Shown piece by piece: positions 1 to 64,000 of a stretch of 64,000 bases of DNA. Position 1 is the first letter of the stretch; every line of letters starts with the position of its first letter. Source of the DNA: Oscillospiraceae bacterium NTUH-002-81 (GTDB lineage Bacteria; Bacillota; Clostridia; Lachnospirales; Lachnospiraceae); contig CP136052.1 in assembly GCA_032620915.1 (NCBI GenBank), positions 1,650,501 through 1,714,500 on the forward strand, given 5' to 3'. A model generated the notes under the pieces. That model saw nothing but the letters and a program-made list of their open reading frames with translations. It did no database searches and was not told where the DNA came from. The translations under genes and the position numbers were made by a program.

Positions 1-398
1 CAGAGCATGTGCGCATCTATGCCAAGCTGGAGAACCGACAGGGCATCGCTTCTCTGCCGGAGCTTCTGGACTATGCGGATGTGTTTGTCATTGCCAGGGG
101 CGATCTGGGCAATGATGTGCCGCTGTGGGAGCTTCCTGCGGTGCAGAAGCGGACGGCAGCATTTTTGCGGGCGGCAGGAAAGCCATTCGTCATCGTGACC
201 CAGATGCTGGATTCCATGGAGCGTCGGCCGGTGCCCACCCGGGCAGAGGTGTGCGATATTTTCAATGCCGTGCTGGACGGGGCGGATGCGGTGATGCTCA
301 CGGGCGAGACGGCTGCGGGAAAATATCCGGTACAGGCCATGGAGTATCTGGTGAAAACGGGAGAAGCAGCAGTAAAATACCTGAAAGAACCGGTATGA
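1..398 (+). CDS. pyk: Pyruvate kinase, C-terminal part (cut by window edge)
   Basis: This is the 3' end of a pyruvate kinase, the glycolytic enzyme that makes ATP and pyruvate from phosphoenolpyruvate and ADP. The reading frame is open to the left edge, so the start lies outside. Visible family signatures are the ARGDLG metal and substrate loop, the TQMLDSM stretch and the MLTGETAAGKYP helix, all from the TIM-barrel domain. The protein ends about 20 residues after the barrel (KYLKEPV), so the usual C-terminal allosteric domain is absent. It is therefore a short form or a paralogue. The gene name follows the family; the truncated domain layout is read directly from the sequence. Confidence 0.88.
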   Translation, partial: EHVRIYAKLENRQGIASLPELLDYADVFVIARGDLGNDVPLWELPAVQKRTAAFLRAAGKPFVIVTQMLDSMERRPVPTRAEVCDIFNAVLDGADAVMLTGETAAGKYPVQAMEYLVKTGEAAVKYLKEPV

Positions 399-483
399 TA
401 ACTTTGTATCCTGCGTTTTTTACTGCTGTGCAGCTGCATCTGGCGCATGATCGGGAGTTTCATGCATATCTGTGAAATTTTCC

Positions 484-512
484 TTGACAATGTGTATAGA
501 GTATGGTAATTT
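484..512 (+). promoter_or_regulatory. Sigma-A promoter of the infC operon
   Basis: TTGACA at 484-489 and TAATTT at 507-512 are separated by 17 bases. Transcription would begin near 519, just ahead of the structured infC leader. Confidence 0.7.
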
Positions 513-518
513 ATTAAT

Positions 519-688
519 GTTGCGAGAGCATAAAACAAAGCAGAGTATCCACTCTCACCCTGGCACGAGACAGTGACCCGGCGTTTATAGAGCTTTTGTA
601 CGGCGCAGCCGTATGTATGAGATTTCTTGTGGATAGTCTGACTATCCACTTTTTTTATATTCAATATTTATTTTGGAGGTGTACTGTT
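519..688 (+). promoter_or_regulatory. infC-rpmI-rplT leader with transcription attenuator (L20-leader type)
   Basis: The leader ends in a strong intrinsic terminator. GTGGATAGT (629-637) pairs with ACTATCCAC (641-649) across a 3-base loop and is followed by eight T. An upstream TATCCAC at 546-552 is identical to the 3' arm of that terminator, so it can pair with GTGGATA instead and block terminator formation. In Firmicutes this operon is repressed by ribosomal protein L20 binding its leader. The alternative pairing is visible here; L20 as the ligand is inferred from the family. Confidence 0.75.
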
Positions 689-1195
689 ATTAGCGAATTA
701 ATGATTAACGAGCAGATCAGAGACAGAGAAGTACGTCTGATCGGGGAAGATGGCGAACAGCTTGGCATTATGTCAGCGAAGGATGCAATGAAGCTTGCCA
801 GAGAAGCAGAGCTGGATCTGGTGAAGATTGCCCCGACTGCTAAGCCGCCGGTGTGTAAGATTATCGACTATGGCAAATATCGTTATGAGATGGCCCGTAA
901 AGAGAAGGAAGCACGCAAGAAGCAGAAGATTATTGACATCAAGGAAGTGCGGCTTTCACCGAACATTGATTCCAACGACCTGAATACCAAGGTCAGCGCT
1001 GCCAAAAAATTTATTGAAAAAGGGGATAGAGTAAAAGTGACCCTGCGTTTCCGCGGCCGTGAGATGGCGCATATGCAGAGCAGCAAGCAGATCCTGGATG
1101 TGTTTGCAGAGAAGCTTGCCGACATCGCGGTGGTTGAGAAAGCCCCGAAGCTGGAAGGCAGAAGTATGACGATGTTCTTAACCGAAAAACGTTAG
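689..1195 (+). CDS. infC: Translation initiation factor IF-3, AUU start codon
   Basis: IF-3 binds the 30S subunit, keeps the subunits apart and discriminates against non-AUG starts. The protein is 168 residues, typical for the family, with the N-terminal INEQIRDREVRLI and the C-terminal KEVRLSPNID and GDRVKVTLRFRGRE segments. The start is taken as ATT at 689: a GGAGG site at 675-679 lies nine bases upstream, whereas the first in-frame ATG (701) is 21 bases away. A rare AUU start lets IF-3 repress its own translation in other bacteria, and the same logic is likely here. It is the first gene of the infC-rpmI-rplT operon, behind an attenuator. Confidence 0.95.
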   Translation: MSELMINEQIRDREVRLIGEDGEQLGIMSAKDAMKLAREAELDLVKIAPTAKPPVCKIIDYGKYRYEMARKEKEARKKQKIIDIKEVRLSPNIDSNDLNTKVSAAKKFIEKGDRVKVTLRFRGREMAHMQSSKQILDVFAEKLADIAVVEKAPKLEGRSMTMFLTEKR

Positions 1196-1234
1196 GAATA
1201 TTATAAGATTTATATTTAAGGAGGAAATCATAAA

Positions 1235-1432
1235 ATGCCAAAAATTAAGACAAACAGAGCTGCTGCAAAGAGATTTAAAAAGACAGCATCCGGACAGTTA
1301 AAGAGAAATAAAGCTTACAAGAGCCATATTCTTACAAAGAAGAGCACCAAGAGAAAGAGAAACCTCAGAAAAGCTACGATTACGGATGCAACAAATGTTA
1401 AGAATATGAAGAAGATTTTACCGTATCTGTAA
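1235..1432 (+). CDS. rpmI: 50S ribosomal protein L35
   Basis: A 65-residue, very basic protein beginning [15 protein letters not shown], the L35 signature, and ending in the conserved [10 protein letters not shown] tail. It is a small component of the large ribosomal subunit. A good AAGGAGG site precedes the ATG. It lies between infC and rplT in the universal order of this operon and is co-transcribed from the leader-controlled promoter upstream of infC. Confidence 0.97.
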
Positions 1433-1462
1433 GAGAAAGTAGTTAAGGAGGAATATTGAGAA

Positions 1463-1819
1463 ATGGCAAGAATTAAAGGCGGTTTAAACGCAAAGAAAAG
1501 ACATAACAGAACATTAAAGCTGGCTAAGGGTTACAGAGGAGCCAGATCCAAACAGTATAGAGTAGCAAAACAGTCTGTCATGAGAGCACTGACCTCTTCC
1601 TACGCTGGAAGAAAAGAGAGAAAGCGTCAGTTCAGACAGCTGTGGATCGCACGTATCAACGCTGCTGCAAGAATCAACGGCCTTTCCTACAGCAAGTTCA
1701 TGTTCGGCCTGAAGCAGGCTGGCGTTGAGCTGAACCGTAAGGTTCTGGCTGACATGGCTGTGAACGATGCAGAAGGCTTTGCAACACTGGCAGAGCTTGC
1801 AAAGAGCAAGATCGCTTAA
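1463..1819 (+). CDS. rplT: 50S ribosomal protein L20
   Basis: L20 binds 23S rRNA early in 50S assembly and in Firmicutes also represses its own operon by binding the infC leader. The 118-residue sequence is full length, with the N-terminal [18 protein letters not shown] and the conserved [20 protein letters not shown] core. AAGGAGG lies just upstream of the ATG. It is the last gene of the operon and a clear hairpin terminator follows its stop codon. Confidence 0.97.
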
Positions 1820-1830
1820 TCGATACAGAC

Positions 1831-1882
1831 AATGCCCCAGAGGCGAAGAGCAGAGAAGCTTTTCGCTTCCAGGGCATTTTTT
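1831..1882 (+). terminator. Intrinsic terminator of the infC-rpmI-rplT operon
   Basis: AATGCCC (1831-1837) pairs with GGGCATT (1872-1878). A second helix lies inside, between GAGGCGAA and TTCGCTTC, and a T run follows. Confidence 0.85.
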
Positions 1883-1918
1883 ATACCCGAAAGAATACGA
1901 AAGACAGAGAGGGAATGT

Positions 1919-3025
1919 ATGCGGATCAGTGTAAATGACATCATTATGTGGATCATGGCCATCGGCTTTGTGATCGGCGGTCTGGACTATATGGCGGGAG
2001 ACCGGATGGGCCTGGGGAAGAAGTTCAAAGAGGGCATTGATTTTCTGGGAGCAGCTACGTTGAGCATGGCGGGCCTCATGTGCCTGGTGCCGGAATTTTC
2101 CGAGGGCATCAAGGCGATCCTGCACCGGACAGGAACCGGAGCCATTGATCCGGCCATGGCGGCCAGCGTTATCGGCATCAATATGGGTGGCCATGCCCTG
2201 GCCATGGAGCTGATGGAAAGCCGCCAGATCGGTGTATTCTGCGGCATCGTCGTCTGTTCCATGCTGGGTGCCACCATCACCTTTACTATTCCCACGGGGT
2301 TATCTATCATTGAGAAAAAAGACCGTTCCTATTTTGCCAAAGGGCTCATGCTTGGGCTGATCACCGTGCCGGTGGGCTGCTTTGCGGGTGCTCAGGTCAT
2401 GGGCATTTCGGTGCGGGAGACACTCATCAACGAGATTCCGGTGCTGGTGCTGGCGGCGGTGCTCATCCTGGGGCTGTATTTCATCCCGGAACGGCTGACC
2501 GTGGGATTTGTCGGCGTGGGGCATCTCATTCAGCTGGCTTCCCTGGCAGGGCTGGTACTGGGCGGATTTTCCTATATCAGCGGCTGGAAAGTGCTGGGCG
2601 GCATGAAAGATCTGATGCCGGTGATGGAGGTGGTCAGCGGTATGTGCGTGGTCATGGCGGGCAGCTTCGTCATCATGGAGCTGGTCATGCGTGGGGCGGG
2701 CAGCCATCTGGAAAGGCTGGGCCAGAAGGTGGGCATCAACGGCACGGCAGTCAGCGGCATGCTGTTTTCCTTTATCAGCCTGTTCCCGGCGTTTTACATG
2801 ATGAAAGACATGAATCCCCGGGGAAAAGTGGTGTGTACAGCCTTTTTCGTGGGAAGCACCTGTGCGGTGGGCGGCCATCTGTCCTATGCGGCAGCGGAAG
2901 AGCCGGATTTCATTGTCGCCATGCTTGTCGGGAAAATGACGGCGGCGGTGCTGGGAGCGGTGCTGGCCCTCGTCCTGGAAAAACCGGATAAAATCATTTC
3001 AGAAAAGATGGAAAAAACCTCTTGA
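1919..3025 (+). CDS. eutH: EutH-type ethanolamine permease
   Basis: A 368-residue polytopic membrane protein with about ten hydrophobic segments. Its N-terminus (VNDIIMWIMAIGFVIGGLDY) is that of EutH, which carries ethanolamine into the cell. The start is the ATG at 1919, with GAGAGGG just upstream; the longer frame begins inside the rplT terminator. No other eut gene (ammonia lyase, microcompartment shells, regulator) is in this window, so the transporter stands alone. Other substrates related to ethanolamine are possible. The family call is firm; the physiological role without a eut operon is inferred. Confidence 0.88.
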   Translation: MRISVNDIIMWIMAIGFVIGGLDYMAGDRMGLGKKFKEGIDFLGAATLSMAGLMCLVPEFSEGIKAILHRTGTGAIDPAMAASVIGINMGGHALAMELMESRQIGVFCGIVVCSMLGATITFTIPTGLSIIEKKDRSYFAKGLMLGLITVPVGCFAGAQVMGISVRETLINEIPVLVLAAVLILGLYFIPERLTVGFVGVGHLIQLASLAGLVLGGFSYISGWKVLGGMKDLMPVMEVVSGMCVVMAGSFVIMELVMRGAGSHLERLGQKVGINGTAVSGMLFSFISLFPAFYMMKDMNPRGKVVCTAFFVGSTCAVGGHLSYAAAEEPDFIVAMLVGKMTAAVLGAVLALVLEKPDKIISEKMEKTS

Positions 3026-3049
3026 CAGAATGAAAGTCTGTACTATAAT
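3022..3049 (+). promoter_or_regulatory. Promoter of tRNA-Asn
   Basis: TTGACA at 3022-3027 and TATAAT at 3044-3049 with a 16-base spacer. The -35 box overlaps the eutH stop codon. Confidence 0.8.
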
Positions 3050-3063
3050 AAGTTTATAAAAAT

Positions 3064-3135
3064 TCCTCGATAGCTCAATGGTAGAGCATTCGGCTGTTAA
3101 CCGAAGGGTTGTTGGTTCGAGCCCAACTCGGGGAG
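3064..3135 (+). tRNA. tRNA-Asn (anticodon GTT)
   Basis: Full cloverleaf: acceptor TCCTCGA/TCGGGGA, anticodon stem TTCGG/CCGAA around loop CTGTTAA, T arm GTTGG/CCAAC. The anticodon GTT reads asparagine codons. The 3' CCA is not encoded. Its own promoter precedes it and a terminator follows. Confidence 0.97.
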
Positions 3136-3142
3136 CTGAAGA

Positions 3143-3178
3143 AGTCCTGCAGATGACAGAGTCTGCAGGGCTTTTTTG
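3143..3178 (+). terminator. Terminator after tRNA-Asn
   Basis: An 11-bp stem (AGTCCTGCAGA/TCTGCAGGGCT) followed by six T. Confidence 0.85.
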
Positions 3179-3223
3179 TCTGCGAATGGCGCGGGTGAAC
3201 TGGTGAAATTTCAAGACAGACAG

Positions 3224-3252
3224 TTGCGGCCATGCAAAATTTTCTGTATAAT
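3224..3252 (+). promoter_or_regulatory. Promoter of the SseB-like gene
   Basis: TTGCGG (3224-3229), a 17-base spacer and TATAAT (3247-3252), ending 37 bases before the ATG. Confidence 0.6.
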
Positions 3253-3289
3253 AAAGACATAGAAACAGATACAGCAAAGGAGAAATGAC

Positions 3290-4093
3290 ATGACGAATCA
3301 GACACCGACTGCGGCAGATCAGCAGCCTTTGGTACAGAAGCTGACAGGTGCGCAGGAATTGTATACATTGCTTTCTCTCTGCTCCAAGGCACCGTATGTG
3401 ATGTGCGACGCAGAGACATTTGATGACGAGATTTTCCTTTTTTTTAATGAGGCGGATGCGAAGGCCGAGATGGAACAGCGCAAGGCACACAATGAGCCCA
3501 CAGGCCCGGTAAAACTGGATCAGAAGCAGCTGCTGGGCTTCCTGGGAAGTCTTTACACGTTAGGCATCAACGCCCTTGTGCTGGTGGACGGGGCGCGCAG
3601 GGAACAGGTACAGCTGGATGCGGTGGTGAAGCGGAACATCAAGAAGGATGAGAAGAACACCTGGATCGAGAATTCGGCCCTGCATCTGACGGCCCTGACC
3701 TTTGCCCAGGAGCTTCGAAGACCCAAGGAGAGCCGGGATGCGCAGAAGCTGGCAGAACTGCAGGAGGAATTGCAGGCAGATTTCCTGCGGGGTACCTTTA
3801 TCGCAGCCGTACAGAAGGATACACCAGGGATTCCGCTGGTGAAGATGCCGGATGGCTCCCTGAACCAGCCACTGTTTACCGATATCATTGAATTTCAGAA
3901 ATTCAACCGGGAGCAGAAGTTTAAGGCAGTGCCGGTACCGGCTGGGAAATTGCCGGATGTGATGGCCAAGGAGGCCAAAGGCGTGGTGTTAAATCCGCTG
4001 GAGGTGAGCCTTTCCCTGACGGTGACAAAGAACCAGCCCAAGCCCAGGACGGCGGAGGAAGCTGTGAACAGAGCGCTGGCGGAGATGGAATAA
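3290..4093 (+). CDS. SseB-like domain protein
   Basis: A 267-residue soluble protein without signal peptide or membrane segments. The N-terminal half (residues 20-130, with LYTLLSLCSKAPYVMCDAET and FFNEADAKAEMEQRKAHNE) resembles the SseB N-terminal fold found in many Clostridia. Residues 215-260 (VPAGKLPDVMAKEAKGVVLN) resemble the SseB C-terminal part. The cellular role of this family is not established. A GGAG site precedes the ATG and a good promoter lies upstream. It is followed, after a 53-base gap, by the kinase-like gene. Family assignment is moderate; I do not assign a function. Confidence 0.6.
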   Translation: MTNQTPTAADQQPLVQKLTGAQELYTLLSLCSKAPYVMCDAETFDDEIFLFFNEADAKAEMEQRKAHNEPTGPVKLDQKQLLGFLGSLYTLGINALVLVDGARREQVQLDAVVKRNIKKDEKNTWIENSALHLTALTFAQELRRPKESRDAQKLAELQEELQADFLRGTFIAAVQKDTPGIPLVKMPDGSLNQPLFTDIIEFQKFNREQKFKAVPVPAGKLPDVMAKEAKGVVLNPLEVSLSLTVTKNQPKPRTAEEAVNRALAEME

Positions 4094-4146
4094 CCGACAA
4101 AAGCAGCAGATGATTTTTCCATGACATACACAAAGGGGGACTGTAT

Positions 4147-4752
4147 ATGGCAAGACACTATATCATCACGATTGGAAGAAGTTTTGGAAGCTGTGGCCGT
4201 GAGATCGGAGAGAAGCTGTCGAAGGAGCTGGGGGTATCCTTCTATGACCGGAATCTGATCCTGATGGCTGCCAAGAAGAGCGGCATGAAGATGGAACTGC
4301 TGGAGAGCGCCGATGAGAAGCTGCTGAACCGGTTTCTGGATCCGTATGCATCCATGAATTCCACCATGGGCACCACCAATGACCGTCTGTTCCGGGTGCA
4401 GTCTGAGATCATCCGGGAGATCGCGGGCCGGGAATCCTGTGTCATTGTGGGACGTCAGGCGGACAAGGTGCTGGCCGGATACGATAACTGCACGAAGATC
4501 TTTATCTATGCGCCGCTGGAGCGCCGGGTGGATACGATCATGAAGCGCCATGACCTGAATGAGCAGGAGGCGCGCCGTCTGATCCGTCGGATGGACAAGA
4601 GCCGGAAAAACTACTATTCCTATTTCTCAGACGGAGAGTGGGATTCCAAGGACGGCAAAGACCTGATGATCGACAGCAGTTACCTAGGCGTGGACGGCAC
4701 GGTGAAATACCTGGCAGAACTGATCCGCTGGAAATATCAGCTCCAGGCATAA
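4147..4752 (+). CDS. Cytidylate kinase-like family protein
   Basis: A 201-residue P-loop-type protein of the cytidylate-kinase-like family. The N-terminus ITIGRSFGSCGREIGEKLS is the family's modified nucleotide-binding loop, followed by LGVSFYDRNLILMAA, VGRQAD near residue 100 and the arginine-rich lid YAPLERRVDTIMKRHDLNE. The closing segment YYSYFSDGEWDSKDGKDLMI is typical of Lachnospiraceae members. The substrate is unknown; classical CMP kinase (cmk) is a different, longer-motif protein. AAAGGGGG precedes the ATG. Function as a small nucleotide kinase is inferred from the fold. Confidence 0.8.
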   Translation: MARHYIITIGRSFGSCGREIGEKLSKELGVSFYDRNLILMAAKKSGMKMELLESADEKLLNRFLDPYASMNSTMGTTNDRLFRVQSEIIREIAGRESCVIVGRQADKVLAGYDNCTKIFIYAPLERRVDTIMKRHDLNEQEARRLIRRMDKSRKNYYSYFSDGEWDSKDGKDLMIDSSYLGVDGTVKYLAELIRWKYQLQA

Positions 4753-4858
4753 GCGGCAGAATGGGACAAAGGTGCAGCTTTGTGAATGCGGGTGAGAACC
4801 ATAATAAAGTGTGCACAAAAACGTGTGCAAAAAAATGTAAGAAATTGCGAAAAAGGGA

Positions 4859-4887
4859 TTGACATTTAGATAAACATCCCTTATAAT
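4859..4887 (+). promoter_or_regulatory. Promoter of first tRNA-Leu
   Basis: TTGACA at 4859-4864, 17-base spacer, TATAAT at 4882-4887: near-perfect consensus. Confidence 0.85.
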
Positions 4888-4899
4888 AATTATCGTTGA

Positions 4900-4983
4900 G
4901 CAGTTGTGGCGGAATTGGCATACGCGCATGATTCAGGTTCATGTCCATGTAGGTGGGTGCGGGTTCAAGTCCCGCCAACTGCA
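4900..4983 (+). tRNA. tRNA-Leu (anticodon CAG), copy 1
   Basis: An 84-base class II tRNA with acceptor GCAGTTG/CAACTGC, anticodon stem CATGA/TCATG around loop TTCAGGT, a long variable arm and T arm GCGGG/CCCGC. Anticodon CAG reads the leucine codon CUG. CCA is not encoded. Confidence 0.95.
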
Positions 4984-4993
4984 TACGATGAAG

Positions 4994-5026
4994 ATCGGAG
5001 ATTCGAGAGAGAATCTCCGATTTTTT
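4994..5026 (+). terminator. Terminator after first tRNA-Leu
   Basis: An 11-bp stem, ATCGGAGATTC/GAATCTCCGAT, and six T. Confidence 0.85.
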
Positions 5027-5125
5027 CATCTCGTTTTCTTTTTGGAGAATACGGTCCTGTTACCGGCAGACGGAAAAAGGAAATTGACCGGAAAAAATAT
5101 ATTGTATAAAAAAATGAAAAAAGTG

Positions 5126-5157
5126 TTGACAATTATATTGGAGAGTGTTATTATAAT
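5126..5157 (+). promoter_or_regulatory. Promoter of second tRNA-Leu
   Basis: TTGACA (5126-5131) with TATTAT (5149-5154) at 17 bases. An overlapping TATAAT (5152-5157) sits at 20 bases. Confidence 0.75.
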
Positions 5158-5199
5158 ACTCGCATCAGGTAATACCGATGCAGGCAACACACCGAATGA

Positions 5200-5283
5200 G
5201 CAGTTGTGGCGGAATTGGCATACGCGCATGATTCAGGTTCATGTCCATGTAGGTGGGTGCGGGTTCAAGTCCCGCCAACTGCA
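5200..5283 (+). tRNA. tRNA-Leu (anticodon CAG), copy 2
   Basis: Identical in sequence to the tRNA at 4900-4983, so a recent local duplication. The flanking promoter and terminator differ in sequence. Confidence 0.95.
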
Positions 5284-5294
5284 TATCGAAGAAG

Positions 5295-5325
5295 ATCGGA
5301 GGTTCGAAAGGATCTCCGATTTTTC
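5295..5325 (+). terminator. Terminator after second tRNA-Leu
   Basis: ATCGGAG/CTCCGAT hairpin followed by a T run. Confidence 0.8.
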
Positions 5326-5482
5326 TATTCTGTTCTTTCTTTCGATTTCGCAGAATTTGGCACCGGCAGTTTCCGCAGGCATTCTGCATAAAGCAAAAGA
5401 CAGGATGGGGCGGTGGTCAGTCTGTATTTTTGGTATTGTAAAAATAGTTCAAAAAATTTGTGAAATTATTTTTCAAAAAGTG

Positions 5483-5514
5483 TTGACATTCCACGGACAC
5501 CGTGGTATTATAAT
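5483..5514 (+). promoter_or_regulatory. Promoter of third tRNA-Leu with palindromic spacer
   Basis: TTGACA (5483-5488) and TATTAT (5506-5511) at 17 bases. The spacer holds a perfect inverted repeat, CCACGG-ACA-CCGTGG (5491-5505), placed where a repressor could sit. Confidence 0.75.
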
Positions 5515-5559
5515 ATTCGCGTCAGGGAGTTACAGAAAAGCTTCCCAAGCGCATGAAAC

Positions 5560-5644
5560 GCAGTTGTGGCGGAATTGGCATACGCGCTAGACTAAGGATC
5601 TAGTGAGCATTGCGCTCGTGCGGGTTCAAGTCCCGCCAACTGCA
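5560..5644 (+). tRNA. tRNA-Leu (anticodon AAG)
   Basis: Same acceptor, D arm and T arm as the two CAG copies. The anticodon stem-loop differs: CTAGA/TCTAG around loop CTAAGGA, giving anticodon AAG at 5594-5596. The variable arm also differs. A34 tRNA-Leu is unusual in bacteria and would need deamination to inosine to read CUC and CUU. Confidence 0.92.
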
Positions 5645-5648
5645 TAGG

Positions 5649-5684
5649 ATACTCTGCAGATGTTGTGTCTGCAGAGTATTTTTT
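5649..5684 (+). terminator. Terminator after third tRNA-Leu
   Basis: A 12-bp stem (ATACTCTGCAGA/TCTGCAGAGTAT) followed by six T. Confidence 0.85.
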
Positions 5685-5819
5685 ATTTTTCATTCTGAAA
5701 TTCTATTGTATCTGATACTCGAAGCTGTCTTTTCTGTTGCATCCCCTTTGTTTCTGATGTAAAATAACGTCGAAAACCCTACGGGGAAAAATGGATTTTT
5801 ACAGCAGGAGGAACAGACA

Positions 5820-6599
5820 ATGCGTTTGGTAGTCAAGGTCGGGACATCTTCTCTGACACATAAAACAGGACTTTTAAATATCAGAAAGGTACAGAAGCTG
5901 TGTGTGACACTGTCGGACATTCAGAATGCGGGACATCAGGTGATCCTTGTGTCATCGGGTGCCATCGGTATGGGTGTGGGCAAGTTGCATCTGGACCGGA
6001 AGCCGACAGATATGGCGACGAAGCAGGCAGCGGCGGCTGTGGGCCAGTGCGAGCTGATGTACGTGTACGACAAGCTGTTTGGGGAATACAATCATACAGT
6101 GGCGCAGATTCTGCTGACGGGCAATGATGTGGACAATGAGATCCACCGGGAAAATATCCGCAGCACCATCAGTCGTCTGCTGGAGCTGGGTGTCATTCCC
6201 ATCATCAATGAGAATGACTCGGTGGCAACGGCGGAGATTGACGAGATCAATGCCCTGGGCGACAATGATACACTGGCAGCCATCGTTTCTGTGTGCATCG
6301 GCGCGGATCTGCTGGTGCTGATGAGTGATATCGATGGGCTGTATACCGAGGATCCCCGGAAGAATCCGGATGCGAAGCTGATCCATGAGGTGGAAAATCT
6401 GACGGAAGAAATGATGGAAAGCGCCGGAGGCGCAGGCTCCTCCCAGGGAACCGGCGGCATGCGCACGAAGTTAAAGGCAGCGAAGCTGGTGTGTGAGAAC
6501 GGTATCGACATGGTGATCACCAACGGGGATACGCCGGAGAACCTGTACGGCATTGTGGACGGCGATCCCATTGGCACCCGTTTTTTAAAGAAAAAATAA
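5820..6599 (+). CDS. proB: Glutamate 5-kinase
   Basis: Phosphorylates glutamate with ATP, the first committed step of proline synthesis. At 259 residues it is the short form: the amino-acid kinase domain alone, without the C-terminal PUA domain of E. coli ProB. Visible motifs are KVGTSSLT (6-13), VSSGAIGMG (44-52), IINENDSVA (128-136), VLMSDIDGLY (166-175) and GTGGMRTKLKAA (210-221). GCAGGAGGA precedes the ATG. proA is not adjacent: the next gene runs the opposite way. The family call is strong. Confidence 0.95.
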   Translation: MRLVVKVGTSSLTHKTGLLNIRKVQKLCVTLSDIQNAGHQVILVSSGAIGMGVGKLHLDRKPTDMATKQAAAAVGQCELMYVYDKLFGEYNHTVAQILLTGNDVDNEIHRENIRSTISRLLELGVIPIINENDSVATAEIDEINALGDNDTLAAIVSVCIGADLLVLMSDIDGLYTEDPRKNPDAKLIHEVENLTEEMMESAGGAGSSQGTGGMRTKLKAAKLVCENGIDMVITNGDTPENLYGIVDGDPIGTRFLKKK

Positions 6600-6614
6600 G
6601 CTACATATTCTTTT

Positions 6615-7325
6615 CTAAATATGCATCCGTCTGCGCACTTCTTCTCGGAGACGGGCACGGGTGAGGATGGTGCCCAGAGCAGCGGCGATGACAGCGCAGC
6701 AGGTGAGTACCACGGCGGACCAGGAAAGCTCCAGGGGCGCGTGGGCGAAATGTCTTGTCAGAAGTTCTACCAGCACGGTGAAAGCGGCGATCTCCAGCAC
6801 GATGACCACGGCCATGGACAGGATGGAACGGCTGACTTTCCGGTAAATGAGGGCGAACAGCAGAACCAGCACGGTGAGGGCGCCGATGATGGGCAGGGCC
6901 ACCTGGGTAAACCAGGGGGAACCCGGGAATTCATAGGCCACGATACCGGCGTACAGCGCCACCGCGGCTCCGTCAAAGAGGATGGTCAGGTAGACGGACA
7001 GGCGGCTGTAAATGAGCATGGGCGTGCAGAAGATCCACAGCAGGATGCAGGCGCCGATGACATAGAAGGACCAGTGATTGGAACGAAAGACTAGGAGATT
7101 TAAGAGGCCGCAGGCGATGGCGGTCCCTGCCAGAACGACAGAGATCAGGATCGCCAGATCTGTGCGCTTCACCGGATCTACCTGGCCTTTTTTGCGTGGA
7201 TAAGGGTAGGGCGGAACCGGCTCCTGGGGGTTCATCAGGTTCGGGTTGATTACCGGCGTGTTGCATAAAGGGCATCGTTTTAACGACGGATCCAGTTTCA
7301 CGCCGCAGTTGACACAGTAGGACAT
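6615..7325 (-). CDS. DUF6320-type zinc-ribbon membrane protein
   Basis: A 236-residue protein. The N-terminus has a zinc-ribbon pattern (CVNCG at 4-8 and CPLCN at 18-22), then a proline-rich linker (residues 30-45) and about six membrane segments from residue 55 to 225. It resembles the DUF6320 family, whose function is unknown. It starts three bases after the stop of the acyltransferase-like gene, so the two are surely one operon. In related bacteria this pair lies beside an HSL-type esterase, as it does here. A role in handling an acylated small molecule or lipid is inference from the neighbours. Confidence 0.65.
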   Translation of the reverse strand: MSYCVNCGVKLDPSLKRCPLCNTPVINPNLMNPQEPVPPYPYPRKKGQVDPVKRTDLAILISVVLAGTAIACGLLNLLVFRSNHWSFYVIGACILLWIFCTPMLIYSRLSVYLTILFDGAAVALYAGIVAYEFPGSPWFTQVALPIIGALTVLVLLFALIYRKVSRSILSMAVVIVLEIAAFTVLVELLTRHFAHAPLELSWSAVVLTCCAVIAAALGTILTRARLREEVRRRMHI

Positions 7326-7328
7326 GGT

Positions 7329-8637
7329 TTATACCTCCATAGACCGGTTGGACCGGATGGTGACGGGTACCTGATCTTCCACGAGCTTGCAGAAAAACAG
7401 GCGTTCGATATCGGTTTCGACAATGCTGCTGGCGAAATTGATGACCAGCGCATCCTGAAAGCTTGCAATAGCGCAGTTTGTGCGGGCAGAAAAAGGCTGT
7501 CCCATGATCGCTTCGAAATGATCGACGAAGGGGGCCATTTCCGGCGGCACATCAATGACGCCCAAGTTGGTCAGCCCCGCCGAGGACTGTTTGTCCTGAA
7601 TCCGGATGTAAAACTGCCGGACGAACAGATCCTTGATGAACAGCGGGACAGTACGGATCACCGGGTGCCGCTGGGTGGCGGCGTTGGTGGTGATGTCTGC
7701 ATTTAAAAATTTATTGTTCAGGTAATACCGCATATAATGATGTACCTGCGTGATAATATCCTCAAAGGTGTAATCGCCCATGCGGGGATCGATGGACGGA
7801 TAAACCATGGAAATGAAGTTCCGCATGGTTTTGGACGGGAAAAACCGCCGCAGGTTCACCGGCATGGCCAGCTTCAGTGGGCGTTCACGGACCGGATGCT
7901 GCGCTTTTTGCTCTTCCATAAGGGCGTATAGAAGAACTGCATTGAGATATTCCGTCACGGATGCCTGATAGCGGGCGGCAGTTTTCTTCAGAGCTTCTAC
8001 GGAAATCGTGCCGCTGATGATGTTCAGCGTGTAGAAGGGTTCCTTCGTTCCCCGGAAGCGGTAAGCCTGTTCCTGGCTCCGTTTGGAACGGAAGCGGGAG
8101 CGGGCGTAACGCATGTAGGAATCCTCCAGCTCCTCCGGGTCCGGCTCCTGGTGGATATCCAGTACGCCGTGGCCGTTTGGAATATCGTGTCCCAAAAGAC
8201 GCAGATAGACAGCGGTCAGTGTGCGCAGAAAATACATGCCGCCGGTACCGTCTGTCAGAGAGTGAAAGGCCTCCAGTGAGATGGTATTTTCAAAATAATA
8301 CAGCCGGATGAGATACCGATTGTTACTCTTGAAAGGCATGGGCATGCACGGATTGCAGATATCTTCCCGCACCGGCGGCAGTGGCCGGGGATTGGGCTCC
8401 AGATAGCGCCAGAACAGGCCTGTGCGGATGGCTGAGGCAAAGGTGGGAAAACGGGGGATGGTAAGCCGGAAAGCCTGTTCCAGCAGGACAGGATCCACCG
8501 GTTCCGTCAGGGTGACGCTTAAGCGGAACACGGAAGAAAAATCTTTTCGCTGCAGCGTTGGATAGACATTGGCTGACAGATCCAGCTTATACCATTTTAC
8601 AGGATGTTTTTTTGTGTTTTTTTCCGGATTTGTTCAT
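7329..8637 (-). CDS. Alcohol acetyltransferase-like / condensation-fold protein, frameshift near start
   Basis: A CoA-dependent acyltransferase-fold protein of the alcohol acetyltransferase type. HSLTDGTGG (about residue 115 of the uninterrupted frame) corresponds to the family's HHxxxDG active-site motif, with Ser in place of the second His. The open frame gives 400 residues from a GTG at 8531. However, family-like sequence (WYKLDLSANVYP) continues upstream without a start codon until a stop. In another frame an ATG at 8637 has a GAGAGG site at normal distance. One base fewer in either A7 run (8607-8613 or 8617-8623, as T on the plus strand) joins the two. The real protein is therefore probably about 435 residues. 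Substrate unknown. Confidence 0.7.
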
Positions 8638-8658
8638 GGGTATTTGCCTCTCGTTTTT

Positions 8659-8719
8659 AAACAGTTTTGTCGGACTGTTTTGCTTCATTTAGTATATCCC
8701 TATCAGATAAAAGGTGCAA
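8659..8719 (-). promoter_or_regulatory. Promoter and palindrome of the acyltransferase operon
   Basis: On the minus strand, TTGCAC (8719-8714) and TATACT (8696-8691) are 17 bases apart. Between the -10 box and the ribosome site lies a perfect inverted repeat AAACAGT-n8-ACTGTTT (8659-8680), a candidate repressor site. Confidence 0.6.
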
Positions 8720-8848
8720 CTAAAAATAAGAAAAGCAACTGTGCGTGAACTGTGCGGAAACACCGTTAGAGTGATCCGGAAGAAGAAGCTTGCGAAAGGG
8801 CAGGGGTTTTGGTAGAATCTGTACATAACAGGCAAAAGGAGGCGTAAA

Positions 8849-9748
8849 ATGGAGAGAGAAAAACGCAATGCGCAGCTGATGAAACTGATCCGTGCCGTGC
8901 ACAGCGTGGTGGGCAGTGAGGATATTGGGAAAAACCGGATTTCTCAGGAGCAGATGGCCCGAAAGCTGGGGCATTCCCGGGATATTACCTATACAGAATT
9001 TGAGATCAATGGTATTCCGGCCCAGTGGAGTTGTGTGAACCGCAGACATATGAAGAAATATGTGATCCTGTACTGCCATGGCGGAGGTTATTTCACCGGC
9101 AGTATGCATTACGCCAGGATGATCACCAACCGGCTGGCGGAGAGCACATCCATGGACGTCCTCTGTTTTGAGTACCGTCTGGCGCCGGAACACCCGTACC
9201 CGGCAGCAGTGGACGATGCGCTGGCTGTGTGGGACCACCTTATGTATCTGGGCTATGGCAGCCGGGATATCATTGTTGCGGGGGATTCTGCAGGCGGCAA
9301 TCTGGCACTGGAGCTGGGGCTGACGCTGAAAAAGCAGGGCCGCCTTCTGCCCAGGGGATTCGTGCTGTTTTCTCCCTGGACGGATATGACCTTCACCGGC
9401 AAGAGCCATGAGGTGAAGCAGAACGTGGATCCGGTGCTGACGCCGGACTATCTGGAACGGGCCAGAAGCGCCTATGTGGGAAATTGCGGGCTGCCTTATG
9501 CGGATGACCGGCTGTCCCCGCTGTTCGGCGATTTTGCAGGCTTTCCGCCGGTATATATCCAGGCCGGGGGCAACGAAATGCTGCTCAGCGATTCCGTGAA
9601 TCTGGCAAAAAAGCTTGTCAAGTCCAATGTTTCCTGCAAAATCGACGTGTACAGGGGCATGTGGCATGTGTTCCAGATGTCGCCCTTCAAGACGGCCTAT
9701 GACGCCATGGACAAGATCGCGGAGTTTATTTTTGATATCTGCCGGTAA
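8849..9748 (+). CDS. Alpha/beta hydrolase of the HSL (Aes/LipR) type
   Basis: A 299-residue esterase of the hormone-sensitive-lipase family. Evidence is the oxyanion motif YCHGGGYFTG (about residues 74-83), the nucleophile motif AGDSAGGN (about 148-155), an acidic residue near DPVL (193-196) and the catalytic His in MWHVFQMSP (about 271). There is no signal peptide, so it is cytoplasmic. AAAAGGAGG lies seven bases before the ATG. It is transcribed away from the acyltransferase-like/DUF6320 operon. An esterase opposite an acyltransferase suggests opposing steps on one acylated compound, but this is inference. Confidence 0.85.
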   Translation: MEREKRNAQLMKLIRAVHSVVGSEDIGKNRISQEQMARKLGHSRDITYTEFEINGIPAQWSCVNRRHMKKYVILYCHGGGYFTGSMHYARMITNRLAESTSMDVLCFEYRLAPEHPYPAAVDDALAVWDHLMYLGYGSRDIIVAGDSAGGNLALELGLTLKKQGRLLPRGFVLFSPWTDMTFTGKSHEVKQNVDPVLTPDYLERARSAYVGNCGLPYADDRLSPLFGDFAGFPPVYIQAGGNEMLLSDSVNLAKKLVKSNVSCKIDVYRGMWHVFQMSPFKTAYDAMDKIAEFIFDICR

Positions 9749-9874
9749 ACGAACATTGACCGGCAATGAATTTTCTGCAAATTTTTTTGAAATAAAAAAA
9801 GGATTTTGCAGGTTTGTGTAGAAAATATAATGTGAGAGATATTGATAAAGCAGCCCGAAGAAAGGGTGACGGAT

Positions 9875-10882
9875 ATGACGATCAGGGAGAAACAGGAACT
9901 GTGGGAGCGGAAGTACTTAAGTCCGTATGCATCTCTGAGTGAGAGATCCAGAGGAAGGGACCGGGAGGAGGAGCCGTGCGACATTCGCCCGGTGTACCAG
10001 CGGGACCGGGACCGGATCCTGCATTCCAAGGCATTTCGCCGGATGAAGCATAAGACCCAGGTGTTTCTGACGCCCATGGGAGATCACTACCGCACGCGGC
10101 TGACCCATACGCTGGAGGTTTCCCAGAATGCCCGGACGATCGCCCGGGCGCTCCGGATGAACGAATCTCTGGTGGAAGCCATTGCGCTGGGCCATGACCT
10201 GGGGCATACGCCTTTTGGACACGCGGGAGAGCGGGTGCTCAACGAGCTGTGCGAGGGCGGCTTCGCCCACTATGAGCAGAGTGTCCGCGTGGTGGAGGTG
10301 CTGGAGAAGAAGGGCCAGGGGCTGAACCTGACCTGGGAGACGAGAGACGGCATCCGCAACCATGGAACGGCGGGCCATCCCCATACGCTGGAGGGCAAGA
10401 TCGTCCGTTTTTCCGATAAGATCGCCTATATCAACCACGATATCGACGATGCGATCCGGGCCGGGATCCTGCGGGAGGAGGACATTCCTGCCGAGTACCG
10501 GGAGATTCTGGGCAATTCCACCAAGGAACGCCTGAACACGCTGATCCACGATATGATCTGGAACAGTGAGGGGAAGGATGATATCTGCATGTCCGCCCAT
10601 GTGGAGGGCGCCATGCGGGATTTGCGCAGTTTTATGTTCGAGCATGTGTATACCAATCCGGTGGCGAAATCGGAGGAAGCCAAGGCGGCGAACCTTCTCA
10701 CGGGTCTGTTTGAGTATTATATGAAGCATCCCGATGAGTTGCCGGCGGAATATCTCGATATGATGAAGGAAAGAGAGCAGGCGATGGACCGGACGATCTG
10801 CGATTATATCGCGGGGATGACGGATCAGTACGCCATTGCCAAATTCCAGGAATTCTATGTACCGAAGGCCTGGAGTGTATAG
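9875..10882 (+). CDS. dgt: dGTP triphosphohydrolase family (HD) protein
   Basis: A 335-residue HD-superfamily enzyme that removes triphosphate from dGTP or another dNTP, adjusting nucleotide pools. Motifs are RRMKHKTQVF, TRLTHTLEVSQ (the H of the HD pair), GHDLGHTPFGHAGE (the HD core), then NHGTAGHP and KIVRFSDKIAYINHDIDDA. The start is the ATG at 9875, preceded by AAAGGG; an in-frame TTG at 9842 is less likely. dnaG follows 15 bases after the stop and then rpoD, so it is the first gene of the replication/transcription operon typical of Lachnospiraceae. Confidence 0.9.
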   Translation: MTIREKQELWERKYLSPYASLSERSRGRDREEEPCDIRPVYQRDRDRILHSKAFRRMKHKTQVFLTPMGDHYRTRLTHTLEVSQNARTIARALRMNESLVEAIALGHDLGHTPFGHAGERVLNELCEGGFAHYEQSVRVVEVLEKKGQGLNLTWETRDGIRNHGTAGHPHTLEGKIVRFSDKIAYINHDIDDAIRAGILREEDIPAEYREILGNSTKERLNTLIHDMIWNSEGKDDICMSAHVEGAMRDLRSFMFEHVYTNPVAKSEEAKAANLLTGLFEYYMKHPDELPAEYLDMMKEREQAMDRTICDYIAGMTDQYAIAKFQEFYVPKAWSV

Positions 10883-10897
10883 AGCAGGAGGGATTCC

Positions 10898-12691
10898 ATG
10901 CGTTATTCGGAGGATCTGATCGAGGAAGTAAGATCCAGGAATGATATTGTGGATGTGGTTTCGGGTTATGTGAAGCTGACGCGCAAGGGAAGCAATTATT
11001 TCGGGCTCTGTCCGTTTCACAATGAAAAGTCCCCTTCCTTCTCGGTGTCCAGAGGCAAGCAGATGTATTACTGCTTTGGCTGCGGCGCCGGAGGAAATGT
11101 CTTTACCTTCCTGATGGAGTATGAGAATTATTCTTTTCAGGAGGCGTTGAAGGAACTGGCGGAACGGGCGGGGATCGAGCTGCCCGACCAGGAATACTCG
11201 GAGAGTGAGAAGCGGGACGCGGATCTGAAAAGTCAGATTCTGGAGGCCAACAAGCTGGCCGCCAAATATTATTATTATCAGCTGCGCACCGAGGGCGGGC
11301 ACAGCGCCTGGAAATATCTGACAGACCGGAAGCTTTCGGAGGAGACGATCCGGCATTTCGGCCTGGGATATTCGACGAAATACAGGGATGACCTGTACCA
11401 GTATCTGAAAAAACAGGGATTTACGGATGAACTGCTCCGGCAGTCGGGGCTCATCACCATGGATGAGAAGAACGGCGTGTATGATAAGTTCTGGAACCGG
11501 GTCATGTTCCCCATCATGGATGCGGGCAGCCGGGTCATCGGTTTCGGCGGCCGGGTCATGGGGGATGCCAAGCCCAAGTACCTGAATTCGCCGGAGACGA
11601 AGGCCTTTGACAAGAGCCGGAACCTGTACGGCATGAATTTTGCCAGGACATCGCGGAAACCGCAGCTCATCATCTGTGAGGGCTACATGGATGTGATCGC
11701 CCTGCATCAGGCAGGGTTCAACCAGGCGGTGGCTTCTCTGGGAACGGCGCTGACGACCCAGCAGGCCATGCTCATGAAGCGTTACACCGACAAGGTGCTG
11801 CTCACCTACGACAGCGACGGCGCCGGTGTGAAAGCGGCCATGCGGGCCATTCCGATCCTGAAGGATGCCGGGATTTCCGCCAAGGTCATCAATATGCGCC
11901 CTTACAAAGACCCGGATGAGTTTATCAAGAATCTGGGTGCGGAGGAATTTGAGAAGCGCATGGAGGAGGCCCAGAACAGCTTCCTATATGAGCTGGCAAT
12001 CCTGGAACGGGATTATGACCTGAAGGATCCGGAAGGCAAGACCAATTTTCAGAATGAGATCGCCGCAAGGCTTCTCCAGTTTTCGGAGGAGATGGAGCGG
12101 GAGAATTATATCGAGGCCGTGGCTGACCAGTACCATATCAGCTATGAGGGTCTGAAAAAACGGGTGAACGACCTGGGCAACCGGGGCGTGACGGCACCGG
12201 GGCTTCGAAGAGAAGACAGCCCGTCCGGCGCCGACCGGAAGCCGGCTGGAAAGCGGGAGAAGGAGACGGGAGCGGATGTTTCCCAGAAGCTGCTTCTCAC
12301 CTGGCTCATTGAAGTACCGGCCCTGTACGGGCAGTTAAAAGATTACTTAAGCCCGGAGGATTTCACCGGGGATCCGTACAGCACCATTGCGCAGATGCTG
12401 TTTGCACAGCTGGAAAAGGGAGAACTGAATCCGGCCCGGATCATCAGCAGCTTTGAAGATTCGGAGGATCAGAATAAGGCGGCGTCCCTGTTCAATGCCA
12501 GACTTAAAAGGCTGGAGACAAAGGAAGAACAGGAGAAGGCGGTGTCGGAGACCCTTCGCAAGGTGAAGAAATACAGCCTGGATGAACGGGCGAGACAATT
12601 AGATGTCACCGATATGGAAGGATTCCAGAAACTGATTCTGGAACGCAGTAATTTACAGAAACTGGAAAAACTGCATATTTCGATCGATTAA
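10898..12691 (+). CDS. dnaG: DNA primase
   Basis: Makes RNA primers for replication and docks on DnaB. At 597 residues it is full length. The N-terminal zinc ribbon has Cys38, His41, Cys59 and Cys62 (CPFH and CFGC motifs). The catalytic core carries FGGRVMGDAKPKYLNSPET, and the TOPRIM fold shows ICEGYMDVIALHQ and LLTYDSDGAG. The C-terminal part (from about residue 440) is the helicase-binding domain. It lies between dgt and rpoD, matching the dnaG-rpoD core of the macromolecular synthesis operon without rpsU. The start is supported by GCAGGAGG. Confidence 0.96.
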   Translation: MRYSEDLIEEVRSRNDIVDVVSGYVKLTRKGSNYFGLCPFHNEKSPSFSVSRGKQMYYCFGCGAGGNVFTFLMEYENYSFQEALKELAERAGIELPDQEYSESEKRDADLKSQILEANKLAAKYYYYQLRTEGGHSAWKYLTDRKLSEETIRHFGLGYSTKYRDDLYQYLKKQGFTDELLRQSGLITMDEKNGVYDKFWNRVMFPIMDAGSRVIGFGGRVMGDAKPKYLNSPETKAFDKSRNLYGMNFARTSRKPQLIICEGYMDVIALHQAGFNQAVASLGTALTTQQAMLMKRYTDKVLLTYDSDGAGVKAAMRAIPILKDAGISAKVINMRPYKDPDEFIKNLGAEEFEKRMEEAQNSFLYELAILERDYDLKDPEGKTNFQNEIAARLLQFSEEMERENYIEAVADQYHISYEGLKKRVNDLGNRGVTAPGLRREDSPSGADRKPAGKREKETGADVSQKLLLTWLIEVPALYGQLKDYLSPEDFTGDPYSTIAQMLFAQLEKGELNPARIISSFEDSEDQNKAASLFNARLKRLETKEEQEKAVSETLRKVKKYSLDERARQLDVTDMEGFQKLILERSNLQKLEKLHISID

Positions 12692-12730
12692 GGACAAACT
12701 ATAAAGAGCGTAAGGAAGGATGGAACTTAC

Positions 12731-13828
12731 ATGGAAGAAAATGTGGCAAAATTCGGAGAACGGCTGAAAGAGCTTCTGGCGATGGCCAAGAAGAAAAAGA
12801 ACGTACTCGAATATCAGGAGATCAGCGACTTTTTCGCAGATATGGAACTGGATGCGGACAAGTTTGAACGCATTCTGGATTTTCTGGAAGCCAACAATGT
12901 GGATGTGCTTCGGATCACGGACAATGATGATGACATTATCCTGGATGATGATGACGATGTGGATATGGAGCAGATTGACCTGTCTGTGCCCGACGGCGTC
13001 AGCATCGAGGATCCTGTCCGCATGTACTTAAAGGAGATCGGCAAGGTGCCGCTCTTAAGTGCGGAGGAAGAGATCGAGCTGGCAAAACGGATGGAGCTGG
13101 GCGACGAGGACGCCAAGAACCGTCTGGCAGAGGCGAACCTCCGTCTTGTTGTCAGCATTGCCAAGCGGTATGTGGGCCGCGGCATGCTGTTCCTTGACCT
13201 GATCCAGGAGGGGAACTTAGGGTTGATCAAGGCCGTGGAGAAGTTTGATTACCGCAAGGGTTACAAGTTTTCCACCTATGCGACCTGGTGGATCCGTCAG
13301 GCCATCACGAGAGCCATCGCGGATCAGGCGAGAACGATCCGTATCCCGGTACACATGGTAGAGACCATCAACAAGCTGATCCGTGTGTCCAGACAGTTAT
13401 TGCAGGAGCTGGGACGTGAACCTACCCCGGAGGAGATCGCCGAGGAGATGAAGATGCCGGTGGAGCGTGTCCGCGAGATCCTGAAGATCTCCCAGGAGCC
13501 GGTTTCCCTGGAGACCCCCATCGGTGAGGAGGAGGACAGCCATCTGGGCGACTTTATCCAGGATGACAATGTACCGGTGCCTGCGGATGCGGCAGCCTTT
13601 ACCCTGTTAAAGGAGCAACTGGTAGAGGTGCTTTCCACGCTGACAGAGAGAGAGCAGAAGGTGCTCTGTCTTCGGTTCGGCCTGGAGGACGGCAGAGCCC
13701 GCACCCTGGAAGAGGTGGGCAAGGAGTTCAACGTCACCCGTGAGCGGATCCGTCAGATCGAGGCCAAGGCACTGCGCAAGCTCCGTCATCCCAGCAGAAG
13801 CCGGAAGCTGCGGGATTATCTGGATTAA
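12731..13828 (+). CDS. rpoD: Primary sigma factor RpoD (sigma-A)
   Basis: The housekeeping sigma factor, 365 residues. A short acidic region 1.1 ([17 protein letters not shown], about 75-92) precedes region 1.2 ([17 protein letters not shown]). Region 2 has [35 protein letters not shown] and [13 protein letters not shown]; region 3 follows. Region 4 has [20 protein letters not shown], the helix-turn-helix that reads the -35 box. The many TTGACA/TATAAT promoters in the window fit its specificity. It directly follows dnaG with a 39-base gap. Confidence 0.97.
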
Positions 13829-13838
13829 GGAGAAAACC

Positions 13839-14603
13839 ATGCAGCAGTTGTCAAAACGGCTGACGGCAGTGGCTGCGATGGTGAGCAGCGGCAGCCGCCT
13901 GGCAGATATCGGAACCGACCATGCTTATGTGCCGATCCGGCTGGTGCAGGAGGGACGGATCCCCGGCGCGCTGGCCATGGATGTGAAGGATGGCCCTCTT
14001 GCCAGAGCGAGAGAGCATATCCGGGAACAGGGGCTGGAGCAATACATACAGACAAGAAAGAGTGACGGCCTTGTCGCACTGGAGCCGGGAGAAGCGGATA
14101 CGGTGCTCATGGCCGGCATGGGCGGCCTTCTCATGATTCGCATTCTGGAGGCCGGACACTGCCACTGGCAGCAGGTGCCGGAGTGGATCTTGCAGCCCCA
14201 GTCCAAGGTGGGCGAGGTGCGAAGATTTGTACGGGAAGCGGGCTTTACCATCGAGGATGAGGATTTCGTGGAGGAAGACGGGAAATACTATCCCATGATG
14301 CGGCTCATCGGGCCGGGAGCCGAACAGAAAACGGGTTCCTGCGATGCGGGGAGTTCTGGAAATGCCGGGATCAATGTCGGAACGGCAGAGTCCTGGAGTC
14401 AGGTGGAATACGCGTTTGGAAAACTTCTTCTGCAGCGCCATGATCCGGTACTGCGGGAGTTCCTTCTGAAAGAAAAGGCCCAGTATGCGCAGGTGCGCCG
14501 GACGGTTTCTGACAAAATGGCAGAGGACGGCCGGGGCCGCGTGCAGGAGATTGATGCATATCTGGCACTGATCGGGGAGGCGTTGGCATATGATGGAATG
14601 TAA
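13839..14603 (+). CDS. trmK: tRNA (adenine(22)-N1)-methyltransferase TrmK
   Basis: A SAM-dependent enzyme that makes m1A22 in tRNA. The 254-residue protein shows the SAM site RLADIGTDHAYVPI (about 19-32), followed by DVKDGPLARAREHI and VLMAGMGGLLMIRIL (about 90-104), the usual TrmK core. The last 80 residues form the helical C-terminal domain. The start is the ATG at 13839, which follows TAAGGAG. The longer frame beginning inside rpoD is not used. The gene overlaps the next (Nif3-like) by 14 bases, the standard Firmicute arrangement after rpoD. Confidence 0.93.
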   Translation: MQQLSKRLTAVAAMVSSGSRLADIGTDHAYVPIRLVQEGRIPGALAMDVKDGPLARAREHIREQGLEQYIQTRKSDGLVALEPGEADTVLMAGMGGLLMIRILEAGHCHWQQVPEWILQPQSKVGEVRRFVREAGFTIEDEDFVEEDGKYYPMMRLIGPGAEQKTGSCDAGSSGNAGINVGTAESWSQVEYAFGKLLLQRHDPVLREFLLKEKAQYAQVRRTVSDKMAEDGRGRVQEIDAYLALIGEALAYDGM

Positions 14604-15390
14604 AGAGGTCATGCGCAGACTGGAAGGGCTGATCCCTCCGGCCTGCGCTTCGGACTGGGATAACGTGGGTCTCCTGGTGGGAGATCCGAAGAAAAAAGTG
14701 GATAAGATACTGGTGGCGCTGGATGCGTCAGATCAGGTACTGGATCAGGCGGAAGCAGTGGGGGCGGATATGCTGCTCACGCATCATCCCCTGATTTTTT
14801 CGCCTGTGAAAAATGTGCGGGAGGATGATTTCATCGGCTGGCGGATCCGCCGGATGATCCGCATGGATCTTTCCTATTATGCGATGCACACCAACTATGA
14901 TGTGTGCCGGATGGGAGAGCAGGCGGCTGCACGGATGGGGCTTGACCTTTCGACGGTGACATTTCTGGCGCAGGAAAAGCCGTTTATTTATGAGGGAAAA
15001 CCGGCAGGCTTTGGTGCTGTCGGTGATCTGGAAACACCCATGTCTCTTGGTGACTATGCAGCATTTTTAAAACAGCGATTTGGGCTGCCGGGGGTGATCG
15101 TCTATGGGGATGCCTCCCAGATGGTTTACCGGGCGGCCACCTGTCCTGGTTCCGGCAAAAGCTTTGGCAGGGAAGCACTTGCCGCCGGAGCGGATGTGTA
15201 TGTGACCGGAGATGTGGATTATCATTTCGGCACCGATATGGCAGCCCAGGGGATGGCGGTCATCGACGCAGGACATTATGGCATCGAGCATATTTTTATC
15301 GCGGATATGCGCCAGCAGGCCGAATGGCTGCTGGAAGGCGAGGTGCAGGTGGAGGCTATGCCTGTGCAGCATCCGTACATGGTTATTTAA
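14590..15390 (+). CDS. Nif3-like dinuclear metal centre protein (YqfO/GTP cyclohydrolase I type 2 family)
   Basis: A 266-residue Nif3-family protein that forms hexamers with two metal ions per subunit; the reaction is unsettled. Metal-binding motifs are MLLTHHPLIF (about 60-69), AMHTNYDVC (about 97-105) and, near the C-terminus, DAGHYGIEHIF (about 224-234). It lacks the inserted PII-like domain of longer members, as this length predicts. It overlaps trmK and is translationally coupled to it. Confidence 0.92.
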   Translation: MMECKEVMRRLEGLIPPACASDWDNVGLLVGDPKKKVDKILVALDASDQVLDQAEAVGADMLLTHHPLIFSPVKNVREDDFIGWRIRRMIRMDLSYYAMHTNYDVCRMGEQAAARMGLDLSTVTFLAQEKPFIYEGKPAGFGAVGDLETPMSLGDYAAFLKQRFGLPGVIVYGDASQMVYRAATCPGSGKSFGREALAAGADVYVTGDVDYHFGTDMAAQGMAVIDAGHYGIEHIFIADMRQQAEWLLEGEVQVEAMPVQHPYMVI

Positions 15391-15508
15391 GTGAAAAATC
15401 AGGAGTTTTTGACGTAGAATGGATAGGCGGCAGAGAAAGCGTATCCTTTTGCAAAGCGGGTAGATAGAAAAACGGGGAAAAACAGGATGTAGAAGGAGGT
15501 GCTTCTGT

Positions 15509-17170
15509 ATGGAAATGCAGAAAGTAACGATTAACGGGGAAACCAGGGAATACCCCAGAGGAACAAAGCTGAAAACCATCGCGGCAGACTATCAGCAGGG
15601 ATTTGCACAGGACATTTTGCTTGTGTCTCTGAACGGCCGCCTGCGGGAACTGAACAAGGAGCTGAAAGAGGACGGCACCATCGAATTTCTGACCGCGGAC
15701 ACGGAGGCCGGGATCAACACGTACCGGAGAAGTGCCATGCTGCTCATGATCAAGGCGCTCTATGACATTTCCGATAAGGAGACGGTGGATCGGCTGTTCG
15801 TACATTTTTCCTTAAGCAGGGGCTTATATTGCACGATTGGAAATACGAAGGGCGTGGACGAAGCATTTTTGCAGAAGCTGGAGGCACAGATGCGCCTGCT
15901 GGCAGAGAAAGCCATTCCCATTGAGAAATTTTCCGTGGATACGAGAGACGCCGTGCGCAGATTCCGGTTTCACGGCATGGAGGACAAAGTAGAGCTGTTC
16001 CGCTATCGTCGGGTATCCCGGGTAAATATTTACCGGCTGGATAATCTGGAGGATTATTACTACGGCTACATGGTGCCGGATTCCTCCTATATCAAATACT
16101 TTGCGCTGTATCCGTACGACGAGGGTTTTGTTTTGCAGATGCCCCAGAAGGAAGCGCCTAAAGTGGTGCCGTCCTTTGTGCCGCAGCATAAGCTGTTCCA
16201 TGTGCTCAAGGAGTCCTGCCAGTGGGGAGAGATGCTGGGCATTCCCACCGTCGGTGCGCTGAACGATCAGATCACCGCCGGCAAGGTGAGCCAGATGATC
16301 CTTGTGCAGGAAGCGCTGCAGGAGAAAAAGATCGCGGAGATCGCCCAGACCATCAGCAGCCGGCCCGACGTGAAGCTGGTCATGATCGCAGGGCCGTCCT
16401 CCTCCGGCAAAACGACCTTCTCCCATCGGCTGTCCGTCCAGCTTATGGTGCACGGCATGAAGCCCCACCCGGTGGCAGTGGACAATTATTTCAAAAACCG
16501 GGAGGATACGCCGGTGGATGAGTTCGGTCAGAAGAATTATGAGTGCCTGGAGGCCATCGACGTGGAGGGCTTCAACCGGGATATGACCCGCCTGCTGGCA
16601 GGGGAGACGGTGGAGATGCCCACCTTCAACTTCAAGACCGGTGTCCGGGAATACAAGGGCGATACGCTGACGCTGGGCAAGGACGATGTGCTGGTGCTGG
16701 AGGGCATCCACTGCCTGAATGACGCCCTGTCCTATGCGCTGCCCAAGGAAAATAAATTCAAGATCTATATCAGTGCGCTGACCCAGATCAACATTGATGA
16801 GCATAACCGGATCCCCACCACAGACGGCCGTTTGATCCGCCGGATCGTCCGGGATGCCAGAACAAGGGGCACCTCTGCGAAAAATACCATCGCCATGTGG
16901 CCTTCCGTGCGCCGGGGCGAGGAGCAGAACATTTTCCCGTATCAGGAAGAGGCGGACGTGATGTTCAATTCGGCGCTGATCTATGAACTGGCGGCGCTGA
17001 AATGCTACGTGGAACCGGCACTGTTCGGCATCCGGCCGGAGGAACCGGAGTATATGGAGGCCAAGCGCCTGCTGAAATTCCTGGATTATTTTGTGGGAAT
17101 CCCCAGCGAAGAAATACCGAAAAATTCGCTGCTGCGGGAATTTGTGGGCGGCGGATGCTTTAAGATCTAA
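15509..17170 (+). CDS. TGS-domain nucleoside kinase (uridine kinase-like)
   Basis: A 553-residue protein in three parts. Residues 1-65 are a TGS domain. Residues 70-250 resemble the second domain of threonyl-tRNA synthetase (FHGMEDKVELFRYRRVSRVN). Residues from about 285 are a uridine-kinase-type P-loop domain with IAGPSSSGKTTFSHRL, VAVDNYFKNREDTP and LVLEGIHCLND. It is a known fusion in Clostridia, annotated as nucleoside kinase, and phosphorylates a nucleoside with ATP or GTP. GAAGGAGG lies upstream. It is followed after 15 bases by the glycosyltransferase gene. Confidence 0.88.
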   Translation: MEMQKVTINGETREYPRGTKLKTIAADYQQGFAQDILLVSLNGRLRELNKELKEDGTIEFLTADTEAGINTYRRSAMLLMIKALYDISDKETVDRLFVHFSLSRGLYCTIGNTKGVDEAFLQKLEAQMRLLAEKAIPIEKFSVDTRDAVRRFRFHGMEDKVELFRYRRVSRVNIYRLDNLEDYYYGYMVPDSSYIKYFALYPYDEGFVLQMPQKEAPKVVPSFVPQHKLFHVLKESCQWGEMLGIPTVGALNDQITAGKVSQMILVQEALQEKKIAEIAQTISSRPDVKLVMIAGPSSSGKTTFSHRLSVQLMVHGMKPHPVAVDNYFKNREDTPVDEFGQKNYECLEAIDVEGFNRDMTRLLAGETVEMPTFNFKTGVREYKGDTLTLGKDDVLVLEGIHCLNDALSYALPKENKFKIYISALTQINIDEHNRIPTTDGRLIRRIVRDARTRGTSAKNTIAMWPSVRRGEEQNIFPYQEEADVMFNSALIYELAALKCYVEPALFGIRPEEPEYMEAKRLLKFLDYFVGIPSEEIPKNSLLREFVGGGCFKI

Positions 17171-17185
17171 AAGGAGAGAAACAGG

Positions 17186-18847
17186 ATGGAAAAATTGGAA
17201 CAGGTTCGCCGGCAGATCGTTGTCGTGTTCTTTGCGGCAGTCTTTCTGCTGGGCATGTTCCTGGCAAAGGACTATGGGATGCCCTGGGATGAGACAACGG
17301 AATTTGGCATTTTTGCCGCCAATATCAAGGAGTATGCCCGGGTGCTGGAGGGCGAGGACAGCACTTTTGTGCGCTGGGCAGATGAAAAGGATTACCCGTA
17401 TATTTCCGAATATATCGAAAAAGACCACGGGCAGTCCGCCTATTATCCGTGTACGCCCTGGTTTATCAAATACGGTTACGCGGATGACATGCGCTCTTTA
17501 AGCCATGCGTGGCACCGGTATACGTTCTTTGTCACCTTCCTGGGTCTTTTGTCCCTGTATGCCATCATCAAGCTGCTGTTAAAGGACTGGAAATATGGCA
17601 TTGTGGGCGTGCTCATGTACTGGCTCAGTCCCCGGATGTTTGCGGATGGTTTTTACAACAACAAGGATATGGTGTTTGCCTCCCTGCTGCTGATGGTGGC
17701 TGCGCTGGGCATTTACTTTATCGAAACGCGGAAGATCCGTTACGCGGTGCTGTTGGGTATTGCGGCCGGTTTTGCGGCCAACACCCGGGTCATCGGCTTC
17801 TGGGTGCTGGGGCTGGTGGGCCTTCTTTACCTGGTGGTGCTGACGGCGCAGAAGCAGTGGAACCGGAGCAATTTTCTGAAAGGCGTCCTGATCGTGGTTG
17901 TCTTTGCCGTCACCTTTTTCCTGATCACACCGGCCTGCTGGCCGTCCATCGTGGGATACTTCCAGTACGTCATTTCCCAGTCCATGGACTTCGTGCGCTG
18001 GGAAGGCTCCCTGCTCTATCAGGGCCAGATGTTCGGCAACAGCTTCCGGACACTGCCCTGGCATTACGTGCCGGTACTCATTTTCCTCACCAGCCCGCTG
18101 ATCTTTCTTATGCTGATGGTGGCGGGCCATGTGCTCACTGCAGGAAAATTCCTGCGTTTCCGGGAAATTTTAAACGGCTGTGAAAAATATTATCTGCTGC
18201 TGATGGCCATTGTCTGGCCGGTGCTCATCTACACCATGATCGGCGATCCGGTCATTTACAACGGCTGGCGGCATCTGTATTTCGTGTACGGCCCCTTCGT
18301 GGTGTTCGGTGCCCGGGCGCTGCAGGTGCTCATGCATGCGGACAGCAAATGGATCCGGCGGACGGCAGCCTGCGCCGTGGGCGGCCAGATGCTCTACCTG
18401 GTGGTCATCATGGCCATCTGGCATCCGAACCAGTTCGGGTATTACAACCTGCTGGCCGGCGGCAATGTGGAAAAACGTTATGAGCTGGACTACTGGGACA
18501 CGGCGGCTGCCAGCTGCATCAGACATCTGGTGGACAAGGTCAACCCCACAGAGCCTATTGTCATCGGCGCCTACGATGGTTACAGCTATGCGGGACTTCC
18601 CTGGGGCGCCATGGTACTGCCCAAGGAATACCAGGACAAGCTCATCATTCTGCCGGAGGATACATACCTGACTGCAGACTATCTGTTTGTGGATACCACC
18701 TACCGGGAGATCACCGAGAAGCGCTATGAAATGCAGCTGGGCGGCTATGAGCCCTTTGACTATGACAGTTGGGGCGATGAATACTACAGTGAGGATTTCC
18801 TGGATAACCGGCTGTGGGTCGTGTATAAGAGAAAGGGACTGGAGTAA
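17186..18847 (+). CDS. Membrane glycosyltransferase (GT39/ArnT-like)
   Basis: A 553-residue polytopic membrane protein. After the first membrane helix comes an extracellular loop with the acidic motif GMPWDETTEFG (about residues 31-41), the position of the catalytic Asp in GT-C enzymes of the PMT/ArnT group. About ten more helices follow, then a soluble C-terminal domain (from about 420). These enzymes transfer a sugar from a polyprenyl-phosphate donor to an acceptor outside the membrane. The acceptor is unknown. GGAGAG precedes the ATG. Family is fairly sure; specificity cannot be told. Confidence 0.75.
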   Translation: MEKLEQVRRQIVVVFFAAVFLLGMFLAKDYGMPWDETTEFGIFAANIKEYARVLEGEDSTFVRWADEKDYPYISEYIEKDHGQSAYYPCTPWFIKYGYADDMRSLSHAWHRYTFFVTFLGLLSLYAIIKLLLKDWKYGIVGVLMYWLSPRMFADGFYNNKDMVFASLLLMVAALGIYFIETRKIRYAVLLGIAAGFAANTRVIGFWVLGLVGLLYLVVLTAQKQWNRSNFLKGVLIVVVFAVTFFLITPACWPSIVGYFQYVISQSMDFVRWEGSLLYQGQMFGNSFRTLPWHYVPVLIFLTSPLIFLMLMVAGHVLTAGKFLRFREILNGCEKYYLLLMAIVWPVLIYTMIGDPVIYNGWRHLYFVYGPFVVFGARALQVLMHADSKWIRRTAACAVGGQMLYLVVIMAIWHPNQFGYYNLLAGGNVEKRYELDYWDTAAASCIRHLVDKVNPTEPIVIGAYDGYSYAGLPWGAMVLPKEYQDKLIILPEDTYLTADYLFVDTTYREITEKRYEMQLGGYEPFDYDSWGDEYYSEDFLDNRLWVVYKRKGLE

Positions 18848-18855
18848 AATATTGT

Positions 18856-18884
18856 TTGCATTTACCATGCAAATATGCTAGAAT
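18856..18884 (+). promoter_or_regulatory. Promoter of rnpB
   Basis: TTGCAT (18856-18861), a 17-base spacer and TAGAAT (18879-18884), ending about 10 bases before the RNA. Confidence 0.7.
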
Positions 18885-18893
18885 TCCAGAGGT

Positions 18894-19240
18894 GAAGCAG
18901 AATAAATGATCGCGGGCGGCAGGCCGAAAGGTGCCGTCTGAGGAAAGTCCGGGCTTCATAGGGCAGGATGCCGGATAACGTCCGGTGGAGGTGACTCCAA
19001 GGATAGTGCAACAGAAATGTACCGCCGGGAGCATTCCCGGTAAGGTTGGAAGGGCAGTGTAAGAGACTACCGCCCGCCTGGTAACAGGCGGGGCATATGT
19101 AAACCCCATCCGAAGCAAGACCGAACAGAAAGCGATACGGCGGCCCGTCGTGCTTTCAGGTAGGTCGCTAGAGACCGGTGGCAACATCGGTACCAGATAG
19201 ATGATCATTCACGACATAACCCGGCTTATCGTTCCGCTTT
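18894..19240 (+). ncRNA. rnpB: RNase P RNA (bacterial type A)
   Basis: The catalytic RNA that cuts 5' leaders off pre-tRNAs. Conserved blocks are all present and in order: GAGGAAAGTCCGGGCT near 18940, GGATAGTGCAACAGAAA near 19000, ACCGAACAGAAAGCGATACG-type sequence near 19120, CAGGTAGGTCGC, and AACCCGGCTTATCG at the 3' end. The 5' and 3' ends can pair (GAAGC with GCTTT) as helix P1. About 347 bases, type A rather than the Bacillus type B. Exact ends are estimated. Confidence 0.95.
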
Positions 19241-19254
19241 ATTTCAAAAAGAAA

Positions 19255-19308
19255 AGAACCGATAGCATAACCGATTTTCGCAGTCGGCTGTGCTGCCGGT
19301 TCTTTTTT
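19255..19308 (+). terminator. Terminator of rnpB
   Basis: AGAACCG (19255-19261) pairs with CGGTTCT (19297-19303), with an inner CCGA/TCGG helix, then six T. Confidence 0.8.
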
Positions 19309-19323
19309 AATGGAAAATTTGAT

Positions 19324-19765
19324 TTACGGGTGCCGGTGGTATTTTTCTTCGCAGTAGCGGCAGCGGTATACCTGCCGGTCGGGATCTGTCAGGAGGAATT
19401 CCTGTGGAAGGCCACGCTCAATGGAAGTGATGCACCGGGGATTGGTGCATCGGATCACGTTGGTGAGGCGGGCGGGGAGCTTTAGTTTCTTTTTTCTCCA
19501 CGATAACAGCATTTTCGATGATGTTGACGGTGATGTTGTGGTCGATGAAGCCCAAAATATCCAGAATGTTCATATCCAGACTGTCGATGGGGCACTCCGC
19601 TTTCAGAATGTCCTTGCGTCCCATTTTGCTGCTGGTGGCATTGCGGATGATGGCAACGCCGCAGTCCAGCTTATCCAGACCGAGCATCCGGTAGATTTCC
19701 ATGCCTTCTCCGGCCGGGATGTGATCCAGCACGAAGCCTTCGTTGATTGCGCCTACATTTAACAT
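19324..19765 (-). pseudogene. pyrI: Aspartate carbamoyltransferase regulatory subunit, frameshifted
   Basis: PyrI binds nucleotides and regulates the PyrB catalytic trimer. The N-terminal half ([37 protein letters not shown]) and the zinc-binding C-terminal half (CTNPRC and CRYCEE, four Cys) are both present but in different frames. They join at a run of six A on the coding strand (19490-19495). Removing one A gives EKKKLKLPARLTNVIRCTNP and a full-length protein of about 146 residues. Two other single-base runs in neighbouring genes show the same kind of shift, so a sequencing error is more likely than gene loss. It overlaps pyrB by seven bases. Confidence 0.85.
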
Positions 19766-20680
19766 ACGTGCACCTCCAGTAATGTGAGAATCAGCGCCAT
19801 GCGGACATAAACGCCGTACTGTACCTGTTTGAAATAAGCGGCCCGGGGATCGTCATCCACCTCCGCGGCGATCTCGTTGACCCGGGGCAGGGGATGGAGG
19901 ACGATCATATCCTGCGGCGCCAGCTTCATTTTCTCCCGGTCAAGGATGTAGAAATCTTTCATGCGCACGTAGTCCTCTTCGTTGAAAAAACGTTCCTTCT
20001 GGACTCTGGTCATGTACAGCACATCCAGATCGGGCAGGGCGTCCTCCAGCCGGATGACCTCCTGATAGGGAATGTGGTCTTTCTCCAGAATATCCTGGCG
20101 GACGTAATCGGGAATGCGCAGCTCTTCCGGGGAAATGAGCACGAAGCGGATGCCGGCGTACCGGGACAGGGCGCCGATGAGAGAGTGCACCGTCCGTCCG
20201 AATTTCAGGTCGCCGCACAGCCCCACCGTCAGATGATCCAGGTGACCTTTTAAGGAACGGATGGTGAGCAGGTCGGTGGCTGTCTGGGTGGGGTGCTGAT
20301 GGCCGCCGTCCCCCGCATTGATGATGGGGATGGAGGAATACATGGAGGCAACCGTGGCGGCGCCTTCCTTGGGATGGCGCATGGCGCAGATGTCCGCAAA
20401 GCAGGAAACCACGCGAATGGTGTCTGCCACCGTTTCGCCTTTGGCGGCGGAGCTGGAATCGGCAGAGGAAAAGCCCAGGACGCTGCCGCCCAAATTGAGC
20501 ATGGCAGCTTCGTGGCTTAAACGGGTGCGGGTGCTGGGCTCATAGAACAGGGTGGCCAGCTTTTTCCCGGTGCAGGCATGGGCGTATGCGTCCGGGTGAT
20601 GCCGGATATCATCGGCCAGATCCATCAGCGTGTCGAACTCTTCGGTGGAAAAATCCAGGGGGATTTAAAAAATGTCTCAT
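19759..20680 (-). CDS. pyrB: Aspartate carbamoyltransferase catalytic subunit, frameshift at codon 8
   Basis: Joins carbamoyl phosphate and aspartate in pyrimidine synthesis. The uninterrupted frame (to 20625) has the carbamoyl-phosphate loop [10 protein letters not shown], the mobile loop [26 protein letters not shown], and HPLPRVNEI near the C-terminus. The natural start is the ATG at 20680 behind AAAGGAG, giving MRHFLNP. After that the frame breaks in a C5 run (plus strand G 20658-20662). With four C the sequence continues [19 protein letters not shown], the expected PyrB N-terminus. The full length is about 306 residues. It lies upstream of pyrI in the same operon, an enterobacterial-style ATCase. 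Confidence 0.9.
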
Positions 20681-20713
20681 AAAAACTCCTTTCAAAGAGA
20701 TATTTGTCTGCGT

Positions 20714-20745
20714 AAAAAAAGAGGCTGTCAATACAGCCTCTCAAA
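20714..20745 (-). terminator. Terminator between nitroreductase and pyrB
   Basis: On the minus strand GAGAGGCTGT pairs with ACAGCCTC, followed by seven T. It lies directly after the nitroreductase stop and about 35 bases before pyrB. Confidence 0.8.
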
Positions 20746-20746
20746 A

Positions 20747-21289
20747 TCAACAAAAAGTAAGAAGATCAGAAACAGCCTTCCGTCTCGGTGCGGCAGGCTC
20801 TTCATCGGGATATCCAAATGCGATCAGTGCGGTAACAACTTCATTCTCGGGAATGTGAAGAAGCTCAGCCACCTTGTCAGCATCAAAGATGCCCATGATC
20901 ACGGTACCTACGCCGTAATCGTAAGCGGCAAGACAAAATGTCTGGGCGGCAATGCCGGAATCGAACATAAGCCAGCTCTCACCTTTGGATGTGGTGCAGG
21001 AGCCATCCTTCTCCATGCCGCTGCGGCCCTTCACTGCGGTGAGAGCAACAACCTGGGGCGCATGCTCCAGAGTACCGGTATTATAAGCAAAACCGAGAGT
21101 ATATTTGTTGGCAATGTCAGACTTGATCTGCGGGTCGTCAAATACATGGTAGCGGACAACCTGGGTGTTCTTCCAGGACGGTGCGTAGGAAGCGGCAGCC
21201 ACGATCTTCTCGATGGTCTCCCGGTCAACCTTCTGCTCCTTGAATTTGCGGATGCTTCGTCTGCCATTGATAGCCTGTAAAGTTTCCAT
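20747..21289 (-). CDS. Nitroreductase family protein
   Basis: A 180-residue FMN-dependent oxidoreductase of the nitroreductase fold. The N-terminal INGRRSIRKFKEQKVDRETI segment is the flavin-phosphate site. APSWKNTQVVRYHVF near residue 37 and GVGTVIMGIFDADKVAELL near residue 127 are conserved core helices. The natural substrate cannot be told; such enzymes reduce nitro compounds, quinones or flavins. A sigma-A promoter (TTGAAT-17-TATAAT, minus strand 21348-21320) and AAAGGAGG precede it, and a terminator follows, so it is transcribed alone. Confidence 0.9.
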   Translation of the reverse strand: METLQAINGRRSIRKFKEQKVDRETIEKIVAAASYAPSWKNTQVVRYHVFDDPQIKSDIANKYTLGFAYNTGTLEHAPQVVALTAVKGRSGMEKDGSCTTSKGESWLMFDSGIAAQTFCLAAYDYGVGTVIMGIFDADKVAELLHIPENEVVTALIAFGYPDEEPAAPRRKAVSDLLTFC

Positions 21290-21319
21290 AGCGGTTCAAC
21301 CTCCTTTGTAATCTGATTT

Positions 21320-21348
21320 ATTATAGCGTACCTTCTTTTCAAATTCAA
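21320..21348 (-). promoter_or_regulatory. Promoter of the nitroreductase gene
   Basis: Minus strand TTGAAT (21348-21343), 17-base spacer, TATAAT (21325-21320). Confidence 0.7.
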
Positions 21349-21464
21349 TGAAATATTTATGAAAATTTGTATCATCAGTCTTTGCAGACCCAGGGAAGTA
21401 TTATATAATAGACGAAAAAGAAAGCAATGTCGAAGACATTGATAACCAACAGGAGGGAATACAT

Positions 21465-21854
21465 ATGGGTCGTACAGAGAAGAAGCGCCTGATTCTGTTC
21501 GGGCTGCCCTGGACATTTACCAGCTATCACATAGAAGAAGATATTTTGACCATTGACGAGGGATTTTTGAGAAAAACAGAGAATGACTGTTATATGTACC
21601 GGATCCAGGACGTGGTGCTGAAACGAAGCCTGCCTGAGCGTCTGTTCGGTCTGGGAACGGTGTCGTGCCTGACATCTGATAAAACACATCCCCGGTTGGA
21701 ACTGGTACATATTAAGAATTCCAGGGAATGGAAGGAGTTCATTCTGCGCAAGTCCGAGGAAGCACGGATGAAGCGCAGAACGGTGGGCATGCAGAATCTG
21801 GATGGCGGACCGGAAGATCCGGAGCTGGCGGAGGATATGGATTCTTACGACTGA
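21465..21854 (+). CDS. PH-domain (bPH2-type) small protein
   Basis: A 129-residue cytoplasmic protein. Residues 10-95 (FTSYHIEEDILTIDEGFLRK, CYMYRIQDVVLKRSLPERLF, GLGTVSCLTSD) match the bacterial pleckstrin-homology-like domain known from YdbS/YdbT-type proteins, but without their membrane helices. The last 35 residues are charged and acidic. AGGAGGG precedes the ATG. The stop overlaps the 3' end of the convergent CmpB-like gene by ten bases. Function of the family is not known. Confidence 0.75.
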   Translation: MGRTEKKRLILFGLPWTFTSYHIEEDILTIDEGFLRKTENDCYMYRIQDVVLKRSLPERLFGLGTVSCLTSDKTHPRLELVHIKNSREWKEFILRKSEEARMKRRTVGMQNLDGGPEDPELAEDMDSYD

Positions 21855-22234
21855 CGGGGATGAGTCAGTATTTTTTCATAAAGAAGGCCCACGAAAAACC
21901 AGAGGAAAAAGTAATCCGGGCGGATGAGTCCCTTATAATGGAACCGCGCCCGGCTGTAGTCCCAGGGACACAGGCCATGCCGGGACAGAAGCGAGCCGGA
22001 CAGAAATTCGCCTGCCAGGATGAGAAAAGAATAGATGCTGCCGCGTAAGATCGCGGGAAAACGCCGGATCAGACGGCTTACCGGGGACAGAAGCGCCGCG
22101 CAGCCATAGATAGGGAACATCCAGGCGGATGTGGTTCCCATGAGTTTCATTTGTCGTTTGCGAAGGGCACCAAGGGAGGTCCAGAAGATTTCCAGACACC
22201 AGCCCATGACGCCGCAGGTCAGAAATTTTTTCAT
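21845..22234 (-). CDS. CmpB/YmfA-type membrane protein (putative ABC-transporter type IV)
   Basis: A 129-residue membrane protein with about four hydrophobic helices. The features GVMGWCLEIFWTSLGAL, WMFPIYGCAALL, GEFLSGSLL and CPWDYS fit the PF06541 family (putative ABC-transporter type IV, CmpB), whose role is unsettled. The start is taken as the ATG at 22234; the in-frame upstream extension overlaps the divergent gene's promoter region. No ABC ATPase is adjacent. Confidence 0.7.
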   Translation of the reverse strand: MKKFLTCGVMGWCLEIFWTSLGALRKRQMKLMGTTSAWMFPIYGCAALLSPVSRLIRRFPAILRGSIYSFLILAGEFLSGSLLSRHGLCPWDYSRARFHYKGLIRPDYFFLWFFVGLLYEKILTHPRQS

Positions 22235-22311
22235 ACAATGCTCTCCACAGGGACAGTATGCGCCAAAATGGCAGATGTGATACGGGTAAATTTTGGAAAA
22301 GAGGAAGAAAG

Positions 22312-23514
22312 ATGAGTTATGCAGTTGCACGAATCAAAAGAGGAGAGGCCAGAGCCCTGAAAGCAGGGGGCCTGTGGATCTATGACAACGAGATCGCAGG
22401 GGTGGACGGTTCCTTTGAAAATGGAGACATTGTAGCCGTGGAAGATTTTGACGGCTATTTTCTTGGTTATGGGTTCATCAATATGAATTCCAAGATCCGC
22501 ATCCGGGTGCTTTCCCGGAAAAAGGAGCACGAGATCACGGAAAGCTTTATGGAGCAGCGGGTGCGGGACTGCTGGGAATACCGCAAGGCCGTGGTGGACA
22601 CCGACAGCTGCCGTCTGATCTTCGGGGAGGCGGATTTCCTGCCCGGTTTCGTGGCGGACAAGTTTTCGGATGTGATCGTGGTACAGTCGCTGGCGCTTGG
22701 TATTGACCGGTGGAAAGAGTTCCTTGTGCATACTCTGATCAGGGTGCTGGAGGAGGATGGTATCAGGATTCGGGGTGTGTATGAGCGCAGTGACGCCAAG
22801 GTGCGCACCCAGGAGGGAATGGAGCGGGTGAAAGGATTCATCGGCCCAGAATTTGATACGAAGGTAGAGATTCGGGAAAATGGCGTCCGCTATTATGTGG
22901 ATGTAAAGGAAGGACAGAAGACCGGATTTTTTCTGGATCAGAAATATAACCGCCGGGCGGCGGCGGCGCTCTGTAAAGATAAGACAGTGCTGGACTGCTT
23001 TACCCATACTGGTTCCTTCGCCTTAAATGCGGGACTGGCCGGGGCTAAAAGTGTGTTGGGTGTGGATGCTTCTCAGCTGGGCGTGGATCAGGCCACAGAA
23101 AATGCCGCGCTTAACGGGCTGTCTGACCGGGTCACATTCACCTGCGCAGATGTGTTTGAACTGCTGCCTCAGCTTGAGCGGGAAGAAAAGAAATTTGATG
23201 TGGTGATCCTGGATCCACCGGCTTTTACAAAATCCCGGAATTCTGTGAAAAATGCCACCAAGGGGTACAAGGAGATCAACCGGCGGGGAATGGAGCTTGT
23301 AAAGAACGGTGGATATCTGTGTACCTGCTCCTGTTCTCACTTCATGACACCGGAACTGTTTTTACAGGCGATCAGGGATGCGGCCAGGGATGCGCACAAG
23401 AGGCTTCGTCAGGTGGAATATCGAACCCAGGCGCCTGATCACCCGATTCTTATGAGTGCGGACGAATCTTATTATCTTAAGTTTATCATTTTCCAGGTTG
23501 TGGACGAAAAATAA
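22312..23514 (+). CDS. Class I SAM-dependent rRNA methyltransferase (RlmI-like)
   Basis: A 400-residue protein with an N-terminal PUA domain (residues 1-75, VARIKRGEARALKAGGLWIY) and a C-terminal Rossmann methyltransferase. Motif I is VLDCFTHTGSFALNAGLAGA (about 227-246), then VLGVDASQLGVDQA and the catalytic motif ILDPPAFTKS (about 299-308). The layout is that of RlmI, which makes m5C in 23S rRNA; the RlmI-specific cysteine motif appears as CTCSCSH near 346. The exact target base is not proven. The start is the ATG at 22312 behind AGAGGAAGA. Confidence 0.88.
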   Translation: MSYAVARIKRGEARALKAGGLWIYDNEIAGVDGSFENGDIVAVEDFDGYFLGYGFINMNSKIRIRVLSRKKEHEITESFMEQRVRDCWEYRKAVVDTDSCRLIFGEADFLPGFVADKFSDVIVVQSLALGIDRWKEFLVHTLIRVLEEDGIRIRGVYERSDAKVRTQEGMERVKGFIGPEFDTKVEIRENGVRYYVDVKEGQKTGFFLDQKYNRRAAAALCKDKTVLDCFTHTGSFALNAGLAGAKSVLGVDASQLGVDQATENAALNGLSDRVTFTCADVFELLPQLEREEKKFDVVILDPPAFTKSRNSVKNATKGYKEINRRGMELVKNGGYLCTCSCSHFMTPELFLQAIRDAARDAHKRLRQVEYRTQAPDHPILMSADESYYLKFIIFQVVDEK

Positions 23515-23584
23515 GATAAAGACATTTCCGGGAAAACAGTGTAGTAAGGGGCAGGAAAATTTGATACAGAAAGGGAACGGTACA

Positions 23585-24718
23585 ATGGCGATTGATTTAC
23601 TGCAATTAAGAGATCAGCTGGACGACATCGACGAGCAGATCGTGCATTTATATGAGAAACGGATGGATATCTGCCGGGAGGTGGCAGAGTACAAGATCGA
23701 GAACGGCAAGCAGGTGCTGGACAAAGAGCGGGAGAAATCCAAGCTGCAGACATTGAAAGCCATGGCTTCCAATGATTTTTACCGGCACGGCGTGGAGGAG
23801 CTGTTTGAGCAGATCATGTCCATGAGCCGGAAGCTGCAGTACCAGCTGCTTTCCAAACGGGGCGTGATCGGCCGTCTGCCCTTTATGGAGGTGGACAGCC
23901 TGAAGCAGGCATCTGCCCGGGTCGTTTTTCAGGGCGTAGAGGGTGCCAACAGTGAGGCGGCCATGCGTGCCTATTTTGGCGATCAGGTGAACAGCTTCCA
24001 TGTGGAATCCTTCCGGGATGCCATGGAGGCTATTGAGGAGGGGATGGCAGATTTTGCCGTGCTTCCCATTGAAAATTCTTCTGCAGGCATTGTCAGCAGT
24101 ATCTATGATCTGCTGGTGGAATTTGAGAATTACATTGTAGGCGAACAGGTGATGAAGATTGAAAATTGCCTCATGAGCGTAAAGGGAGCAAAGCTTTCTG
24201 ATATCCGCACCGTCTATTCTCATCCTCAGGCGCTTATGCAGTCTGCCAAATATCTGGAGGAGCACCGGGAGTGGCAGCAGATCAGTATGCTGAATACCGC
24301 GGAGGCGGCCAGGATGGTTGCCAGAGAGCAGGATCCTTCCAAGGCAGCTATTGCCAACAGCCTGGCGGCAAAGCTTTATGATCTGGATATCCTGGAACCG
24401 CAGATGTGCAGCAATGCGGCCAATTCCACCCGGTTTATCATTGTTACCAATCAGAAAATCTACCGGAAGGATGCCGGAAAGATCAGCATCTGCTTTGAGA
24501 TCCCTCATGAGAGCGGATCTTTGTATCATGCCATGTCCCATTTTATTTATAATGGTCTGAATATGTGTAAGATTGAATCCCGTCCGATAGAAGGGAGAAA
24601 CTGGGAATATCGTTTTTTTATTGATTTTGAAGGAAATCTCAATGACAGTGCAGTGAAGAATGCCCTGCGGGGGCTCCGGGATGAGACGCGCAATATGCGG
24701 ATCCTCGGTAATTATTAA
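23585..24718 (+). CDS. pheA: Bifunctional chorismate mutase/prephenate dehydratase (P-protein)
   Basis: Converts chorismate to prephenate and then phenylpyruvate, the phenylalanine branch. The 377-residue protein has an AroQ chorismate mutase domain (about 1-90, LRDQLDDIDEQIVHLYEKRM), a prephenate dehydratase domain (about 115-285, VFQGVEGANSEAA, LPIENSSAGIV, YSHPQALMQ, NSTRFIIVTN) and a C-terminal ACT domain (about 297-370) with ESRPIEGRNWEYRFFIDFEG, the phenylalanine-binding motif. It is therefore probably feedback-inhibited by phenylalanine. The start is the ATG at 23585 behind AGAAAGGG. Confidence 0.94.
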   Translation: MAIDLLQLRDQLDDIDEQIVHLYEKRMDICREVAEYKIENGKQVLDKEREKSKLQTLKAMASNDFYRHGVEELFEQIMSMSRKLQYQLLSKRGVIGRLPFMEVDSLKQASARVVFQGVEGANSEAAMRAYFGDQVNSFHVESFRDAMEAIEEGMADFAVLPIENSSAGIVSSIYDLLVEFENYIVGEQVMKIENCLMSVKGAKLSDIRTVYSHPQALMQSAKYLEEHREWQQISMLNTAEAARMVAREQDPSKAAIANSLAAKLYDLDILEPQMCSNAANSTRFIIVTNQKIYRKDAGKISICFEIPHESGSLYHAMSHFIYNGLNMCKIESRPIEGRNWEYRFFIDFEGNLNDSAVKNALRGLRDETRNMRILGNY

Positions 24719-24748
24719 ATTGAAAACGGACAGAAAGAAGAGAAAAAC

Positions 24749-26063
24749 ATGAGTAAAGTAAACCAGCTGATTTTGTTTAAGCATTTTGAGGACGGCCAGA
24801 TTCTGGACGATATGACGTGGATTATGGACAATTATGACAGCGATTATTATAACAAGGAGGATATCACGGCACTTTTGTATGACTGTATCAACGGCATGGT
24901 GGAGTTGGCCGGGAGTCATGGATTTGAGGGAAATCTTTGGCACAATTATCTGACATATCTGCTGGTCAATAATGAAAATGCGTTCAGTATGGCCTGCGAG
25001 ATCGTGGGCCCGGTGGAGGGAAGCATCAATCCGGTGGCGCTGAATGATTTTTCAATCTTCAAGGAATTGTTTGACTATAATCTGGAGAAAATAGATGAAG
25101 CGCTGAGCGTCAACGGTCTGGCATTGCTGAAAGATTATAAAAATGTAAACGAGCACAGCAAGATGTTCAACAAGCGGATCCGTGACAGGATCTGTGAGAC
25201 GAGCCGTCGGCTGGCAGCGGCTGTCGATGAGCATGCATTCATGGACATCATGACCGCGTTTTACAAGGATTTCGGTGTGGGTAAGCTGGGTCTGCATAAG
25301 GCATTCCGGGTGGAGCACACCGGGGAGGGGGGCCGAGATCGTGCCCATCACCAACATTGCGCATGTCAGTCTGGATGATCTGGTGGGATATGATATTCCG
25401 AAGAAAAAGTTGACGGACAACACAGAGGCCTTTGTGGAAGGACGGCCTGCTAACAACTGTCTGTTGTTCGGCGATGCAGGAACCGGTAAATCTACCAGCA
25501 TTAAGGCTATTTTGAATAAATACTACGATCAGGGGCTGCGGATGATCGAGATTTACAAGCATCAGTTCCAGGATCTCAATGATGTTATTGCCCAGATCAA
25601 AAACCGGAATTACAAATTTATCATTTACATGGATGATCTGTCCTTTGAGGAATTTGAGATCGAGTATAAATATCTGAAAGCCGTCATCGAGGGCGGCCTG
25701 GAGAAGAAACCGGACAACGTGCTGATCTACGCAACGTCCAACCGTCGTCACCTGATCAAGGAGGAGTACGGGGACAAGGATGGCCGCAGAGAGGATATGC
25801 ACACCTCTGACACCGTTCAGGAGAAGCTGTCTCTGGTGGCAAGATTTGGTGTGTCTATTTTCTTCGTGGGCCCGAGCAAAAAGGAATTCATGGAGATCGT
25901 AAAGACACTGGCTGAAAGATACGAATTGCATATCCCGGAAGAGGAGCTGTTGCTGCAGGCCAACCAGTGGGAACTGAGCCATGGAGGGCTTTCCGGACGT
26001 ACCGCCCAACAGTTTATCGATTATCTGCGGGGGCAGATGAAAGAATCGTCCCCGGTTTCATAA
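24749..26063 (+). pseudogene. DUF815 family ATP-binding protein, frameshifted
   Basis: An AAA-type ATPase of the DUF815 family. The N-terminal ~190 residues (KVNQLILFKHFEDGQILDD onward) are in one frame. The ATPase core is in another: Walker [18 protein letters not shown], a Walker B-like [14 protein letters not shown], and sensor region [12 protein letters not shown]. The break lies in a run of six G (25327-25332); with five G the sequence reads [16 protein letters not shown] and gives one protein of about 437 residues. The break resembles the other homopolymer shifts in this window, so the gene may be intact in the organism. Function unknown. Confidence 0.85.
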
Positions 26064-26215
26064 TGTGGGAGTGCGTCGGACGGGGGTATCGTCCGGCGCA
26101 ATTCTATATGGAAATCACTGTTTTCCAGGGTCAAGAACCGTTGCCTCATATCTGAGCACCCCACAGTGAGGAACGCCGCGGGGCGGCAGGCGAAGAGATA
26201 ACGAATAAAAGGGTT

Positions 26216-27355
26216 TTAGGGTTTTACTGTATGCTGCGTTAAAAATTCTACTGCGATCGTGGAACCGTTTTCTGAGCTTTCATCCACCCAAACGGAGCCG
26301 TTGTGGAGATCGGCGATCTCCCAGACCAGGGAGAGTCCGAGCCCTGCGCCTCCGTATTCCCGGCTGCGGGACTTATCCACCCGGAAGAAGGGATGGAAGA
26401 TGCTTCGCTGATATTCTTCCGGGATGCCGCAGCCGGTGTCAGAAACACGGATCAGGAGCTTTTCCGGCTTCTGCAAAACTGAAACCCGCACGGAGCCATT
26501 CGGACGGTTGTACTTGACGGCATTTTCTGTAAGATTAAAGAGCAGTCGGTAGATCAGCGCATCGCTTCCGGTCATGACGCCATCTCCATCTACTTCCAGG
26601 GTGATGTTGCGCTTCTCCGCCAGCGGCGCAAGATCCGTAAAAATCTCTTCGACCATGGGCGCCAGCTGGATCTGTTCGTTCCGGGCCACCTGTTGCAGAT
26701 TACTCATTTCCAGCAGGGTTTTTGTCATTTGGGTCAGTCGCTCTGTCTGCTCCCGCAGCAGGAAGAGAAAATTGGCCGTTTCTGGCAGTACGTCGGGATG
26801 CTCTGCGGAAAACAGTTCCAGTTGTGCCTGCATCAGTGCCAGCGGTGTTCGCAGCTCATGGGCAGCGTTGCCGGTGAACTGCCGCTGGGCGGCAAAGGCA
26901 TTGTTCAGCCGTTCCAGCATCTTGTTGAAGGAGTGGCTCAGTTGCCGGAATTCCGGCAGGGCGTCCTCGTTCATTTGCATGTCTGCAAGCGTGCTCAGCT
27001 GCACCTTTTCCACCTGAGAGGTAAAGTTGTGCAGAGGCTTCAGGGCGTGTCCACTGACGAAATAGGCCAGGATGCCGCCCAATACCGTCACTGCCGCAGT
27101 GATGTACCAGTTGGTCATACAGAAATCCTCCTGTGCCCCATGGATAACGATGGTGACATCCTGCCCGGGCTCTGTCGTCTGCGGATCAAAGAAAGCGGGC
27201 TCGCCACCGATTGGGTAGTCCTGAAGGGATTCTCCGATGGAATCCATGTAGTGGACACCGGAGGAGCAGAGCAGCAGCTTCATGGTAACGCAGGTGATAC
27301 CGATGAGCAGGATGGTCATTAAGGTGATGCGCCACTGTAAGGAAAGTTTTCTCAT
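26216..27355 (-). CDS. Sensor histidine kinase
   Basis: A 379-residue membrane kinase. Two membrane segments (about 10-30 and 83-102) flank a short 50-residue extracellular sensor loop containing Cys79. A HAMP-like linker follows, then the H box AAHELRTPLALMQ with phospho-acceptor His166, and the ATPase N, G1 and G2 boxes (NLTENAVKYN, VSDTGCGIP, GGAGLGLSLV). It overlaps the upstream response regulator gene by four bases. The pair is divergent from the TlpA-MsrAB operon, so it likely senses oxidative damage at the cell surface and controls that operon. The stimulus is inference. Confidence 0.92.
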   Translation of the reverse strand: MRKLSLQWRITLMTILLIGITCVTMKLLLCSSGVHYMDSIGESLQDYPIGGEPAFFDPQTTEPGQDVTIVIHGAQEDFCMTNWYITAAVTVLGGILAYFVSGHALKPLHNFTSQVEKVQLSTLADMQMNEDALPEFRQLSHSFNKMLERLNNAFAAQRQFTGNAAHELRTPLALMQAQLELFSAEHPDVLPETANFLFLLREQTERLTQMTKTLLEMSNLQQVARNEQIQLAPMVEEIFTDLAPLAEKRNITLEVDGDGVMTGSDALIYRLLFNLTENAVKYNRPNGSVRVSVLQKPEKLLIRVSDTGCGIPEEYQRSIFHPFFRVDKSRSREYGGAGLGLSLVWEIADLHNGSVWVDESSENGSTIAVEFLTQHTVKP

Positions 27356-28029
27356 GTTTCCTCGCCTCCTATCAGGTAGCCCTCGCCAATGCGATTGCGG
27401 ATGGGGTCATAGCCCAGTGCGGCGCGAAGCTTCTTGCGCAGGGCAGAGATGTGGACCCGGATGGAGTTGCTGAAACTGTCCACGCTGTTGTCCCAGACAT
27501 GGTCCATCAGCTCCTCCTGACTTACCGGCCGTCCCTGATGTACCATCAGGTATTCCAGGATCCCTGTCTCCTTGCGGGTCAGTGTCAGGGCTTGCCCATT
27601 GACGGCAGCAGTGCGGGAACGGGTATCGAAGTTCAGACATCCACAGCTCAACAGCACATCCCGTTGGGTGAACTGCCGCAGGGTCAGGCTGCGGATGCGG
27701 GCTTCCAGCTCGGCCAGGTGAAAAGGTTTTGCCAGATAGTCGTTGGCTCCAGCGTCCAGCCCCTCCACCTTGTCCTCTACCTCACCGCGGGCGGATAGGA
27801 TGAGCACCCTGGTTTCCCGGTCAGTATGACGCAGGGTGCGCAGCACCGTCATGCCGTCTTTCTCCGGCAGGTTCAGATCCAGCAGGATAAGATCGTATTT
27901 TTCGACAGCGATGAGCTCCAACGCTTTTTCACCGTCATAGCAGCAGTCCACGCTGTAGGCCAGGCGCCGCAGGCTGCGGACGATGGTCTCACACAGGGCA
28001 CGCTCGTCTTCAATGACCAAAAGGTGCAT
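27352..28029 (-). CDS. OmpR/PhoB-family response regulator
   Basis: A 225-residue regulator. The receiver domain has the acidic pair ED at 7-8, phospho-acceptor Asp51 (LILLDLNLPEKDG) and Lys101-type switch (NDYLAKPFHLAEL). The C-terminal winged helix (about 130-225) includes LTRKETGILEYLM and SNSIRVHISALRKKL, the DNA-recognition helix. It is the first gene of the two-component operon. Its start lies 149 bases from the divergent lipoprotein gene, and the shared intergenic region holds an inverted repeat. Confidence 0.93.
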   Translation of the reverse strand: MHLLVIEDERALCETIVRSLRRLAYSVDCCYDGEKALELIAVEKYDLILLDLNLPEKDGMTVLRTLRHTDRETRVLILSARGEVEDKVEGLDAGANDYLAKPFHLAELEARIRSLTLRQFTQRDVLLSCGCLNFDTRSRTAAVNGQALTLTRKETGILEYLMVHQGRPVSQEELMDHVWDNSVDSFSNSIRVHISALRKKLRAALGYDPIRNRIGEGYLIGGEET

Positions 28030-28103
28030 AACACTCCTCCTTTACTTTTACTTTACAAGCTTTTTTAGTTGCCTTCAGTATAGCAGAAACGGATAAGATT
28101 TGC

Positions 28104-28154
28104 GTTAAGATTTCGTTCTTAACAGAGACTTTAACTTTCCTGCGTTATGATAAT
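28104..28154. promoter_or_regulatory. Intergenic regulatory region between the two-component system and TlpA-MsrAB
   Basis: GTTAAG-n8-CTTAAC (28104-28123) is a perfect inverted repeat. A related half-site, TTTAAC, follows at 28130. A -10-like GATAAT (28149-28154) has no recognisable -35 box at the right distance, as expected for a promoter needing an activator. The divergent response regulator is the natural candidate; this is inference. Confidence 0.45.
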
Positions 28155-28177
28155 AGCATAAAAAAGGAGGAATGAAC

Positions 28178-29137
28178 ATGAATACAAAGAAACTTTTGTC
28201 CCTGGTATTGGCACTGGTGCTGGTATGCAGTCTGGCTGCCTGCGGTGTGAAGGGAGATAACAAGACGGCGAATATGAATAGTAATGATGCTTCCATGACC
28301 GATGAGCCGAAAAACGCTGAGGAGGCACTCACTTTACACAAGAAGCTGCTGGAGCAGGAGAACATACTTCTTTCAGAAAATACGGGGCTCTGGGAAAAGG
28401 TTTTCATGGAAGCTGACAAGGGCATGGTCATGGTGGAGGATGGAAAAAACTACGGTGATTTCCTGCTGGACACCATTGAGGCCATTAAGGATCAGTTCAC
28501 TGCTGAGGAGTACGAGATGCTGAAGGCGTCTGCCACTAAGATCAGTGATATTGAAAAGAAGCTGACCGCGCTGGAGGAAGAATATCCGGAGGTGGCACAG
28601 CTATCTATGGACAGCGATATGAGTATGTCCGCGGACAGCGACATGAGCATGGCTTCTGATGACGGCAGCACACAGAGGTTCCCTGCCTTTGAGGGAAAGG
28701 ATCTGGATGGGAACACGGTGAAGAGCGACGAACTGTTCTCAGGCAATGCTGTCACCGTGGTGAACTTCTGGTTTACCACCTGCAACCCCTGCGTAGGCGA
28801 GCTTGCCGAGTTGGACGGGCTGAATCGCGAGCTTGCAGAGAGGGACGGCGCACTCATTGGTGTTAATGCCTTCACGTTGGACGGTGACGAAACGGCGATT
28901 TCTGATGCAAAGGATGTACTGATGAAAAAGAACGCCACCTATCAGAACGTGTATTTTGATTCCACCGGAGAGGCCGGAAAGTTTACCACCAACATCTTTG
29001 CCTATCCGACCACCTATGTTGTGGATCGAAACGGCAACATCGTGGGTGAGCCCATCGTGGGTGCCATCACTGAAAAGAAGCAGGGGGAGGCACTGCAAAA
29101 ACTCATCGATCAAGCTCTTGCCGACGATATGGACTGA
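28178..29137 (+). CDS. TlpA-like thioredoxin-fold lipoprotein
   Basis: A 319-residue lipoprotein. The start is the second ATG (28178), eight bases after AGGAGG. The signal peptide ends in lipobox LAAC with Cys22. A helical region (about 40-145) with a Met/Ser/Asp-rich stretch ([17 protein letters not shown]) leads to a redoxin domain (about 165-315). That domain carries the redox pair [13 protein letters not shown] and the cis-proline segment [13 protein letters not shown]. It probably passes electrons to the surface MsrAB encoded next. The usual partner CcdA, which would recharge it from inside, is not adjacent. Confidence 0.88.
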
Positions 29138-29166
29138 GGAAAGAAGAGAGCGGAAAGGAGAATTCC

Positions 29167-30291
29167 ATGGTACATAGAGATCTGGGGCTGTTGCTTATCG
29201 CGGTGCTGCTGAGTGGATGCGCTGTCTGGCAGAAAAATATACCACAGAAAACGGATGCAAAGGAAATAATCGGACAGTCCTCTGATATGTCCGGCGAGAC
29301 GTGTACGTACAGGATGGATACCACAGAAAACGTCATCTATCTGGCTGGCGGTTGCTTCTGGGGCATGGAACAGCTGATGCAGTCCATTCCCGGTGTCCTT
29401 GATGCCGAGAGCGGCTACGCTAACGGTACCGATAAAGCAGACGCAAACTACCAGACCGTCTGCAAGGGAAACACCGGATTTCGGGAGACCGTGCGGGTGG
29501 AGTATGATCCTGAGCAGGTGAGTCTTGATGCCCTGCTTTTGGCTTACTTCTATGTTATTGATCCTACGGTAGAAAACAGGCAGGGCAACGACCGGGGCAG
29601 TCAGTATCAGACCGGTGTTTACTACACAAATGATAAAGCGAAGGAGACGGTGGAGCGCATCGCGCGGATTGAACAAGGACGCAGCGGGCAGTTCTTCGTG
29701 GAGATTGGCCCGCTGAAAACCTACTATCCGGCCGAGGAGTACCACCAGAACTATCTGGAGAAGAATCCGAATGGTTACTGCCATATCCCCAGAGCGGAGA
29801 TGGAACTATTTTCCCGGCTGCGTATCGATCCGGGCGATTATAAAAAGCCTGCTGAGGAATTCATTCTTGACAAACTGACGGAGGAGCAGTACCGTGTTAC
29901 TCAGGAGAACGGCACCGAACGCGCCTTTGCCGGCGAGTTCTGGAATCAGTTCGAGAAAGGCATCTATGTGGATGTGGTTACCGGCGAGCCACTTTTTTCC
30001 TCCATAGACAAATTTGAGAGTGGCTGCGGCTGGCCCGCCTTTACAAAGCCCATTGAGGAGCCTTCTGTGGTGGAACTTGAGGACTTAAGTCACGGGATGC
30101 GCCGCACAGAGGTCAGAAGCCGTGCGGGAGACTCTCACCTCGGCCATGTGTTTACTGATGACCCGGTATCTCCCAACGGTGTGCGCTACTGTATCAACAG
30201 TGCGTCTCTTCGTTTTGTGCCTTATGCAAAGATGGAAGCCGAGGGGTATGGGTATCTTCTGTATCTTTTTGAGGAATATATCTGTAAATAA
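29167..30291 (+). CDS. msrAB: Lipoprotein methionine sulfoxide reductase MsrAB fusion
   Basis: Repairs oxidised methionine in surface proteins. It has 374 residues: a signal peptide with lipobox LSGC (Cys18), an MsrA domain (about 55-215) with the catalytic Cys63 in GGCFWG, and an MsrB domain (about 230-370) with [17 protein letters not shown] and the catalytic Cys in [11 protein letters not shown]. It therefore reduces both S and R sulfoxides. It follows the TlpA-like gene by 29 bases. The pair, plus the divergent two-component system, resembles the pneumococcal SpMsrAB2/Etrx2 surface repair system, but without an adjacent CcdA. Confidence 0.94.
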
Positions 30292-30403
30292 AGCTTAAAA
30301 ACCAGAAGATTTGCTTGTGTCCGTAATGAATTAAGTGAAGTAAATAAAAGTATAATAAACAGGTAGTATTTGAACTATCCTGACAAAACAGGAGGGAACG
30401 GAT

Positions 30404-31210
30404 GTGGAAGAATTAAAAGAACTGTATGAGAGTAAAAAGTATGCAGCACTGGATCGGGCATGCAGGAAGGCAGAGGCCGGTGACAGTCAGGATTTTGAGG
30501 TATATTTGTACCATGCATGCGGACTGGCGGCCAGAAGTAATTTTTCTCATTTTACGATGGAGCAGGCGATTGATCTGTTTCGGAAGGCGGGAAAATACAG
30601 TAAAGGCAATCCGGAACAGCAGCAGCTTCTGTATCATTTATTTACGGTTGAGGTGATAAAAGCCGTACAGCGTTATGAGGATACGTTTTCCTCTGTGAGT
30701 ATGACGAATGAGATTGTGGAATCTTACCGGAACAGCATGCGTCTGGCAGCAGATGCGCTGCAGGAAGCAGTTGTAGTTGGAGAGCGACTTACGCAGCTTC
30801 CTTTGGACGGGGAGAGCAGTGTGCTGTCAGCAAAAAAACTGGCAGTGCATTGTATGGTGGAACTATGCAAGGTACGTAAGTATGAGGTTGATATGGGGAA
30901 AGCTATTTCCAAGCGGACAAACAATGCACCTGAAGAGATTCGCAGCCGGTATGCAATTCTGTATGACAATTTGACAGAACAAATTCAGGCAGTAGATACA
31001 GAGTATGAACCGGAGCTGATCCAGCGGGATTTTGTAAAACCGGATGAGACCAATGCCTGCCAGCTGAAGATGCCATCAGCAGAACCCGGAGTGACAGGAG
31101 GAACCGGTGAAACAGTTGTGCAGACGGAAACTGAGAAAACAACAGAGCAAACAGAACCGGGAGAGCATTCCCGGGGACTGTTTGAATGGATGAAAGGGAA
31201 GTTTCGATGA
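30404..31210 (+). CDS. Conserved helical protein of unknown function
   Basis: I do not recognise this 268-residue protein. It starts with GTG (30404) behind AGGAGGG. Residues 1-190 are predicted helical and look like degenerate helical repeats (ALDRACRKAEAGD, AIDLFRKAGKYSKGN). The last 60 residues are low-complexity, rich in Thr, Glu and Gly (ETVVQTETEKTTEQTEPGE), ending in a short basic amphipathic tail (GLFEWMKGKFR). There is no signal peptide or membrane helix. Its stop overlaps the lplA start (ATGA), so the two are translationally coupled. Codon use is slightly more AT-rich than its neighbours upstream. Confidence 0.6.
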   Translation: MEELKELYESKKYAALDRACRKAEAGDSQDFEVYLYHACGLAARSNFSHFTMEQAIDLFRKAGKYSKGNPEQQQLLYHLFTVEVIKAVQRYEDTFSSVSMTNEIVESYRNSMRLAADALQEAVVVGERLTQLPLDGESSVLSAKKLAVHCMVELCKVRKYEVDMGKAISKRTNNAPEEIRSRYAILYDNLTEQIQAVDTEYEPELIQRDFVKPDETNACQLKMPSAEPGVTGGTGETVVQTETEKTTEQTEPGEHSRGLFEWMKGKFR

Positions 31211-32199
31211 TTTATCTGGAAAGTCCGTCCACAGATCCGACTTTTAATCTGGCACTGGAAGAATATGCCTTTGGACATCTGGATCCGCAGGAGGAGTATT
31301 TTATGCTTTGGAGAAACCGTCCTTCTGTGATCATCGGAAAGCATCAGAATGCACAGCAGGAAGTCAATCTCCTCTACGCAGAACAGCATCACATTCCCGT
31401 TGTCCGCCGTCTTTCCGGCGGGGGAGCTGTTTATCATGATCTGAACAATCTGAACTTTACGTTTATTGTGCGTGGTGCGGTACCGGAATTGTCCATGGAA
31501 CGGTTTGCAGCGCCGCTGCTGGCAGCATGCCGGAGATTTGGCATTCAGGCAAGAATAGAAGGACGTAATGATGTGACGGCCGATGGCAGAAAATTTTCCG
31601 GCAATGCCCGGTATGTGGAGCGTGGCAGAACCATGCATCATGGAACGATCCTGTTGCAGACAGACCGGGAAACGATGGAACAGGTGCTTACGGTTTCTTC
31701 AGACAAGATCGAATCCAAAGGAATTGCCTCAGTAAAAAGCAGGGTAACCAGTCTGTCCTTATGTGCGGGTTATGTGATTGAACCGGATGTTTTCAGCGCA
31801 GTTCTGAGGGAAGAGGTATTCGGAACAGATATGCCGCATCAGTATATGTGGACGGAAGAAGATTTGCGGCAGATAGAATTGCTGAAGCAGAACCGGTATG
31901 CGACATGGGCATGGAATGTGGGAACCTTCCCTGTGTATGAGGTTACCAGGAGAAGAAGGATAGAAGGCTGCGGGATAGTGGAAACCAGTTTCTCTGTATT
32001 GGGCGGACGGATCAGTGAAATCACCCTGCGCGGAGATTTCATGGAGTTTTTGCCAGTCTCTGAATTGGAAGAACAGCTGTTGGGATGCAGGATTGAGCCG
32101 GGGGAACTGGAAGCATTTCTGCAGACCTGCAGGCCTGAACAGTATATCTGCGGGCTTACAGCTCACATATTGGCGCGTATGCTGTGTGGGCTTCTTTGA
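31207..32199 (+). CDS. lplA: Lipoate-protein ligase A
   Basis: Activates free lipoate with ATP and attaches it to lipoyl domains such as GcvH or E2 proteins. The 330-residue protein has NLALEEYAFGHL near the start, RNRPSVIIGKHQNAQQEVN, the lipoate-binding loop VVRRLSGGGAVYHDLNNLNF (about 69-88) and GNARYVERGRTMHHGTILL. A C-terminal domain follows from about 245. The start is the ATG at 31207, which overlaps the previous stop; GAAAGGGAAG lies upstream. Length and motifs match the family. Confidence 0.92.
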   Translation: MIYLESPSTDPTFNLALEEYAFGHLDPQEEYFMLWRNRPSVIIGKHQNAQQEVNLLYAEQHHIPVVRRLSGGGAVYHDLNNLNFTFIVRGAVPELSMERFAAPLLAACRRFGIQARIEGRNDVTADGRKFSGNARYVERGRTMHHGTILLQTDRETMEQVLTVSSDKIESKGIASVKSRVTSLSLCAGYVIEPDVFSAVLREEVFGTDMPHQYMWTEEDLRQIELLKQNRYATWAWNVGTFPVYEVTRRRRIEGCGIVETSFSVLGGRISEITLRGDFMEFLPVSELEEQLLGCRIEPGELEAFLQTCRPEQYICGLTAHILARMLCGLL

Positions 32200-32311
32200 A
32201 TATTAAATAATTAAAAAGAACGTTAATTTGACTAAAATTTTAAAATATACAAACAATTAATAAAACATAATGAAAGGTTAAAAATATTTTTTAAAATATA
32301 CAGAAATAGTA

Positions 32312-32340
32312 TTGACAAAAGGAGCGGGCTGATATATAAT
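32312..32340 (+). promoter_or_regulatory. Consensus promoter of an unannotated transcription unit
   Basis: TTGACA (32312-32317), a 17-base spacer and a perfect TATAAT (32335-32340). It reads into 0.9 kb with no recognisable gene that ends at the terminator at 33217. Confidence 0.8.
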
Positions 32341-32403
32341 CAAATCATCAAAAGGAAATACATAAAACAAACAGATATTTCCAAGAAGACAGAGGTGATT
32401 CCA

Positions 32404-32517
32404 ATGGGTCAGGAAGCAGAGCTTAGCCTCATCAGTTACTTTGGAAGATATGAAGTAATTGATGAGATCGACAACAACCTTCACATGGCAGAGGATAAGA
32501 GCGCAGAAGAGATGTAA
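32404..32517 (+). CDS. Small ORF, 37 residues, unknown
   Basis: A short frame from ATG 32404 to TAA, preceded at good spacing by AGAGGTGA (32391-32398) and about 57 bases downstream of a consensus promoter. The peptide is acidic and soluble (MGQEAELSLISYFGRYEVID at the start, EDKSAEEM at the end). It has no cysteine, signal or membrane helix. I recognise no family. The position directly behind a strong promoter and good ribosome site argues that it is translated. Confidence 0.5.
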   Translation: MGQEAELSLISYFGRYEVIDEIDNNLHMAEDKSAEEM

Positions 32518-32573
32518 GAGCTTCATCTGTAAAGAAAGATGAAAGCAGGAAATGATCTTACAGAACAGGAGAA

Positions 32574-32693
32574 ATGGAATCAGTAGTTGCCGCCATCCTC
32601 AGCAGACAGGCGAAGGAAAGACAACTGAATAAGTACATGTATTTGATATCAGTCATGGTATGCAGCTTGTACACAAACCTTCTTCCATCATAA
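32574..32693 (+). CDS. Small ORF, 39 residues, hydrophobic tail, unknown
   Basis: ATG 32574 to TAA 32693. The first half is basic and helical (ILSRQAKERQLNKY); the second half is hydrophobic (MYLISVMVCSLYTNLL) and could span or lie on a membrane. AGGAG lies only two bases before the ATG, which is closer than ideal, so translation is uncertain. It follows the 37-residue ORF by 56 bases in the same transcription unit. Confidence 0.3.
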   Translation: MESVVAAILSRQAKERQLNKYMYLISVMVCSLYTNLLPS

Positions 32694-32700
32694 AATAACA

Positions 32701-32726
32701 GAAAGGAAGGTACAGACCACCAGATA
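32701..32726 (+). repeat. 26-base repeat, copy 1
   Basis: GAAAGGAAGGTACAGACCAC then CAGATA. It contains an AAGGAAGG motif resembling a ribosome site. Confidence 0.75.
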
Positions 32727-32752
32727 ATTAGATTTTTTATTCATAATCTGAC

Positions 32753-32778
32753 GAAAGGAAGGTACGGACCACCGGATA
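32753..32778 (+). repeat. 26-base repeat, copy 2
   Basis: Differs from copy 1 at two positions (TACGGACCACCGGATA). It is preceded by ATAATCTGAC. Confidence 0.75.
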
Positions 32779-33113
32779 TTTGATTGAATGGTAAGATGAA
32801 GGAACCGTGAGAAGAGGATTGATTACCGAAGTTTATCGGAAGACGAGCTGCTCACCCTCGAAGAAAGAGAAGTGTAACCGCCGCAGGCGGCAAACAACAG
32901 AAGCTCTGAGATGAAAACTGTACCGCGTGCCCCGAAGTGTCCGGGGAGATAGGACAGGCGGCAGGCAGGACAGAAGATTTTCAGAAGGGAACGTTGGAGA
33001 AGTTGCCGGGGAAAGGGAAAAGCTTTTCCAGGAGGGCAGAGGGAGTCCGAAGAAAACAGGTGTATGAGATAGACCGTCTCCACAGAACAGACAGTCATCT
33101 GTTTATAATCTGA

Positions 33114-33140
33114 GAAAAGGAAGGTATAGACCACCGAAAT
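33114..33140 (+). repeat. 26-base repeat, copy 3
   Basis: AAAAGGAAGGTATAGACCAC then CGAAAT, preceded by TTATAATCTGAG as copy 2 is preceded by ATAATCTGAC. It lies 336 bases after copy 2. Confidence 0.7.
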
Positions 33141-33216
33141 AGTAATGTTTTCAGACGGTTTGTGCATACAGGAAGCAACCAATGGAATAAATGAGCAAAT
33201 TACATAATTGATGATA

Positions 33217-33247
33217 GGGGAGCGTCCATTCGGACGCTCCCTTTTTG
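33217..33247 (+). terminator. Strong terminator of the unannotated unit
   Basis: A perfect 10-bp stem, GGGAGCGTCC (33218-33227) with GGACGCTCCC (33232-33241), a four-base loop and five T. Confidence 0.9.
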
Positions 33248-33376
33248 CGAATGGTGCGACTGAACGTTGCCGATTTTCCACTTCGTAAACTCCTTGTAAA
33301 TTCTTCCCCTTTTCTATGGAGTTTTTCCCCTGAAACGTGTAAAATAAAATCAAAACCTTCTGAAAGAGGTGTGTGT

Positions 33377-34930
33377 ATGCAGATTACAACATTTGCAGGT
33401 GTTGATATTGGTTCCTACGAAGTGGGAATGAAGATTTTTGAATTATCATCCAAGTATGGCATGCGAGAGATTACCTATGTCCGTCATCGGATCGATCTGG
33501 GAAGAGACGCCTATACGACAGGCAGGATCAGTACAGAGGTAATGGATGAACTGTGTGTCATTCTTACGGATTTTATGCATATCATGAAAGAGTACCAGGT
33601 GCAGGCGTACCGGGCCTGCGTGACCAGTGCCATCCGGGAGTCGGACAATGCGCTGATCGTGCTGGATCACATCAAGGTGCGCAGCGGCATGACGGTGGAG
33701 GCACTGAGCAATTCCGAACAGCGGTTCCTGGGTTACAAATCCATTGCCTACCAGGGCAAATCTTTTGAAAAAATGATCCAGAAGGGCACGGCGATCTTCG
33801 ATGTGGGCGGCGGAAGCATCCAGCTGTCCCTGTTTGACAAGGATCGGCTGGTGACGACGGAAAATATCCGCATGGGCATCATCCGTATCCGGGAGCGGCT
33901 GCAGCGTCTGGAAGACCGGCCATCTTACATGGTGCCGCTCATTGAAGAGCTGGTAAACAGTGAGATCGGTGCTTTTCAGCGGATGTATGTGAAGGACCGG
34001 GAGATCCGCAGCGTCATTCTCATCGGCGATTACATCAATTATGTGGTCAGGCGTTACCGGAAGAAGCCGGAAGGGGATACGCCCTTTGTGACGAAGGAAG
34101 AACTGATGGCGGATATGGAGCAGCTCATTGCCCTGTCTCCGGCGCAGATTGCCAAGCGGCTGGAGATCCCGGCGGAGAACGAGTCCATGATCCTGCCGGC
34201 GCTGGTAGTATACCGGAAGCTTCTGAAGGATACCCCGGCGGAACTGATCTGGGCGCCGGGCCTGAACTTAAGCGACGGCCTGGCATACGACTATGCGGAG
34301 CAGCATAAGATCATCCGGGGCAGCCATAATTTTGAAAATGATATCCTGGCGGCAGCAAAAAATATTGCCAAGCGTTACCAGGCAGACCGGCCCCATGTGG
34401 CCCATGTGGCGGATCTGGCGCTGACGATCTTTGACGCCATGCGAAAACCTGCGGGGCTCAAGGACAGAGACCGGCTGCTGCTGAATATTTCCGTGCAGCT
34501 CCATCACTGCGGAAAATTCATCACCATTTCCAAGGCGCCGGAGTGTAACTATAATATCATCATGTCCACGGAGATCATCGGTCTGTCTCACAAGGAGCGG
34601 AACCTGGTGGCCAACATTGTGCGCTACGTGATCACAGATTTCGCCGGGTTTGATGAACTGGCAGCCAAGGAAGACATCGAGGAGGAAAGCTATCTGAAGA
34701 TCGCCAAGCTGGTGGCCATTCTCCGGGTAGCCAACGCCCTGGATCGCAGCCACAAGCAGAAGATCCGGGAAATGAAAGCCTCCCTGAAAGGAAGCCAGCT
34801 GGTGCTGACGGTGGATACGGACGAGGATATGACACTGGAGCGGGGACTGTTCCCGGATAAAGCGGAGTTTTTTGAAGAGGTATTCGGGATCCGCCCGGAG
34901 ATCCGCATGAAAAAAAGACTGAACGGATGA
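33377..34930 (+). CDS. ppx: Exopolyphosphatase (Ppx/GppA family) with C-terminal HD domain
   Basis: Degrades polyphosphate or removes the gamma phosphate of pppGpp. It has 517 residues with the actin-like fold: GVDIGSYEVGMKIFEL (phosphate 1), TSAIRES, FDVGGGSIQLSLFD (phosphate 2) and LIGDYINYVV. From about residue 330 an HD-type domain follows (HVAHVADLALTIFDAM, LHHCGKFITISK). The start is the ATG at 33377 behind AAAGAGGTG; the longer frame overlaps the terminator region upstream. It is followed by ppk1 six bases after its stop, so polyphosphate breakdown and synthesis share an operon. Confidence 0.9.
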   Translation: MQITTFAGVDIGSYEVGMKIFELSSKYGMREITYVRHRIDLGRDAYTTGRISTEVMDELCVILTDFMHIMKEYQVQAYRACVTSAIRESDNALIVLDHIKVRSGMTVEALSNSEQRFLGYKSIAYQGKSFEKMIQKGTAIFDVGGGSIQLSLFDKDRLVTTENIRMGIIRIRERLQRLEDRPSYMVPLIEELVNSEIGAFQRMYVKDREIRSVILIGDYINYVVRRYRKKPEGDTPFVTKEELMADMEQLIALSPAQIAKRLEIPAENESMILPALVVYRKLLKDTPAELIWAPGLNLSDGLAYDYAEQHKIIRGSHNFENDILAAAKNIAKRYQADRPHVAHVADLALTIFDAMRKPAGLKDRDRLLLNISVQLHHCGKFITISKAPECNYNIIMSTEIIGLSHKERNLVANIVRYVITDFAGFDELAAKEDIEEESYLKIAKLVAILRVANALDRSHKQKIREMKASLKGSQLVLTVDTDEDMTLERGLFPDKAEFFEEVFGIRPEIRMKKRLNG

Positions 34931-34936
34931 GGATGA

Positions 34937-37108
34937 ATGATGAAGCAGGAGAATAGAAAAATGAGCACGGATGATTTTTTGAAACCGGAATATTACAAAA
35001 ACCGGGAACTGAGCTGGATCCAATTTGACGACCGGGTACTGGGGGAGGCCAGAGACAAGACGCTGCCCCTGTTTGAACGGCTGAAATTTCTGAGCATTTC
35101 CGCCTCCAACCTGGATGAATTTTTTATGATCCGGGTGGCTTCTCTGAAGGATATGGTCAATGCGGGTTACACGAAGAAGGATATGGCAGGTATGTCTGCC
35201 TCGGATCAGCTGGAGGCCATCAGCCAGGATGTGCATGAGCTGGTGAACGTACAGTATTCGACCTTCCTACGTTCCCTAGTTCCGGCGCTGCGCGGCGTGG
35301 GGCTGAACTTTATCAAGGAGCATGAGGATCTGCGGCCGGATCAGGCTGAGTATGCAGACCGTTATTTTAAAGAAAATGTGTACCCGGTGCTGACACCCAT
35401 GGCGGTGGATTCTTCCCGGCCGTTTCCGCTGGTGCGCAACAAGACGCTGAACATCGGTGCGCTGGTGCGTAAGAAGGATCAGCCGGACAGCGAGGTGGAG
35501 TTTGCCACGGTACAGGTGCCGTCGGTGCTGCCAAGAATCGTGGAGCTCCCGGCTTCGGATGACGGGGTGCGCAGCGTGATCCTGCTGGAGGAGATCATTG
35601 AGCGGAATATTTCCCGGCTGTTTTTAAGCTACGATGTGATCTGCGCCCATCCGTACCGGGTCATGCGAAATGCCGACCTGACCATCGACGAGGATGAGGC
35701 CGCCGACCTTCTGAAGGAGATCCAGAAGCAGCTGAAACGGCGGCAGTGGGGCGAGGTCATCCGTCTGGAAGTGGAAGACCGGATGGAGAAACCGCTCTTT
35801 AAGATTTTGAAAAAAGAATTCCATGTCCATGAGTCGGAGGTCTACAAGATCAACGGGCCGCTGGATCTGACTTTTGCCATGAAGCTGTATGGTCTGAAGG
35901 GTTATGAGGAGCTGAAAGCGCCTGCCCATGAGCCTCAGCCGGTACCGGAGACCATGACAGAGGAGAGTATTTTTGATCAGATCCGTCATGGCGATATTCT
36001 GCTGCACCATCCGTATCAGAGCTTTGATCCGGTGGTGGGCTTTGTGAAGCAGGCGGCGCGGGATCCCCAGGTGCTGGCCATCAAGCAGACGCTGTACCGG
36101 GTCAGCGGCAATTCTCCGATTATCGCGGCACTGGCCCAGGCGGCAGAGAACGGTAAGCAGGTCAGCGTGCTGGTGGAGCTGAAAGCCCGTTTTGATGAGG
36201 AAAACAATATCGTGTGGGCGAAGATGCTGGAAAAAGCAGGCTGCCATGTGATCTATGGTCTGGTGGGGCTGAAAACCCACAGCAAGATCACCCTGGTGGT
36301 GCGCCGGGAGGAGGAGGGCATCCGCCGGTACGTCCATCTGGGTACCGGCAACTACAACGATGCCACCGCCAAGCTGTACACGGACTGCGGACTTCTGACG
36401 TGTTCCCCGGCCATCGGCGAGGATGCCACGGCCGTATTCAACATGCTTTCCGGTTATTCGGAGCCCATGTCCTGGAACAAGCTGACATTGGCGCCGCTCT
36501 GGCTGCGGGATAAGTTCCTGGAGCTCATCGGCAGAGAGCGGGACAATGCGAGAAACGGCCATCCGGCCCGGATCATTGCCAAGATGAATTCCCTCTGCGA
36601 CCAGGAGATCATTGCGGCGCTCTATGAGGCATCGGCGGCCGGGGTACAGATCGACCTCATCGTCCGGGGCATCTGCACGCTGCGGGTGGGCATTCCCGGT
36701 GTTAGCGAAAATATCCGGGTGCGTTCCATCGTCGGCAATTTTCTGGAGCATGCCAGAATCTTTTATTTCCTGAACAACGGCCAGGAAGATGTGTATATGG
36801 GAAGTGCGGACTGGATGCCGCGAAACCTGGATAAACGGGTGGAGATCATGTTCCCCATTGAGGATCCTGACAAAAAGGCTGAGGCCATTCACATTCTGGA
36901 AATCCAGCTGGCGGATACGTGCAAGGCCCATCTGCTCATGCCGGACGGCAATTATGAGAAGGTGGACCGCCGGGGCAAGGCGGCGCTGATCGCCCAGGAT
37001 TATTTTGTGGAAGAGGCAAAAGAAAAGGCGAAGAAAAAACAGGAACCGGATGAGACCCATGACCGGGTATTTGTTCCGGAGGAACCCGTCCCGGATGTGG
37101 AAGATTAA
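34937..37108 (+). CDS. ppk1: Polyphosphate kinase 1
   Basis: Makes polyphosphate from ATP through a phosphohistidine. The 723-residue protein is full length: N domain NRELSWIQFDDRVLGEA, head domain FLSISASNLDEFFMIRVA, and C domains with VGLKTHSKITLVVRREEEG (His of the first HKD-like motif), YVHLGTGNYNDATAKLYTD and EHARIFYFLNNGQEDVYMGS (second motif). It follows ppx directly and is probably co-transcribed. Two ATGs (34937, 34940) are possible; GATGAGGATGA precedes them. Confidence 0.96.
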   Translation: MMKQENRKMSTDDFLKPEYYKNRELSWIQFDDRVLGEARDKTLPLFERLKFLSISASNLDEFFMIRVASLKDMVNAGYTKKDMAGMSASDQLEAISQDVHELVNVQYSTFLRSLVPALRGVGLNFIKEHEDLRPDQAEYADRYFKENVYPVLTPMAVDSSRPFPLVRNKTLNIGALVRKKDQPDSEVEFATVQVPSVLPRIVELPASDDGVRSVILLEEIIERNISRLFLSYDVICAHPYRVMRNADLTIDEDEAADLLKEIQKQLKRRQWGEVIRLEVEDRMEKPLFKILKKEFHVHESEVYKINGPLDLTFAMKLYGLKGYEELKAPAHEPQPVPETMTEESIFDQIRHGDILLHHPYQSFDPVVGFVKQAARDPQVLAIKQTLYRVSGNSPIIAALAQAAENGKQVSVLVELKARFDEENNIVWAKMLEKAGCHVIYGLVGLKTHSKITLVVRREEEGIRRYVHLGTGNYNDATAKLYTDCGLLTCSPAIGEDATAVFNMLSGYSEPMSWNKLTLAPLWLRDKFLELIGRERDNARNGHPARIIAKMNSLCDQEIIAALYEASAAGVQIDLIVRGICTLRVGIPGVSENIRVRSIVGNFLEHARIFYFLNNGQEDVYMGSADWMPRNLDKRVEIMFPIEDPDKKAEAIHILEIQLADTCKAHLLMPDGNYEKVDRRGKAALIAQDYFVEEAKEKAKKKQEPDETHDRVFVPEEPVPDVED

Positions 37109-37134
37109 CAGAAGAGGCAAACTGCCTGCTGAGA

Positions 37135-38151
37135 TTATTTCAGCAGGCAGTTTTTAATGATCTCGGCAAAACCGTCATGATCGTTGTCGGCCATGGTCAC
37201 ATAGTCAGCAGCCTCTTTGACCGGTACCATGCTGTTGGCCATGGCAGCGCCGATGGCCGCTTCCCGGATCATGGACAGATCGTTCTCTGAATCTCCGGCA
37301 GCCACCGTGTTGGCCACGGGAATGTTCAGGTAATTGCACAGAAAATGCAGGGCATTTCCCTTGGATGTCCCGGCGGGAATGACCTCCAGATAGGTATTGC
37401 TGGAAAAAACAAACTGAATGCGGCCCTGGAACTTTGGCTCCACAGCGGCGCGGAAATCCTCCAGCTTCTGGTGATTGTGCAGGTCGATGAGCAGCAGTTT
37501 GTTGGGTTCCTTGGAAAGCTCGTCTGTTCCGGCAATGATCTGGCAGGGGGTGTGGGTATGCTCAAAGTAGGAGCGCCCTTCCTCATCGTCCCGCAGGTAG
37601 AGCACATGGTTCTCCTCATAGGACTGGCAGTGGATGCCGGCTTTTTCCGCCGCATCGAAAACGGAAAGCACATCGTCCAGGGAAATGGTGCGGTTCATGA
37701 GAAAACGCTGTTCCCCGCAGTCATACACAACGGAGCCGTTGAAGCCGATGATATAGCTGCCGGGGCCATCCAGCTGGAGGTCCTGAGCCAGCGGCAGAAT
37801 GGAAGCCATGGGCCGCCCTGTGGTGAGGACGATGATATGTCCGGCTTCCCGGGCCAGACGGATAGCTTCCCGGTTGGCAGGGGAAATCTCCTTGTTGTTG
37901 TTCAGCAGCGTGCCGTCCAGATCGGTAAACAGGATCTTTGTAGGGCAGGCGAGATAGGCTGCCTTCTCCTTTTCCAGCAGCGCCTCCAGCGCCTCGTCAC
38001 TCTGGCTGATCCACACATCCTCTTCTTCACCGTTCAGGCCAAGGTAAGCGGCCAGAGTGCACGTCTCATCGCTGAAATTCCAGCGGCTCGTATATCGGTC
38101 AATGTCCTCGAAGGGGATCTCTCCGAGGAAAAAACGTTCTTTAAAAGTCAT
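37135..38151 (-). CDS. Cof-type HAD-IIB phosphatase with N-terminal extension
   Basis: A 338-residue haloacid dehalogenase-type phosphatase, probably acting on a sugar phosphate or similar. HAD motif I is FTDLDGTLLNNNKEIS (about residues 76-91), motif II TTGRPM, and motif IV GDSENDLSMIREA with the preceding Lys in SKGNALHFL. The first 70 residues (RFFLGEIPFEDIDRYTSRWN) are an added helical domain seen in some Clostridial members. The start is the ATG at 38151, six bases after AAAAAGGAG; an upstream ATG at 38214 has no ribosome site. It is convergent with ppk1. Confidence 0.86.
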   Translation of the reverse strand: MTFKERFFLGEIPFEDIDRYTSRWNFSDETCTLAAYLGLNGEEEDVWISQSDEALEALLEKEKAAYLACPTKILFTDLDGTLLNNNKEISPANREAIRLAREAGHIIVLTTGRPMASILPLAQDLQLDGPGSYIIGFNGSVVYDCGEQRFLMNRTISLDDVLSVFDAAEKAGIHCQSYEENHVLYLRDDEEGRSYFEHTHTPCQIIAGTDELSKEPNKLLLIDLHNHQKLEDFRAAVEPKFQGRIQFVFSSNTYLEVIPAGTSKGNALHFLCNYLNIPVANTVAAGDSENDLSMIREAAIGAAMANSMVPVKEAADYVTMADNDHDGFAEIIKNCLLK

Positions 38152-38262
38152 AGGATTCTCCTTTTTCATTGCCTGCATACACAGGCCGTTCGTTCGATAT
38201 TCACCGTTCGTCATTTATGCGAGCATAATGACTCACTTGCGTTCATATTATAGCATGTTTTC

Positions 38263-38291
38263 TTGACAAAAGGGAAGATATTTCGTATACT
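38263..38291 (+). promoter_or_regulatory. Promoter of fabH
   Basis: TTGACA (38263-38268), 17 bases, TATACT (38286-38291), followed 12 bases later by a FabT-like palindrome. Confidence 0.8.
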
Positions 38292-38303
38292 GACGATAGA
38301 TAC

Positions 38304-38316
38304 TTTGACAATCAAA
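38304..38316 (+). promoter_or_regulatory. FabT-like operator at fabH
   Basis: TTTGA-CAA-TCAAA, a perfect palindrome matching the MarR-type FabT site (TTTGATTATCAAA). The same motif overlaps the acpP promoter at 53226-53238. Confidence 0.65.
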
Positions 38317-38335
38317 ATAAAAAGAGGAATCGAAA

Positions 38336-39301
38336 ATGGGATTGAAAATACTGGGAACGGGCAGCGCCCTTCCTTCCAATATGGTAACCAATGAGCAGCT
38401 GACGAAGATGGTGGACACTTCGGACGAGTGGATTGCATCCCGGACAGGCATCCGGCAGCGGCATATTTCCACAGGGGAGACGACGACGGAGCTGTGTGTG
38501 CGCGCGGCCAGGCGGGCGCTGGAAAATGCCGGGATGCAGGCGGAGGAGCTGGAGCTGATCGTGGTGGCGACGCTTTCCGGTGACCGGGCACTGCCTAACA
38601 CCGGGTGCGAGGTGCAGCGAGAATTGAACGCTGTTCATGCGACCGCCTTTGAGATCAATGCGGCCTGCTCCGGTTTTCTGTTCGCGTTGAACACAGTTCA
38701 GGCGTATATGGCTGCGGGGCTGTACCGGAAGGCACTGGTCATCGGCGGAGAGGTGCTGTCCAAGCTGGTGGACTGGCAGGATCGGAACACCTGTGTGCTG
38801 TTTGGGGACGGCGCCGGTGCCGCAGTGGTGGAGGCAGATCCGGCGCGGATGTATTATTTCGACCAGGGAAGTGACGGCAGCCGGGGAGAGGCGCTGTCCT
38901 GTCCGGGAAGACCGTTACGAAGTCCGTTTGTTGCGACAGATCAAGGTTTTGCTCCCTATATCTTCATGGACGGCCAGGAGGTTTTCCGGTTCGCAGTAAA
39001 AAAAGTGCCGGAGACGGTGGCGCTGGTTTTACAGAAGGCCGGTCTGACGGCAGAAGACGTGGATCTTTTCCTGCTGCACCAGGCCAACGAGCGCATTTTG
39101 CAGGCGGCGGCCAGAAGGATCGGGGCGCCGGTCAGCAAGTTTCCCATGAATATGCAAGCCTGCGGCAATACATCCGCAGCCAGCATTCCGATCCTGCTGG
39201 ATGAGGCGAACCGCAAAGGACTGCTGAAACGGGGACAGACCGTCGTTCTGTCCGGTTTTGGCGCCGGGCTGACCTGGGGAACCGCTTTGTTTCAGTGGTG
39301 A
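38336..39301 (+). CDS. fabH: 3-oxoacyl-ACP synthase III
   Basis: Starts fatty-acid chains by condensing acyl-CoA with malonyl-ACP. The 321-residue thiolase-fold enzyme has the catalytic triad: Cys in INAACSGFLFALN (about 112), His in LLHQANERILQAAA (about 248) and Asn in QACGNTSAASIP (about 278). SDEWIASRTGIRQRH at the N-terminus is also typical. It is separated from the rest of the fab genes by 15 kb, but the same palindrome in both promoters suggests shared control. AAAAGAGGAA precedes the ATG. Confidence 0.96.
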   Translation: MGLKILGTGSALPSNMVTNEQLTKMVDTSDEWIASRTGIRQRHISTGETTTELCVRAARRALENAGMQAEELELIVVATLSGDRALPNTGCEVQRELNAVHATAFEINAACSGFLFALNTVQAYMAAGLYRKALVIGGEVLSKLVDWQDRNTCVLFGDGAGAAVVEADPARMYYFDQGSDGSRGEALSCPGRPLRSPFVATDQGFAPYIFMDGQEVFRFAVKKVPETVALVLQKAGLTAEDVDLFLLHQANERILQAAARRIGAPVSKFPMNMQACGNTSAASIPILLDEANRKGLLKRGQTVVLSGFGAGLTWGTALFQW

Positions 39302-39305
39302 TCCT

Positions 39306-40826
39306 ATGAATAAAAATCCTACATTCACAGACAATAGGAAGGACGATTGCGAAAGGAATGTGGGATTTTTTATGGAAAAAAACAGACCGGAAAAGATTTC
39401 GAAAAATCTGGAAGAGAATATGAAAATATGTGAGCAGATGCTTGCCATCAGCAAAAGTTTTGACCTGCTGGAACGGAAAATGACAGTGGGCGGTCGGGCG
39501 TGCTGCTTTTATTTTGTGGACGGGTTTACGAAGGATGAGGCCATGCTGAAAATCATGGATTCTCTGTATGGCATTGCAGAGGCGGATATGCCGGCCACCG
39601 CCAGGCAGCTGGTGGAAGACCATTTGCCCTATGTGGAGGTGGAGCTTCTTGCGCGGTATGAGGATCTGGGGAAAAATCTGTTTGCCGGCGTGCTCTGTCT
39701 GTTTGTGGACGGATATGACTGCTGCATTGCCATCGACTGTCGGACGTACCCGGCCAGGGGAGTGGAGGAGCCCCAGAAGGACAAGGTGCTGCGGGGCTCC
39801 CGGGATGGCTTTGTGGAGACGCTGATCTTTAATACGGCACTGATCCGCCGCCGGATCCGGGATGCAGATTTCCGGGTGGAGATTCAAAATGTGGGGCGGG
39901 CATCCAAGACCGATGTGGTACTGTGCTACATGGATGGGCGGGTGGATCAGCAGCTGCTGGGAGAGATCCGAAAGCGCCTGCAGACCGTGGATGTGGATGC
40001 GCTGACCATGAACCAGGAAAGCCTGGCGGAGTGCCTGTACAAACGGCGATGGTACAATCCGTTTCCAAAATTCAAGTACACCGAGCGGCCGGATACGGTG
40101 TCGGCCTGTATTCTGGAGGGAAATATTGTTGTTCTGGTGGACAATTCCCCGTCGGCCATGGTCATTCCCACATCCATTTTTGACATTGTGGAGGAGGCGG
40201 ACGACTATTATTTTCCGCCTATTACGGGCACCTACCTGCGGCTGTCCCGTTTTCTCATTGCCATTGTGACGCTGATCATCACGCCGCTGTTTCTGCTGAT
40301 GATGCAAAATCCGGAGGTGGTGCCGGACTGGCTGTCCTTTGTCATGGTAAAAGAGGAGATCCATGTGGGGCTGCTGTGGCAGTTTCTCATCCTGGAGCTG
40401 GCTGTGGACGGTCTGAAGCTGGCGGCACTGAACACGCCCTCTGTGCTGACAACGCCGCTGAGCATCATCGCGGCGCTGGTGCTGGGAGAATTTTCGGTGA
40501 AATCCGGCTGGTTCAATTCCGAGGTGTTGGTCTATATGGCCTTTGTGGCGCTGGCCAACTATACCCAGGCCAGTCTGGAACTGGGGTATGCGCTGAAATT
40601 TATGCGGATCATGCTGCTGTTCACCACCCGGCTCTTCGATGTCTGGGGATTCGTGGGCGGCCTCATCGTGGTGATTTTATTTATCTGCTTCAACAAAACC
40701 GTGGCCGGGAAGAGCTATATTTATCCGCTGATCCCCTTTGATCCCAAGGAATGTGCACGACGTTTTCTGCGGGTGCGGGTGCCGCACACCTATGAGGAAA
40801 AGAAAGGAGAGGGTGGAGGAAAATAA
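39306..40826 (+). CDS. spoVAF: GerA/SpoVAF-family spore membrane protein
   Basis: A 506-residue protein of the GerA family found in the spore inner membrane. A large soluble N-terminal domain (about 1-310) leads to five or six membrane helices (from about 320) and a basic tail. The sequence FYFVDGFTKDEAMLKIMDSL, RGSRDGFVETLIFNTALIRR and VLVDNSPSAMVIPTSIFD is the pattern of SpoVAF, which works with SpoVA proteins and germinant receptors during germination. It lies four bases after fabH, an unusual neighbour. No other spoVA gene is in the window. SpoVAF against another GerA paralogue is likely but not proven. Confidence 0.85.
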   Translation: MNKNPTFTDNRKDDCERNVGFFMEKNRPEKISKNLEENMKICEQMLAISKSFDLLERKMTVGGRACCFYFVDGFTKDEAMLKIMDSLYGIAEADMPATARQLVEDHLPYVEVELLARYEDLGKNLFAGVLCLFVDGYDCCIAIDCRTYPARGVEEPQKDKVLRGSRDGFVETLIFNTALIRRRIRDADFRVEIQNVGRASKTDVVLCYMDGRVDQQLLGEIRKRLQTVDVDALTMNQESLAECLYKRRWYNPFPKFKYTERPDTVSACILEGNIVVLVDNSPSAMVIPTSIFDIVEEADDYYFPPITGTYLRLSRFLIAIVTLIITPLFLLMMQNPEVVPDWLSFVMVKEEIHVGLLWQFLILELAVDGLKLAALNTPSVLTTPLSIIAALVLGEFSVKSGWFNSEVLVYMAFVALANYTQASLELGYALKFMRIMLLFTTRLFDVWGFVGGLIVVILFICFNKTVAGKSYIYPLIPFDPKECARRFLRVRVPHTYEEKKGEGGGK

Positions 40827-40891
40827 TGAACAAATAATGGGATGACTGTTTGAAAAACGGCAGACAAGAAGCGGAATATGCAGTTCAGTAT

Positions 40892-40920
40892 TTACTTGCA
40901 GGTGAAGGAAATGGTATAAT
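40892..40920 (+). promoter_or_regulatory. Promoter upstream of degV
   Basis: TTACTT (40892-40897), 17 bases, TATAAT (40915-40920). A folded repeat element lies between it and the degV ribosome site. Confidence 0.55.
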
Positions 40921-40931
40921 GATACAGATGA

Positions 40932-40980
40932 ACGAACAGCCTGCGCAGCAAGCAATAAAAGCGCGGTAGCGCGTGTTCGT
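40932..40980 (+). repeat. Three-way-junction intergenic element, copy 1
   Basis: Outer stem ACGAAC/GTTCGT; a weak inner hairpin TGC-GCA-GCA; a second hairpin GCGC-GGTA-GCGC. It lies in the degV leader. Confidence 0.5.
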
Positions 40981-41030
40981 GAGATGATGAAGAAGAATTT
41001 TCGGAATAAAAATAAAGGAGTACGCTGCAT

Positions 41031-41900
41031 ATGAGAGAATTCAAAATTTTAACGGATAATACCGCAGATCTGCCGGAAAGCTATATCCAGGCGCATGATC
41101 TGACGCTGGCCTGGCTGCCCTATCTGCTGGACGGAGAGACGTACACAAGAGAAAATACGCTGGATTACCCGACTTTTTATGCCAGGATGCGTGCGGGCAG
41201 CATGCCCACCACCTCTCAGGTGAATCCGCAGCAGGCAAGAGAGGTACTGGAGGCAGTGCTCCGGCAGGGATACGATGTTCTGTACATCGCTTTTTCCTCC
41301 GGGTTAAGCGGCACCTACAACAGCGTGCGTATGGCGGTGGAGGAGTTGTCCGGGGAATATCCCGAGGCGACCATTGCGGTGGTGGATTCTCTCTGTGCAT
41401 CCCTGGGCGAGGGACTGCTGGTGCACAAGGCTGTGCAGATGAAGGAGGCAGGCAAAAGCCTTGGGGAAATCCGGGAATGGCTGGAGGCCAACAAGCTGCA
41501 CCTGTGCCATGTGTTTACCGTGGATGACCTGAATCATCTGTACCGCGGCGGCAGAGTATCCCGGACGGCGGCATTTTTAGGGACACTGGCCAACATCAAG
41601 CCCATGCTCCATGTGGATGATGAGGGACATCTCATCGCCCTGTCCAAAGTCAGAGGCCGGAAAAAATCCATTTCCAAGCTGGTGGATATGATGGAGGAGC
41701 GGCTGGGAGACTGGAAGGACAAAAATGATATCATCTTTATCAGTCATGGGGACTGTATCGAGGATGCCAACCGGCTGAAAGAGCTGGTGGAAGAGCGTAC
41801 CGGCATCCAGGCGTACCTCATTGATTATGTAGGGCCCACCATCGGCGCACATTCCGGCCCTGGTACCCTGGCATTGTTTTTTATGGGGGAGAAGCGATAA
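41031..41900 (+). CDS. DegV family fatty-acid-binding protein
   Basis: A 289-residue cytoplasmic protein of the DegV family. These proteins bind a fatty acid and present it to fatty-acid kinase for incorporation into phospholipid. Family signatures are ILTDNTADLPESY (residues 6-18), PTTSQVNPQQARE (about 58-70), AFSSGLSGTYNSVRMA, VDSLCASLGEGLLV and the closing YVGPTIGAHSGPGTLALFF. The start is well supported by AAAGGAG. The next gene follows three bases after its stop. Confidence 0.92.
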   Translation: MREFKILTDNTADLPESYIQAHDLTLAWLPYLLDGETYTRENTLDYPTFYARMRAGSMPTTSQVNPQQAREVLEAVLRQGYDVLYIAFSSGLSGTYNSVRMAVEELSGEYPEATIAVVDSLCASLGEGLLVHKAVQMKEAGKSLGEIREWLEANKLHLCHVFTVDDLNHLYRGGRVSRTAAFLGTLANIKPMLHVDDEGHLIALSKVRGRKKSISKLVDMMEERLGDWKDKNDIIFISHGDCIEDANRLKELVEERTGIQAYLIDYVGPTIGAHSGPGTLALFFMGEKR

Positions 41901-41903
41901 TTT

Positions 41904-42629
41904 ATGGCAAAAAAACGCCTTCTTTTTATCGGGGACAGCATCACCGACTGCGGCCATCTGTGGGATTTTCATGAAAAAGCCCTGGGTGACGGGTATGTGC
42001 GGCTCATCTCTGAATACATGGAGCGGCTGGATCCGGACTATGAGGTGATCAACTGCGGCTTCAACGGCTTTACCGCCGGAGATCTTTTGCATTACTGGCA
42101 GAAAAACGGCAAAGCACTGCGCCCGGATGTGGTGACAGTGCTTGTTGGCGTGAATGACATTGCGGAATATTTTGACATGGATTACACCGGCGGCATGTGG
42201 CGGTTTTCCAACGATTACCAGCGGCTGCTGGCAGATATCCGCCGGGAGACGGAAGCAAAGCTGATCCTCATGGAGCCCTTCGTCTTCTTTCACCCGCCCT
42301 ATCTGCAGCAGTGGCATGTGTATGTCCGGGAGGAGATACGCCTCATCCAGACCATGCAGAAAAAGTATGGGGCGGGCTATGTGCCCCTCTATGATGGCAT
42401 GATGAAAGCCTGCCGGGAATTCGGGGAAAATGCCCTGACGGTGGACGGCATGCATCTGACCCGGAAGGGCAATGAGCTGCTGGCGGCGCTGTGGACGCAG
42501 TCCGTGGTGAAAAAGAGAGGAAGATGGCCGGTGGCGCGTGATGGGCGTATAGAAGTATTTCCACGGCCAGAATGCTGCGGAGGTGCAGAATGTTATTTGG
42601 AACGGAGAGGAATGCGGTATGATATTTGA
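41904..42629 (+). CDS. SGNH/GDSL hydrolase
   Basis: A 241-residue esterase-fold protein without signal peptide. Block I is LFIGDSITDCGHLWD with the nucleophile Ser at about 12; block II has NCGFNGFTAGDLL (Gly); block III VLVGVNDIAEYF (Asn); block V VDGMHLTRKGNELLAA with the Asp-His pair. It therefore has the complete SGNH set. Substrate could be an acetylated sugar or a lipid. It sits in an operon between degV and an alpha/beta hydrolase, overlapping the latter by 11 bases. The final 30 residues are basic and variable. Confidence 0.88.
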   Translation: MAKKRLLFIGDSITDCGHLWDFHEKALGDGYVRLISEYMERLDPDYEVINCGFNGFTAGDLLHYWQKNGKALRPDVVTVLVGVNDIAEYFDMDYTGGMWRFSNDYQRLLADIRRETEAKLILMEPFVFFHPPYLQQWHVYVREEIRLIQTMQKKYGAGYVPLYDGMMKACREFGENALTVDGMHLTRKGNELLAALWTQSVVKKRGRWPVARDGRIEVFPRPECCGGAECYLERRGMRYDI

Positions 42630-43392
42630 AACGTTTGGCAATAAACAAAATCCGGCGATCCTGTTTTTTCATGCCATGGGCGTTACCGGGGCGAGCAGCG
42701 AACCGGTGGTGCGGTATTTGCAGGATCGCTATTTCTGTATCCTTCCTACCTCTACGGTTTACTGTGCCGGGCAGAAATACAGGGGCAAGACCGATGAGGT
42801 GCGGCAGGTAGAGGTATTCCTGCGGGCGCAGGGCGTGGAACGTCTGGCGCTGGTCGTTGCCTCGTCCATCGGTGCAGACCTTGCCAGTGCGTTTCTGGCG
42901 CAGACCGGGTTATCCGTGGAGCATGTGTTTTTCGATGGCGGACAGTTTGCGCAGATCGGCAAAGGAACCCGCCGTATCATGATGCCCTTTTTGTACCTTG
43001 CCATCAAGAGCCTGTACTGGTCCAGGGGCGGTACCCTCAAAAAAATCCTCTGGTGTGAGGATGCGGCCATCAAGCCCTATTTCATTGCGGCTGGCAAAGC
43101 GCTGACCTATGGCAATCTGCGCCGGCAGTTATCAGACAGCCTGGAGGAGGGGGCTTTTCTCATGCTTCCGGAAGAACTGCAAAGACATACCTATTTTGCA
43201 TTTGGAAGCATTGAGGAGCATTTCAAGTATCGGGATGCTGTGATAAAGGCATATCCGTATGGCAATTTCCCGGTGTTCGAGGAACATCAGCATATGCAGT
43301 ACCAGATCAGAGATCCGAAGGGATTTGCAGATATGCTGTGCTGTATCATAGAGGAGGATCGTTTGCCGGAGCTTCCGTTCATTAGAAAGTGA
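42619..43392 (+). CDS. Alpha/beta hydrolase-fold protein
   Basis: A 257-residue protein with the alpha/beta hydrolase outline: early strand PAILFFHAMGVTGASSEPVV (oxyanion region) and the nucleophile elbow VVASSIGADLASAF, in which the usual GxSxG is A-S-S-I-G. The last catalytic residue may be His in EEHQHMQYQI. The start is the ATG at 42619, ten bases after GGAGAGG; the longer frame starts inside the SGNH gene. It is the last gene of the degV operon. The imperfect elbow leaves the activity uncertain. Confidence 0.7.
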   Translation: MIFETFGNKQNPAILFFHAMGVTGASSEPVVRYLQDRYFCILPTSTVYCAGQKYRGKTDEVRQVEVFLRAQGVERLALVVASSIGADLASAFLAQTGLSVEHVFFDGGQFAQIGKGTRRIMMPFLYLAIKSLYWSRGGTLKKILWCEDAAIKPYFIAAGKALTYGNLRRQLSDSLEEGAFLMLPEELQRHTYFAFGSIEEHFKYRDAVIKAYPYGNFPVFEEHQHMQYQIRDPKGFADMLCCIIEEDRLPELPFIRK

Positions 43393-43416
43393 GAAATGGA
43401 TATTTTATAAAATAAA

Positions 43417-43460
43417 GAAAACCCCGGAAATACGGCACATCTCGTATCTTTCGGGGTTTT
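43417..43460. terminator. Bidirectional terminator between hydrolase gene and tRNA-Val
   Basis: AAAACCCCG and CGGGGTTTT arms around a shorter AATACG/CGTAT helix; A and T runs on both sides serve both strands. Confidence 0.75.
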
Positions 43461-43468
43461 CGTGATAG

Positions 43469-43542
43469 TGGAAGTAATGGGGCTCGAACCCATGACCTCT
43501 CGCGTGTGAGGCGAACGCTCATCCCAGCTGAGCTATACTTCC
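43469..43542 (-). tRNA. tRNA-Val (anticodon CAC)
   Basis: On the minus strand: acceptor GGAAGTA/TACTTCC, anticodon stem TTCGC/GCGAG around loop CTCACAC, T arm TGGG/CCCA. Anticodon CAC reads GUG. CCA is not encoded. Confidence 0.95.
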
Positions 43543-43606
43543 ATTTCTTTTCTTATTGTATACCTTTTTTGAAAAAAATCAATACCTGACTGAAAAAATA
43601 TTGCCA

Positions 43607-43652
43607 GAAAAAACGGCAGCCGGAAAACGCCGTGGACGGTTTCCAGCTGCCG
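43607..43652 (-). terminator. Terminator after the cotJC 3' fragment
   Basis: On the minus strand CGGCAGCTGGAAA pairs with TTTCCGGCTGCCG, then six or seven T. It closes the cotJ operon beyond the insertion, which supports the 3' fragment being functional when joined. Confidence 0.8.
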
Positions 43653-43666
43653 CTTTGCTGTGCAGG

Positions 43667-43816
43667 CTATCGGGTATTCCTGCCACAGGGATTGTCGCAG
43701 GCGCTGCCAGCATGATTTCCGCCTCCGTTTGCGGCGGAGGAGATGGAGCAGTCGAAGGACGGATTGAAGGCATAGAAGTTCCGGGCGTTCAGATCATCCT
43801 GGAGCATCCGAAGCGC
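43667..43816 (-). pseudogene. cotJC: cotJC 3' fragment (C-terminal 49 codons), separated by insertion
   Basis: Read on the minus strand from GCG at 43816, this encodes LRMLQDDLNARNFYAFNPSF and a Gly/Cys/Asn-rich tail ending CGRNTR, then TAG at 43667. ARNFYAFNPSFD is the conserved C-terminal motif of CotJC spore-coat proteins, and the fragment has no start of its own. The codon-175 side of cotJC is found 1.9 kb away at 45760. Joining the two at the shared GGAAGC gives RFGEALRMLQDDL without a frame change and a 224-residue protein. Listed as a broken gene, but probably restored by excision of the intervening DNA. Confidence 0.88.
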
Positions 43817-44807
43817 TTCCTCGAACCGGGCAGGATGGTGTATCACGGAAACAGCAGGAGGTTAATGGCTGTCTGGGACACCGTGGATTCTGGCAGGCCA
43901 GCCAGAGATCGGCAGGGACAATCCCTTCATGCGGGGCAAGCACCAGAAAACCTTTCCGGGCGTTTTTCTGCCCGGGGGCGAGGGCAGAGGCGGAGGAACG
44001 CGCTTCCTGTTTATCCCGGTAGAAGTAGCAGCCGTTGGTGCCGATGAAGTCCTCCGGCGGATTACAGATAACGGTACCCTGATTTTGGAAAAAGTGAAGG
44101 ACAGAAGGATCAGCTTTCACGTAAATGGGGTTGCGCAGCAGCTCGCTGAGGCGGGCGGTATTCCAGGGGTGTCCCCGGTGCTTGGCGATGTGATGATTTT
44201 CCAGATAGCGGACCACATCGGCAAGGGAGCGGTCGGGATCTGCGTACAGGCGATAGACCAGCAGGATCTGCTGTGCCTCTTCGGGGACAGGCACGTAGCA
44301 GGAGGTATGGATGCCCTGAAGCACCGTGTCTGCCAGCTGAAAACCGTAGGGGATCCGGCCGCCCATGTACAGACCCAGGCGGCAGCGGGCATAATAGGCG
44401 TCGGACACCCGTTTCTGGATGGTTTCCCGTTCCAGCTGGGCAAACACGATGCAGATGTGGAGCATGGCCCGGCCGATGGGGGTGGAGGTATCGAATTTTT
44501 CCGTGGAGGAGACGAATTCCACATGAAAGGTCTGAAACTGTTCCATCATGTTGGCAAAATCGAGAATGGAGCGGCTGATCCGATCCAGTTTGTAGACGAT
44601 GACCCGGCGGATTTTTCCGGCCTGCACATCGTTCATCATCTGCGTAAATCCCGGACGGTGGGTGTCTTTTCCGGAAAACCCCCGATCGGCGTATGTAAGA
44701 AAGGGCGCTCCGTGGGTTTCGTACTGGCAGTAGGCCAGCTGGCTTTCCACGGAAATGCTGTCCTGTTTTTCTATGGACTGGCGGGCGTACAACGCATCAT
44801 ATAACAT
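43794..44807 (-). CDS. Serine recombinase of the cotJC element
   Basis: A 337-residue site-specific recombinase. The resolvase domain (about 1-150) has the nucleophile Ser11 in LYARQS, YADRGFSGKDTHRPGF, VIVYKLDRISRS and ERETIQKRVSDAYY. A Recombinase domain follows (RIPYGFQLADTV, about 175-290). It stops just after IVPADLWLACQ, where large serine recombinases usually continue 150-250 residues with a zinc ribbon and coiled coil; these are missing. The frame crosses the attachment core and ends 21 bases outside the element, so excision would change its last residues. The ATG at 44807 is chosen; a TTG at 44813 is better spaced from AAAGGCGG. The longer upstream frame would overlap the divergent gene. 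Confidence 0.88.
   Translation of the reverse strand: MLYDALYARQSIEKQDSISVESQLAYCQYETHGAPFLTYADRGFSGKDTHRPGFTQMMNDVQAGKIRRVIVYKLDRISRSILDFANMMEQFQTFHVEFVSSTEKFDTSTPIGRAMLHICIVFAQLERETIQKRVSDAYYARCRLGLYMGGRIPYGFQLADTVLQGIHTSCYVPVPEEAQQILLVYRLYADPDRSLADVVRYLENHHIAKHRGHPWNTARLSELLRNPIYVKADPSVLHFFQNQGTVICNPPEDFIGTNGCYFYRDKQEARSSASALAPGQKNARKGFLVLAPHEGIVPADLWLACQNPRCPRQPLTSCCFRDTPSCPVRGSASDAPG
43815..43820 (-). other. Attachment-site core, distal end (attR)
   Basis: On the coding strand TTCGA-GGAAGC-GCTTCGG. The core GGAAGC is shared with the other end. The five bases before it (TTCGA) match the other end (TTCGG) at four positions. Confidence 0.75.
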
Positions 44808-44841
44808 GGGCAAGGGAAGCCGCCTTTCAATGTTTTCTCTA

Positions 44842-44850
44842 TACCATATG
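44842..44850 (-). promoter_or_regulatory. Possible mother-cell sigma factor -10 box of the recombinase
   Basis: CATATGGTA on the minus strand fits the sigma-K -10 consensus CATAnnnTA and partly the sigma-E one. No clear -35 is seen. The position, about 35 bases before the start codon, is right. Weak evidence taken alone. Confidence 0.35.
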
Positions 44851-44874
44851 CGGACGGTTTGATAAAAAATGCGG

Positions 44875-44903
44875 TTGAGGGAAGCGCGATGGCAGAGTAT
44901 AAT
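44875..44903 (+). promoter_or_regulatory. Sigma-A promoter of the MBL gene inside the element
   Basis: TTGAGG (44875-44880), 17-base spacer, TATAAT (44898-44903). It sets transcription near 44910, which excludes the upstream TTG and ATG starts of the MBL frame. Confidence 0.7.
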
Positions 44904-44927
44904 AGCTGGAGAATATGCGGAGAAAGG

Positions 44928-45743
44928 ATGGAGAAAACTTTTATGGATATGATCATGCTGGGAACCGGAAATGCTATGGTGACAAACTGCTATAACACCT
45001 GTTTTGTGCTGCGGGACGAGAAGGGATATTTTATGGTGGATGCGGGCGGCGGCAACACGGTGCTGCATCAGCTGGAGCAGGCCGGGATTGACTGGCAGGA
45101 CATTCATACGATGTTCGTCACCCACAAGCATATCGACCATCTGCTGGGTGTGATCTGGATGATGCGCCGGATCTGTCAGGGGATGAATCAGGGAAAATAT
45201 GCGGGCGAGGCTGTGATCTACGCCCATGAAGAGGTCATCGGCCTTTTGCGGGGTATGGCCGGTGCGCTGCTGCAGAAAAAACAGGCCGCCTGCATTGACA
45301 ACCGGCTGTATCTTGTTGCAGTGGAAAACGGGGAGAGCCGGGAAATCCTTGGAAAGCAGGTGACATTTTTTGATATCCAGTCCACCAAGGCGAAGCAGTT
45401 TGGGTTTTGTATGGAGCTGGGCAATGGAGAAAAGCTCACCTGCTGCGGGGATGAGCCGTACAACGAATGTGAACGGAAATACGCGGAAAACAGCACCTGG
45501 CTGCTGCATGAGGCGTTCTGCCTGTACAAAGAGGCAGATATTTTTTCACCCTATGAAAAACACCATTCTACGGTGAAGGATGCCTGCCAGCTGGCGGAGC
45601 AGCTGCATGTGAAAAATCTGGTGCTGTACCACACGGAGGATAAAAATATAGCGAACCGGAAAGCGTTATATATGGAAGAAGGACGGCAGTATTATACCGG
45701 CCATCTGTACGTACCGGACGACCTGGAGGTGCTGCATCTGTAG
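44928..45743 (+). CDS. MBL-fold metallo-hydrolase carried by the cotJC element
   Basis: A 271-residue metallo-beta-lactamase-fold protein of the RNase Z-like type. The metal motif is MFVTHKHIDHLLGV (HxHxDH, with Lys inside), with DAGGG before it and later CCGDEPYNECE, LLHEAF and LYHTED supplying further ligands. There is no signal peptide. The start is the ATG at 44928, behind GGAG and downstream of the promoter at 44875; earlier starts precede the transcript. Its stop is 16 bases from the element end and overlaps the converging read-through frame of cotJC. It is cargo of the element; a role in excision or sporulation is unknown. Confidence 0.85.
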   Translation: MEKTFMDMIMLGTGNAMVTNCYNTCFVLRDEKGYFMVDAGGGNTVLHQLEQAGIDWQDIHTMFVTHKHIDHLLGVIWMMRRICQGMNQGKYAGEAVIYAHEEVIGLLRGMAGALLQKKQAACIDNRLYLVAVENGESREILGKQVTFFDIQSTKAKQFGFCMELGNGEKLTCCGDEPYNECERKYAENSTWLLHEAFCLYKEADIFSPYEKHHSTVKDACQLAEQLHVKNLVLYHTEDKNIANRKALYMEEGRQYYTGHLYVPDDLEVLHL

Positions 45744-46285
45744 GGATCTTCCCGTTTTGCTTCCCCGAAGCGTTGGAAGTGTACGATTTCCCGTTCCCGC
45801 AGGAACCGGATGGGGTCTGCCACCTCGGGATCCTTCACCAGTCGGAGGATATTATCGTAGGTGGAGCGGGCTTTCTGCTCCGCAGCCATGTCTTCCATCA
45901 GATCGGTGATGGGATCGCCCTTGGACTGGAATTCGCAGGCATTGAAGGGAACGCCGCCGGCGGCCTGGGGCCACAGAGCTGTGGTATGATCCACATAATA
46001 TTTCTCAAAGCCCGAGGACATGACCTCCTCCGGTGTGATGCCTTTGGTCAGCTGGTAGACGATGGCGCCGATCATCTCGAGATGGCCCAGTTCTTCCGTG
46101 CCGATATCGTTTAATACTCCGGCAATTTTTCGGGTAGGAGCTGTATATTTCTGGGACAGATATCGCATGGAAGCAGCCAGTTCTCCGTCAGGACCGCCGA
46201 ACTGGCTGAGGATCACCTGTGCGATCTTTGGATTGGGCTTTGTGATTTTTACCGGGTATTGCAGTCGTTTTTCATAATTAAACAT
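45692..46285 (-). CDS. cotJC: Spore coat protein CotJC, 5' part, interrupted at codon 176
   Basis: CotJC belongs to the manganese catalase family and is a spore-coat component. Residues 1-175 are normal: NYEKRLQYPVKITKPNPK at the start, GGPDGELAASMRYLSQKY, the metal ligands in GTEELGHLEMIGAIVYQL and AAEQKARSTYDNIL, and REREIVHFQRFGEA. After the GGAAGC core the frame runs 22 residues into the inserted element (KREDPYRCSTSR and on) to an accidental stop, overlapping the MBL gene. The proper C-terminus lies at 43667-43816. As it stands the protein is 197 residues with a foreign tail; after excision it would be 224. It abuts cotJB. Confidence 0.92.
   Translation of the reverse strand: MFNYEKRLQYPVKITKPNPKIAQVILSQFGGPDGELAASMRYLSQKYTAPTRKIAGVLNDIGTEELGHLEMIGAIVYQLTKGITPEEVMSSGFEKYYVDHTTALWPQAAGGVPFNACEFQSKGDPITDLMEDMAAEQKARSTYDNILRLVKDPEVADPIRFLREREIVHFQRFGEAKREDPYRCSTSRSSGTYRWPV
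45759..45764 (-). other. Attachment-site core, proximal end (attL)
   Basis: On the coding strand CGCTTCGG-GGAAGC-AAAACGGG. The cotJC frame is normal up to this core (codon 176) and unrelated after it. Confidence 0.75.
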
Positions 46286-46570
46286 TTAACATCCTCCTTC
46301 CCAGGGAAGCGGGGATGTGGCCCATTCCCAGCTTCTGGCGCAGGCGGGTACCGTGTCGATGGTCAGCGGATAGTATGCCTGCGCAAAGTCCTCCAGTGCC
46401 TGTCTGCGAAGCTCGGAATAAGTGTTGAAATATTCCAGCGCCGCCGGATCCTGGGGGTGCGTATCGAGAAACAGTTTGATATCGTCAACGGCAAAGCTTA
46501 CCATGTTGATCCAGGAGAGCAGGGAAGCTCTGGAGCGTCCAGTTCCATTTCTGTCAGGGATTCCATTCAC
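46286..46570 (-). CDS. cotJB: Spore coat protein CotJB
   Basis: A 94-residue protein of the CotJB family. The conserved part is RASLLSWINMVSFAVDDIKL followed by LDTHPQDPAALEYFNTY and QALEDFAQAYYPLTID. It is the middle gene of the cotJABC operon, whose products form part of the mother-cell-made coat. The start is taken as GTG at 46570, eight bases after GGGGG; a GTG at 46579 would lack room for a ribosome site. The stop directly touches the cotJC ATG. Confidence 0.85.
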   Translation of the reverse strand: MNGIPDRNGTGRSRASLLSWINMVSFAVDDIKLFLDTHPQDPAALEYFNTYSELRRQALEDFAQAYYPLTIDTVPACARSWEWATSPLPWEGGC

Positions 46571-46713
46571 ATCTGACACCCCCGTTTCCCAAGGAAAGGC
46601 ATATTCAATTCCGGAAAAATCGTTCCGATCTGCAATGCCTTTTCCAGATCATAGACAGAACCGAAATGCTGCCAGGGAACGTATGCCATGGCAATCGGTG
46701 TATATTTTTGCAT
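46567..46713 (-). CDS. cotJA: Spore coat associated protein CotJA
   Basis: A 48-residue protein, too short for ordinary gene calling. It carries the CotJA motifs AYVPWQHFGSVYDLEKALQIG and FPELNMPFLGKRG. CotJA is needed with CotJC for assembly in the coat. The ATG at 46713 lies behind AAGGAG. Its stop overlaps the cotJB start, so the three cotJ genes are coupled. It is shorter than the Bacillus protein at the N-terminus but keeps the conserved core. Confidence 0.85.
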   Translation of the reverse strand: MQKYTPIAMAYVPWQHFGSVYDLEKALQIGTIFPELNMPFLGKRGCQM

Positions 46714-46757
46714 AAAAATGGCTCCTTCCTCACATAAAAAACTCGAAATTCAATAAT

Positions 46758-46785
46758 ATATTATGTTGGGGCTCCGCAAATGTGC
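46758..46785 (-). promoter_or_regulatory. Possible sigma-E promoter of cotJABC
   Basis: Minus strand GCACATTT (46785-46778) and CATAATAT (46765-46758), 12 bases apart, resemble the sigma-E pattern loosely. The spacing is a little short. Confidence 0.3.
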
Positions 46786-46826
46786 TATAATGGGGAGCAT
46801 AAACAGTTGGAAAGACAGGAAACAGG

Positions 46827-48644
46827 ATGAAAGAATATTTTCAGATTCTGAAAAAACTTCGCACAAATTTGATCAATTTGCTCTGCTTTGAGCTTTTATA
46901 CCGGGCGGCATTGTTTGCTGCTGTGCTCCAGGGGGCGCGGATCTGGTTTAACTATGCGCTGAAACGGATGGGGTACAGCTATCTGACGGCAGAGAATTAT
47001 CCGGTGTTTATCCGAAACGGCTGGACGCTTGCGGGACTGGCCGTTTTTCTTGTGGTGATCCTTGCGGCACTTTTTCTGGAAATCTGTGTGATCTCCAAGA
47101 GCTGGTTTTACGGTTTCGCGGGGCAGAGCCGGGGCATCCGGGAGACGTTTTTCTCGGGCTTTCATCTGTTTTTGTCTCTTTTACGGAAAAATTTTCCGGG
47201 CTGTCTGGTGATCTCGGCCATGACCGGTGTTTTTGCCTGTACGCATTTTATGATCCGGGAAGTCATGGATATCAAGATCCTGAATTATGCCCTGCTGCGG
47301 ATTTATAAATGGGGCAATGACAAATATATTCTGATCGGTGCGCTGGTGCTGTTTCTGATCCTCAGTGTGGCCTCTTTATTTACCGTTCCGGTGATGATCT
47401 GCGAGGGAAAAGGGTGCCTGGCGGCGTTTCGAAGGAGCCTGTCGATTTTCCGGGCGCATGTGTGGGAGTGCCTGCGGACGGTGATCCTGTGCAATGCGGC
47501 CATCACGGTGGGGATTCTGGCTATTTATTATGTGCTCATGTTCGGCGCGTCGCTGTTTGTGTCCACGTTCTGGGATTCCCATGTGGCTATGGGCGTGCTG
47601 TTTTCCTTAAGTGACGGCATCGGCGTGGTGACGGGATTCCTGTCCGGGGTCATCGGCATTACGCTGAATCTGCAGAATATCGTCTGCCTGTATGTGAAGC
47701 TGGAGCAGTCCGCAGGAGATCCGCTCTGCATCGGAAGAGCGGAGGAATGTGCTGCTTCCGGGAAGCCCTTTTTTGAAAAACAGCAGAGAAAAGGGGTATT
47801 TGCTTTCCTGCTTGTGATCCTGCTGGAAGTTTTTTATGTATATTCGGTGATTTCCAACGGCACCCAGATTTTCCGGGATCTGTATGCAGGCACGCTGGTG
47901 ACTGCCCATCGGGGCGGAGCCAAGACGGCGCCGGAAAATACGTTGGCATCGCTGGAGGCTGCCATCAATAATTTATCCGATTATGCGGAGATCGATGTGC
48001 AGGAGACGAAGGACGGGGAGCTGGTGCTGCTCCATGACAACAATCTGAAGCGTACCACCGGCGTGAACTGGAAGATCTGGGAGACGACGCTGGAGGAAGT
48101 GAAGACACTGGATGCGGGCAGCAGTTTCAGTGCGGATTTTGCCGGAGAGCAGGTTCCCACGCTGCGGGAGGCGCTGGAGCTGTGCCGGGGCCGTCTGGAA
48201 TTGAATATTGAGGTGAAGAACAACCATCACAATGCGGATGTGGCGGTGAAAACTGCTGAGATGATCACGGAGATGGGCATGGAAGATCAGTGCGCCATTT
48301 CTTCCATGAGCTATGATTTCCTGAAAGATGTGAAGGAAGTGAATCCTCAGATCCGCACCGGCTATATCATGAGCGTGGCCTACGGAAGAGTGGAGCTGCT
48401 GGAATACGCCGATTTCCTGAGCGTGCACTATGACTGCGTCAATGAGCGATTTATGGAGCGTGCCCATGAAGCCGGTAAGGAAGTCCATGTGTGGACGGTG
48501 AATTCCCGAAAACTTATGCGGCGCATGAAGGCGCTGGGGGTGGACAATATCATCACCGACCGGCCCGGCGTGGTGCGGGAGATCCTGCTGGAAGACAAGA
48601 CCCGGGCGGGCTTTTTGGAACTCATGAGATTTGCCATGGAGTGA
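46827..48644 (+). CDS. Membrane-anchored glycerophosphodiester phosphodiesterase
   Basis: A 605-residue protein. The first ~350 residues form a membrane domain with about eight helices. The C-terminal part (about 358-600) is a GDPD domain with catalytic AHRGGAKTAPENTLASLEAA, the metal site YAEIDVQETKDGELVLLHD and ELNIEVK, and the closing VHVWTVNSRKLM. Such enzymes cut glycerophosphodiesters, or polyglycerolphosphate or lipid-derived substrates, to glycerol 3-phosphate and an alcohol. The active site would face outside. TATAAT at 46786-46791 may be its promoter; the start is supported by GACAGGAAACAGG. Confidence 0.9.
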   Translation: MKEYFQILKKLRTNLINLLCFELLYRAALFAAVLQGARIWFNYALKRMGYSYLTAENYPVFIRNGWTLAGLAVFLVVILAALFLEICVISKSWFYGFAGQSRGIRETFFSGFHLFLSLLRKNFPGCLVISAMTGVFACTHFMIREVMDIKILNYALLRIYKWGNDKYILIGALVLFLILSVASLFTVPVMICEGKGCLAAFRRSLSIFRAHVWECLRTVILCNAAITVGILAIYYVLMFGASLFVSTFWDSHVAMGVLFSLSDGIGVVTGFLSGVIGITLNLQNIVCLYVKLEQSAGDPLCIGRAEECAASGKPFFEKQQRKGVFAFLLVILLEVFYVYSVISNGTQIFRDLYAGTLVTAHRGGAKTAPENTLASLEAAINNLSDYAEIDVQETKDGELVLLHDNNLKRTTGVNWKIWETTLEEVKTLDAGSSFSADFAGEQVPTLREALELCRGRLELNIEVKNNHHNADVAVKTAEMITEMGMEDQCAISSMSYDFLKDVKEVNPQIRTGYIMSVAYGRVELLEYADFLSVHYDCVNERFMERAHEAGKEVHVWTVNSRKLMRRMKALGVDNIITDRPGVVREILLEDKTRAGFLELMRFAME

Positions 48645-48655
48645 AAACAGCTGCG

Positions 48656-48716
48656 CCATGGAGCCTGGTGGGCGGATGCGGTGCTTGCACAGAAATCCGA
48701 CCGACAGGCTCCATGG
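48656..48716 (+). repeat. Nested inverted repeat after the GDPD gene
   Basis: CCATGGAGCCTG (48656-48667) pairs with CAGGCTCCATGG (48705-48716). GGAT/ATCC and GTGC-TT-GCAC helices lie inside. There is no T run, so it is not a typical terminator. Confidence 0.65.
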
Positions 48717-48722
48717 GCGGAG

Positions 48723-48793
48723 CGTCACGTATGAGCAGAAATGAGCTGCAACGCAGCGGAGAGCGCGTAAGCGCGGTTCTGCGAAGAGTGACG
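48723..48793 (+). repeat. Three-way-junction intergenic element, copy 2
   Basis: Outer stem CGTCAC/GTGACG extended by GCAGAA/TTCTGC; hairpin A GCTGC-AAC-GCAGC; hairpin B GCGC-GTAA-GCGC. Confidence 0.65.
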
Positions 48794-48839
48794 AGCCGAT
48801 AAGCAGAGTGACGATACGTAGCTGTTGGTTTTTCACAGA

Positions 48840-48900
48840 AATCATGATATAATGAGCGCAAGCGAGGCATCATGCTGGCATGAATGACGAGCGGCGAATT
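48840..48900 (+). other. Gene-free stretch before the ftsW-type gene
   Basis: This part of the 363-base gap holds a first copy of AATCATGATATAATGAGCGC (from 48840), nearly repeated at 48944. TATAAT inside each copy could be a -10 box. A CATG-CTGG-CATG hairpin lies near 48870. I see no gene. Confidence 0.4.
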
Positions 48901-48902
48901 GG

Positions 48903-48952
48903 ATCATGATAGCTGCAAAGCAGCGTCAAGCACAGAATGTGCGAATCATGAT
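48903..48952 (+). repeat. Three-way-junction intergenic element, copy 3
   Basis: Outer stem ATCATGAT/ATCATGAT; hairpin A GCTGC-AAA-GCAGC; hairpin B GCAC-AGAAT-GTGC. A TATAAT (48952-48957) touches its end, 50 bases before the ftsW-type gene. Confidence 0.65.
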
Positions 48953-49006
48953 ATAATGAGTGCAAAAGAAAAGAAAGATAGGAAATGCAGGGAAGGAGGC
49001 CGCCTC

Positions 49007-50296
49007 ATGTCCGAGAGAAATCGGAGGAGACGTACAGAAGATCTGCAGATGTCCGACAGGAGCCGGAGAAGACGGGATGCATATGCGCCGGAGACTTACG
49101 GGAACCGGGAGCAGCGGGCACGCCGTCCGCGCCCATCCGGCGGAAAGCGGCGCCGGACATCGAAAGGAAGAATTCCGCGTCCGAAGGGCGCGATGGATTA
49201 TAACCTGCTGACGGTGATCATTTTCCTTGTCTGTTTTGGACTTGTGATGCTGTACAGCACAAGCTATTATCAGGCACAGCTGAAATTCAATGACGGATTT
49301 CATTATTTTAAGAGGCAGGCAATATTCAGCATCCTCAGTATGGGTGCAATGATTTTTGTTTCCAAATTTCACTACAATTTGTGGAAGCGTTTTGCAGCGC
49401 TGGCATATCTGGCGGCAGTTTTTTCCGTACTGCTGTTAAAGACGCCGCTGGGCCAGACCAGAGGCGGTGCGACCCGGTGGATCGGGATTACGGAATCCAT
49501 ATCCTTTCAGCCGGCGGAGCTTTGCAAGATCGCGATGATCATTTTTATTCCGTTTATGATCGAGAAGATGGATCGGAAAGCGCAGACGCTGAAAGGCGCC
49601 TTGCTGCTCATTGCGCTGGGCGGCCTGGTCAGCTTTCTAATCTGGAAAATCTCCGATAATATGAGTTCCGCCATCATCATTGGCGGTATTGCCGTTGCGG
49701 TTGTCTTTATCGTATCCCGGCGGGTATGGCCCTACCTGCTGATGGGCGGCCTGGGCGCTGTTGGTATTGCGGCATTTGTCCATTTTGTCATCAGCGGGAT
49801 GGAGAACAGTGAGAACTTCCGTTTTCGTCGGGTCATCGCCTGGCTGAATCCGGAAAAATATGCCTCTGACCTGGCGTATCAGACCATGCAGGCGCTGTAT
49901 GCCATCGGAAGCGGCGGGCTTTTCGGCAAGGGACTGGGCAATAGTACCCAGAAAATGGTGCTTCCCGAGGCACAGAACGATATGATCTTCTCGATCATCT
50001 GCGAGGAACTGGGGATTTTCGGCGTGTGTATCGTGATGGTACTGTTTGTCATGCTGCTGTACCGGCTGCTGGTCATTGCGGAAAACGCGCCGGATCTGTA
50101 CAGCTCCCTCATGGTGACGGGTATTTTTGCTCATATCGCGATCCAGGTGGTTCTCAACATTGCGGTTGTCACCAACACGATCCCCAATACAGGGGTGACG
50201 CTGCCGTTTATCAGCTATGGAGGTACCTCCATTCTGTTCCTGATGGCGGAGATGGGACTGGCACTGGGCGTGTCCCGGCGGATTGAGTGGGAATAG
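49007..50296 (+). CDS. ftsW: FtsW/RodA/SpoVE-family peptidoglycan glycosyltransferase
   Basis: A SEDS-family polymerase that links lipid II into glycan strands, 429 residues. The first 65 residues are very Arg-rich and cytoplasmic (SERNRRRRTEDLQ, SGGKRRRTSKGRIP), followed by ten membrane helices. Conserved SEDS motifs are GLVMLYSTSYY, GGATRWI, FQPAELCKIAMIIF, AQNDMIFSIICEELG with the catalytic Asp, and NTIPNTGVTLPFISYGGTS. The start is the ATG at 49007, seven bases after GGAAGGAGG. FtsW, RodA and SpoVE cannot be separated by sequence alone and no cell-division neighbour helps. Confidence 0.88.
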   Translation: MSERNRRRRTEDLQMSDRSRRRRDAYAPETYGNREQRARRPRPSGGKRRRTSKGRIPRPKGAMDYNLLTVIIFLVCFGLVMLYSTSYYQAQLKFNDGFHYFKRQAIFSILSMGAMIFVSKFHYNLWKRFAALAYLAAVFSVLLLKTPLGQTRGGATRWIGITESISFQPAELCKIAMIIFIPFMIEKMDRKAQTLKGALLLIALGGLVSFLIWKISDNMSSAIIIGGIAVAVVFIVSRRVWPYLLMGGLGAVGIAAFVHFVISGMENSENFRFRRVIAWLNPEKYASDLAYQTMQALYAIGSGGLFGKGLGNSTQKMVLPEAQNDMIFSIICEELGIFGVCIVMVLFVMLLYRLLVIAENAPDLYSSLMVTGIFAHIAIQVVLNIAVVTNTIPNTGVTLPFISYGGTSILFLMAEMGLALGVSRRIEWE

Positions 50297-50326
50297 GCAT
50301 CTACATAAAACAGAATAGGAAAATAC

Positions 50327-50376
50327 AGATCCCGGACGGTGGGCAAGAATATGTTTGCCGCCCGGGATTTTGCTGT
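50327..50376 (+). terminator. Terminator after the ftsW-type gene
   Basis: ATCCCGG pairs with CCGGGAT, with TGGGC/GCCCG inside, followed by TTTTG. Confidence 0.65.
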
Positions 50377-50392
50377 CCTGTGCGGGCTTTTG

Positions 50393-50447
50393 TTGACAAG
50401 AAAGCGGGAAGCCTTTATCATATAAATGATAAACGATAATCAATATC
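50393..50447 (+). promoter_or_regulatory. feo promoter with Fur-box-like operator
   Basis: TTGACA (50393-50398), 17 bases, TATCAT (50416-50421). Directly downstream GATAAACGATAATCAATATC (50428-50447) resembles the Fur box GATAATGATAATCATTATC. Iron-dependent repression is the expected control of feo genes. Confidence 0.65.
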
Positions 50448-50478
50448 ATAAAATACAGTCAAAAACGGGAGACAAAAG

Positions 50479-50712
50479 ATGAGCATTGATGATGGTGCAG
50501 TGAATGCTTTGTATGAAGTGACAGAGCTTCACGTAAAGGATGAGATCATGCGGCGGCTGGAAGCACTGGGGATCACGGAAGGCACAAAGATCCGGATTCT
50601 GAACCGGAAGAGAAATGGTGCCTGTATCATCCAGGTGCGGGGAACCCGATGGGCCGTGGGACGGCAGATCGCCCGCGGCATATGGATCAGAGAACAGGAG
50701 AGCTTGGGATAA
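50479..50712 (+). CDS. feoA: Ferrous iron transport protein A
   Basis: A 77-residue SH3-like protein that works with the FeoB iron permease. The family part is MRRLEALGITEGTKIRILNR followed by ACIIQVRGTRWAVGRQIARG. GGGAGA precedes the ATG. feoB starts directly after its stop codon, so they are co-translated. A Fur-like operator lies upstream. Confidence 0.88.
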   Translation: MSIDDGAVNALYEVTELHVKDEIMRRLEALGITEGTKIRILNRKRNGACIIQVRGTRWAVGRQIARGIWIREQESLG

Positions 50713-52704
50713 ATGGAAAAAGAACTGACAGTGGCGTTTGTGGGCAATCCAAACTGTGGAAAAACGACGCTTTTTAATGCTTTTACAGGTGCGAATCTGA
50801 AGGTGGCCAACTGGCCCGGCGTTACGGTGGAGAAGAAGGAGGGAGAGACCTCCTACAAGGGGCATCGCATTCGCCTCATCGATCTTCCAGGCATTTACAG
50901 CCTGACCTCCTATTCCATTGAAGAGCGGGTGACGAGAAAATGTGTCATGGAGGACGAGGTGGATGTGGTCATCAATGTGGTGGATGCCTCCTCCCTGGAG
51001 CGGAACCTCTATCTGACGATGCAGCTTCTGGAGCTGGGAAAACCGGTGATCCTGGCGCTGAATATGATGGATATTGTAAAAGAACGTGGCATGGAGATCG
51101 ACATGCACCGTTTGCCGGAGATGCTGGGCGGCATCCCGGTGGTGCCGGTATCTGCCAGAAAACGGACCGGACTGGATGTGCTGATGCATGCGGTGCGTCA
51201 CCACTATGAGGAAGGCCCCTCCGGGTCCGTGATCTCTTACGGGGAGGCGCTGGAGGAGAAGATCGGGAAGCTGGAAACGGCGTTGGAGGCAGCATCCCCC
51301 GGCATCGCCAATCCACGGTGGCATGCCATTAAGTGGCTGGAGCATGATGAGGAAGTGATGCGCAATCATCCGATAGATGTGACGGGCATTGCGGAGCACA
51401 GCTATGAAAAAGAGATCATCAACCGGAAATATGCGTACATAGAAGAAATCCTGGAGGAAACGATGTTTTACCGGGATGAGAAAGCGGCGGCCACTGACCG
51501 GATCGACCGGTGGATGACCCATCCGGTGTGGGGCGTGCCGATTTTTCTCTGTATCATGGCTTGTGTCTTTTTCCTGACCTTCACGGTGGGAGATCTGTTA
51601 AAAGGCGGATTTGAGGCGGCCCTGGCGGTGCTTTCCCATGCTGTTGCCGGTTTTCTGACTTCCGTGGGTGCGGCAGGATGGCTGAATTCTCTCATTGTGG
51701 ATGGCATTCTTGCCGGTGTGGGCGGGATCCTGACCTTTTTGCCGAATATTTTTATCCTTTTCCTGGCGCTGGCGTTTCTGGAGGACAGCGGCTATATGGC
51801 CAGAGTGGCTTATGTCATGGACGGCATCATGGGAAAAGCGGGGCTGTCGGGAAAGGCATTTCTGCCCATGGTGCTGGGCTTTGGCTGTACCGTGCCGGCC
51901 ATTATGGCAACCCGGGCGCTGGAGACGGAGAAGGACCGGCTGAAAACCATGCTGGTGACACCGTTTATGTCCTGCTCGGCCAGACTGCCGATTTATGTCT
52001 TATTTTCGGATATCTTTTTTGAAAAACATGCAGCGCTGGCAGCGTTTTCCATGTATGTCATCGGACTGGCGGCAGCCATTCTCATTGCGCTGACCGTGAA
52101 CAGACTGGACAAAGGCCAGTCGGAGAACACACTGCTGATCGAACTGCCGGAGTATAAAAGGCCCAATGCCAGAACTATCGCCATCTATGTGTGGGAGAAG
52201 GTGAAGGATTACCTGACCAAAGCGGGAACCACGATTTTTCTGGCATCCATCGTGATCTGGTTTTTGCTGAATTTTGGAAGCTCCGGCATGGTTACCGATG
52301 TGTCCCAGAGCTTCGGGGCTGTCATCGGACGCTGGATGGAACCTATTATGGCTCCGGCGGGACTGGGACACTGGCAGCTGGGCGTGGCGCTGATCTCCGG
52401 TATTTCGGCCAAGGAAGTGGTGGTGTCCAGCTTCTGCGTGCTGTTTGGCATCAACAATGTAAATTCGGCCCAGGGGATGCAGACGCTGGCTGCCAATCTG
52501 GCAGCCATGGGATTTGGCGCAAGAAATGCGTATGCCATGATGCTGTTCTGTCTGCTGTACACACCCTGTGCGGCAACCATTGCAACGATCCGAAAGGAGA
52601 CCTATTCCACCAGATGGACGGTTGGCGTTGTGATCTTTCAGTTGGTATTTGCCTGGATCGCAGCCACGCTGTTTTTCCAGATCAGTGGACTTTTTATCGG
52701 ATAA
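50713..52704 (+). CDS. feoB: Ferrous iron transport protein B
   Basis: Fe(II) permease with an N-terminal G domain. It has 663 residues: G1 GNPNCGKTTLFNAFTG (9-24), G2 region NWPGVTVEKKEG, G3 DLPGIYSL (about 56-63) and G4 NMMD (about 118-121). A helical spacer follows, then about eight membrane helices with the two Gate motifs (FLPMVLGFGCTVPAIMATRA; SGISAKEVVVSSFCVLFG). It is slightly shorter than E. coli FeoB, as in many Firmicutes. The start overlaps the feoA stop region. Confidence 0.96.
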   Translation: MEKELTVAFVGNPNCGKTTLFNAFTGANLKVANWPGVTVEKKEGETSYKGHRIRLIDLPGIYSLTSYSIEERVTRKCVMEDEVDVVINVVDASSLERNLYLTMQLLELGKPVILALNMMDIVKERGMEIDMHRLPEMLGGIPVVPVSARKRTGLDVLMHAVRHHYEEGPSGSVISYGEALEEKIGKLETALEAASPGIANPRWHAIKWLEHDEEVMRNHPIDVTGIAEHSYEKEIINRKYAYIEEILEETMFYRDEKAAATDRIDRWMTHPVWGVPIFLCIMACVFFLTFTVGDLLKGGFEAALAVLSHAVAGFLTSVGAAGWLNSLIVDGILAGVGGILTFLPNIFILFLALAFLEDSGYMARVAYVMDGIMGKAGLSGKAFLPMVLGFGCTVPAIMATRALETEKDRLKTMLVTPFMSCSARLPIYVLFSDIFFEKHAALAAFSMYVIGLAAAILIALTVNRLDKGQSENTLLIELPEYKRPNARTIAIYVWEKVKDYLTKAGTTIFLASIVIWFLLNFGSSGMVTDVSQSFGAVIGRWMEPIMAPAGLGHWQLGVALISGISAKEVVVSSFCVLFGINNVNSAQGMQTLAANLAAMGFGARNAYAMMLFCLLYTPCAATIATIRKETYSTRWTVGVVIFQLVFAWIAATLFFQISGLFIG

Positions 52705-52749
52705 CGGGTATAATGAGTGTTGAGAAACGCTGGTAATCAGGAGGAAATG

Positions 52750-52923
52750 ATGGCAACCGTGATCATTGGCGGATTGATTATTTTATATGCGGTGTGGGTA
52801 CTGGTGCGCAGGCACCGGGACCGCAAAGCCGGAAAAATGTGCAGCTGCGGATGCGGCGGCTGTGCGTCCGGCTGTCAGGAGCGCCGCAGCCAGGGAGGCC
52901 AGGAAGATGGGGCAGGGAAATAA
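52750..52923 (+). CDS. FeoB-associated Cys-rich membrane protein
   Basis: A 57-residue protein with one N-terminal membrane helix (TVIIGGLIILYAVWVLV) and a cytoplasmic Cys-rich tail (CSCGCGGCASGC), the pattern of the small FeoB-associated proteins that may handle iron at the inner face. AGGAGG precedes the ATG. It follows feoB by 45 bases and overlaps the next gene by 17. Confidence 0.85.
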   Translation: MATVIIGGLIILYAVWVLVRRHRDRKAGKMCSCGCGGCASGCQERRSQGGQEDGAGK

Positions 52924-53089
52924 CTGCGAGAGCTGTGCGTATTATCTGTACGATGAAGATTATGAGTGTTATGTGTGTGACATGGATCTGGACGAGGATG
53001 AGATGGCCCATTTCATGATGGGAAATTTTTCCCACTGTCCGTATTTCCAGCTGTATGATGAGTATAAGATTGTCAGGAAACAGATGTAG
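52907..53089 (+). CDS. DUF6472-like small Cys/acidic protein
   Basis: A 60-residue acidic protein with CESCAYYLYDEDYECYVCDM and HCPYFQLYDEY: four or five Cys in CxxC-like spacing suggest a small metal-binding fold. It resembles DUF6472, a Clostridial family of unknown role. GGGAGGCCAGGA precedes the ATG at 52907. Its place at the end of the feo operon suggests a link to iron handling, which is inference. Confidence 0.65.
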   Translation: MGQGNNCESCAYYLYDEDYECYVCDMDLDEDEMAHFMMGNFSHCPYFQLYDEYKIVRKQM

Positions 53090-53103
53090 CACCAGTTCAG
53101 TTA

Positions 53104-53155
53104 TCCCTCAGGCAGACAGCGTTCATGCTTGCATGAAAAGATGGCTGTTGAGGGA
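53104..53155 (+). repeat. Long hairpin upstream of the fab operon
   Basis: Three stacked stems: TCCCTCA/TGAGGGA, ACAGC/GCTGT and TTCATG-CTTG-CATGAA. There is no T run. It separates the feo and fab operons. Confidence 0.65.
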
Positions 53156-53196
53156 CAAGCTGAGCGCAAGAACATGAGCAAAAATTATTTTACCAC

Positions 53197-53238
53197 TTGA
53201 CATTTCTTTTTTTTTATCTATATACTTTGAATATCAAA
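53197..53238 (+). promoter_or_regulatory. acpP-fab operon promoter with FabT-like operator
   Basis: TTGACA (53197-53202), an 18-base T-rich spacer and TATACT (53221-53226). The palindrome TTTGA-ATA-TCAAA (53226-53238) overlaps the last base of the -10 box and the start site, where a bound repressor would block transcription. It is the same motif as at fabH. Confidence 0.7.
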
Positions 53239-53280
53239 ATATTAGAAATACAAAACAATAACCAATAAAGGAGAATCATC

Positions 53281-53511
53281 ATGTTAGAGAAAATCAGAGA
53301 GATCATTGCAGACCAGTTAAACATTGAGGCGGACACCATCACTGAGGAAACCGCCTTCAAAGAGGATCTGGGTGTGGATTCCCTGGATCTGTTTGAGATC
53401 GTCATGGCGTTTGAGGAGGCTTACGGTATCGAGATCCCGTCCGAAGATCTGGAGGGACTGACAACGGTGGGCAGCGTTATGAATTACCTGAAAGAAAAAG
53501 GCGCAGAGTAA
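53281..53511 (+). CDS. acpP: Acyl carrier protein
   Basis: A 76-residue acidic carrier of growing acyl chains. Ser36-type attachment site is in DLGVDSLDLFEIVMAFEE, the phosphopantetheine site. AAAGGAG precedes the ATG. It is the first gene of the fab operon; fabK follows 21 bases after its stop. Expected partners are all Fab enzymes encoded downstream and FabH at 38.3 kb. Confidence 0.95.
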   Translation: MLEKIREIIADQLNIEADTITEETAFKEDLGVDSLDLFEIVMAFEEAYGIEIPSEDLEGLTTVGSVMNYLKEKGAE

Positions 53512-53532
53512 GCAAAACGGAGGACGAGAACG

Positions 53533-54474
53533 ATGGATACACAGATCACAGAGCTTTTGGGCATCCGTTATCCGATCCTGCAGGGCGGTATGGCCTGGGT
53601 GGCGGAGCATCATCTGGCGGCGGCTGTTTCCGCCGCAGGCGGTTTTGGCATTCTGGGGGCGGCAGCGGCTCCGGCGGAGGTTGTCCGGGAGGAAATCCAC
53701 AGGGTGCGGGAGCTGACAGATCAGCCCTTCGGCGTCAATGTGATGCTCATGAGTCCCCATGCAGCGGAGGTGGCCCAGGTAACGGTGGAGGAAAAGGTGG
53801 CAGCAGTCACCACGGGAGCCGGTAACCCGGAAAAATATATGACAGCCTGGAAGGCAGCCGGGGTGAAGGTGATCCCGGTGGTGGCATCGGTGGCGCTGGC
53901 CCGGCGGATGGAGCGCTGCGGCGCGGACGCGGTCATTGCGGAGGGCATGGAGTCCGGCGGTCATATCGGCAGTCAGACGACCATGACGCTGGTGCCCCAG
54001 GTGGTGGACGCCGTCCACATTCCGGTCGTTGCCGCAGGCGGCATCGGCGACGGAAGAGGTTTTGCGGCAGCTATGATGCTGGGGGCAAAAGGGGTACAGA
54101 TGGGCACCCGGTTTGTGATCGCCAGGGAATCCATCGTTCATGACAATTACAAGCAGCGTATTTTGAAGGCAAAGGATATTGATTCCGAGGTGACGGGGCT
54201 GTCCGGCGGGCATCCCATTCGCAGTCTGCGAAACCAGATGACAAGAGAATACCTGCGTCTGGAAAAAGAAGGGGCATCGATGGAGGAGCTGGAGCTTCTG
54301 ACGCTGGGATCCCTTCGAAAAGCGGTGCAGGAGGGGGACGTGAAAAACGGAACCGTCATGGCAGGGCAGATCGCGGGTCTGCTGAAAAAAGAGCAGACCT
54401 GCCGGGAGATCATAGAAGAAGTGATGGCAGAAGCCGGGACGCTTCTGGGAGGAACAGCAATATGGGAAAAATAG
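53533..54474 (+). CDS. fabK: Enoyl-ACP reductase II (FMN-dependent)
   Basis: Performs the last reduction of each fatty-acid cycle with NAD(P)H and FMN. The 313-residue TIM barrel has GIRYPILQGGMAWVAEHHLA at the start, LTDQPFGVNVMLMSP, AEGMESGGHIGSQTTMTLVP with the catalytic His, and AAGGIGDGRGFAAAMMLGA for FMN phosphate. FabK replaces FabI, so triclosan would not hit this step. It overlaps fabD by 13 bases in the standard Firmicute order. Confidence 0.95.
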   Translation: MDTQITELLGIRYPILQGGMAWVAEHHLAAAVSAAGGFGILGAAAAPAEVVREEIHRVRELTDQPFGVNVMLMSPHAAEVAQVTVEEKVAAVTTGAGNPEKYMTAWKAAGVKVIPVVASVALARRMERCGADAVIAEGMESGGHIGSQTTMTLVPQVVDAVHIPVVAAGGIGDGRGFAAAMMLGAKGVQMGTRFVIARESIVHDNYKQRILKAKDIDSEVTGLSGGHPIRSLRNQMTREYLRLEKEGASMEELELLTLGSLRKAVQEGDVKNGTVMAGQIAGLLKKEQTCREIIEEVMAEAGTLLGGTAIWEK

Positions 54475-55397
54475 CATTTATCTTTCCGGGACAGGGCGCC
54501 CAGTACCCGGGAATGGCAGAAGATTTCTGCGCACAGCGGCAGGAAAGTCGTCTGGTGTTGGATCTGGCGGAGCAGGTGTCCGGGCTGGATATGAAAAAGC
54601 TGTTGTTTGACCGGGAGGATCAACGGCTGAACGAGACGGCATACACCCAGATCGCACTGTTGACGGCAGAGCTTGCCATTGCGGAGGCGGTGAAAGCCTG
54701 TGGCGTCCGGCCGGATATGACGGCGGGACTGAGCCTGGGAGAATATGCGGCGCTGGTGACAGCAGGGGTATTTTCCATGGCGGATGCCCTGCGCATCGTG
54801 CGGAAACGGGGGATTTTCATGCAGGAGGCAGTGCCCACAGGCGGTGCCATGGCTGCGGTACTGGGCCTGGATGGCGCGGTCATTGCAGATATCTGCGAAA
54901 AGACACCGGGCATCGTTTCCATCGCCAATGATAACTGCCCGGGGCAGATCGTTATTACCGGAGAAGCGGCGGCGGTGGAGGCAGCCTGTGAGGCGCTGAA
55001 AGCTGCCGGAGCCAAACGGTGCATCCCCTTAAAAGTCAGCGGCCCCTTCCACGGCAAACTCATGGAACCGGCGGGAGAACAGCTGGAGCAGGAGCTTTTG
55101 CAGGCACAGGTGGGAGAGATACAGCTCCCCTTTGTCAGCAATGTGACGGCAGACTTTGTCACGGACAAAGACGAAATCAGAGGGCTTTTGAAGCGGCAGA
55201 TTTCTTCTTCCGTGCGCTGGCGGCAGAGCATGGAGCGGATAATCGCAGACGGCGCCGACCTGTTTCTCGAACTGGGGCCCGGCAAAACGCTGAGCGGGTT
55301 TTTACGAAAAATCGACCGTAATGTGAAGGTGCTCAACGTAGAAACGATACAGGATCTGGAAAAACTGACGGAGGTGCGGGAATGGAACAGAAAGTAG
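54462..55397 (+). CDS. fabD: Malonyl-CoA-ACP transacylase
   Basis: Moves malonyl from CoA to ACP. The 311-residue protein shows FIFPGQGAQYPGMAEDF at the N-terminus, the active Ser in AGLSLGEYAALV (about 92), Arg in VRKRGIFMQEA (about 117), and the catalytic His in SGPFHGKLMEPA (about 201). It overlaps both fabK and fabG (16 bases), so translation is coupled. Confidence 0.95.
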   Translation: MGKIAFIFPGQGAQYPGMAEDFCAQRQESRLVLDLAEQVSGLDMKKLLFDREDQRLNETAYTQIALLTAELAIAEAVKACGVRPDMTAGLSLGEYAALVTAGVFSMADALRIVRKRGIFMQEAVPTGGAMAAVLGLDGAVIADICEKTPGIVSIANDNCPGQIVITGEAAAVEAACEALKAAGAKRCIPLKVSGPFHGKLMEPAGEQLEQELLQAQVGEIQLPFVSNVTADFVTDKDEIRGLLKRQISSSVRWRQSMERIIADGADLFLELGPGKTLSGFLRKIDRNVKVLNVETIQDLEKLTEVREWNRK

Positions 55398-56119
55398 CGC
55401 TGGTGACAGGTGCCAGCAGGGGCATTGGCCGGGCCATCGCCTTGAAACTGGCGGCCCAGGACATGTATGTCATTGTAAATTATGCAAGTTCTGCCGAAAA
55501 AGCCCAGGCCGTGCTGGGAGAAATCCGCGCAGCCGGAGGGGATGGCTGCTGTATGGGCTGGGATGTCAGTGATTTTACAGCCACAGAAAATGCCATGAAA
55601 GAGATCATCCGCACATGCGGCCATCTGGATGTGGTGGTGAACAATGCGGGCATTACCCGGGACGGCCTGCTGATGAGCATGAAGGAAGAGGATTACGACC
55701 GGGTGCTGGATGTGAACCTGAAGGGCGCTTTTTTCGTTATCCGGTTTGCAGCCCGGCAGATGTTAAAACAGAGAAGCGGCCGGATCATCAACATTTCTTC
55801 GGTGAGCGGCCGCCTGGGAAATGCCGGACAGGCCAACTACTGTGCCGCCAAAGCGGGACTTCTGGGACTGACGAAATCCGCTGCCCGGGAGCTGGGCAGC
55901 CGGGGCATCACAGTCAATGCCATTGCGCCGGGATTTATTGAAACGGAAATGACGGAAGGACTGTCAGAGGAGCTGCGGGCAAAGATGCAGGAGCGCATTC
56001 CGCTGGGACACATGGGAACTGCAGAGAATGTGGCGGATGCGGCGGCATTTCTGGCGTCCGATCAGGCGTCCTACATCACCGGGCAGGTGCTGTCCGTGGA
56101 CGGCGGTATGTATATGTAG
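55382..56119 (+). CDS. fabG: 3-oxoacyl-ACP reductase
   Basis: An NADPH-dependent short-chain dehydrogenase of 245 residues. Cofactor site TGASRGIGRAIA (about 9-20), NNAG at about 87, catalytic Ser in INISSVSGRLGNAGQ, and the YxxxK pair in NYCAAKAGLLGLTK (about 152-156). The C-terminus IAPGFIETEM is typical of FabG. AGGTGCGGG lies upstream of the ATG. Confidence 0.95.
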   Translation: MEQKVALVTGASRGIGRAIALKLAAQDMYVIVNYASSAEKAQAVLGEIRAAGGDGCCMGWDVSDFTATENAMKEIIRTCGHLDVVVNNAGITRDGLLMSMKEEDYDRVLDVNLKGAFFVIRFAARQMLKQRSGRIINISSVSGRLGNAGQANYCAAKAGLLGLTKSAARELGSRGITVNAIAPGFIETEMTEGLSEELRAKMQERIPLGHMGTAENVADAAAFLASDQASYITGQVLSVDGGMYM

Positions 56120-56136
56120 ACAGAAAGGCAGAAAAT

Positions 56137-57390
56137 ATGAGACGAGTGGTAATCACCGGCATGGGCGCCATCACGCCGCTGGGCAACAGTGTGGAGGCGT
56201 TCTGGAACGGCATAAAGGAGAAAAAAACAGGCTTCGGGCCTATCACAAAATTTGACACATCGGCGTATAAATGCAGACTGGCGGCGGAAGTGAAGGACTT
56301 TGATCCGGCCCTTTCCATGGACAAAAAGGATGCCAGAAGAATGGAGCTTTTCTGTCAGTATGCGGTGGCTGCGGCGAAAGAGGCGTACGGGCAGGCCGGG
56401 CTTTCCATGGAAAAGGAGGATGCTTACCGGGTGGGCTGTGCCATCGGCTCCGGTATCGGCAGCCTGCAGACCATGGAGCGGGAACACAGCCGTCTGCTGG
56501 AAAAAGGGCCGGGACGGATCCATCCGCTGATGGTGCCCATGATGATTTCCAACATGGCTGCGGGCAATGTTTCCATTCAGCTGGGGCTGAAAGGGAAAAG
56601 CATCAATGTGGTGACGGCCTGTGCCACAGGAACGAACAACATCGGGGAAGCGTTTCGGACGATCCAATATGGAGATGCGGATGTGATGCTGGCGGGCGGT
56701 ACGGAGAGCTGCATTACCCCGGTGGGCATCGGCGGCTTTCAGGCGCTGACGGCGCTGAGTACCAGCGAGGATCCCACACGGTGTTCCCTGCCCTTTGATA
56801 AAAACCGCAGCGGGTTTGTCATGGGAGAAGGGGCGGCGGTGCTGGTACTGGAGGAACTGTCCCATGCCCGGGCGCGGGGGGCCCGCATTCTGGCGGAGAT
56901 CGTGGGCTACGGCAACAGCAGCGATGCCTACCACATCACTTCCCCGGCGGAGGACGGCGCGGGTGCGGCTTATGCCATGTGCCAGGCCATCCGGGACGCC
57001 GGGATCACACCGGAGGATGTGACGTACATCAACGCCCACGGAACGGGCACCCACCACAATGACCTGTTTGAGACCCGGGCCATCAAAAAAGCTTTCGGGG
57101 CTCATGCAAAGGCATTAAAGATCAATTCCACCAAATCCATGATCGGCCATCTCCTGGGGGCGGCAGGGGCGGCAGAATGCATTGCCTGTGTGAAAGAACT
57201 GGAAGAGGGATGGCTGCACCCCACGGTGGGACTGACGGAAACGGAAGAAGAGATGGATCTGGACTATCTGCCGGGCGACGGCGTCCATGCGGATGTCACC
57301 TATGCCCTCAGCAATTCTCTGGGGTTTGGCGGACACAATTCCAGTATTTTACTGAAAAAATATGATGCGAAGCAGGAAGGTGGGATGTGA
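56137..57390 (+). CDS. fabF: 3-oxoacyl-ACP synthase II
   Basis: Elongates acyl-ACP with malonyl-ACP. 417 residues, thiolase fold with the Cys-His-His set: Cys in VVTACATGTNNIGEA (about 165), His in INAHGTGTHHNDLFET (about 304) and His in STKSMIGHLLGAAGA (about 340). The start RRVVITGMGAITPLGNSVE is diagnostic. AAAGGCAG precedes the ATG. Its stop overlaps the accB start region. Confidence 0.96.
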   Translation: MRRVVITGMGAITPLGNSVEAFWNGIKEKKTGFGPITKFDTSAYKCRLAAEVKDFDPALSMDKKDARRMELFCQYAVAAAKEAYGQAGLSMEKEDAYRVGCAIGSGIGSLQTMEREHSRLLEKGPGRIHPLMVPMMISNMAAGNVSIQLGLKGKSINVVTACATGTNNIGEAFRTIQYGDADVMLAGGTESCITPVGIGGFQALTALSTSEDPTRCSLPFDKNRSGFVMGEGAAVLVLEELSHARARGARILAEIVGYGNSSDAYHITSPAEDGAGAAYAMCQAIRDAGITPEDVTYINAHGTGTHHNDLFETRAIKKAFGAHAKALKINSTKSMIGHLLGAAGAAECIACVKELEEGWLHPTVGLTETEEEMDLDYLPGDGVHADVTYALSNSLGFGGHNSSILLKKYDAKQEGGM

Positions 57391-57392
57391 GG

Positions 57393-57935
57393 ATGGATAT
57401 GCAGCATATTCTGACACTCATTCAGGCGGTGTCGGATTCATCCTTAAGCGGATTTGCCTTGGAAGAAGGGGATTTCCGTCTGTCCCTTTCCCGGGGCGGG
57501 CAGCCGTTGACAGGAGCCATTGGAGCCACAGGTCAGTTGGTGCCGGGAAGCCAGGATTATTCGACGGGACAGCATTTGTCCAGTCAGGTGAGCAGTGGAA
57601 GTCCTGACCGTTTGGCGGGGCAGCAGGCAGTTGCAAATGGGCAGTCAGCGCCCGGTATGGTCGATTTGGCTGGAACAAAAGCAGAGATAGCTTCCGCTTC
57701 CGGCACCTGTGTGAAATCCCCTCTGGTGGGAACTTTTTATGCGTCTGCGGGCCCGGAGGAAGCGCCTTTTGTGTCTGTAGGGGATACGGTGAAAAAAGGC
57801 CAGGTGCTGGGCATCGTGGAGGCCATGAAGCTGATGAATGAGATCGAGAGCGAGGCGGATGGCGTGGTGAAAGCCATTTATGTGGAAAATGAGCAGATGG
57901 TGGAATACGGTCAGTCCCTGTTTCTCATCGGATAG
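57393..57935 (+). CDS. accB: Biotin carboxyl carrier protein of acetyl-CoA carboxylase
   Basis: A 180-residue BCCP. A short N-terminal domain (ILTLIQAVSDSSLSGFALEE) leads to a long Gln/Ser/Gly-rich flexible linker (about 40-95). The biotinyl domain (about 100-180) has SPLVGTFYASAGPEEAPFV and the biotin-Lys motif VEAMKLMNEIESE. Start: the ATG at 57393 lies eight bases from AGGTGGG; the GTG six bases earlier is less likely. It lies between fabF and fabZ, as in streptococci. Confidence 0.94.
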   Translation: MDMQHILTLIQAVSDSSLSGFALEEGDFRLSLSRGGQPLTGAIGATGQLVPGSQDYSTGQHLSSQVSSGSPDRLAGQQAVANGQSAPGMVDLAGTKAEIASASGTCVKSPLVGTFYASAGPEEAPFVSVGDTVKKGQVLGIVEAMKLMNEIESEADGVVKAIYVENEQMVEYGQSLFLIG

Positions 57936-57947
57936 AAGGAGAAGAAA

Positions 57948-58376
57948 ATGGCAGTACTGCGAATCAAAGAAATTATGGAGCTTCTTCCCCACCGGCAGCC
58001 GTTTTTGCTGCTGGATACGGTGGAGGAGCTGGAACCGGGCAAACGGGCAGTGGCGCGAAAATGCGTGACCTACAATGAACCGTTTTTCAACGGGCATTTT
58101 CCCCAGGAGCCGGTGATGCCTGGGGTTCTCATCATAGAGGCCATGGCACAGACCGGCGCGGTGGCTGTGCTGTCGCTGCCGGAATATCAGGGAAAAACAG
58201 GGTATCTGGGGGGCATCCGTTCTGCCAGATTCCGGGGAAAAGTGGTGCCGGGCGATGTGCTGGTGCTGGAAGTGGAAATGATCCGGCAGAAGGGCCCAGT
58301 GGGCATCGGTGCGGCAAAAGCCATGGTAGACGGGAAGATCGTTGCAGAGGCAGAGCTGACTTTCGCCATTGGATAG
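57948..58376 (+). CDS. fabZ: 3-hydroxyacyl-ACP dehydratase
   Basis: A 142-residue hot-dog-fold enzyme that removes water from 3-hydroxyacyl-ACP. The catalytic His is in FFNGHFPQEPVMPGVLIIEA (about 48-52) and Glu is in the following helix; LLPHRQPFLLLDTVEEL at the start is diagnostic. AGAAGGAGAAG precedes the ATG. Without fabA or fabM in the window, the source of unsaturated fatty acids is not evident. Confidence 0.96.
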   Translation: MAVLRIKEIMELLPHRQPFLLLDTVEELEPGKRAVARKCVTYNEPFFNGHFPQEPVMPGVLIIEAMAQTGAVAVLSLPEYQGKTGYLGGIRSARFRGKVVPGDVLVLEVEMIRQKGPVGIGAAKAMVDGKIVAEAELTFAIG

Positions 58377-58454
58377 CGTGTATTACAGGCGTGCAGGCAG
58401 GCGGAGAAACGACGGATGCAGAAGCCGGACAGAGAAGGAAGGATATATGAGAAA

Positions 58455-59804
58455 ATGTTTCAGAAAATTTTGATTGCCAACCGGGGAGAAATCGCGGTGC
58501 GGATCATCCGCGCCTGCCGGGAAATGGATATCCGCACGGTAGCCGTATATTCGGAGGCGGACCGGGAGGCGCTGCATACCCAGCTGGCGGATGAGGCCAT
58601 CTGCATTGGCCCGGCACCGGCGAAGGACAGCTATCTGCATATGGAACGCATCTTAAGTGCGGCGGTGGTCAGCGGCGCCCAGGCCATCCACCCGGGCTTT
58701 GGCTTTCTGTCAGAGAACAGCAAATTTACCCGGATGTGCGAGGAATGCGGCATCACCTTCATCGGGCCGGATTCCCGGATGATGCTGGAAATGGGGGATA
58801 AGTCCCGGGCCAGAGCCACCATGGAAAAGGCCGGGATTCCGGTGATTCCCGGGGGAAAAGCGCCGGTACAGGATGTGGAGGCCGGGAAAATTGAGGCTGC
58901 GCACATCGGTTACCCGGTGATGATCAAGGCTGCGCTGGGCGGCGGCGGAAAAGGCATGCGGGTGGCAGAAAACGAGGAGGAATTTACAGAGCGTTTTCAG
59001 ACGGCCCAGAAGGAGGCACAGGCGGCTTTTGGCGACGGCACCATGTATCTGGAACGGTATATCCGTCACCCACGGCACATCGAGGTGCAGATTCTGGCGG
59101 ACAGCTTCGGGAATACCGTATATCTGGGCAACCGGGACTGCTCTGTGCAGCGGCGGCATCAGAAGGTGCTGGAGGAAGCACCCTCCCCGGCGTTGAATGA
59201 CGTTCAGGCAAAAGAAATCGGAGAGACGGCGGTGCGGGCGGCGAAAGCCGTGGGTTATGTGAATGCCGGAACGCTGGAATTTCTGCTGGACGCTTCCGGA
59301 GCCTTTTTTTTCATGGAAATGAACACCCGTATCCAGGTGGAGCACCCGGTGACAGAGATGATCACGGGGCTGGATCTCATTCAGGAGCAGATCCGGATTG
59401 CGGCCGGGCTGCCGTTGTCGGTACGGCAGGAAGACATTGTCTGCCGGGGGCACGCCATCGAGTGTCGGATCAACGCGGAAGATCCGCAGCATCATTTCCG
59501 GCCGTCTCCGGGAACCATTTCCTATCTTTATCTGCCCGGCGGCAGAAATGTGCGCATTGACAGTGCGGTGTATCCGGGCTGTGTGGTGCAGCCCTTCTAT
59601 GATTCCATGCTGGTGAAAATCATTGTGCACGGGGAAAACCGGCAGGAAGCCATCCGGCGGATGAAGCGGGCACTGGGCGAGGTGGTGCTGGAGGGCATCA
59701 CGACGAATGTGGATTTTCTTTATGAAATCCTGGAAAACCAGGTGTTTGAGAAAGGCGAGGCAGACACCGGATTTCTGGAAGAGCAGATGGGCATCAAAGG
59801 ATAA
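58455..59804 (+). CDS. accC: Biotin carboxylase subunit of acetyl-CoA carboxylase
   Basis: Carboxylates biotin on AccB with ATP and bicarbonate. 449 residues, ATP-grasp fold: start FQKILIANRGEIAVRIIRAC, glycine loop KAALGGGGKGMRVAENEEE, RDCSVQRRHQKVLEEAP, and MNTRIQVEHPVTEMITGLDL with catalytic residues. The start is the ATG at 58455, ten bases after GAAGGAAGG. It is followed after 27 bases by the fused accD-accA. Confidence 0.96.
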   Translation: MFQKILIANRGEIAVRIIRACREMDIRTVAVYSEADREALHTQLADEAICIGPAPAKDSYLHMERILSAAVVSGAQAIHPGFGFLSENSKFTRMCEECGITFIGPDSRMMLEMGDKSRARATMEKAGIPVIPGGKAPVQDVEAGKIEAAHIGYPVMIKAALGGGGKGMRVAENEEEFTERFQTAQKEAQAAFGDGTMYLERYIRHPRHIEVQILADSFGNTVYLGNRDCSVQRRHQKVLEEAPSPALNDVQAKEIGETAVRAAKAVGYVNAGTLEFLLDASGAFFFMEMNTRIQVEHPVTEMITGLDLIQEQIRIAAGLPLSVRQEDIVCRGHAIECRINAEDPQHHFRPSPGTISYLYLPGGRNVRIDSAVYPGCVVQPFYDSMLVKIIVHGENRQEAIRRMKRALGEVVLEGITTNVDFLYEILENQVFEKGEADTGFLEEQMGIKG

Positions 59805-59831
59805 CGCAACAGATAAAAGGAAGCAGAAACA

Positions 59832-61739
59832 ATGGCAATACTGAAATTTCGAAAAGGCAATTATATTTCGCTGAAAGGGAGCCGGGCGCAGGAGACGGCG
59901 GTAAATGTACCGGACGATCTGTTTATGAAATGCCCGGCCTGCGGAGAAACCTTGTACCGGCCGGACGTGGTGGAGCATGCGTATTGCTGCGGCAAATGCG
60001 GCAAATATTTTCGGCTGGGAGCCAGAAACCGTCTGCGGATGGTGCTGGATAAGGGAAGCTTTCAGGCGTGGGATGAGGGCATCCGGGAGCGCAATCCTTT
60101 GCAGGATGCGGCATACGGGGAAAAACTGGACAGCCTGAAAGGAAACAGTGGTCTGGATGAAGCGGTGATCACCGGTGTGGGTACCATCGGCGGTATCCGG
60201 TGCGCCATTGCCGTGTGGGACACCCGGTTTCTCATGGGAAGCATGGGCACGGTGGCGGGTGAAAAGCTGACCCGGGCCTTTGAGCGGGCCCAGCGGGAGC
60301 GGCTGCCCATTGTTGTGTTTGCCTGCTCCGGCGGAGCACGCATGCAGGAAGGGCTGGCCTCCCTCATGCAGATGGCCAAAACATCCGCAGCAGTAAAGCG
60401 GCACAGCGAGGCCGGCCTTTTGTACATTTCCGTGCTCACCGATCCCACCACCGGCGGCGTGACGGCCAGCTTTGCCATGCTGGGGGACATTATTCTGGCG
60501 GAGCCCGGCGCCCTCATCGGTTTTGCGGGCCCCCGGGTCATCGAACAGACCACCGGACAGAAGCTGCCGGAGGGCTTTCAGCGGGCGGAATTCCTGCTGG
60601 AACACGGGTTCGTGGATAACATTGTGGAGCGCCCCCAGCTGAAAGCGACACTGCATCAGCTGCTGCAGATGCATGGATATCCGGAAAACAGCGAATCTGC
60701 AAATAATCCGACGGCTGACAAGGCTGCCACTCATGCTGACAGGAAAGTAGATGTGGAAGGAATGGCGTTCGGACAGAAAAAGACAGAGCAAAGAGAGGCC
60801 GTATCCTGGGAACGAGCGGAAGCAGAAGGAAAGCGTGATTTCAAAAGAAGACAGGAGAAATGGGAAGCGTGCCAGCGAGAGACAGAACAAAGAATCCAGT
60901 GGGAAAAGGCAGCCGCAGATGAAGTTTGGGAAAGCAGTAACGACTTCTTCCCAGAGAAAAAAAGTGCCTGGGAGCGGGTGAAGCTGTCCCGCCGCAAAGA
61001 CCGGCTGACGGCGTTAGACTATATCAACGGTATTTTTGCGGATTTCACAGAACTGCACGGCGACCGGGGATGCCGGGATGACGCGGCCATTGTGGGCGGC
61101 ATCGGATTTTTCAACGGCCGTCCGGTGACGGTGATCGGTGTGCAAAAGGGAAAAAATACGAAGGAAAACCTTTGCCGGAATTTTGGCATGCCGTCCCCGG
61201 AAGGCTACCGGAAAGCACTGCGGCTTATGCAGCAGGCGGAAAAATTTGGCCGTCCCATTGTTACGTTTGTGGATACGCCGGGTGCTGCCTGCGGCATGGA
61301 GGCGGAAGAGCGGGGACAGGGAGAAGCCATCGCCAGAAATCTCCTGGAAATGTCAGCGCTGCGGGTACCGGTGCTTGCCATCATGATCGGGGAAGGCGGC
61401 AGCGGCGGCGCCCTGGCGCTGGCTGTGGCCAATGAAGTGTGGATGCTGGAAAATGCTACTTATTCCGTGCTCTCCCCCGAGGGCTTTGCTTCCATCCTGT
61501 GGAAGGACAGCCGCCGCAGTGCGGAAGCGGCCGAGCAGATGCGCATGGGAGCCGCCGAATTAAAAGAAATGGGTTTTGTAGAGAAAATCATCCCGGAATA
61601 CGGCCAGGCCCAGGAAAAGACCCGGGAGCCCATCTGCGCATTCCTGAAAAAAGAGCTGGAACTTTTCTGCCAGCGGTATGAACAGCTGTCACCTGCCATG
61701 CTGCCTGTTCAGCGCTATGAACGTTTTCGAAAAATGTAA
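59832..61739 (+). CDS. accDA: Acetyl-CoA carboxylase carboxyltransferase, fused beta and alpha subunits
   Basis: Transfers the carboxyl group from biotin to acetyl-CoA. The 635-residue chain joins two normally separate subunits. Residues 1-285 are AccD, with the zinc ribbon Cys34/Cys37/Cys53/Cys56 and [20 protein letters not shown]. Residues about 286-375 are a charged linker rich in Glu, Lys, Arg and Trp. Residues about 376-635 are AccA, with [35 protein letters not shown] and [20 protein letters not shown]. No internal stop, start with ribosome site, or frameshift separates the parts. It ends the fab operon. Fusion would fix a 1:1 ratio. Confidence 0.94.
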
Positions 61740-61768
61740 TTGGGAAATGGGCGAGAATGTGGTATACT
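61740..61768 (+). promoter_or_regulatory. Promoter after accDA
   Basis: TTGGGA (61740-61745), 17 bases, TATACT (61763-61768). Confidence 0.55.
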
Positions 61769-61774
61769 GTAAAA

Positions 61775-61823
61775 TGCAAAAGAAAAATGAGCGACGTCGA
61801 AGACGACATTCATTTTTCTTGCA
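61775..61823 (+). repeat. Long hairpin after accDA
   Basis: TGCAAAAGAAAAATG pairs with CATTTTTCTTGCA (one bulged A), and GTCG-AAGA-CGAC lies inside. It may end fab transcription, although T residues lie in the stem rather than after it. Confidence 0.6.
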
Positions 61824-61830
61824 TCAACAG

Positions 61831-61881
61831 CGAACGAGCAGCCTGCGTCAGCAGGCAGTAAAGCACGTCAGTGCGGGTTCG
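61831..61881 (+). repeat. Three-way-junction intergenic element, copy 4
   Basis: Outer stem CGAAC/GTTCG; hairpin A CCTGC-GTCA-GCAGG; hairpin B GCAC-GTCA-GTGC. It shares AGCCTGCG and GTTCGTGAGA with copy 1. Confidence 0.7.
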
Positions 61882-61984
61882 TGAGATTGATATATAGGGA
61901 CACGCCTCGATATGAGCATAAAAGGGAAGCGCTAGCTTCACGATATGTGAATGGATAGATATAAAAAACAGGCAGGTGACAGCC

Positions 61985-62242
61985 GTGTGGATATGGGACA
62001 AAAAGCTGATCTACAGCGGGCCGGATAAGGGCCGTTTCTTTCGAATCCGAAAGGCGCTGGAGAAGGATGGCATCAAATATGAAGTGGCAATACAGAATCT
62101 GGAATATACGAAGCTTTTGACGCTGCGTCTCCTCGTTGGCAATCTGGGAAAAGAGGAGCCGGATTATAAATACTGGTTTTATATCCACGTCCACAAGAAG
62201 GATCAGGAGCGTGCCGAATACTGGGTGAGAAGAACACCGTGA
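61985..62242 (+). CDS. Small DUF2007-like protein, unknown function
   Basis: An 85-residue cytoplasmic protein (WIWDKKLIYSGPDKGRFFRI, then RKALEKDGIKYEV). The alternation of an N-terminal strand, a helix and a strand resembles the DUF2007-type putative signal-transducing domain, but the match is loose. The start is GTG at 61985, six to seven bases after AGGCAGGTG; the GTG at 61976 is part of that site. A promoter lies 220 bases upstream and a terminator overlaps the stop, so it is transcribed alone. Confidence 0.6.
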   Translation: MWIWDKKLIYSGPDKGRFFRIRKALEKDGIKYEVAIQNLEYTKLLTLRLLVGNLGKEEPDYKYWFYIHVHKKDQERAEYWVRRTP

Positions 62243-62284
62243 GAATCAGAGAGAGAAATCTTCCTGTTCTCACGGTGTTTTTTT
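62234..62284 (+). terminator. Terminator of the small gene
   Basis: A perfect 12-bp stem ACACCGTGAGAA/TTCTCACGGTGT followed by six T; it overlaps the stop codon. Confidence 0.9.
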
Positions 62285-62321
62285 GTATGATAGGAAATTG
62301 CGTCTTATCACACAAAAAGCG

Positions 62322-62412
62322 CTCCGCGAGATCGCACTGCGGCGGTACTGAATTATGTTGCAAATGCGACCCACCGCAAGCGGAGAATCCGGCAGTGTAG
62401 GATTCTTTTTTA
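62322..62412 (+). other. Structured intergenic stretch with nested stems and terminator
   Basis: Nested CTCCGC/GCGGAG (62322-62327 with 62380-62385), TGCGG/CCGCA and GTTGC-AAAT-GCGAC. A short GAATCC/GGATTC hairpin with T run (62385-62411) follows. No gene lies here. Confidence 0.5.
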
Positions 62413-62431
62413 TAATGTTGATATTCAACTG

Positions 62432-62495
62432 CTCTTAACTCAAATATTGCATCTTAACTTAAAAAGAGTTATAATACAGAAAAAAGAGTTAAGAT
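62432..62495 (+). promoter_or_regulatory. Promoter and repeated operator of the toxin-antitoxin pair
   Basis: TTGCAT (62447-62452), 17 bases, TATAAT (62470-62475). CTCTTAACT (62432), TCTTAACT (62452) and the inverted AGAGTTAAGA (62486-62495) surround the boxes, with a half-site AGAGTT at 62466. This fits autorepression by the helix-turn-helix product of the next gene. Confidence 0.65.
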
Positions 62496-62508
62496 TGCAG
62501 GTGATGAT

Positions 62509-63470
62509 ATGGAATATCTCAATAAAGTTCTTGGAATCAAGGTTATCTATGAGGATGTGGACTTTAAGCACTTACCCAATTTTATAGCCACAAGGTATCG
62601 CTTACAGATGGTTTCTATGAATGAGCAGAAGATGATTTTTCTTTATCCCAAGACAGAACTGGAGCAGATTGAAGTGTTGAAAAAGCATATTGCCCGGATA
62701 CAGAAAAAATGAGAATTTTCCCATTGTGCTGGTGCTAAAACAACTTAGCTATCGCCAGAAAGAATATTTGATTCGTGAGAAGATTCCTTTTATTGTAGAT
62801 GGAAAGCAAATTTATTTGCCCTTTATGGCGGTGTATTTGCAGGAACGGTGCAGCGCAGAAAAAAAGCCACGGGAAGAAATGCTTCCATCGGCGCAGATGC
62901 TTCTACTGCATTTCATTTATGGAGGCGCACAAGAACTATCCACAAGTCAAGCTGCGAAGGACTTGGAACTGACACCTACTTCTATATCAAGGGCATCGAG
63001 ACAACTTGAAGAAATGGGATTGCTGCATATCAGGAAAGCAGGTGTGCAGCGGATTTTTGCTCTCTGAGGATTCTCCGAAAACACTGTTCCAAAAAGCAGG
63101 AGATAAGTTGCTGAATCCAATAAAACGAACGGTTTATATTCCGGAAGAATTGGTGGGAACAGAGCTATTGGAAAGTGGATATTCGGCATTGGCAGAGTGT
63201 TCCATGCTGAACGCACCAAACGTCAAATACTATGCAACAGAAAGAATCTCTCAATGGAAAGATGTTATGACAAATAGCTTGCAAGATTCGCAGGTGCAAG
63301 TGGCCGTAGAGATGTGGAGATACAATCCCCGAAAATTGTCTATGCGAAATGTTGTAGACGAACTTTCGTTGGCATTGGCATTGAGAGAAGATGCAGATGA
63401 ACGAGTGGAAGAAGCAGTGGAAGAAATGCTGAATGAACTGTGGAGGAAGATAGATGGTTACAGGAATTGA
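62509..63470 (+). pseudogene. AbiEi-like helix-turn-helix antitoxin/regulator, two frameshifts
   Basis: Three overlapping frames together encode one protein of about 319 residues. The first 65 residues begin MEYLNKVLGIKVIYEDVD. The middle has a winged helix (ELSTSQAAKDLELTPTSISR, then QLEEMGLLHIRKAG). The C-terminal third is a helical domain beginning near KRTVYIPEELVG and rich in Glu (DERVEEAVEEMLNE). The breaks are in A6 at 62704-62709 and T5 at 63054-63058; one base fewer in each restores the frame through both. It overlaps the nucleotidyltransferase start by 16 bases. The context is that of an AbiE-type type IV antitoxin; the middle position of the helix-turn-helix is unlike classical AbiEi. 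Either a sequencing artefact or a decayed gene. Confidence 0.7.
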
Positions 63471-64000
63471 CAGCTTTAAGGAATGGTTCAAGGGCAGTGA
63501 AGAACAATACACCATCATTGGAGGAACGGCGTGTGACATTCTAATGACGGAAGAAGGACTGGACTTCCGAGCAACAAAGGACATTGACCTTGTTCTGATT
63601 ATAGAAGCAGTTGACGCGAATTTTGGAAAGAAATTCTGGGAATATGTAAAACAGGCTGGATATGAACATTGCGATAAAAGTTCGGGTGTGCCGCAGTTTT
63701 ATCGTTTCAGTCACCCAATCTCGAATCAGTATCCTGCGATGATTGAACTTTTCACGCGAAAGCTGGATGCCATCCAACTTCCAGAAGATGCAGTGCTAAC
63801 ACCGTTACCGATGGACGAAGATATTTCAAGTCTGTCTGCGATTCTTTTGGACGATGATTACTACGGATTTTTGAAGCAGGGAAAAGTCACTGTTGATGGA
63901 GTGACTGTTTTGGATGCGGCATATTTGATTCCATTTAAAGCAAAAGCGTGGATGGATTTGATAGATCGTAAGGCCGCAGGAGAACATGTTGATAGCAAAA
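63455..64000 (+). CDS. AbiEii-like nucleotidyltransferase toxin (cut by window edge)
   Basis: The first 182 codons of a nucleotidyltransferase. The motif YTIIGGTACDIL (about 24-35) is the GG loop, and FRATKDIDLVLII (about 44-56) supplies the DxD metal ligands. A further acidic residue is likely in AMIELFTRKL (about 95). This is the pattern of AbiEii/AbiGii toxins, which add nucleotides to tRNA or other targets and arrest growth, for example during phage infection. No stop is reached at 64000. It overlaps its upstream partner, as toxin-antitoxin pairs do. The target is unknown. Confidence 0.8.

What the first reader, a model, noticed from the sequence alone, without database searches (positions are those of the whole stretch)
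43667..46285. cotJC is split by a 1,944-bp skin-like element that would restore the gene on excision
Seen: the CotJC frame is normal to codon 175 (HFQRFGEA), then enters foreign DNA at the core GGAAGC. A start-less fragment 1.9 kb away begins after another GGAAGC and encodes the conserved C-terminus (ARNFYAFNPSFD) plus the operon terminator. Joining at the core gives an in-frame 224-residue CotJC. The interval carries a serine recombinase. Known: skin-type elements in sigK and similar insertions in other spore genes are excised in the mother cell by resident serine recombinases. Inference: cotJC here is a developmentally rearranged gene. The mother cell is terminal, so the germline keeps the element. 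I do not know of a described skin element in cotJC of this group.
Basis: partly seen in the sequence, partly recalled or inferred. Interest (0 to 1): 0.95.

Follow-up and report, generated by a model that had tools for sequence, protein, structure and literature searches.

The report
Spore-coat gene split by excisable element
A gene for a spore-coat enzyme in a gut-type bacterium is cut in two by a small DNA element that appears able to cut itself out precisely, and many related bacteria carry such cuts in the same gene, so this gene may often be reassembled only in cells that make spores.

Summary
cotJC is split at codon 174-176 by 1,944 bp. Joining at GGAAGC restores a 224-residue frame, and a 224-residue protein with that junction (P0121, 222 of 224 identical) exists in public data. 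A probable sister species carries the same insertion (P0002, P0137), so P0121 probably reflects precise excision. The recombinase is unusual: 337 aa against about 500 in relatives, without zinc ribbon or coiled coil, yet its kept domains look constrained. A small ORF found beside full-length relatives, my candidate directionality factor, is missing.

The wider result is larger. In at least 64 of 397 same-family genomes cotJC is split, at four recurrent sites. A large serine recombinase lies in 35 of 36 intervals read whole. Eight genomes have two split sites; a screen in other families of the order suggests up to three. At least five recombinase lineages target the gene. The control gene adk was full length in 51 of 52 genomes and never split.

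It works like a sigK skin element. Excision during sporulation, and by its own enzyme, is inferred. Eight searches of the held library found no described cotJC element.

The parts
46567..46713 (-). cotJA-like ORF (48 aa), first gene of the cotJ operon
   Evidence: ORF list; the name is recalled from operon position, no family search was made
46286..46579 (-). cotJB
   Evidence: Pfam PF12652, E 1.5e-26
45759..46285 (-). cotJC 5' piece, codons 1-176 (frame reads on into the element to 45692, 197 aa)
   Evidence: Pfam PF05067 E 7.4e-50 over 1-176; intact relatives align 1-197
45759..45764 (-). attL core GGAAGC; proposed crossover dinucleotide GA at 45763-45762
   Evidence: symmetry centre of the reconstructed attP
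45744..45758 (-). element-side arm of attL (AAAACGGGAAGATCC), similar in site-D relatives
44931..45743 (+). metallo-beta-lactamase-fold hydrolase, cargo; weakly RNase Z-like
   Evidence: Pfam PF12706 E 1.3e-13, over its cut-off; RNase Z models far below their cut-offs; sigma70-like promoter match 44875-44903, 10 of 12
43794..44807 (-). serine recombinase, C-terminally truncated (337 aa): catalytic domain and recombinase domain kept, zinc ribbon and coiled coil absent; last 12 codons overlap attR and cotJC in another frame
   Evidence: PF00239 and PF07508 but no PF13408; alignment with relatives of 499-517 aa
43821..43838 (-). element-side arm of attR (CCATCCTGCCCGGTTCGA)
43815..43820 (-). attR core GGAAGC
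43667..43820 (-). cotJC 3' piece, codons 174-224 and stop
   Evidence: 20 of 23 residues identical to intact CotJC of G001 and of G002 (by eye)
43607..43652 (-). hairpin followed by a T run, likely cotJ operon terminator
   Evidence: by eye; the scan lists only a smaller hairpin at 43618-43602
43821..45764 (.). 1,944-bp excisable interval (equivalent to 43815-45758)
   Evidence: joined product P0121

Best explanation
This is a small skin-type gene-intervening element in cotJC. A serine recombinase element once inserted at codon 174-176; attL and attR share GGAAGC and recombine at its GA dinucleotide (inferred from symmetry). Excision as a 1,944-bp circle restores an intact CotJC frame (shown by joining, and by the natural protein P0121). 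By analogy with sigK skin, excision is expected in the mother cell when cotJ is expressed, so the spore line keeps the element (inferred). The window copy has been streamlined: the RDF candidate and the recombinase's zinc ribbon and coiled coil are gone. That could remove the block that makes integrases need an RDF, so the remaining 337-aa enzyme may excise without one (inferred).
For: Exact in-frame join. P0121, 224 aa, 222 of 224 identical, exact across the predicted junction; the interrupted form P0134 exists too (clusters of 5 and 79 members). P0002 and P0137 show the same truncated recombinase end, the same attL and the same MBL neighbour. Identity of window and P0002 by domain: catalytic 127/142 columns, linker 30/34, recombinase domain 96/133, tail 6/18, in-frame gaps only. 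In 17 of 20 genomes with close relatives of the recombinase the cotJC C-terminus lies beside it, and an 18th (G126) leaves the cotJC frame at the same codon. AttP symmetry has the same centre in 8 of 9 site-D elements, window included. The 8 site-D recombinases put in a tree form one supported clade, 99/98. An RDF candidate is found in 15 of 16 genomes with full-length relatives tested and not in the window element. Coiled-coil-deleted LI integrase recombines attL x attR without RDF at 2.2% (PMC10754689 passages).
Against: Coiled-coil-deleted phiC31 integrase is dead (same passages), and losing the zinc ribbon as well is more drastic, so this enzyme could be inactive. No circle-junction form of the recombinase was among the 120 listed hits. 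No convincing SigE or SigK promoter upstream of the recombinase (SigE-like P about 0.53, SigK-like about 0.04, uncorrected). P0121 could come from a strain that lost the element in the germ line; its source is not shown. The window's own core repeat and attP symmetry (10 of 18 against 8 of 18) are weak. L044 and G383 carry close relatives of the recombinase with no cotJC near. One full-length site-D element (L105) also lacks the RDF candidate.
Confidence: 0.72

Rival explanations
1. Decayed insertion: the element can no longer excise and cotJC is a pseudogene, or its 197-aa truncated product is what is used.
For: The recombinase lacks some 170 C-terminal residues and the element lacks the RDF candidate. 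In C. difficile, disruption of the CotJC relatives CotCB or CotD does not affect spore yield (PMC9542656 passage), so loss may be tolerated.
Against: P0121 shows the exact joined gene; the downstream piece, without its normal start, is still open and 20 of 23 residues match intact relatives; the truncated recombinase has stayed open in two proteins 80% identical and is most alike in its catalytic part.
Confidence: 0.15
2. Excision works, but is catalysed in trans by another full-length recombinase of the host.
For: G000 has 26 PF07508 matches including this one; two full-length relatives at 53 and 57% identity are the sister group of the site-D clade in the tree.
Against: By eye on their ORFs those two lie in mobile-element surroundings (no family search), and their att sites were not compared. 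A dispensable cis recombinase should not show domain-wise constraint.
Confidence: 0.25
3. Ordinary mobile element with no developmental control: cotJC is only a permissive target and P0121 is an element-free strain.
For: Integrases often use conserved genes (recalled); uninterrupted cotJC exists in two same-genus genomes.
Against: At least five recombinase lineages hit cotJC inside its coding region at frame-keeping junctions, while adk is intact in 51 of 52 genomes of which 34 have split cotJC. The probable sister species shares the insertion, so an empty allele needs precise loss.
Confidence: 0.2

Closest known systems
skin elements in sigK (B. subtilis SpoIVCA; C. difficile CD1231 with RDF CD1234)
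   Same: Large serine recombinase element inside a mother-cell sporulation gene; excision at a short core restores the frame (PMC5025042, passages).
   Different: Target is a coat enzyme rather than a sigma factor; 1.9 kb with two genes, against 19 genes in the C. difficile skin; recombinase lacks C-terminal domains and no RDF candidate was found. The window's genome also has its own split sigK.
gin element in gerE of B. cereus ATCC10987 (GirC recombinase, GirX RDF; PMC5595907)
   Same: Non-prophage intervening element with a serine recombinase in a sporulation gene.
   Different: gin is 28.6 kb with three recombinases and an RDF (abstract and passages).
vfbin (spoVFB), vrin (spoVR), SPbeta (spsM), yin (yabG)
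   Same: Intervening elements in sporulation genes.
   Different: Prophage-like, and in other genes; cotJC is not named in the passages seen (PMC4191935, PMC10747680, PMC5025042).
coiled-coil-deleted LI integrase (laboratory mutant)
   Same: A large serine recombinase without the coiled coil that controls directionality (PMC10754689, passages).
   Different: The laboratory mutant lacks the coiled coil only (its zinc domain kept, recalled); here a natural protein lacks both.

Membership tests
skin-type gene-intervening elements of sporulation | Element splits the coding region of a mother-cell sporulation gene | tested here: met
   cotJC split; [quoted passage not shown]
skin-type gene-intervening elements of sporulation | Short direct repeat at the ends; joining restores the reading frame | tested here: met
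skin-type gene-intervening elements of sporulation | Element encodes its own site-specific (serine) recombinase | tested here: met
   PF00239 and PF07508, though C-terminally truncated
skin-type gene-intervening elements of sporulation | A joined gene occurs naturally | tested here: met
   P0121; its cell type, strain and source are unknown
skin-type gene-intervening elements of sporulation | Excision limited to sporulating mother cells | not testable with these tools
   needs a time course; promoter scan inconclusive
skin-type gene-intervening elements of sporulation | RDF encoded in the element (present in several members; an accessory rather than a defining feature) | tested here: not met
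   the RDF-candidate HMM finds nothing in the window element at E <= 10; an unrelated RDF would be missed
complete large serine recombinases | Catalytic domain plus recombinase domain plus zinc ribbon with coiled coil | tested here: not met
   first two present, third absent; so it is filed as a truncated descendant, not as a complete member
prophage | Phage structural or replication genes | tested here: not met
   of the ORFs in the 1.9 kb only the MBL and the recombinase were searched and matched families

The most novel reading that the evidence does not exclude
cotJC of this bacterial order is a recurrent multi-slot integration target, re-assembled in the mother cell, with at least five recombinase lineages at four or more sites and up to three elements in one gene. 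The window copy is a domesticated end state: a naturally C-terminally truncated large serine recombinase, without zinc ribbon, coiled coil or RDF, that acts as an RDF-free excision enzyme.
Probability: 0.42. Interest if true: 0.93.

Novelty: new variant of a known kind. Interest (0 to 1): 0.88.

Why it matters
Programmed gene reassembly in spore formers is described for a handful of genes in the papers seen, and one calls skin elements an exception in clostridia (PMC5025042 passage). Here one coat gene is split in at least 64 of 397 same-family genomes sampled, sometimes at two sites, so such rearrangement may be routine in this family (Lachnospiraceae by the titles of related records), and annotation may have been taking this gene for broken. 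It makes testable why independent elements converge on mother-cell genes. The truncated recombinase is a natural test of which parts of a serine integrase enforce directionality.

Tried and rejected
Tried without result: SigE and SigK promoter scan upstream of recombinases (mostly no better than shuffles); Rfam on the 1.7-kb insert of G267 at codon 79 that has no recombinase (no family); viral-contig search with a full-length site-D-type recombinase (3 loci at 27%); family search for the RDF candidate (nothing convincing); a natural joined allele for G003's site-B element (best 91%; the database is clustered at 90%, so an identical one could be hidden). The structure model of the recombinase is poor (mean pLDDT 66, pTM 0.48) and carries little weight. 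Rejected: assembly artefact for P0121, because a 6-bp shared repeat should not let assemblers collapse 1,944 bp (reasoning, not computed); chance frame, by the register test; contig breaks as the cause of all splits, because 43 junctions in 40 genomes lie on one contig and adk is full length in 51 of 52 genomes. Against expectation: two genomes carry close relatives of the recombinase with no cotJC near (L044; G383, which has no cotJC match at all), and G351's full-length element (L105) gave no RDF-candidate hit.
Full report
WHAT IS THERE. The window lies in a single-contig genome of 3,622,424 bp (G000). On the minus strand lie a cotJA-like ORF, cotJB and cotJC. The cotJC frame follows the family to ...HFQRFGEA and then enters other DNA after GGAAGC (45764-45759). 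The missing C-terminus begins after a second GGAAGC (43820-43815), 1,944 bp away. Joining gives 224 residues in frame. G000 has one cotJC N-terminal match. In the same genus (4 genomes including G000), G001 and G002 have uninterrupted cotJC; G003 is split too, but at codon 65, by a different recombinase element.

THE ELEMENT holds two sizeable genes: a metallo-beta-lactamase-fold protein (44931-45743 +) with a sigma70-like promoter match, and a serine recombinase (44807-43794 -). The recombinase has the catalytic and recombinase domains (PF00239, PF07508). The eight full-length relatives aligned have 499-517 residues; the window's enzyme stops matching at about residue 318, without zinc ribbon or coiled coil. 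A predicted model is poor overall (mean pLDDT 66, pTM 0.48, low also in parts of the catalytic domain) and lowest from 309 to the end. The last 12 codons overlap attR and cotJC in another frame.

IS THE TRUNCATED ENZYME DEAD? P0002 (80% identical) has the same 337-residue form with the same ending. Identity between the two is 127/142 columns in the catalytic part, 30/34 in the linker, 96/133 in the recombinase domain and 6/18 in the tail, with in-frame gaps only. P0137 (94% identical cotJC piece) reads into the same attL and the antisense end of the same MBL gene. I infer that P0002 and P0137 come from one sister species; their contigs could not be read.

THE JOINED GENE EXISTS. A protein search with the join found P0121: 224 residues, 222 of 224 identical, exact across the junction; its differences are at residues 3 and 7. 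Its cluster has 5 members; the interrupted form P0134 has 79. If the insertion predates the species, P0121 implies precise excision, somatic or germ-line. The tool prints no source for P0121 (it does this for proteins of the window; G000 itself holds only the split gene). I saw no circle-junction form of the recombinase among the 120 listed hits.

SAME SITE IN OTHER GENERA. Close relatives of the recombinase (59-69% identical) were sought in named genomes (8 loci) and in 397 same-family genomes (15 at E <= 1e-112, G000 included); after removing three duplicates these are 20 genomes. In 17 the cotJC C-terminus lies beside the recombinase. G126 leaves the cotJC frame at the same codon, but no C-terminal piece was found. 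L044 (Anaerocolumna sp. AGMB13025) and G383 have no cotJC near; G383 has an attR-like arm next to other DNA. AttL and attR arms are similar across site-D loci. The reconstructed attP has its best inverted symmetry at the same point (GG^AAGC in the window) in 8 of 9 elements; L115 differs. The window has 10 of 18 symmetric positions against 8 for the next centre, tied for the lowest of the nine.

MANY SITES IN ONE GENE. Of 397 family genomes, 244 match CotJC. I re-examined 109 of the 397, mainly those with weak best matches; G000 and G003 come. Counts are therefore lower bounds. By a strict rule 64 genomes have complementary pieces: site A codon about 28-33 in 18 genomes, B 60-65 in 30, C 134-135 in 13, D 172-176 in 11; 8 genomes have two sites. 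43 junctions in 40 genomes lie on one contig. Five more genomes (G158, G286, G312, G321, G390) missed the rule but gave open joins, two of them with short cores (L124 3 bp, L125 4 bp). I fetched 40 stretches. With L008 these include 36 loci that hold both pieces; a large serine recombinase lies in 35, the exception being G267 at codon 79. Seven of the 36 are site-D loci that a recombinase search had also found; without them it is 28 of 29. Of 40 junctions joined, 35 give open frames of 185-240 aa (two run into a second element, two start inside a first one); the other five are multiply split genes or a contig edge that the script could not read through. The script picks the shared run with the best joined protein, so openness is partly by construction. 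The register test is the independent check: over 39 junctions (G267 left out) the frame-keeping register has mean run 8.18 against 2.31-3.41, best or tied in 33 of 39. The control gene adk is full length in 51 of the 52 genomes and in none in two complementary pieces; 34 of those 52 have split cotJC by the strict rule, but they had been picked for weak cotJC matches. G023 (67% complete) had only a weak adk match.

OUTSIDE THE FAMILY. In an order-wide draw 235 of 392 genomes match. Of 56 that I picked for weak or multiple matches, 37 show at least one junction: 25 one, 10 two, 2 three. This is screening level: rows were cut, paralogues may be mixed in, and no DNA was read.

INDEPENDENT ORIGINS. 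In a tree of 64 recombinases, 39 from cotJC loci and 25 from G000, the 8 site-D rows form one clade (99/98), the 6 site-C rows one (100/100), the 10 site-A rows one clade with one G000 row inside, and the 15 site-B rows two separate clades (8 and 7). At least five lineages therefore hit this gene, two of them at neighbouring codons of site B.

DIRECTIONALITY. Full-length relatives carry a conserved small ORF (about 50-80 aa) immediately upstream of the recombinase. An HMM built from these ORFs finds it in 17 loci, which are 15 of the 16 distinct genomes tested (the training set included; two of the 15, L044 and L077, are not in cotJC); L105 had no hit, and the window element has none at E <= 10. 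No family names it. Position and size suit an RDF, an inference. RDF gp3 binds phiC31 integrase through the zinc domain (PMC5814800, title, abstract and outline). LI integrase without coiled coil recombines attL x attR without RDF at 2.2%, while phiC31 without it is dead (PMC10754689, passages). Joint loss of RDF candidate, zinc ribbon and coiled coil fits a one-way excision enzyme, and fits a dead one; P0121 and the domain-wise constraint favour the first.

HOST AND TIMING. The window has a protein matching the GerXA germination model (39306-40826; E 6e-51, below the curated cut-off). sigK of G000 appears to be in two pieces about 25 kb apart, with a recombinase just before the second (matches below the curated cut-off, judged by eye; the exact core was not found). 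I found no convincing sporulation promoter. CotJC relatives in C. difficile are putative manganese catalases at the spore surface whose disruption does not affect spore yield (PMC9542656, passages). Mother-cell timing rests on analogy (PMC4191935 and PMC5025042, passages).

LITERATURE. The listings of searches and 94 of the held library show no paper on an element in cotJC; 'cotJC' does not occur in the main text of PMC5595907 (outline, abstract and passages seen) or PMC10747680 (passages seen). Most subscription papers, and preprints, were not in the library.

VERDICT. It is one of a large, apparently undescribed set of cotJC-intervening elements, and an unusually reduced one.

Noticed in passing
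G000 C1:1365066-1390936 (L136, L137): sigK of the window's genome appears split too, pieces about 25 kb apart, with a serine recombinase directly before the 3' piece; that recombinase (L030) is the next branch outside the site-D clade and its sister pair in the tree, on a long branch.
   Followed up: partly
L008 4424-7384 (G003, same genus): cotJC split at codon 65 by a different full-length recombinase, core GAGT, with inverted ends GTCGGCCTGCC/GGCAGGCCGAC.
   Followed up: yes
L122 (G267, codon 79): A 1.7-kb insert in a divergent cotJC copy without a serine recombinase and without an Rfam match; perhaps an intron or IS-type insert.
   Followed up: partly
L089/L090, L096, L101, L105, L106, L114: cotJC genes split at two different sites (for L096, L101, L105 and L114 the second junction was seen from match positions only, partly on another contig).
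   Followed up: partly
window 44931-45743; L043 3367-4176: The MBL gene sits inside the element here, while a 47% homologue lies outside, upstream of cotJB, in G204.
   Followed up: no
upstream of site-D-type recombinases (e.g. L106, L113): Conserved unnamed small ORF, candidate recombination directionality factor.
   Followed up: partly
P0021: A 496-aa recombinase whose first 84 or so residues are nearly identical to the window's enzyme and the rest not: recombinant or chimeric assembly.
   Followed up: no
G000 whole genome: 26 PF07508 recombinase matches in one genome.
   Followed up: partly
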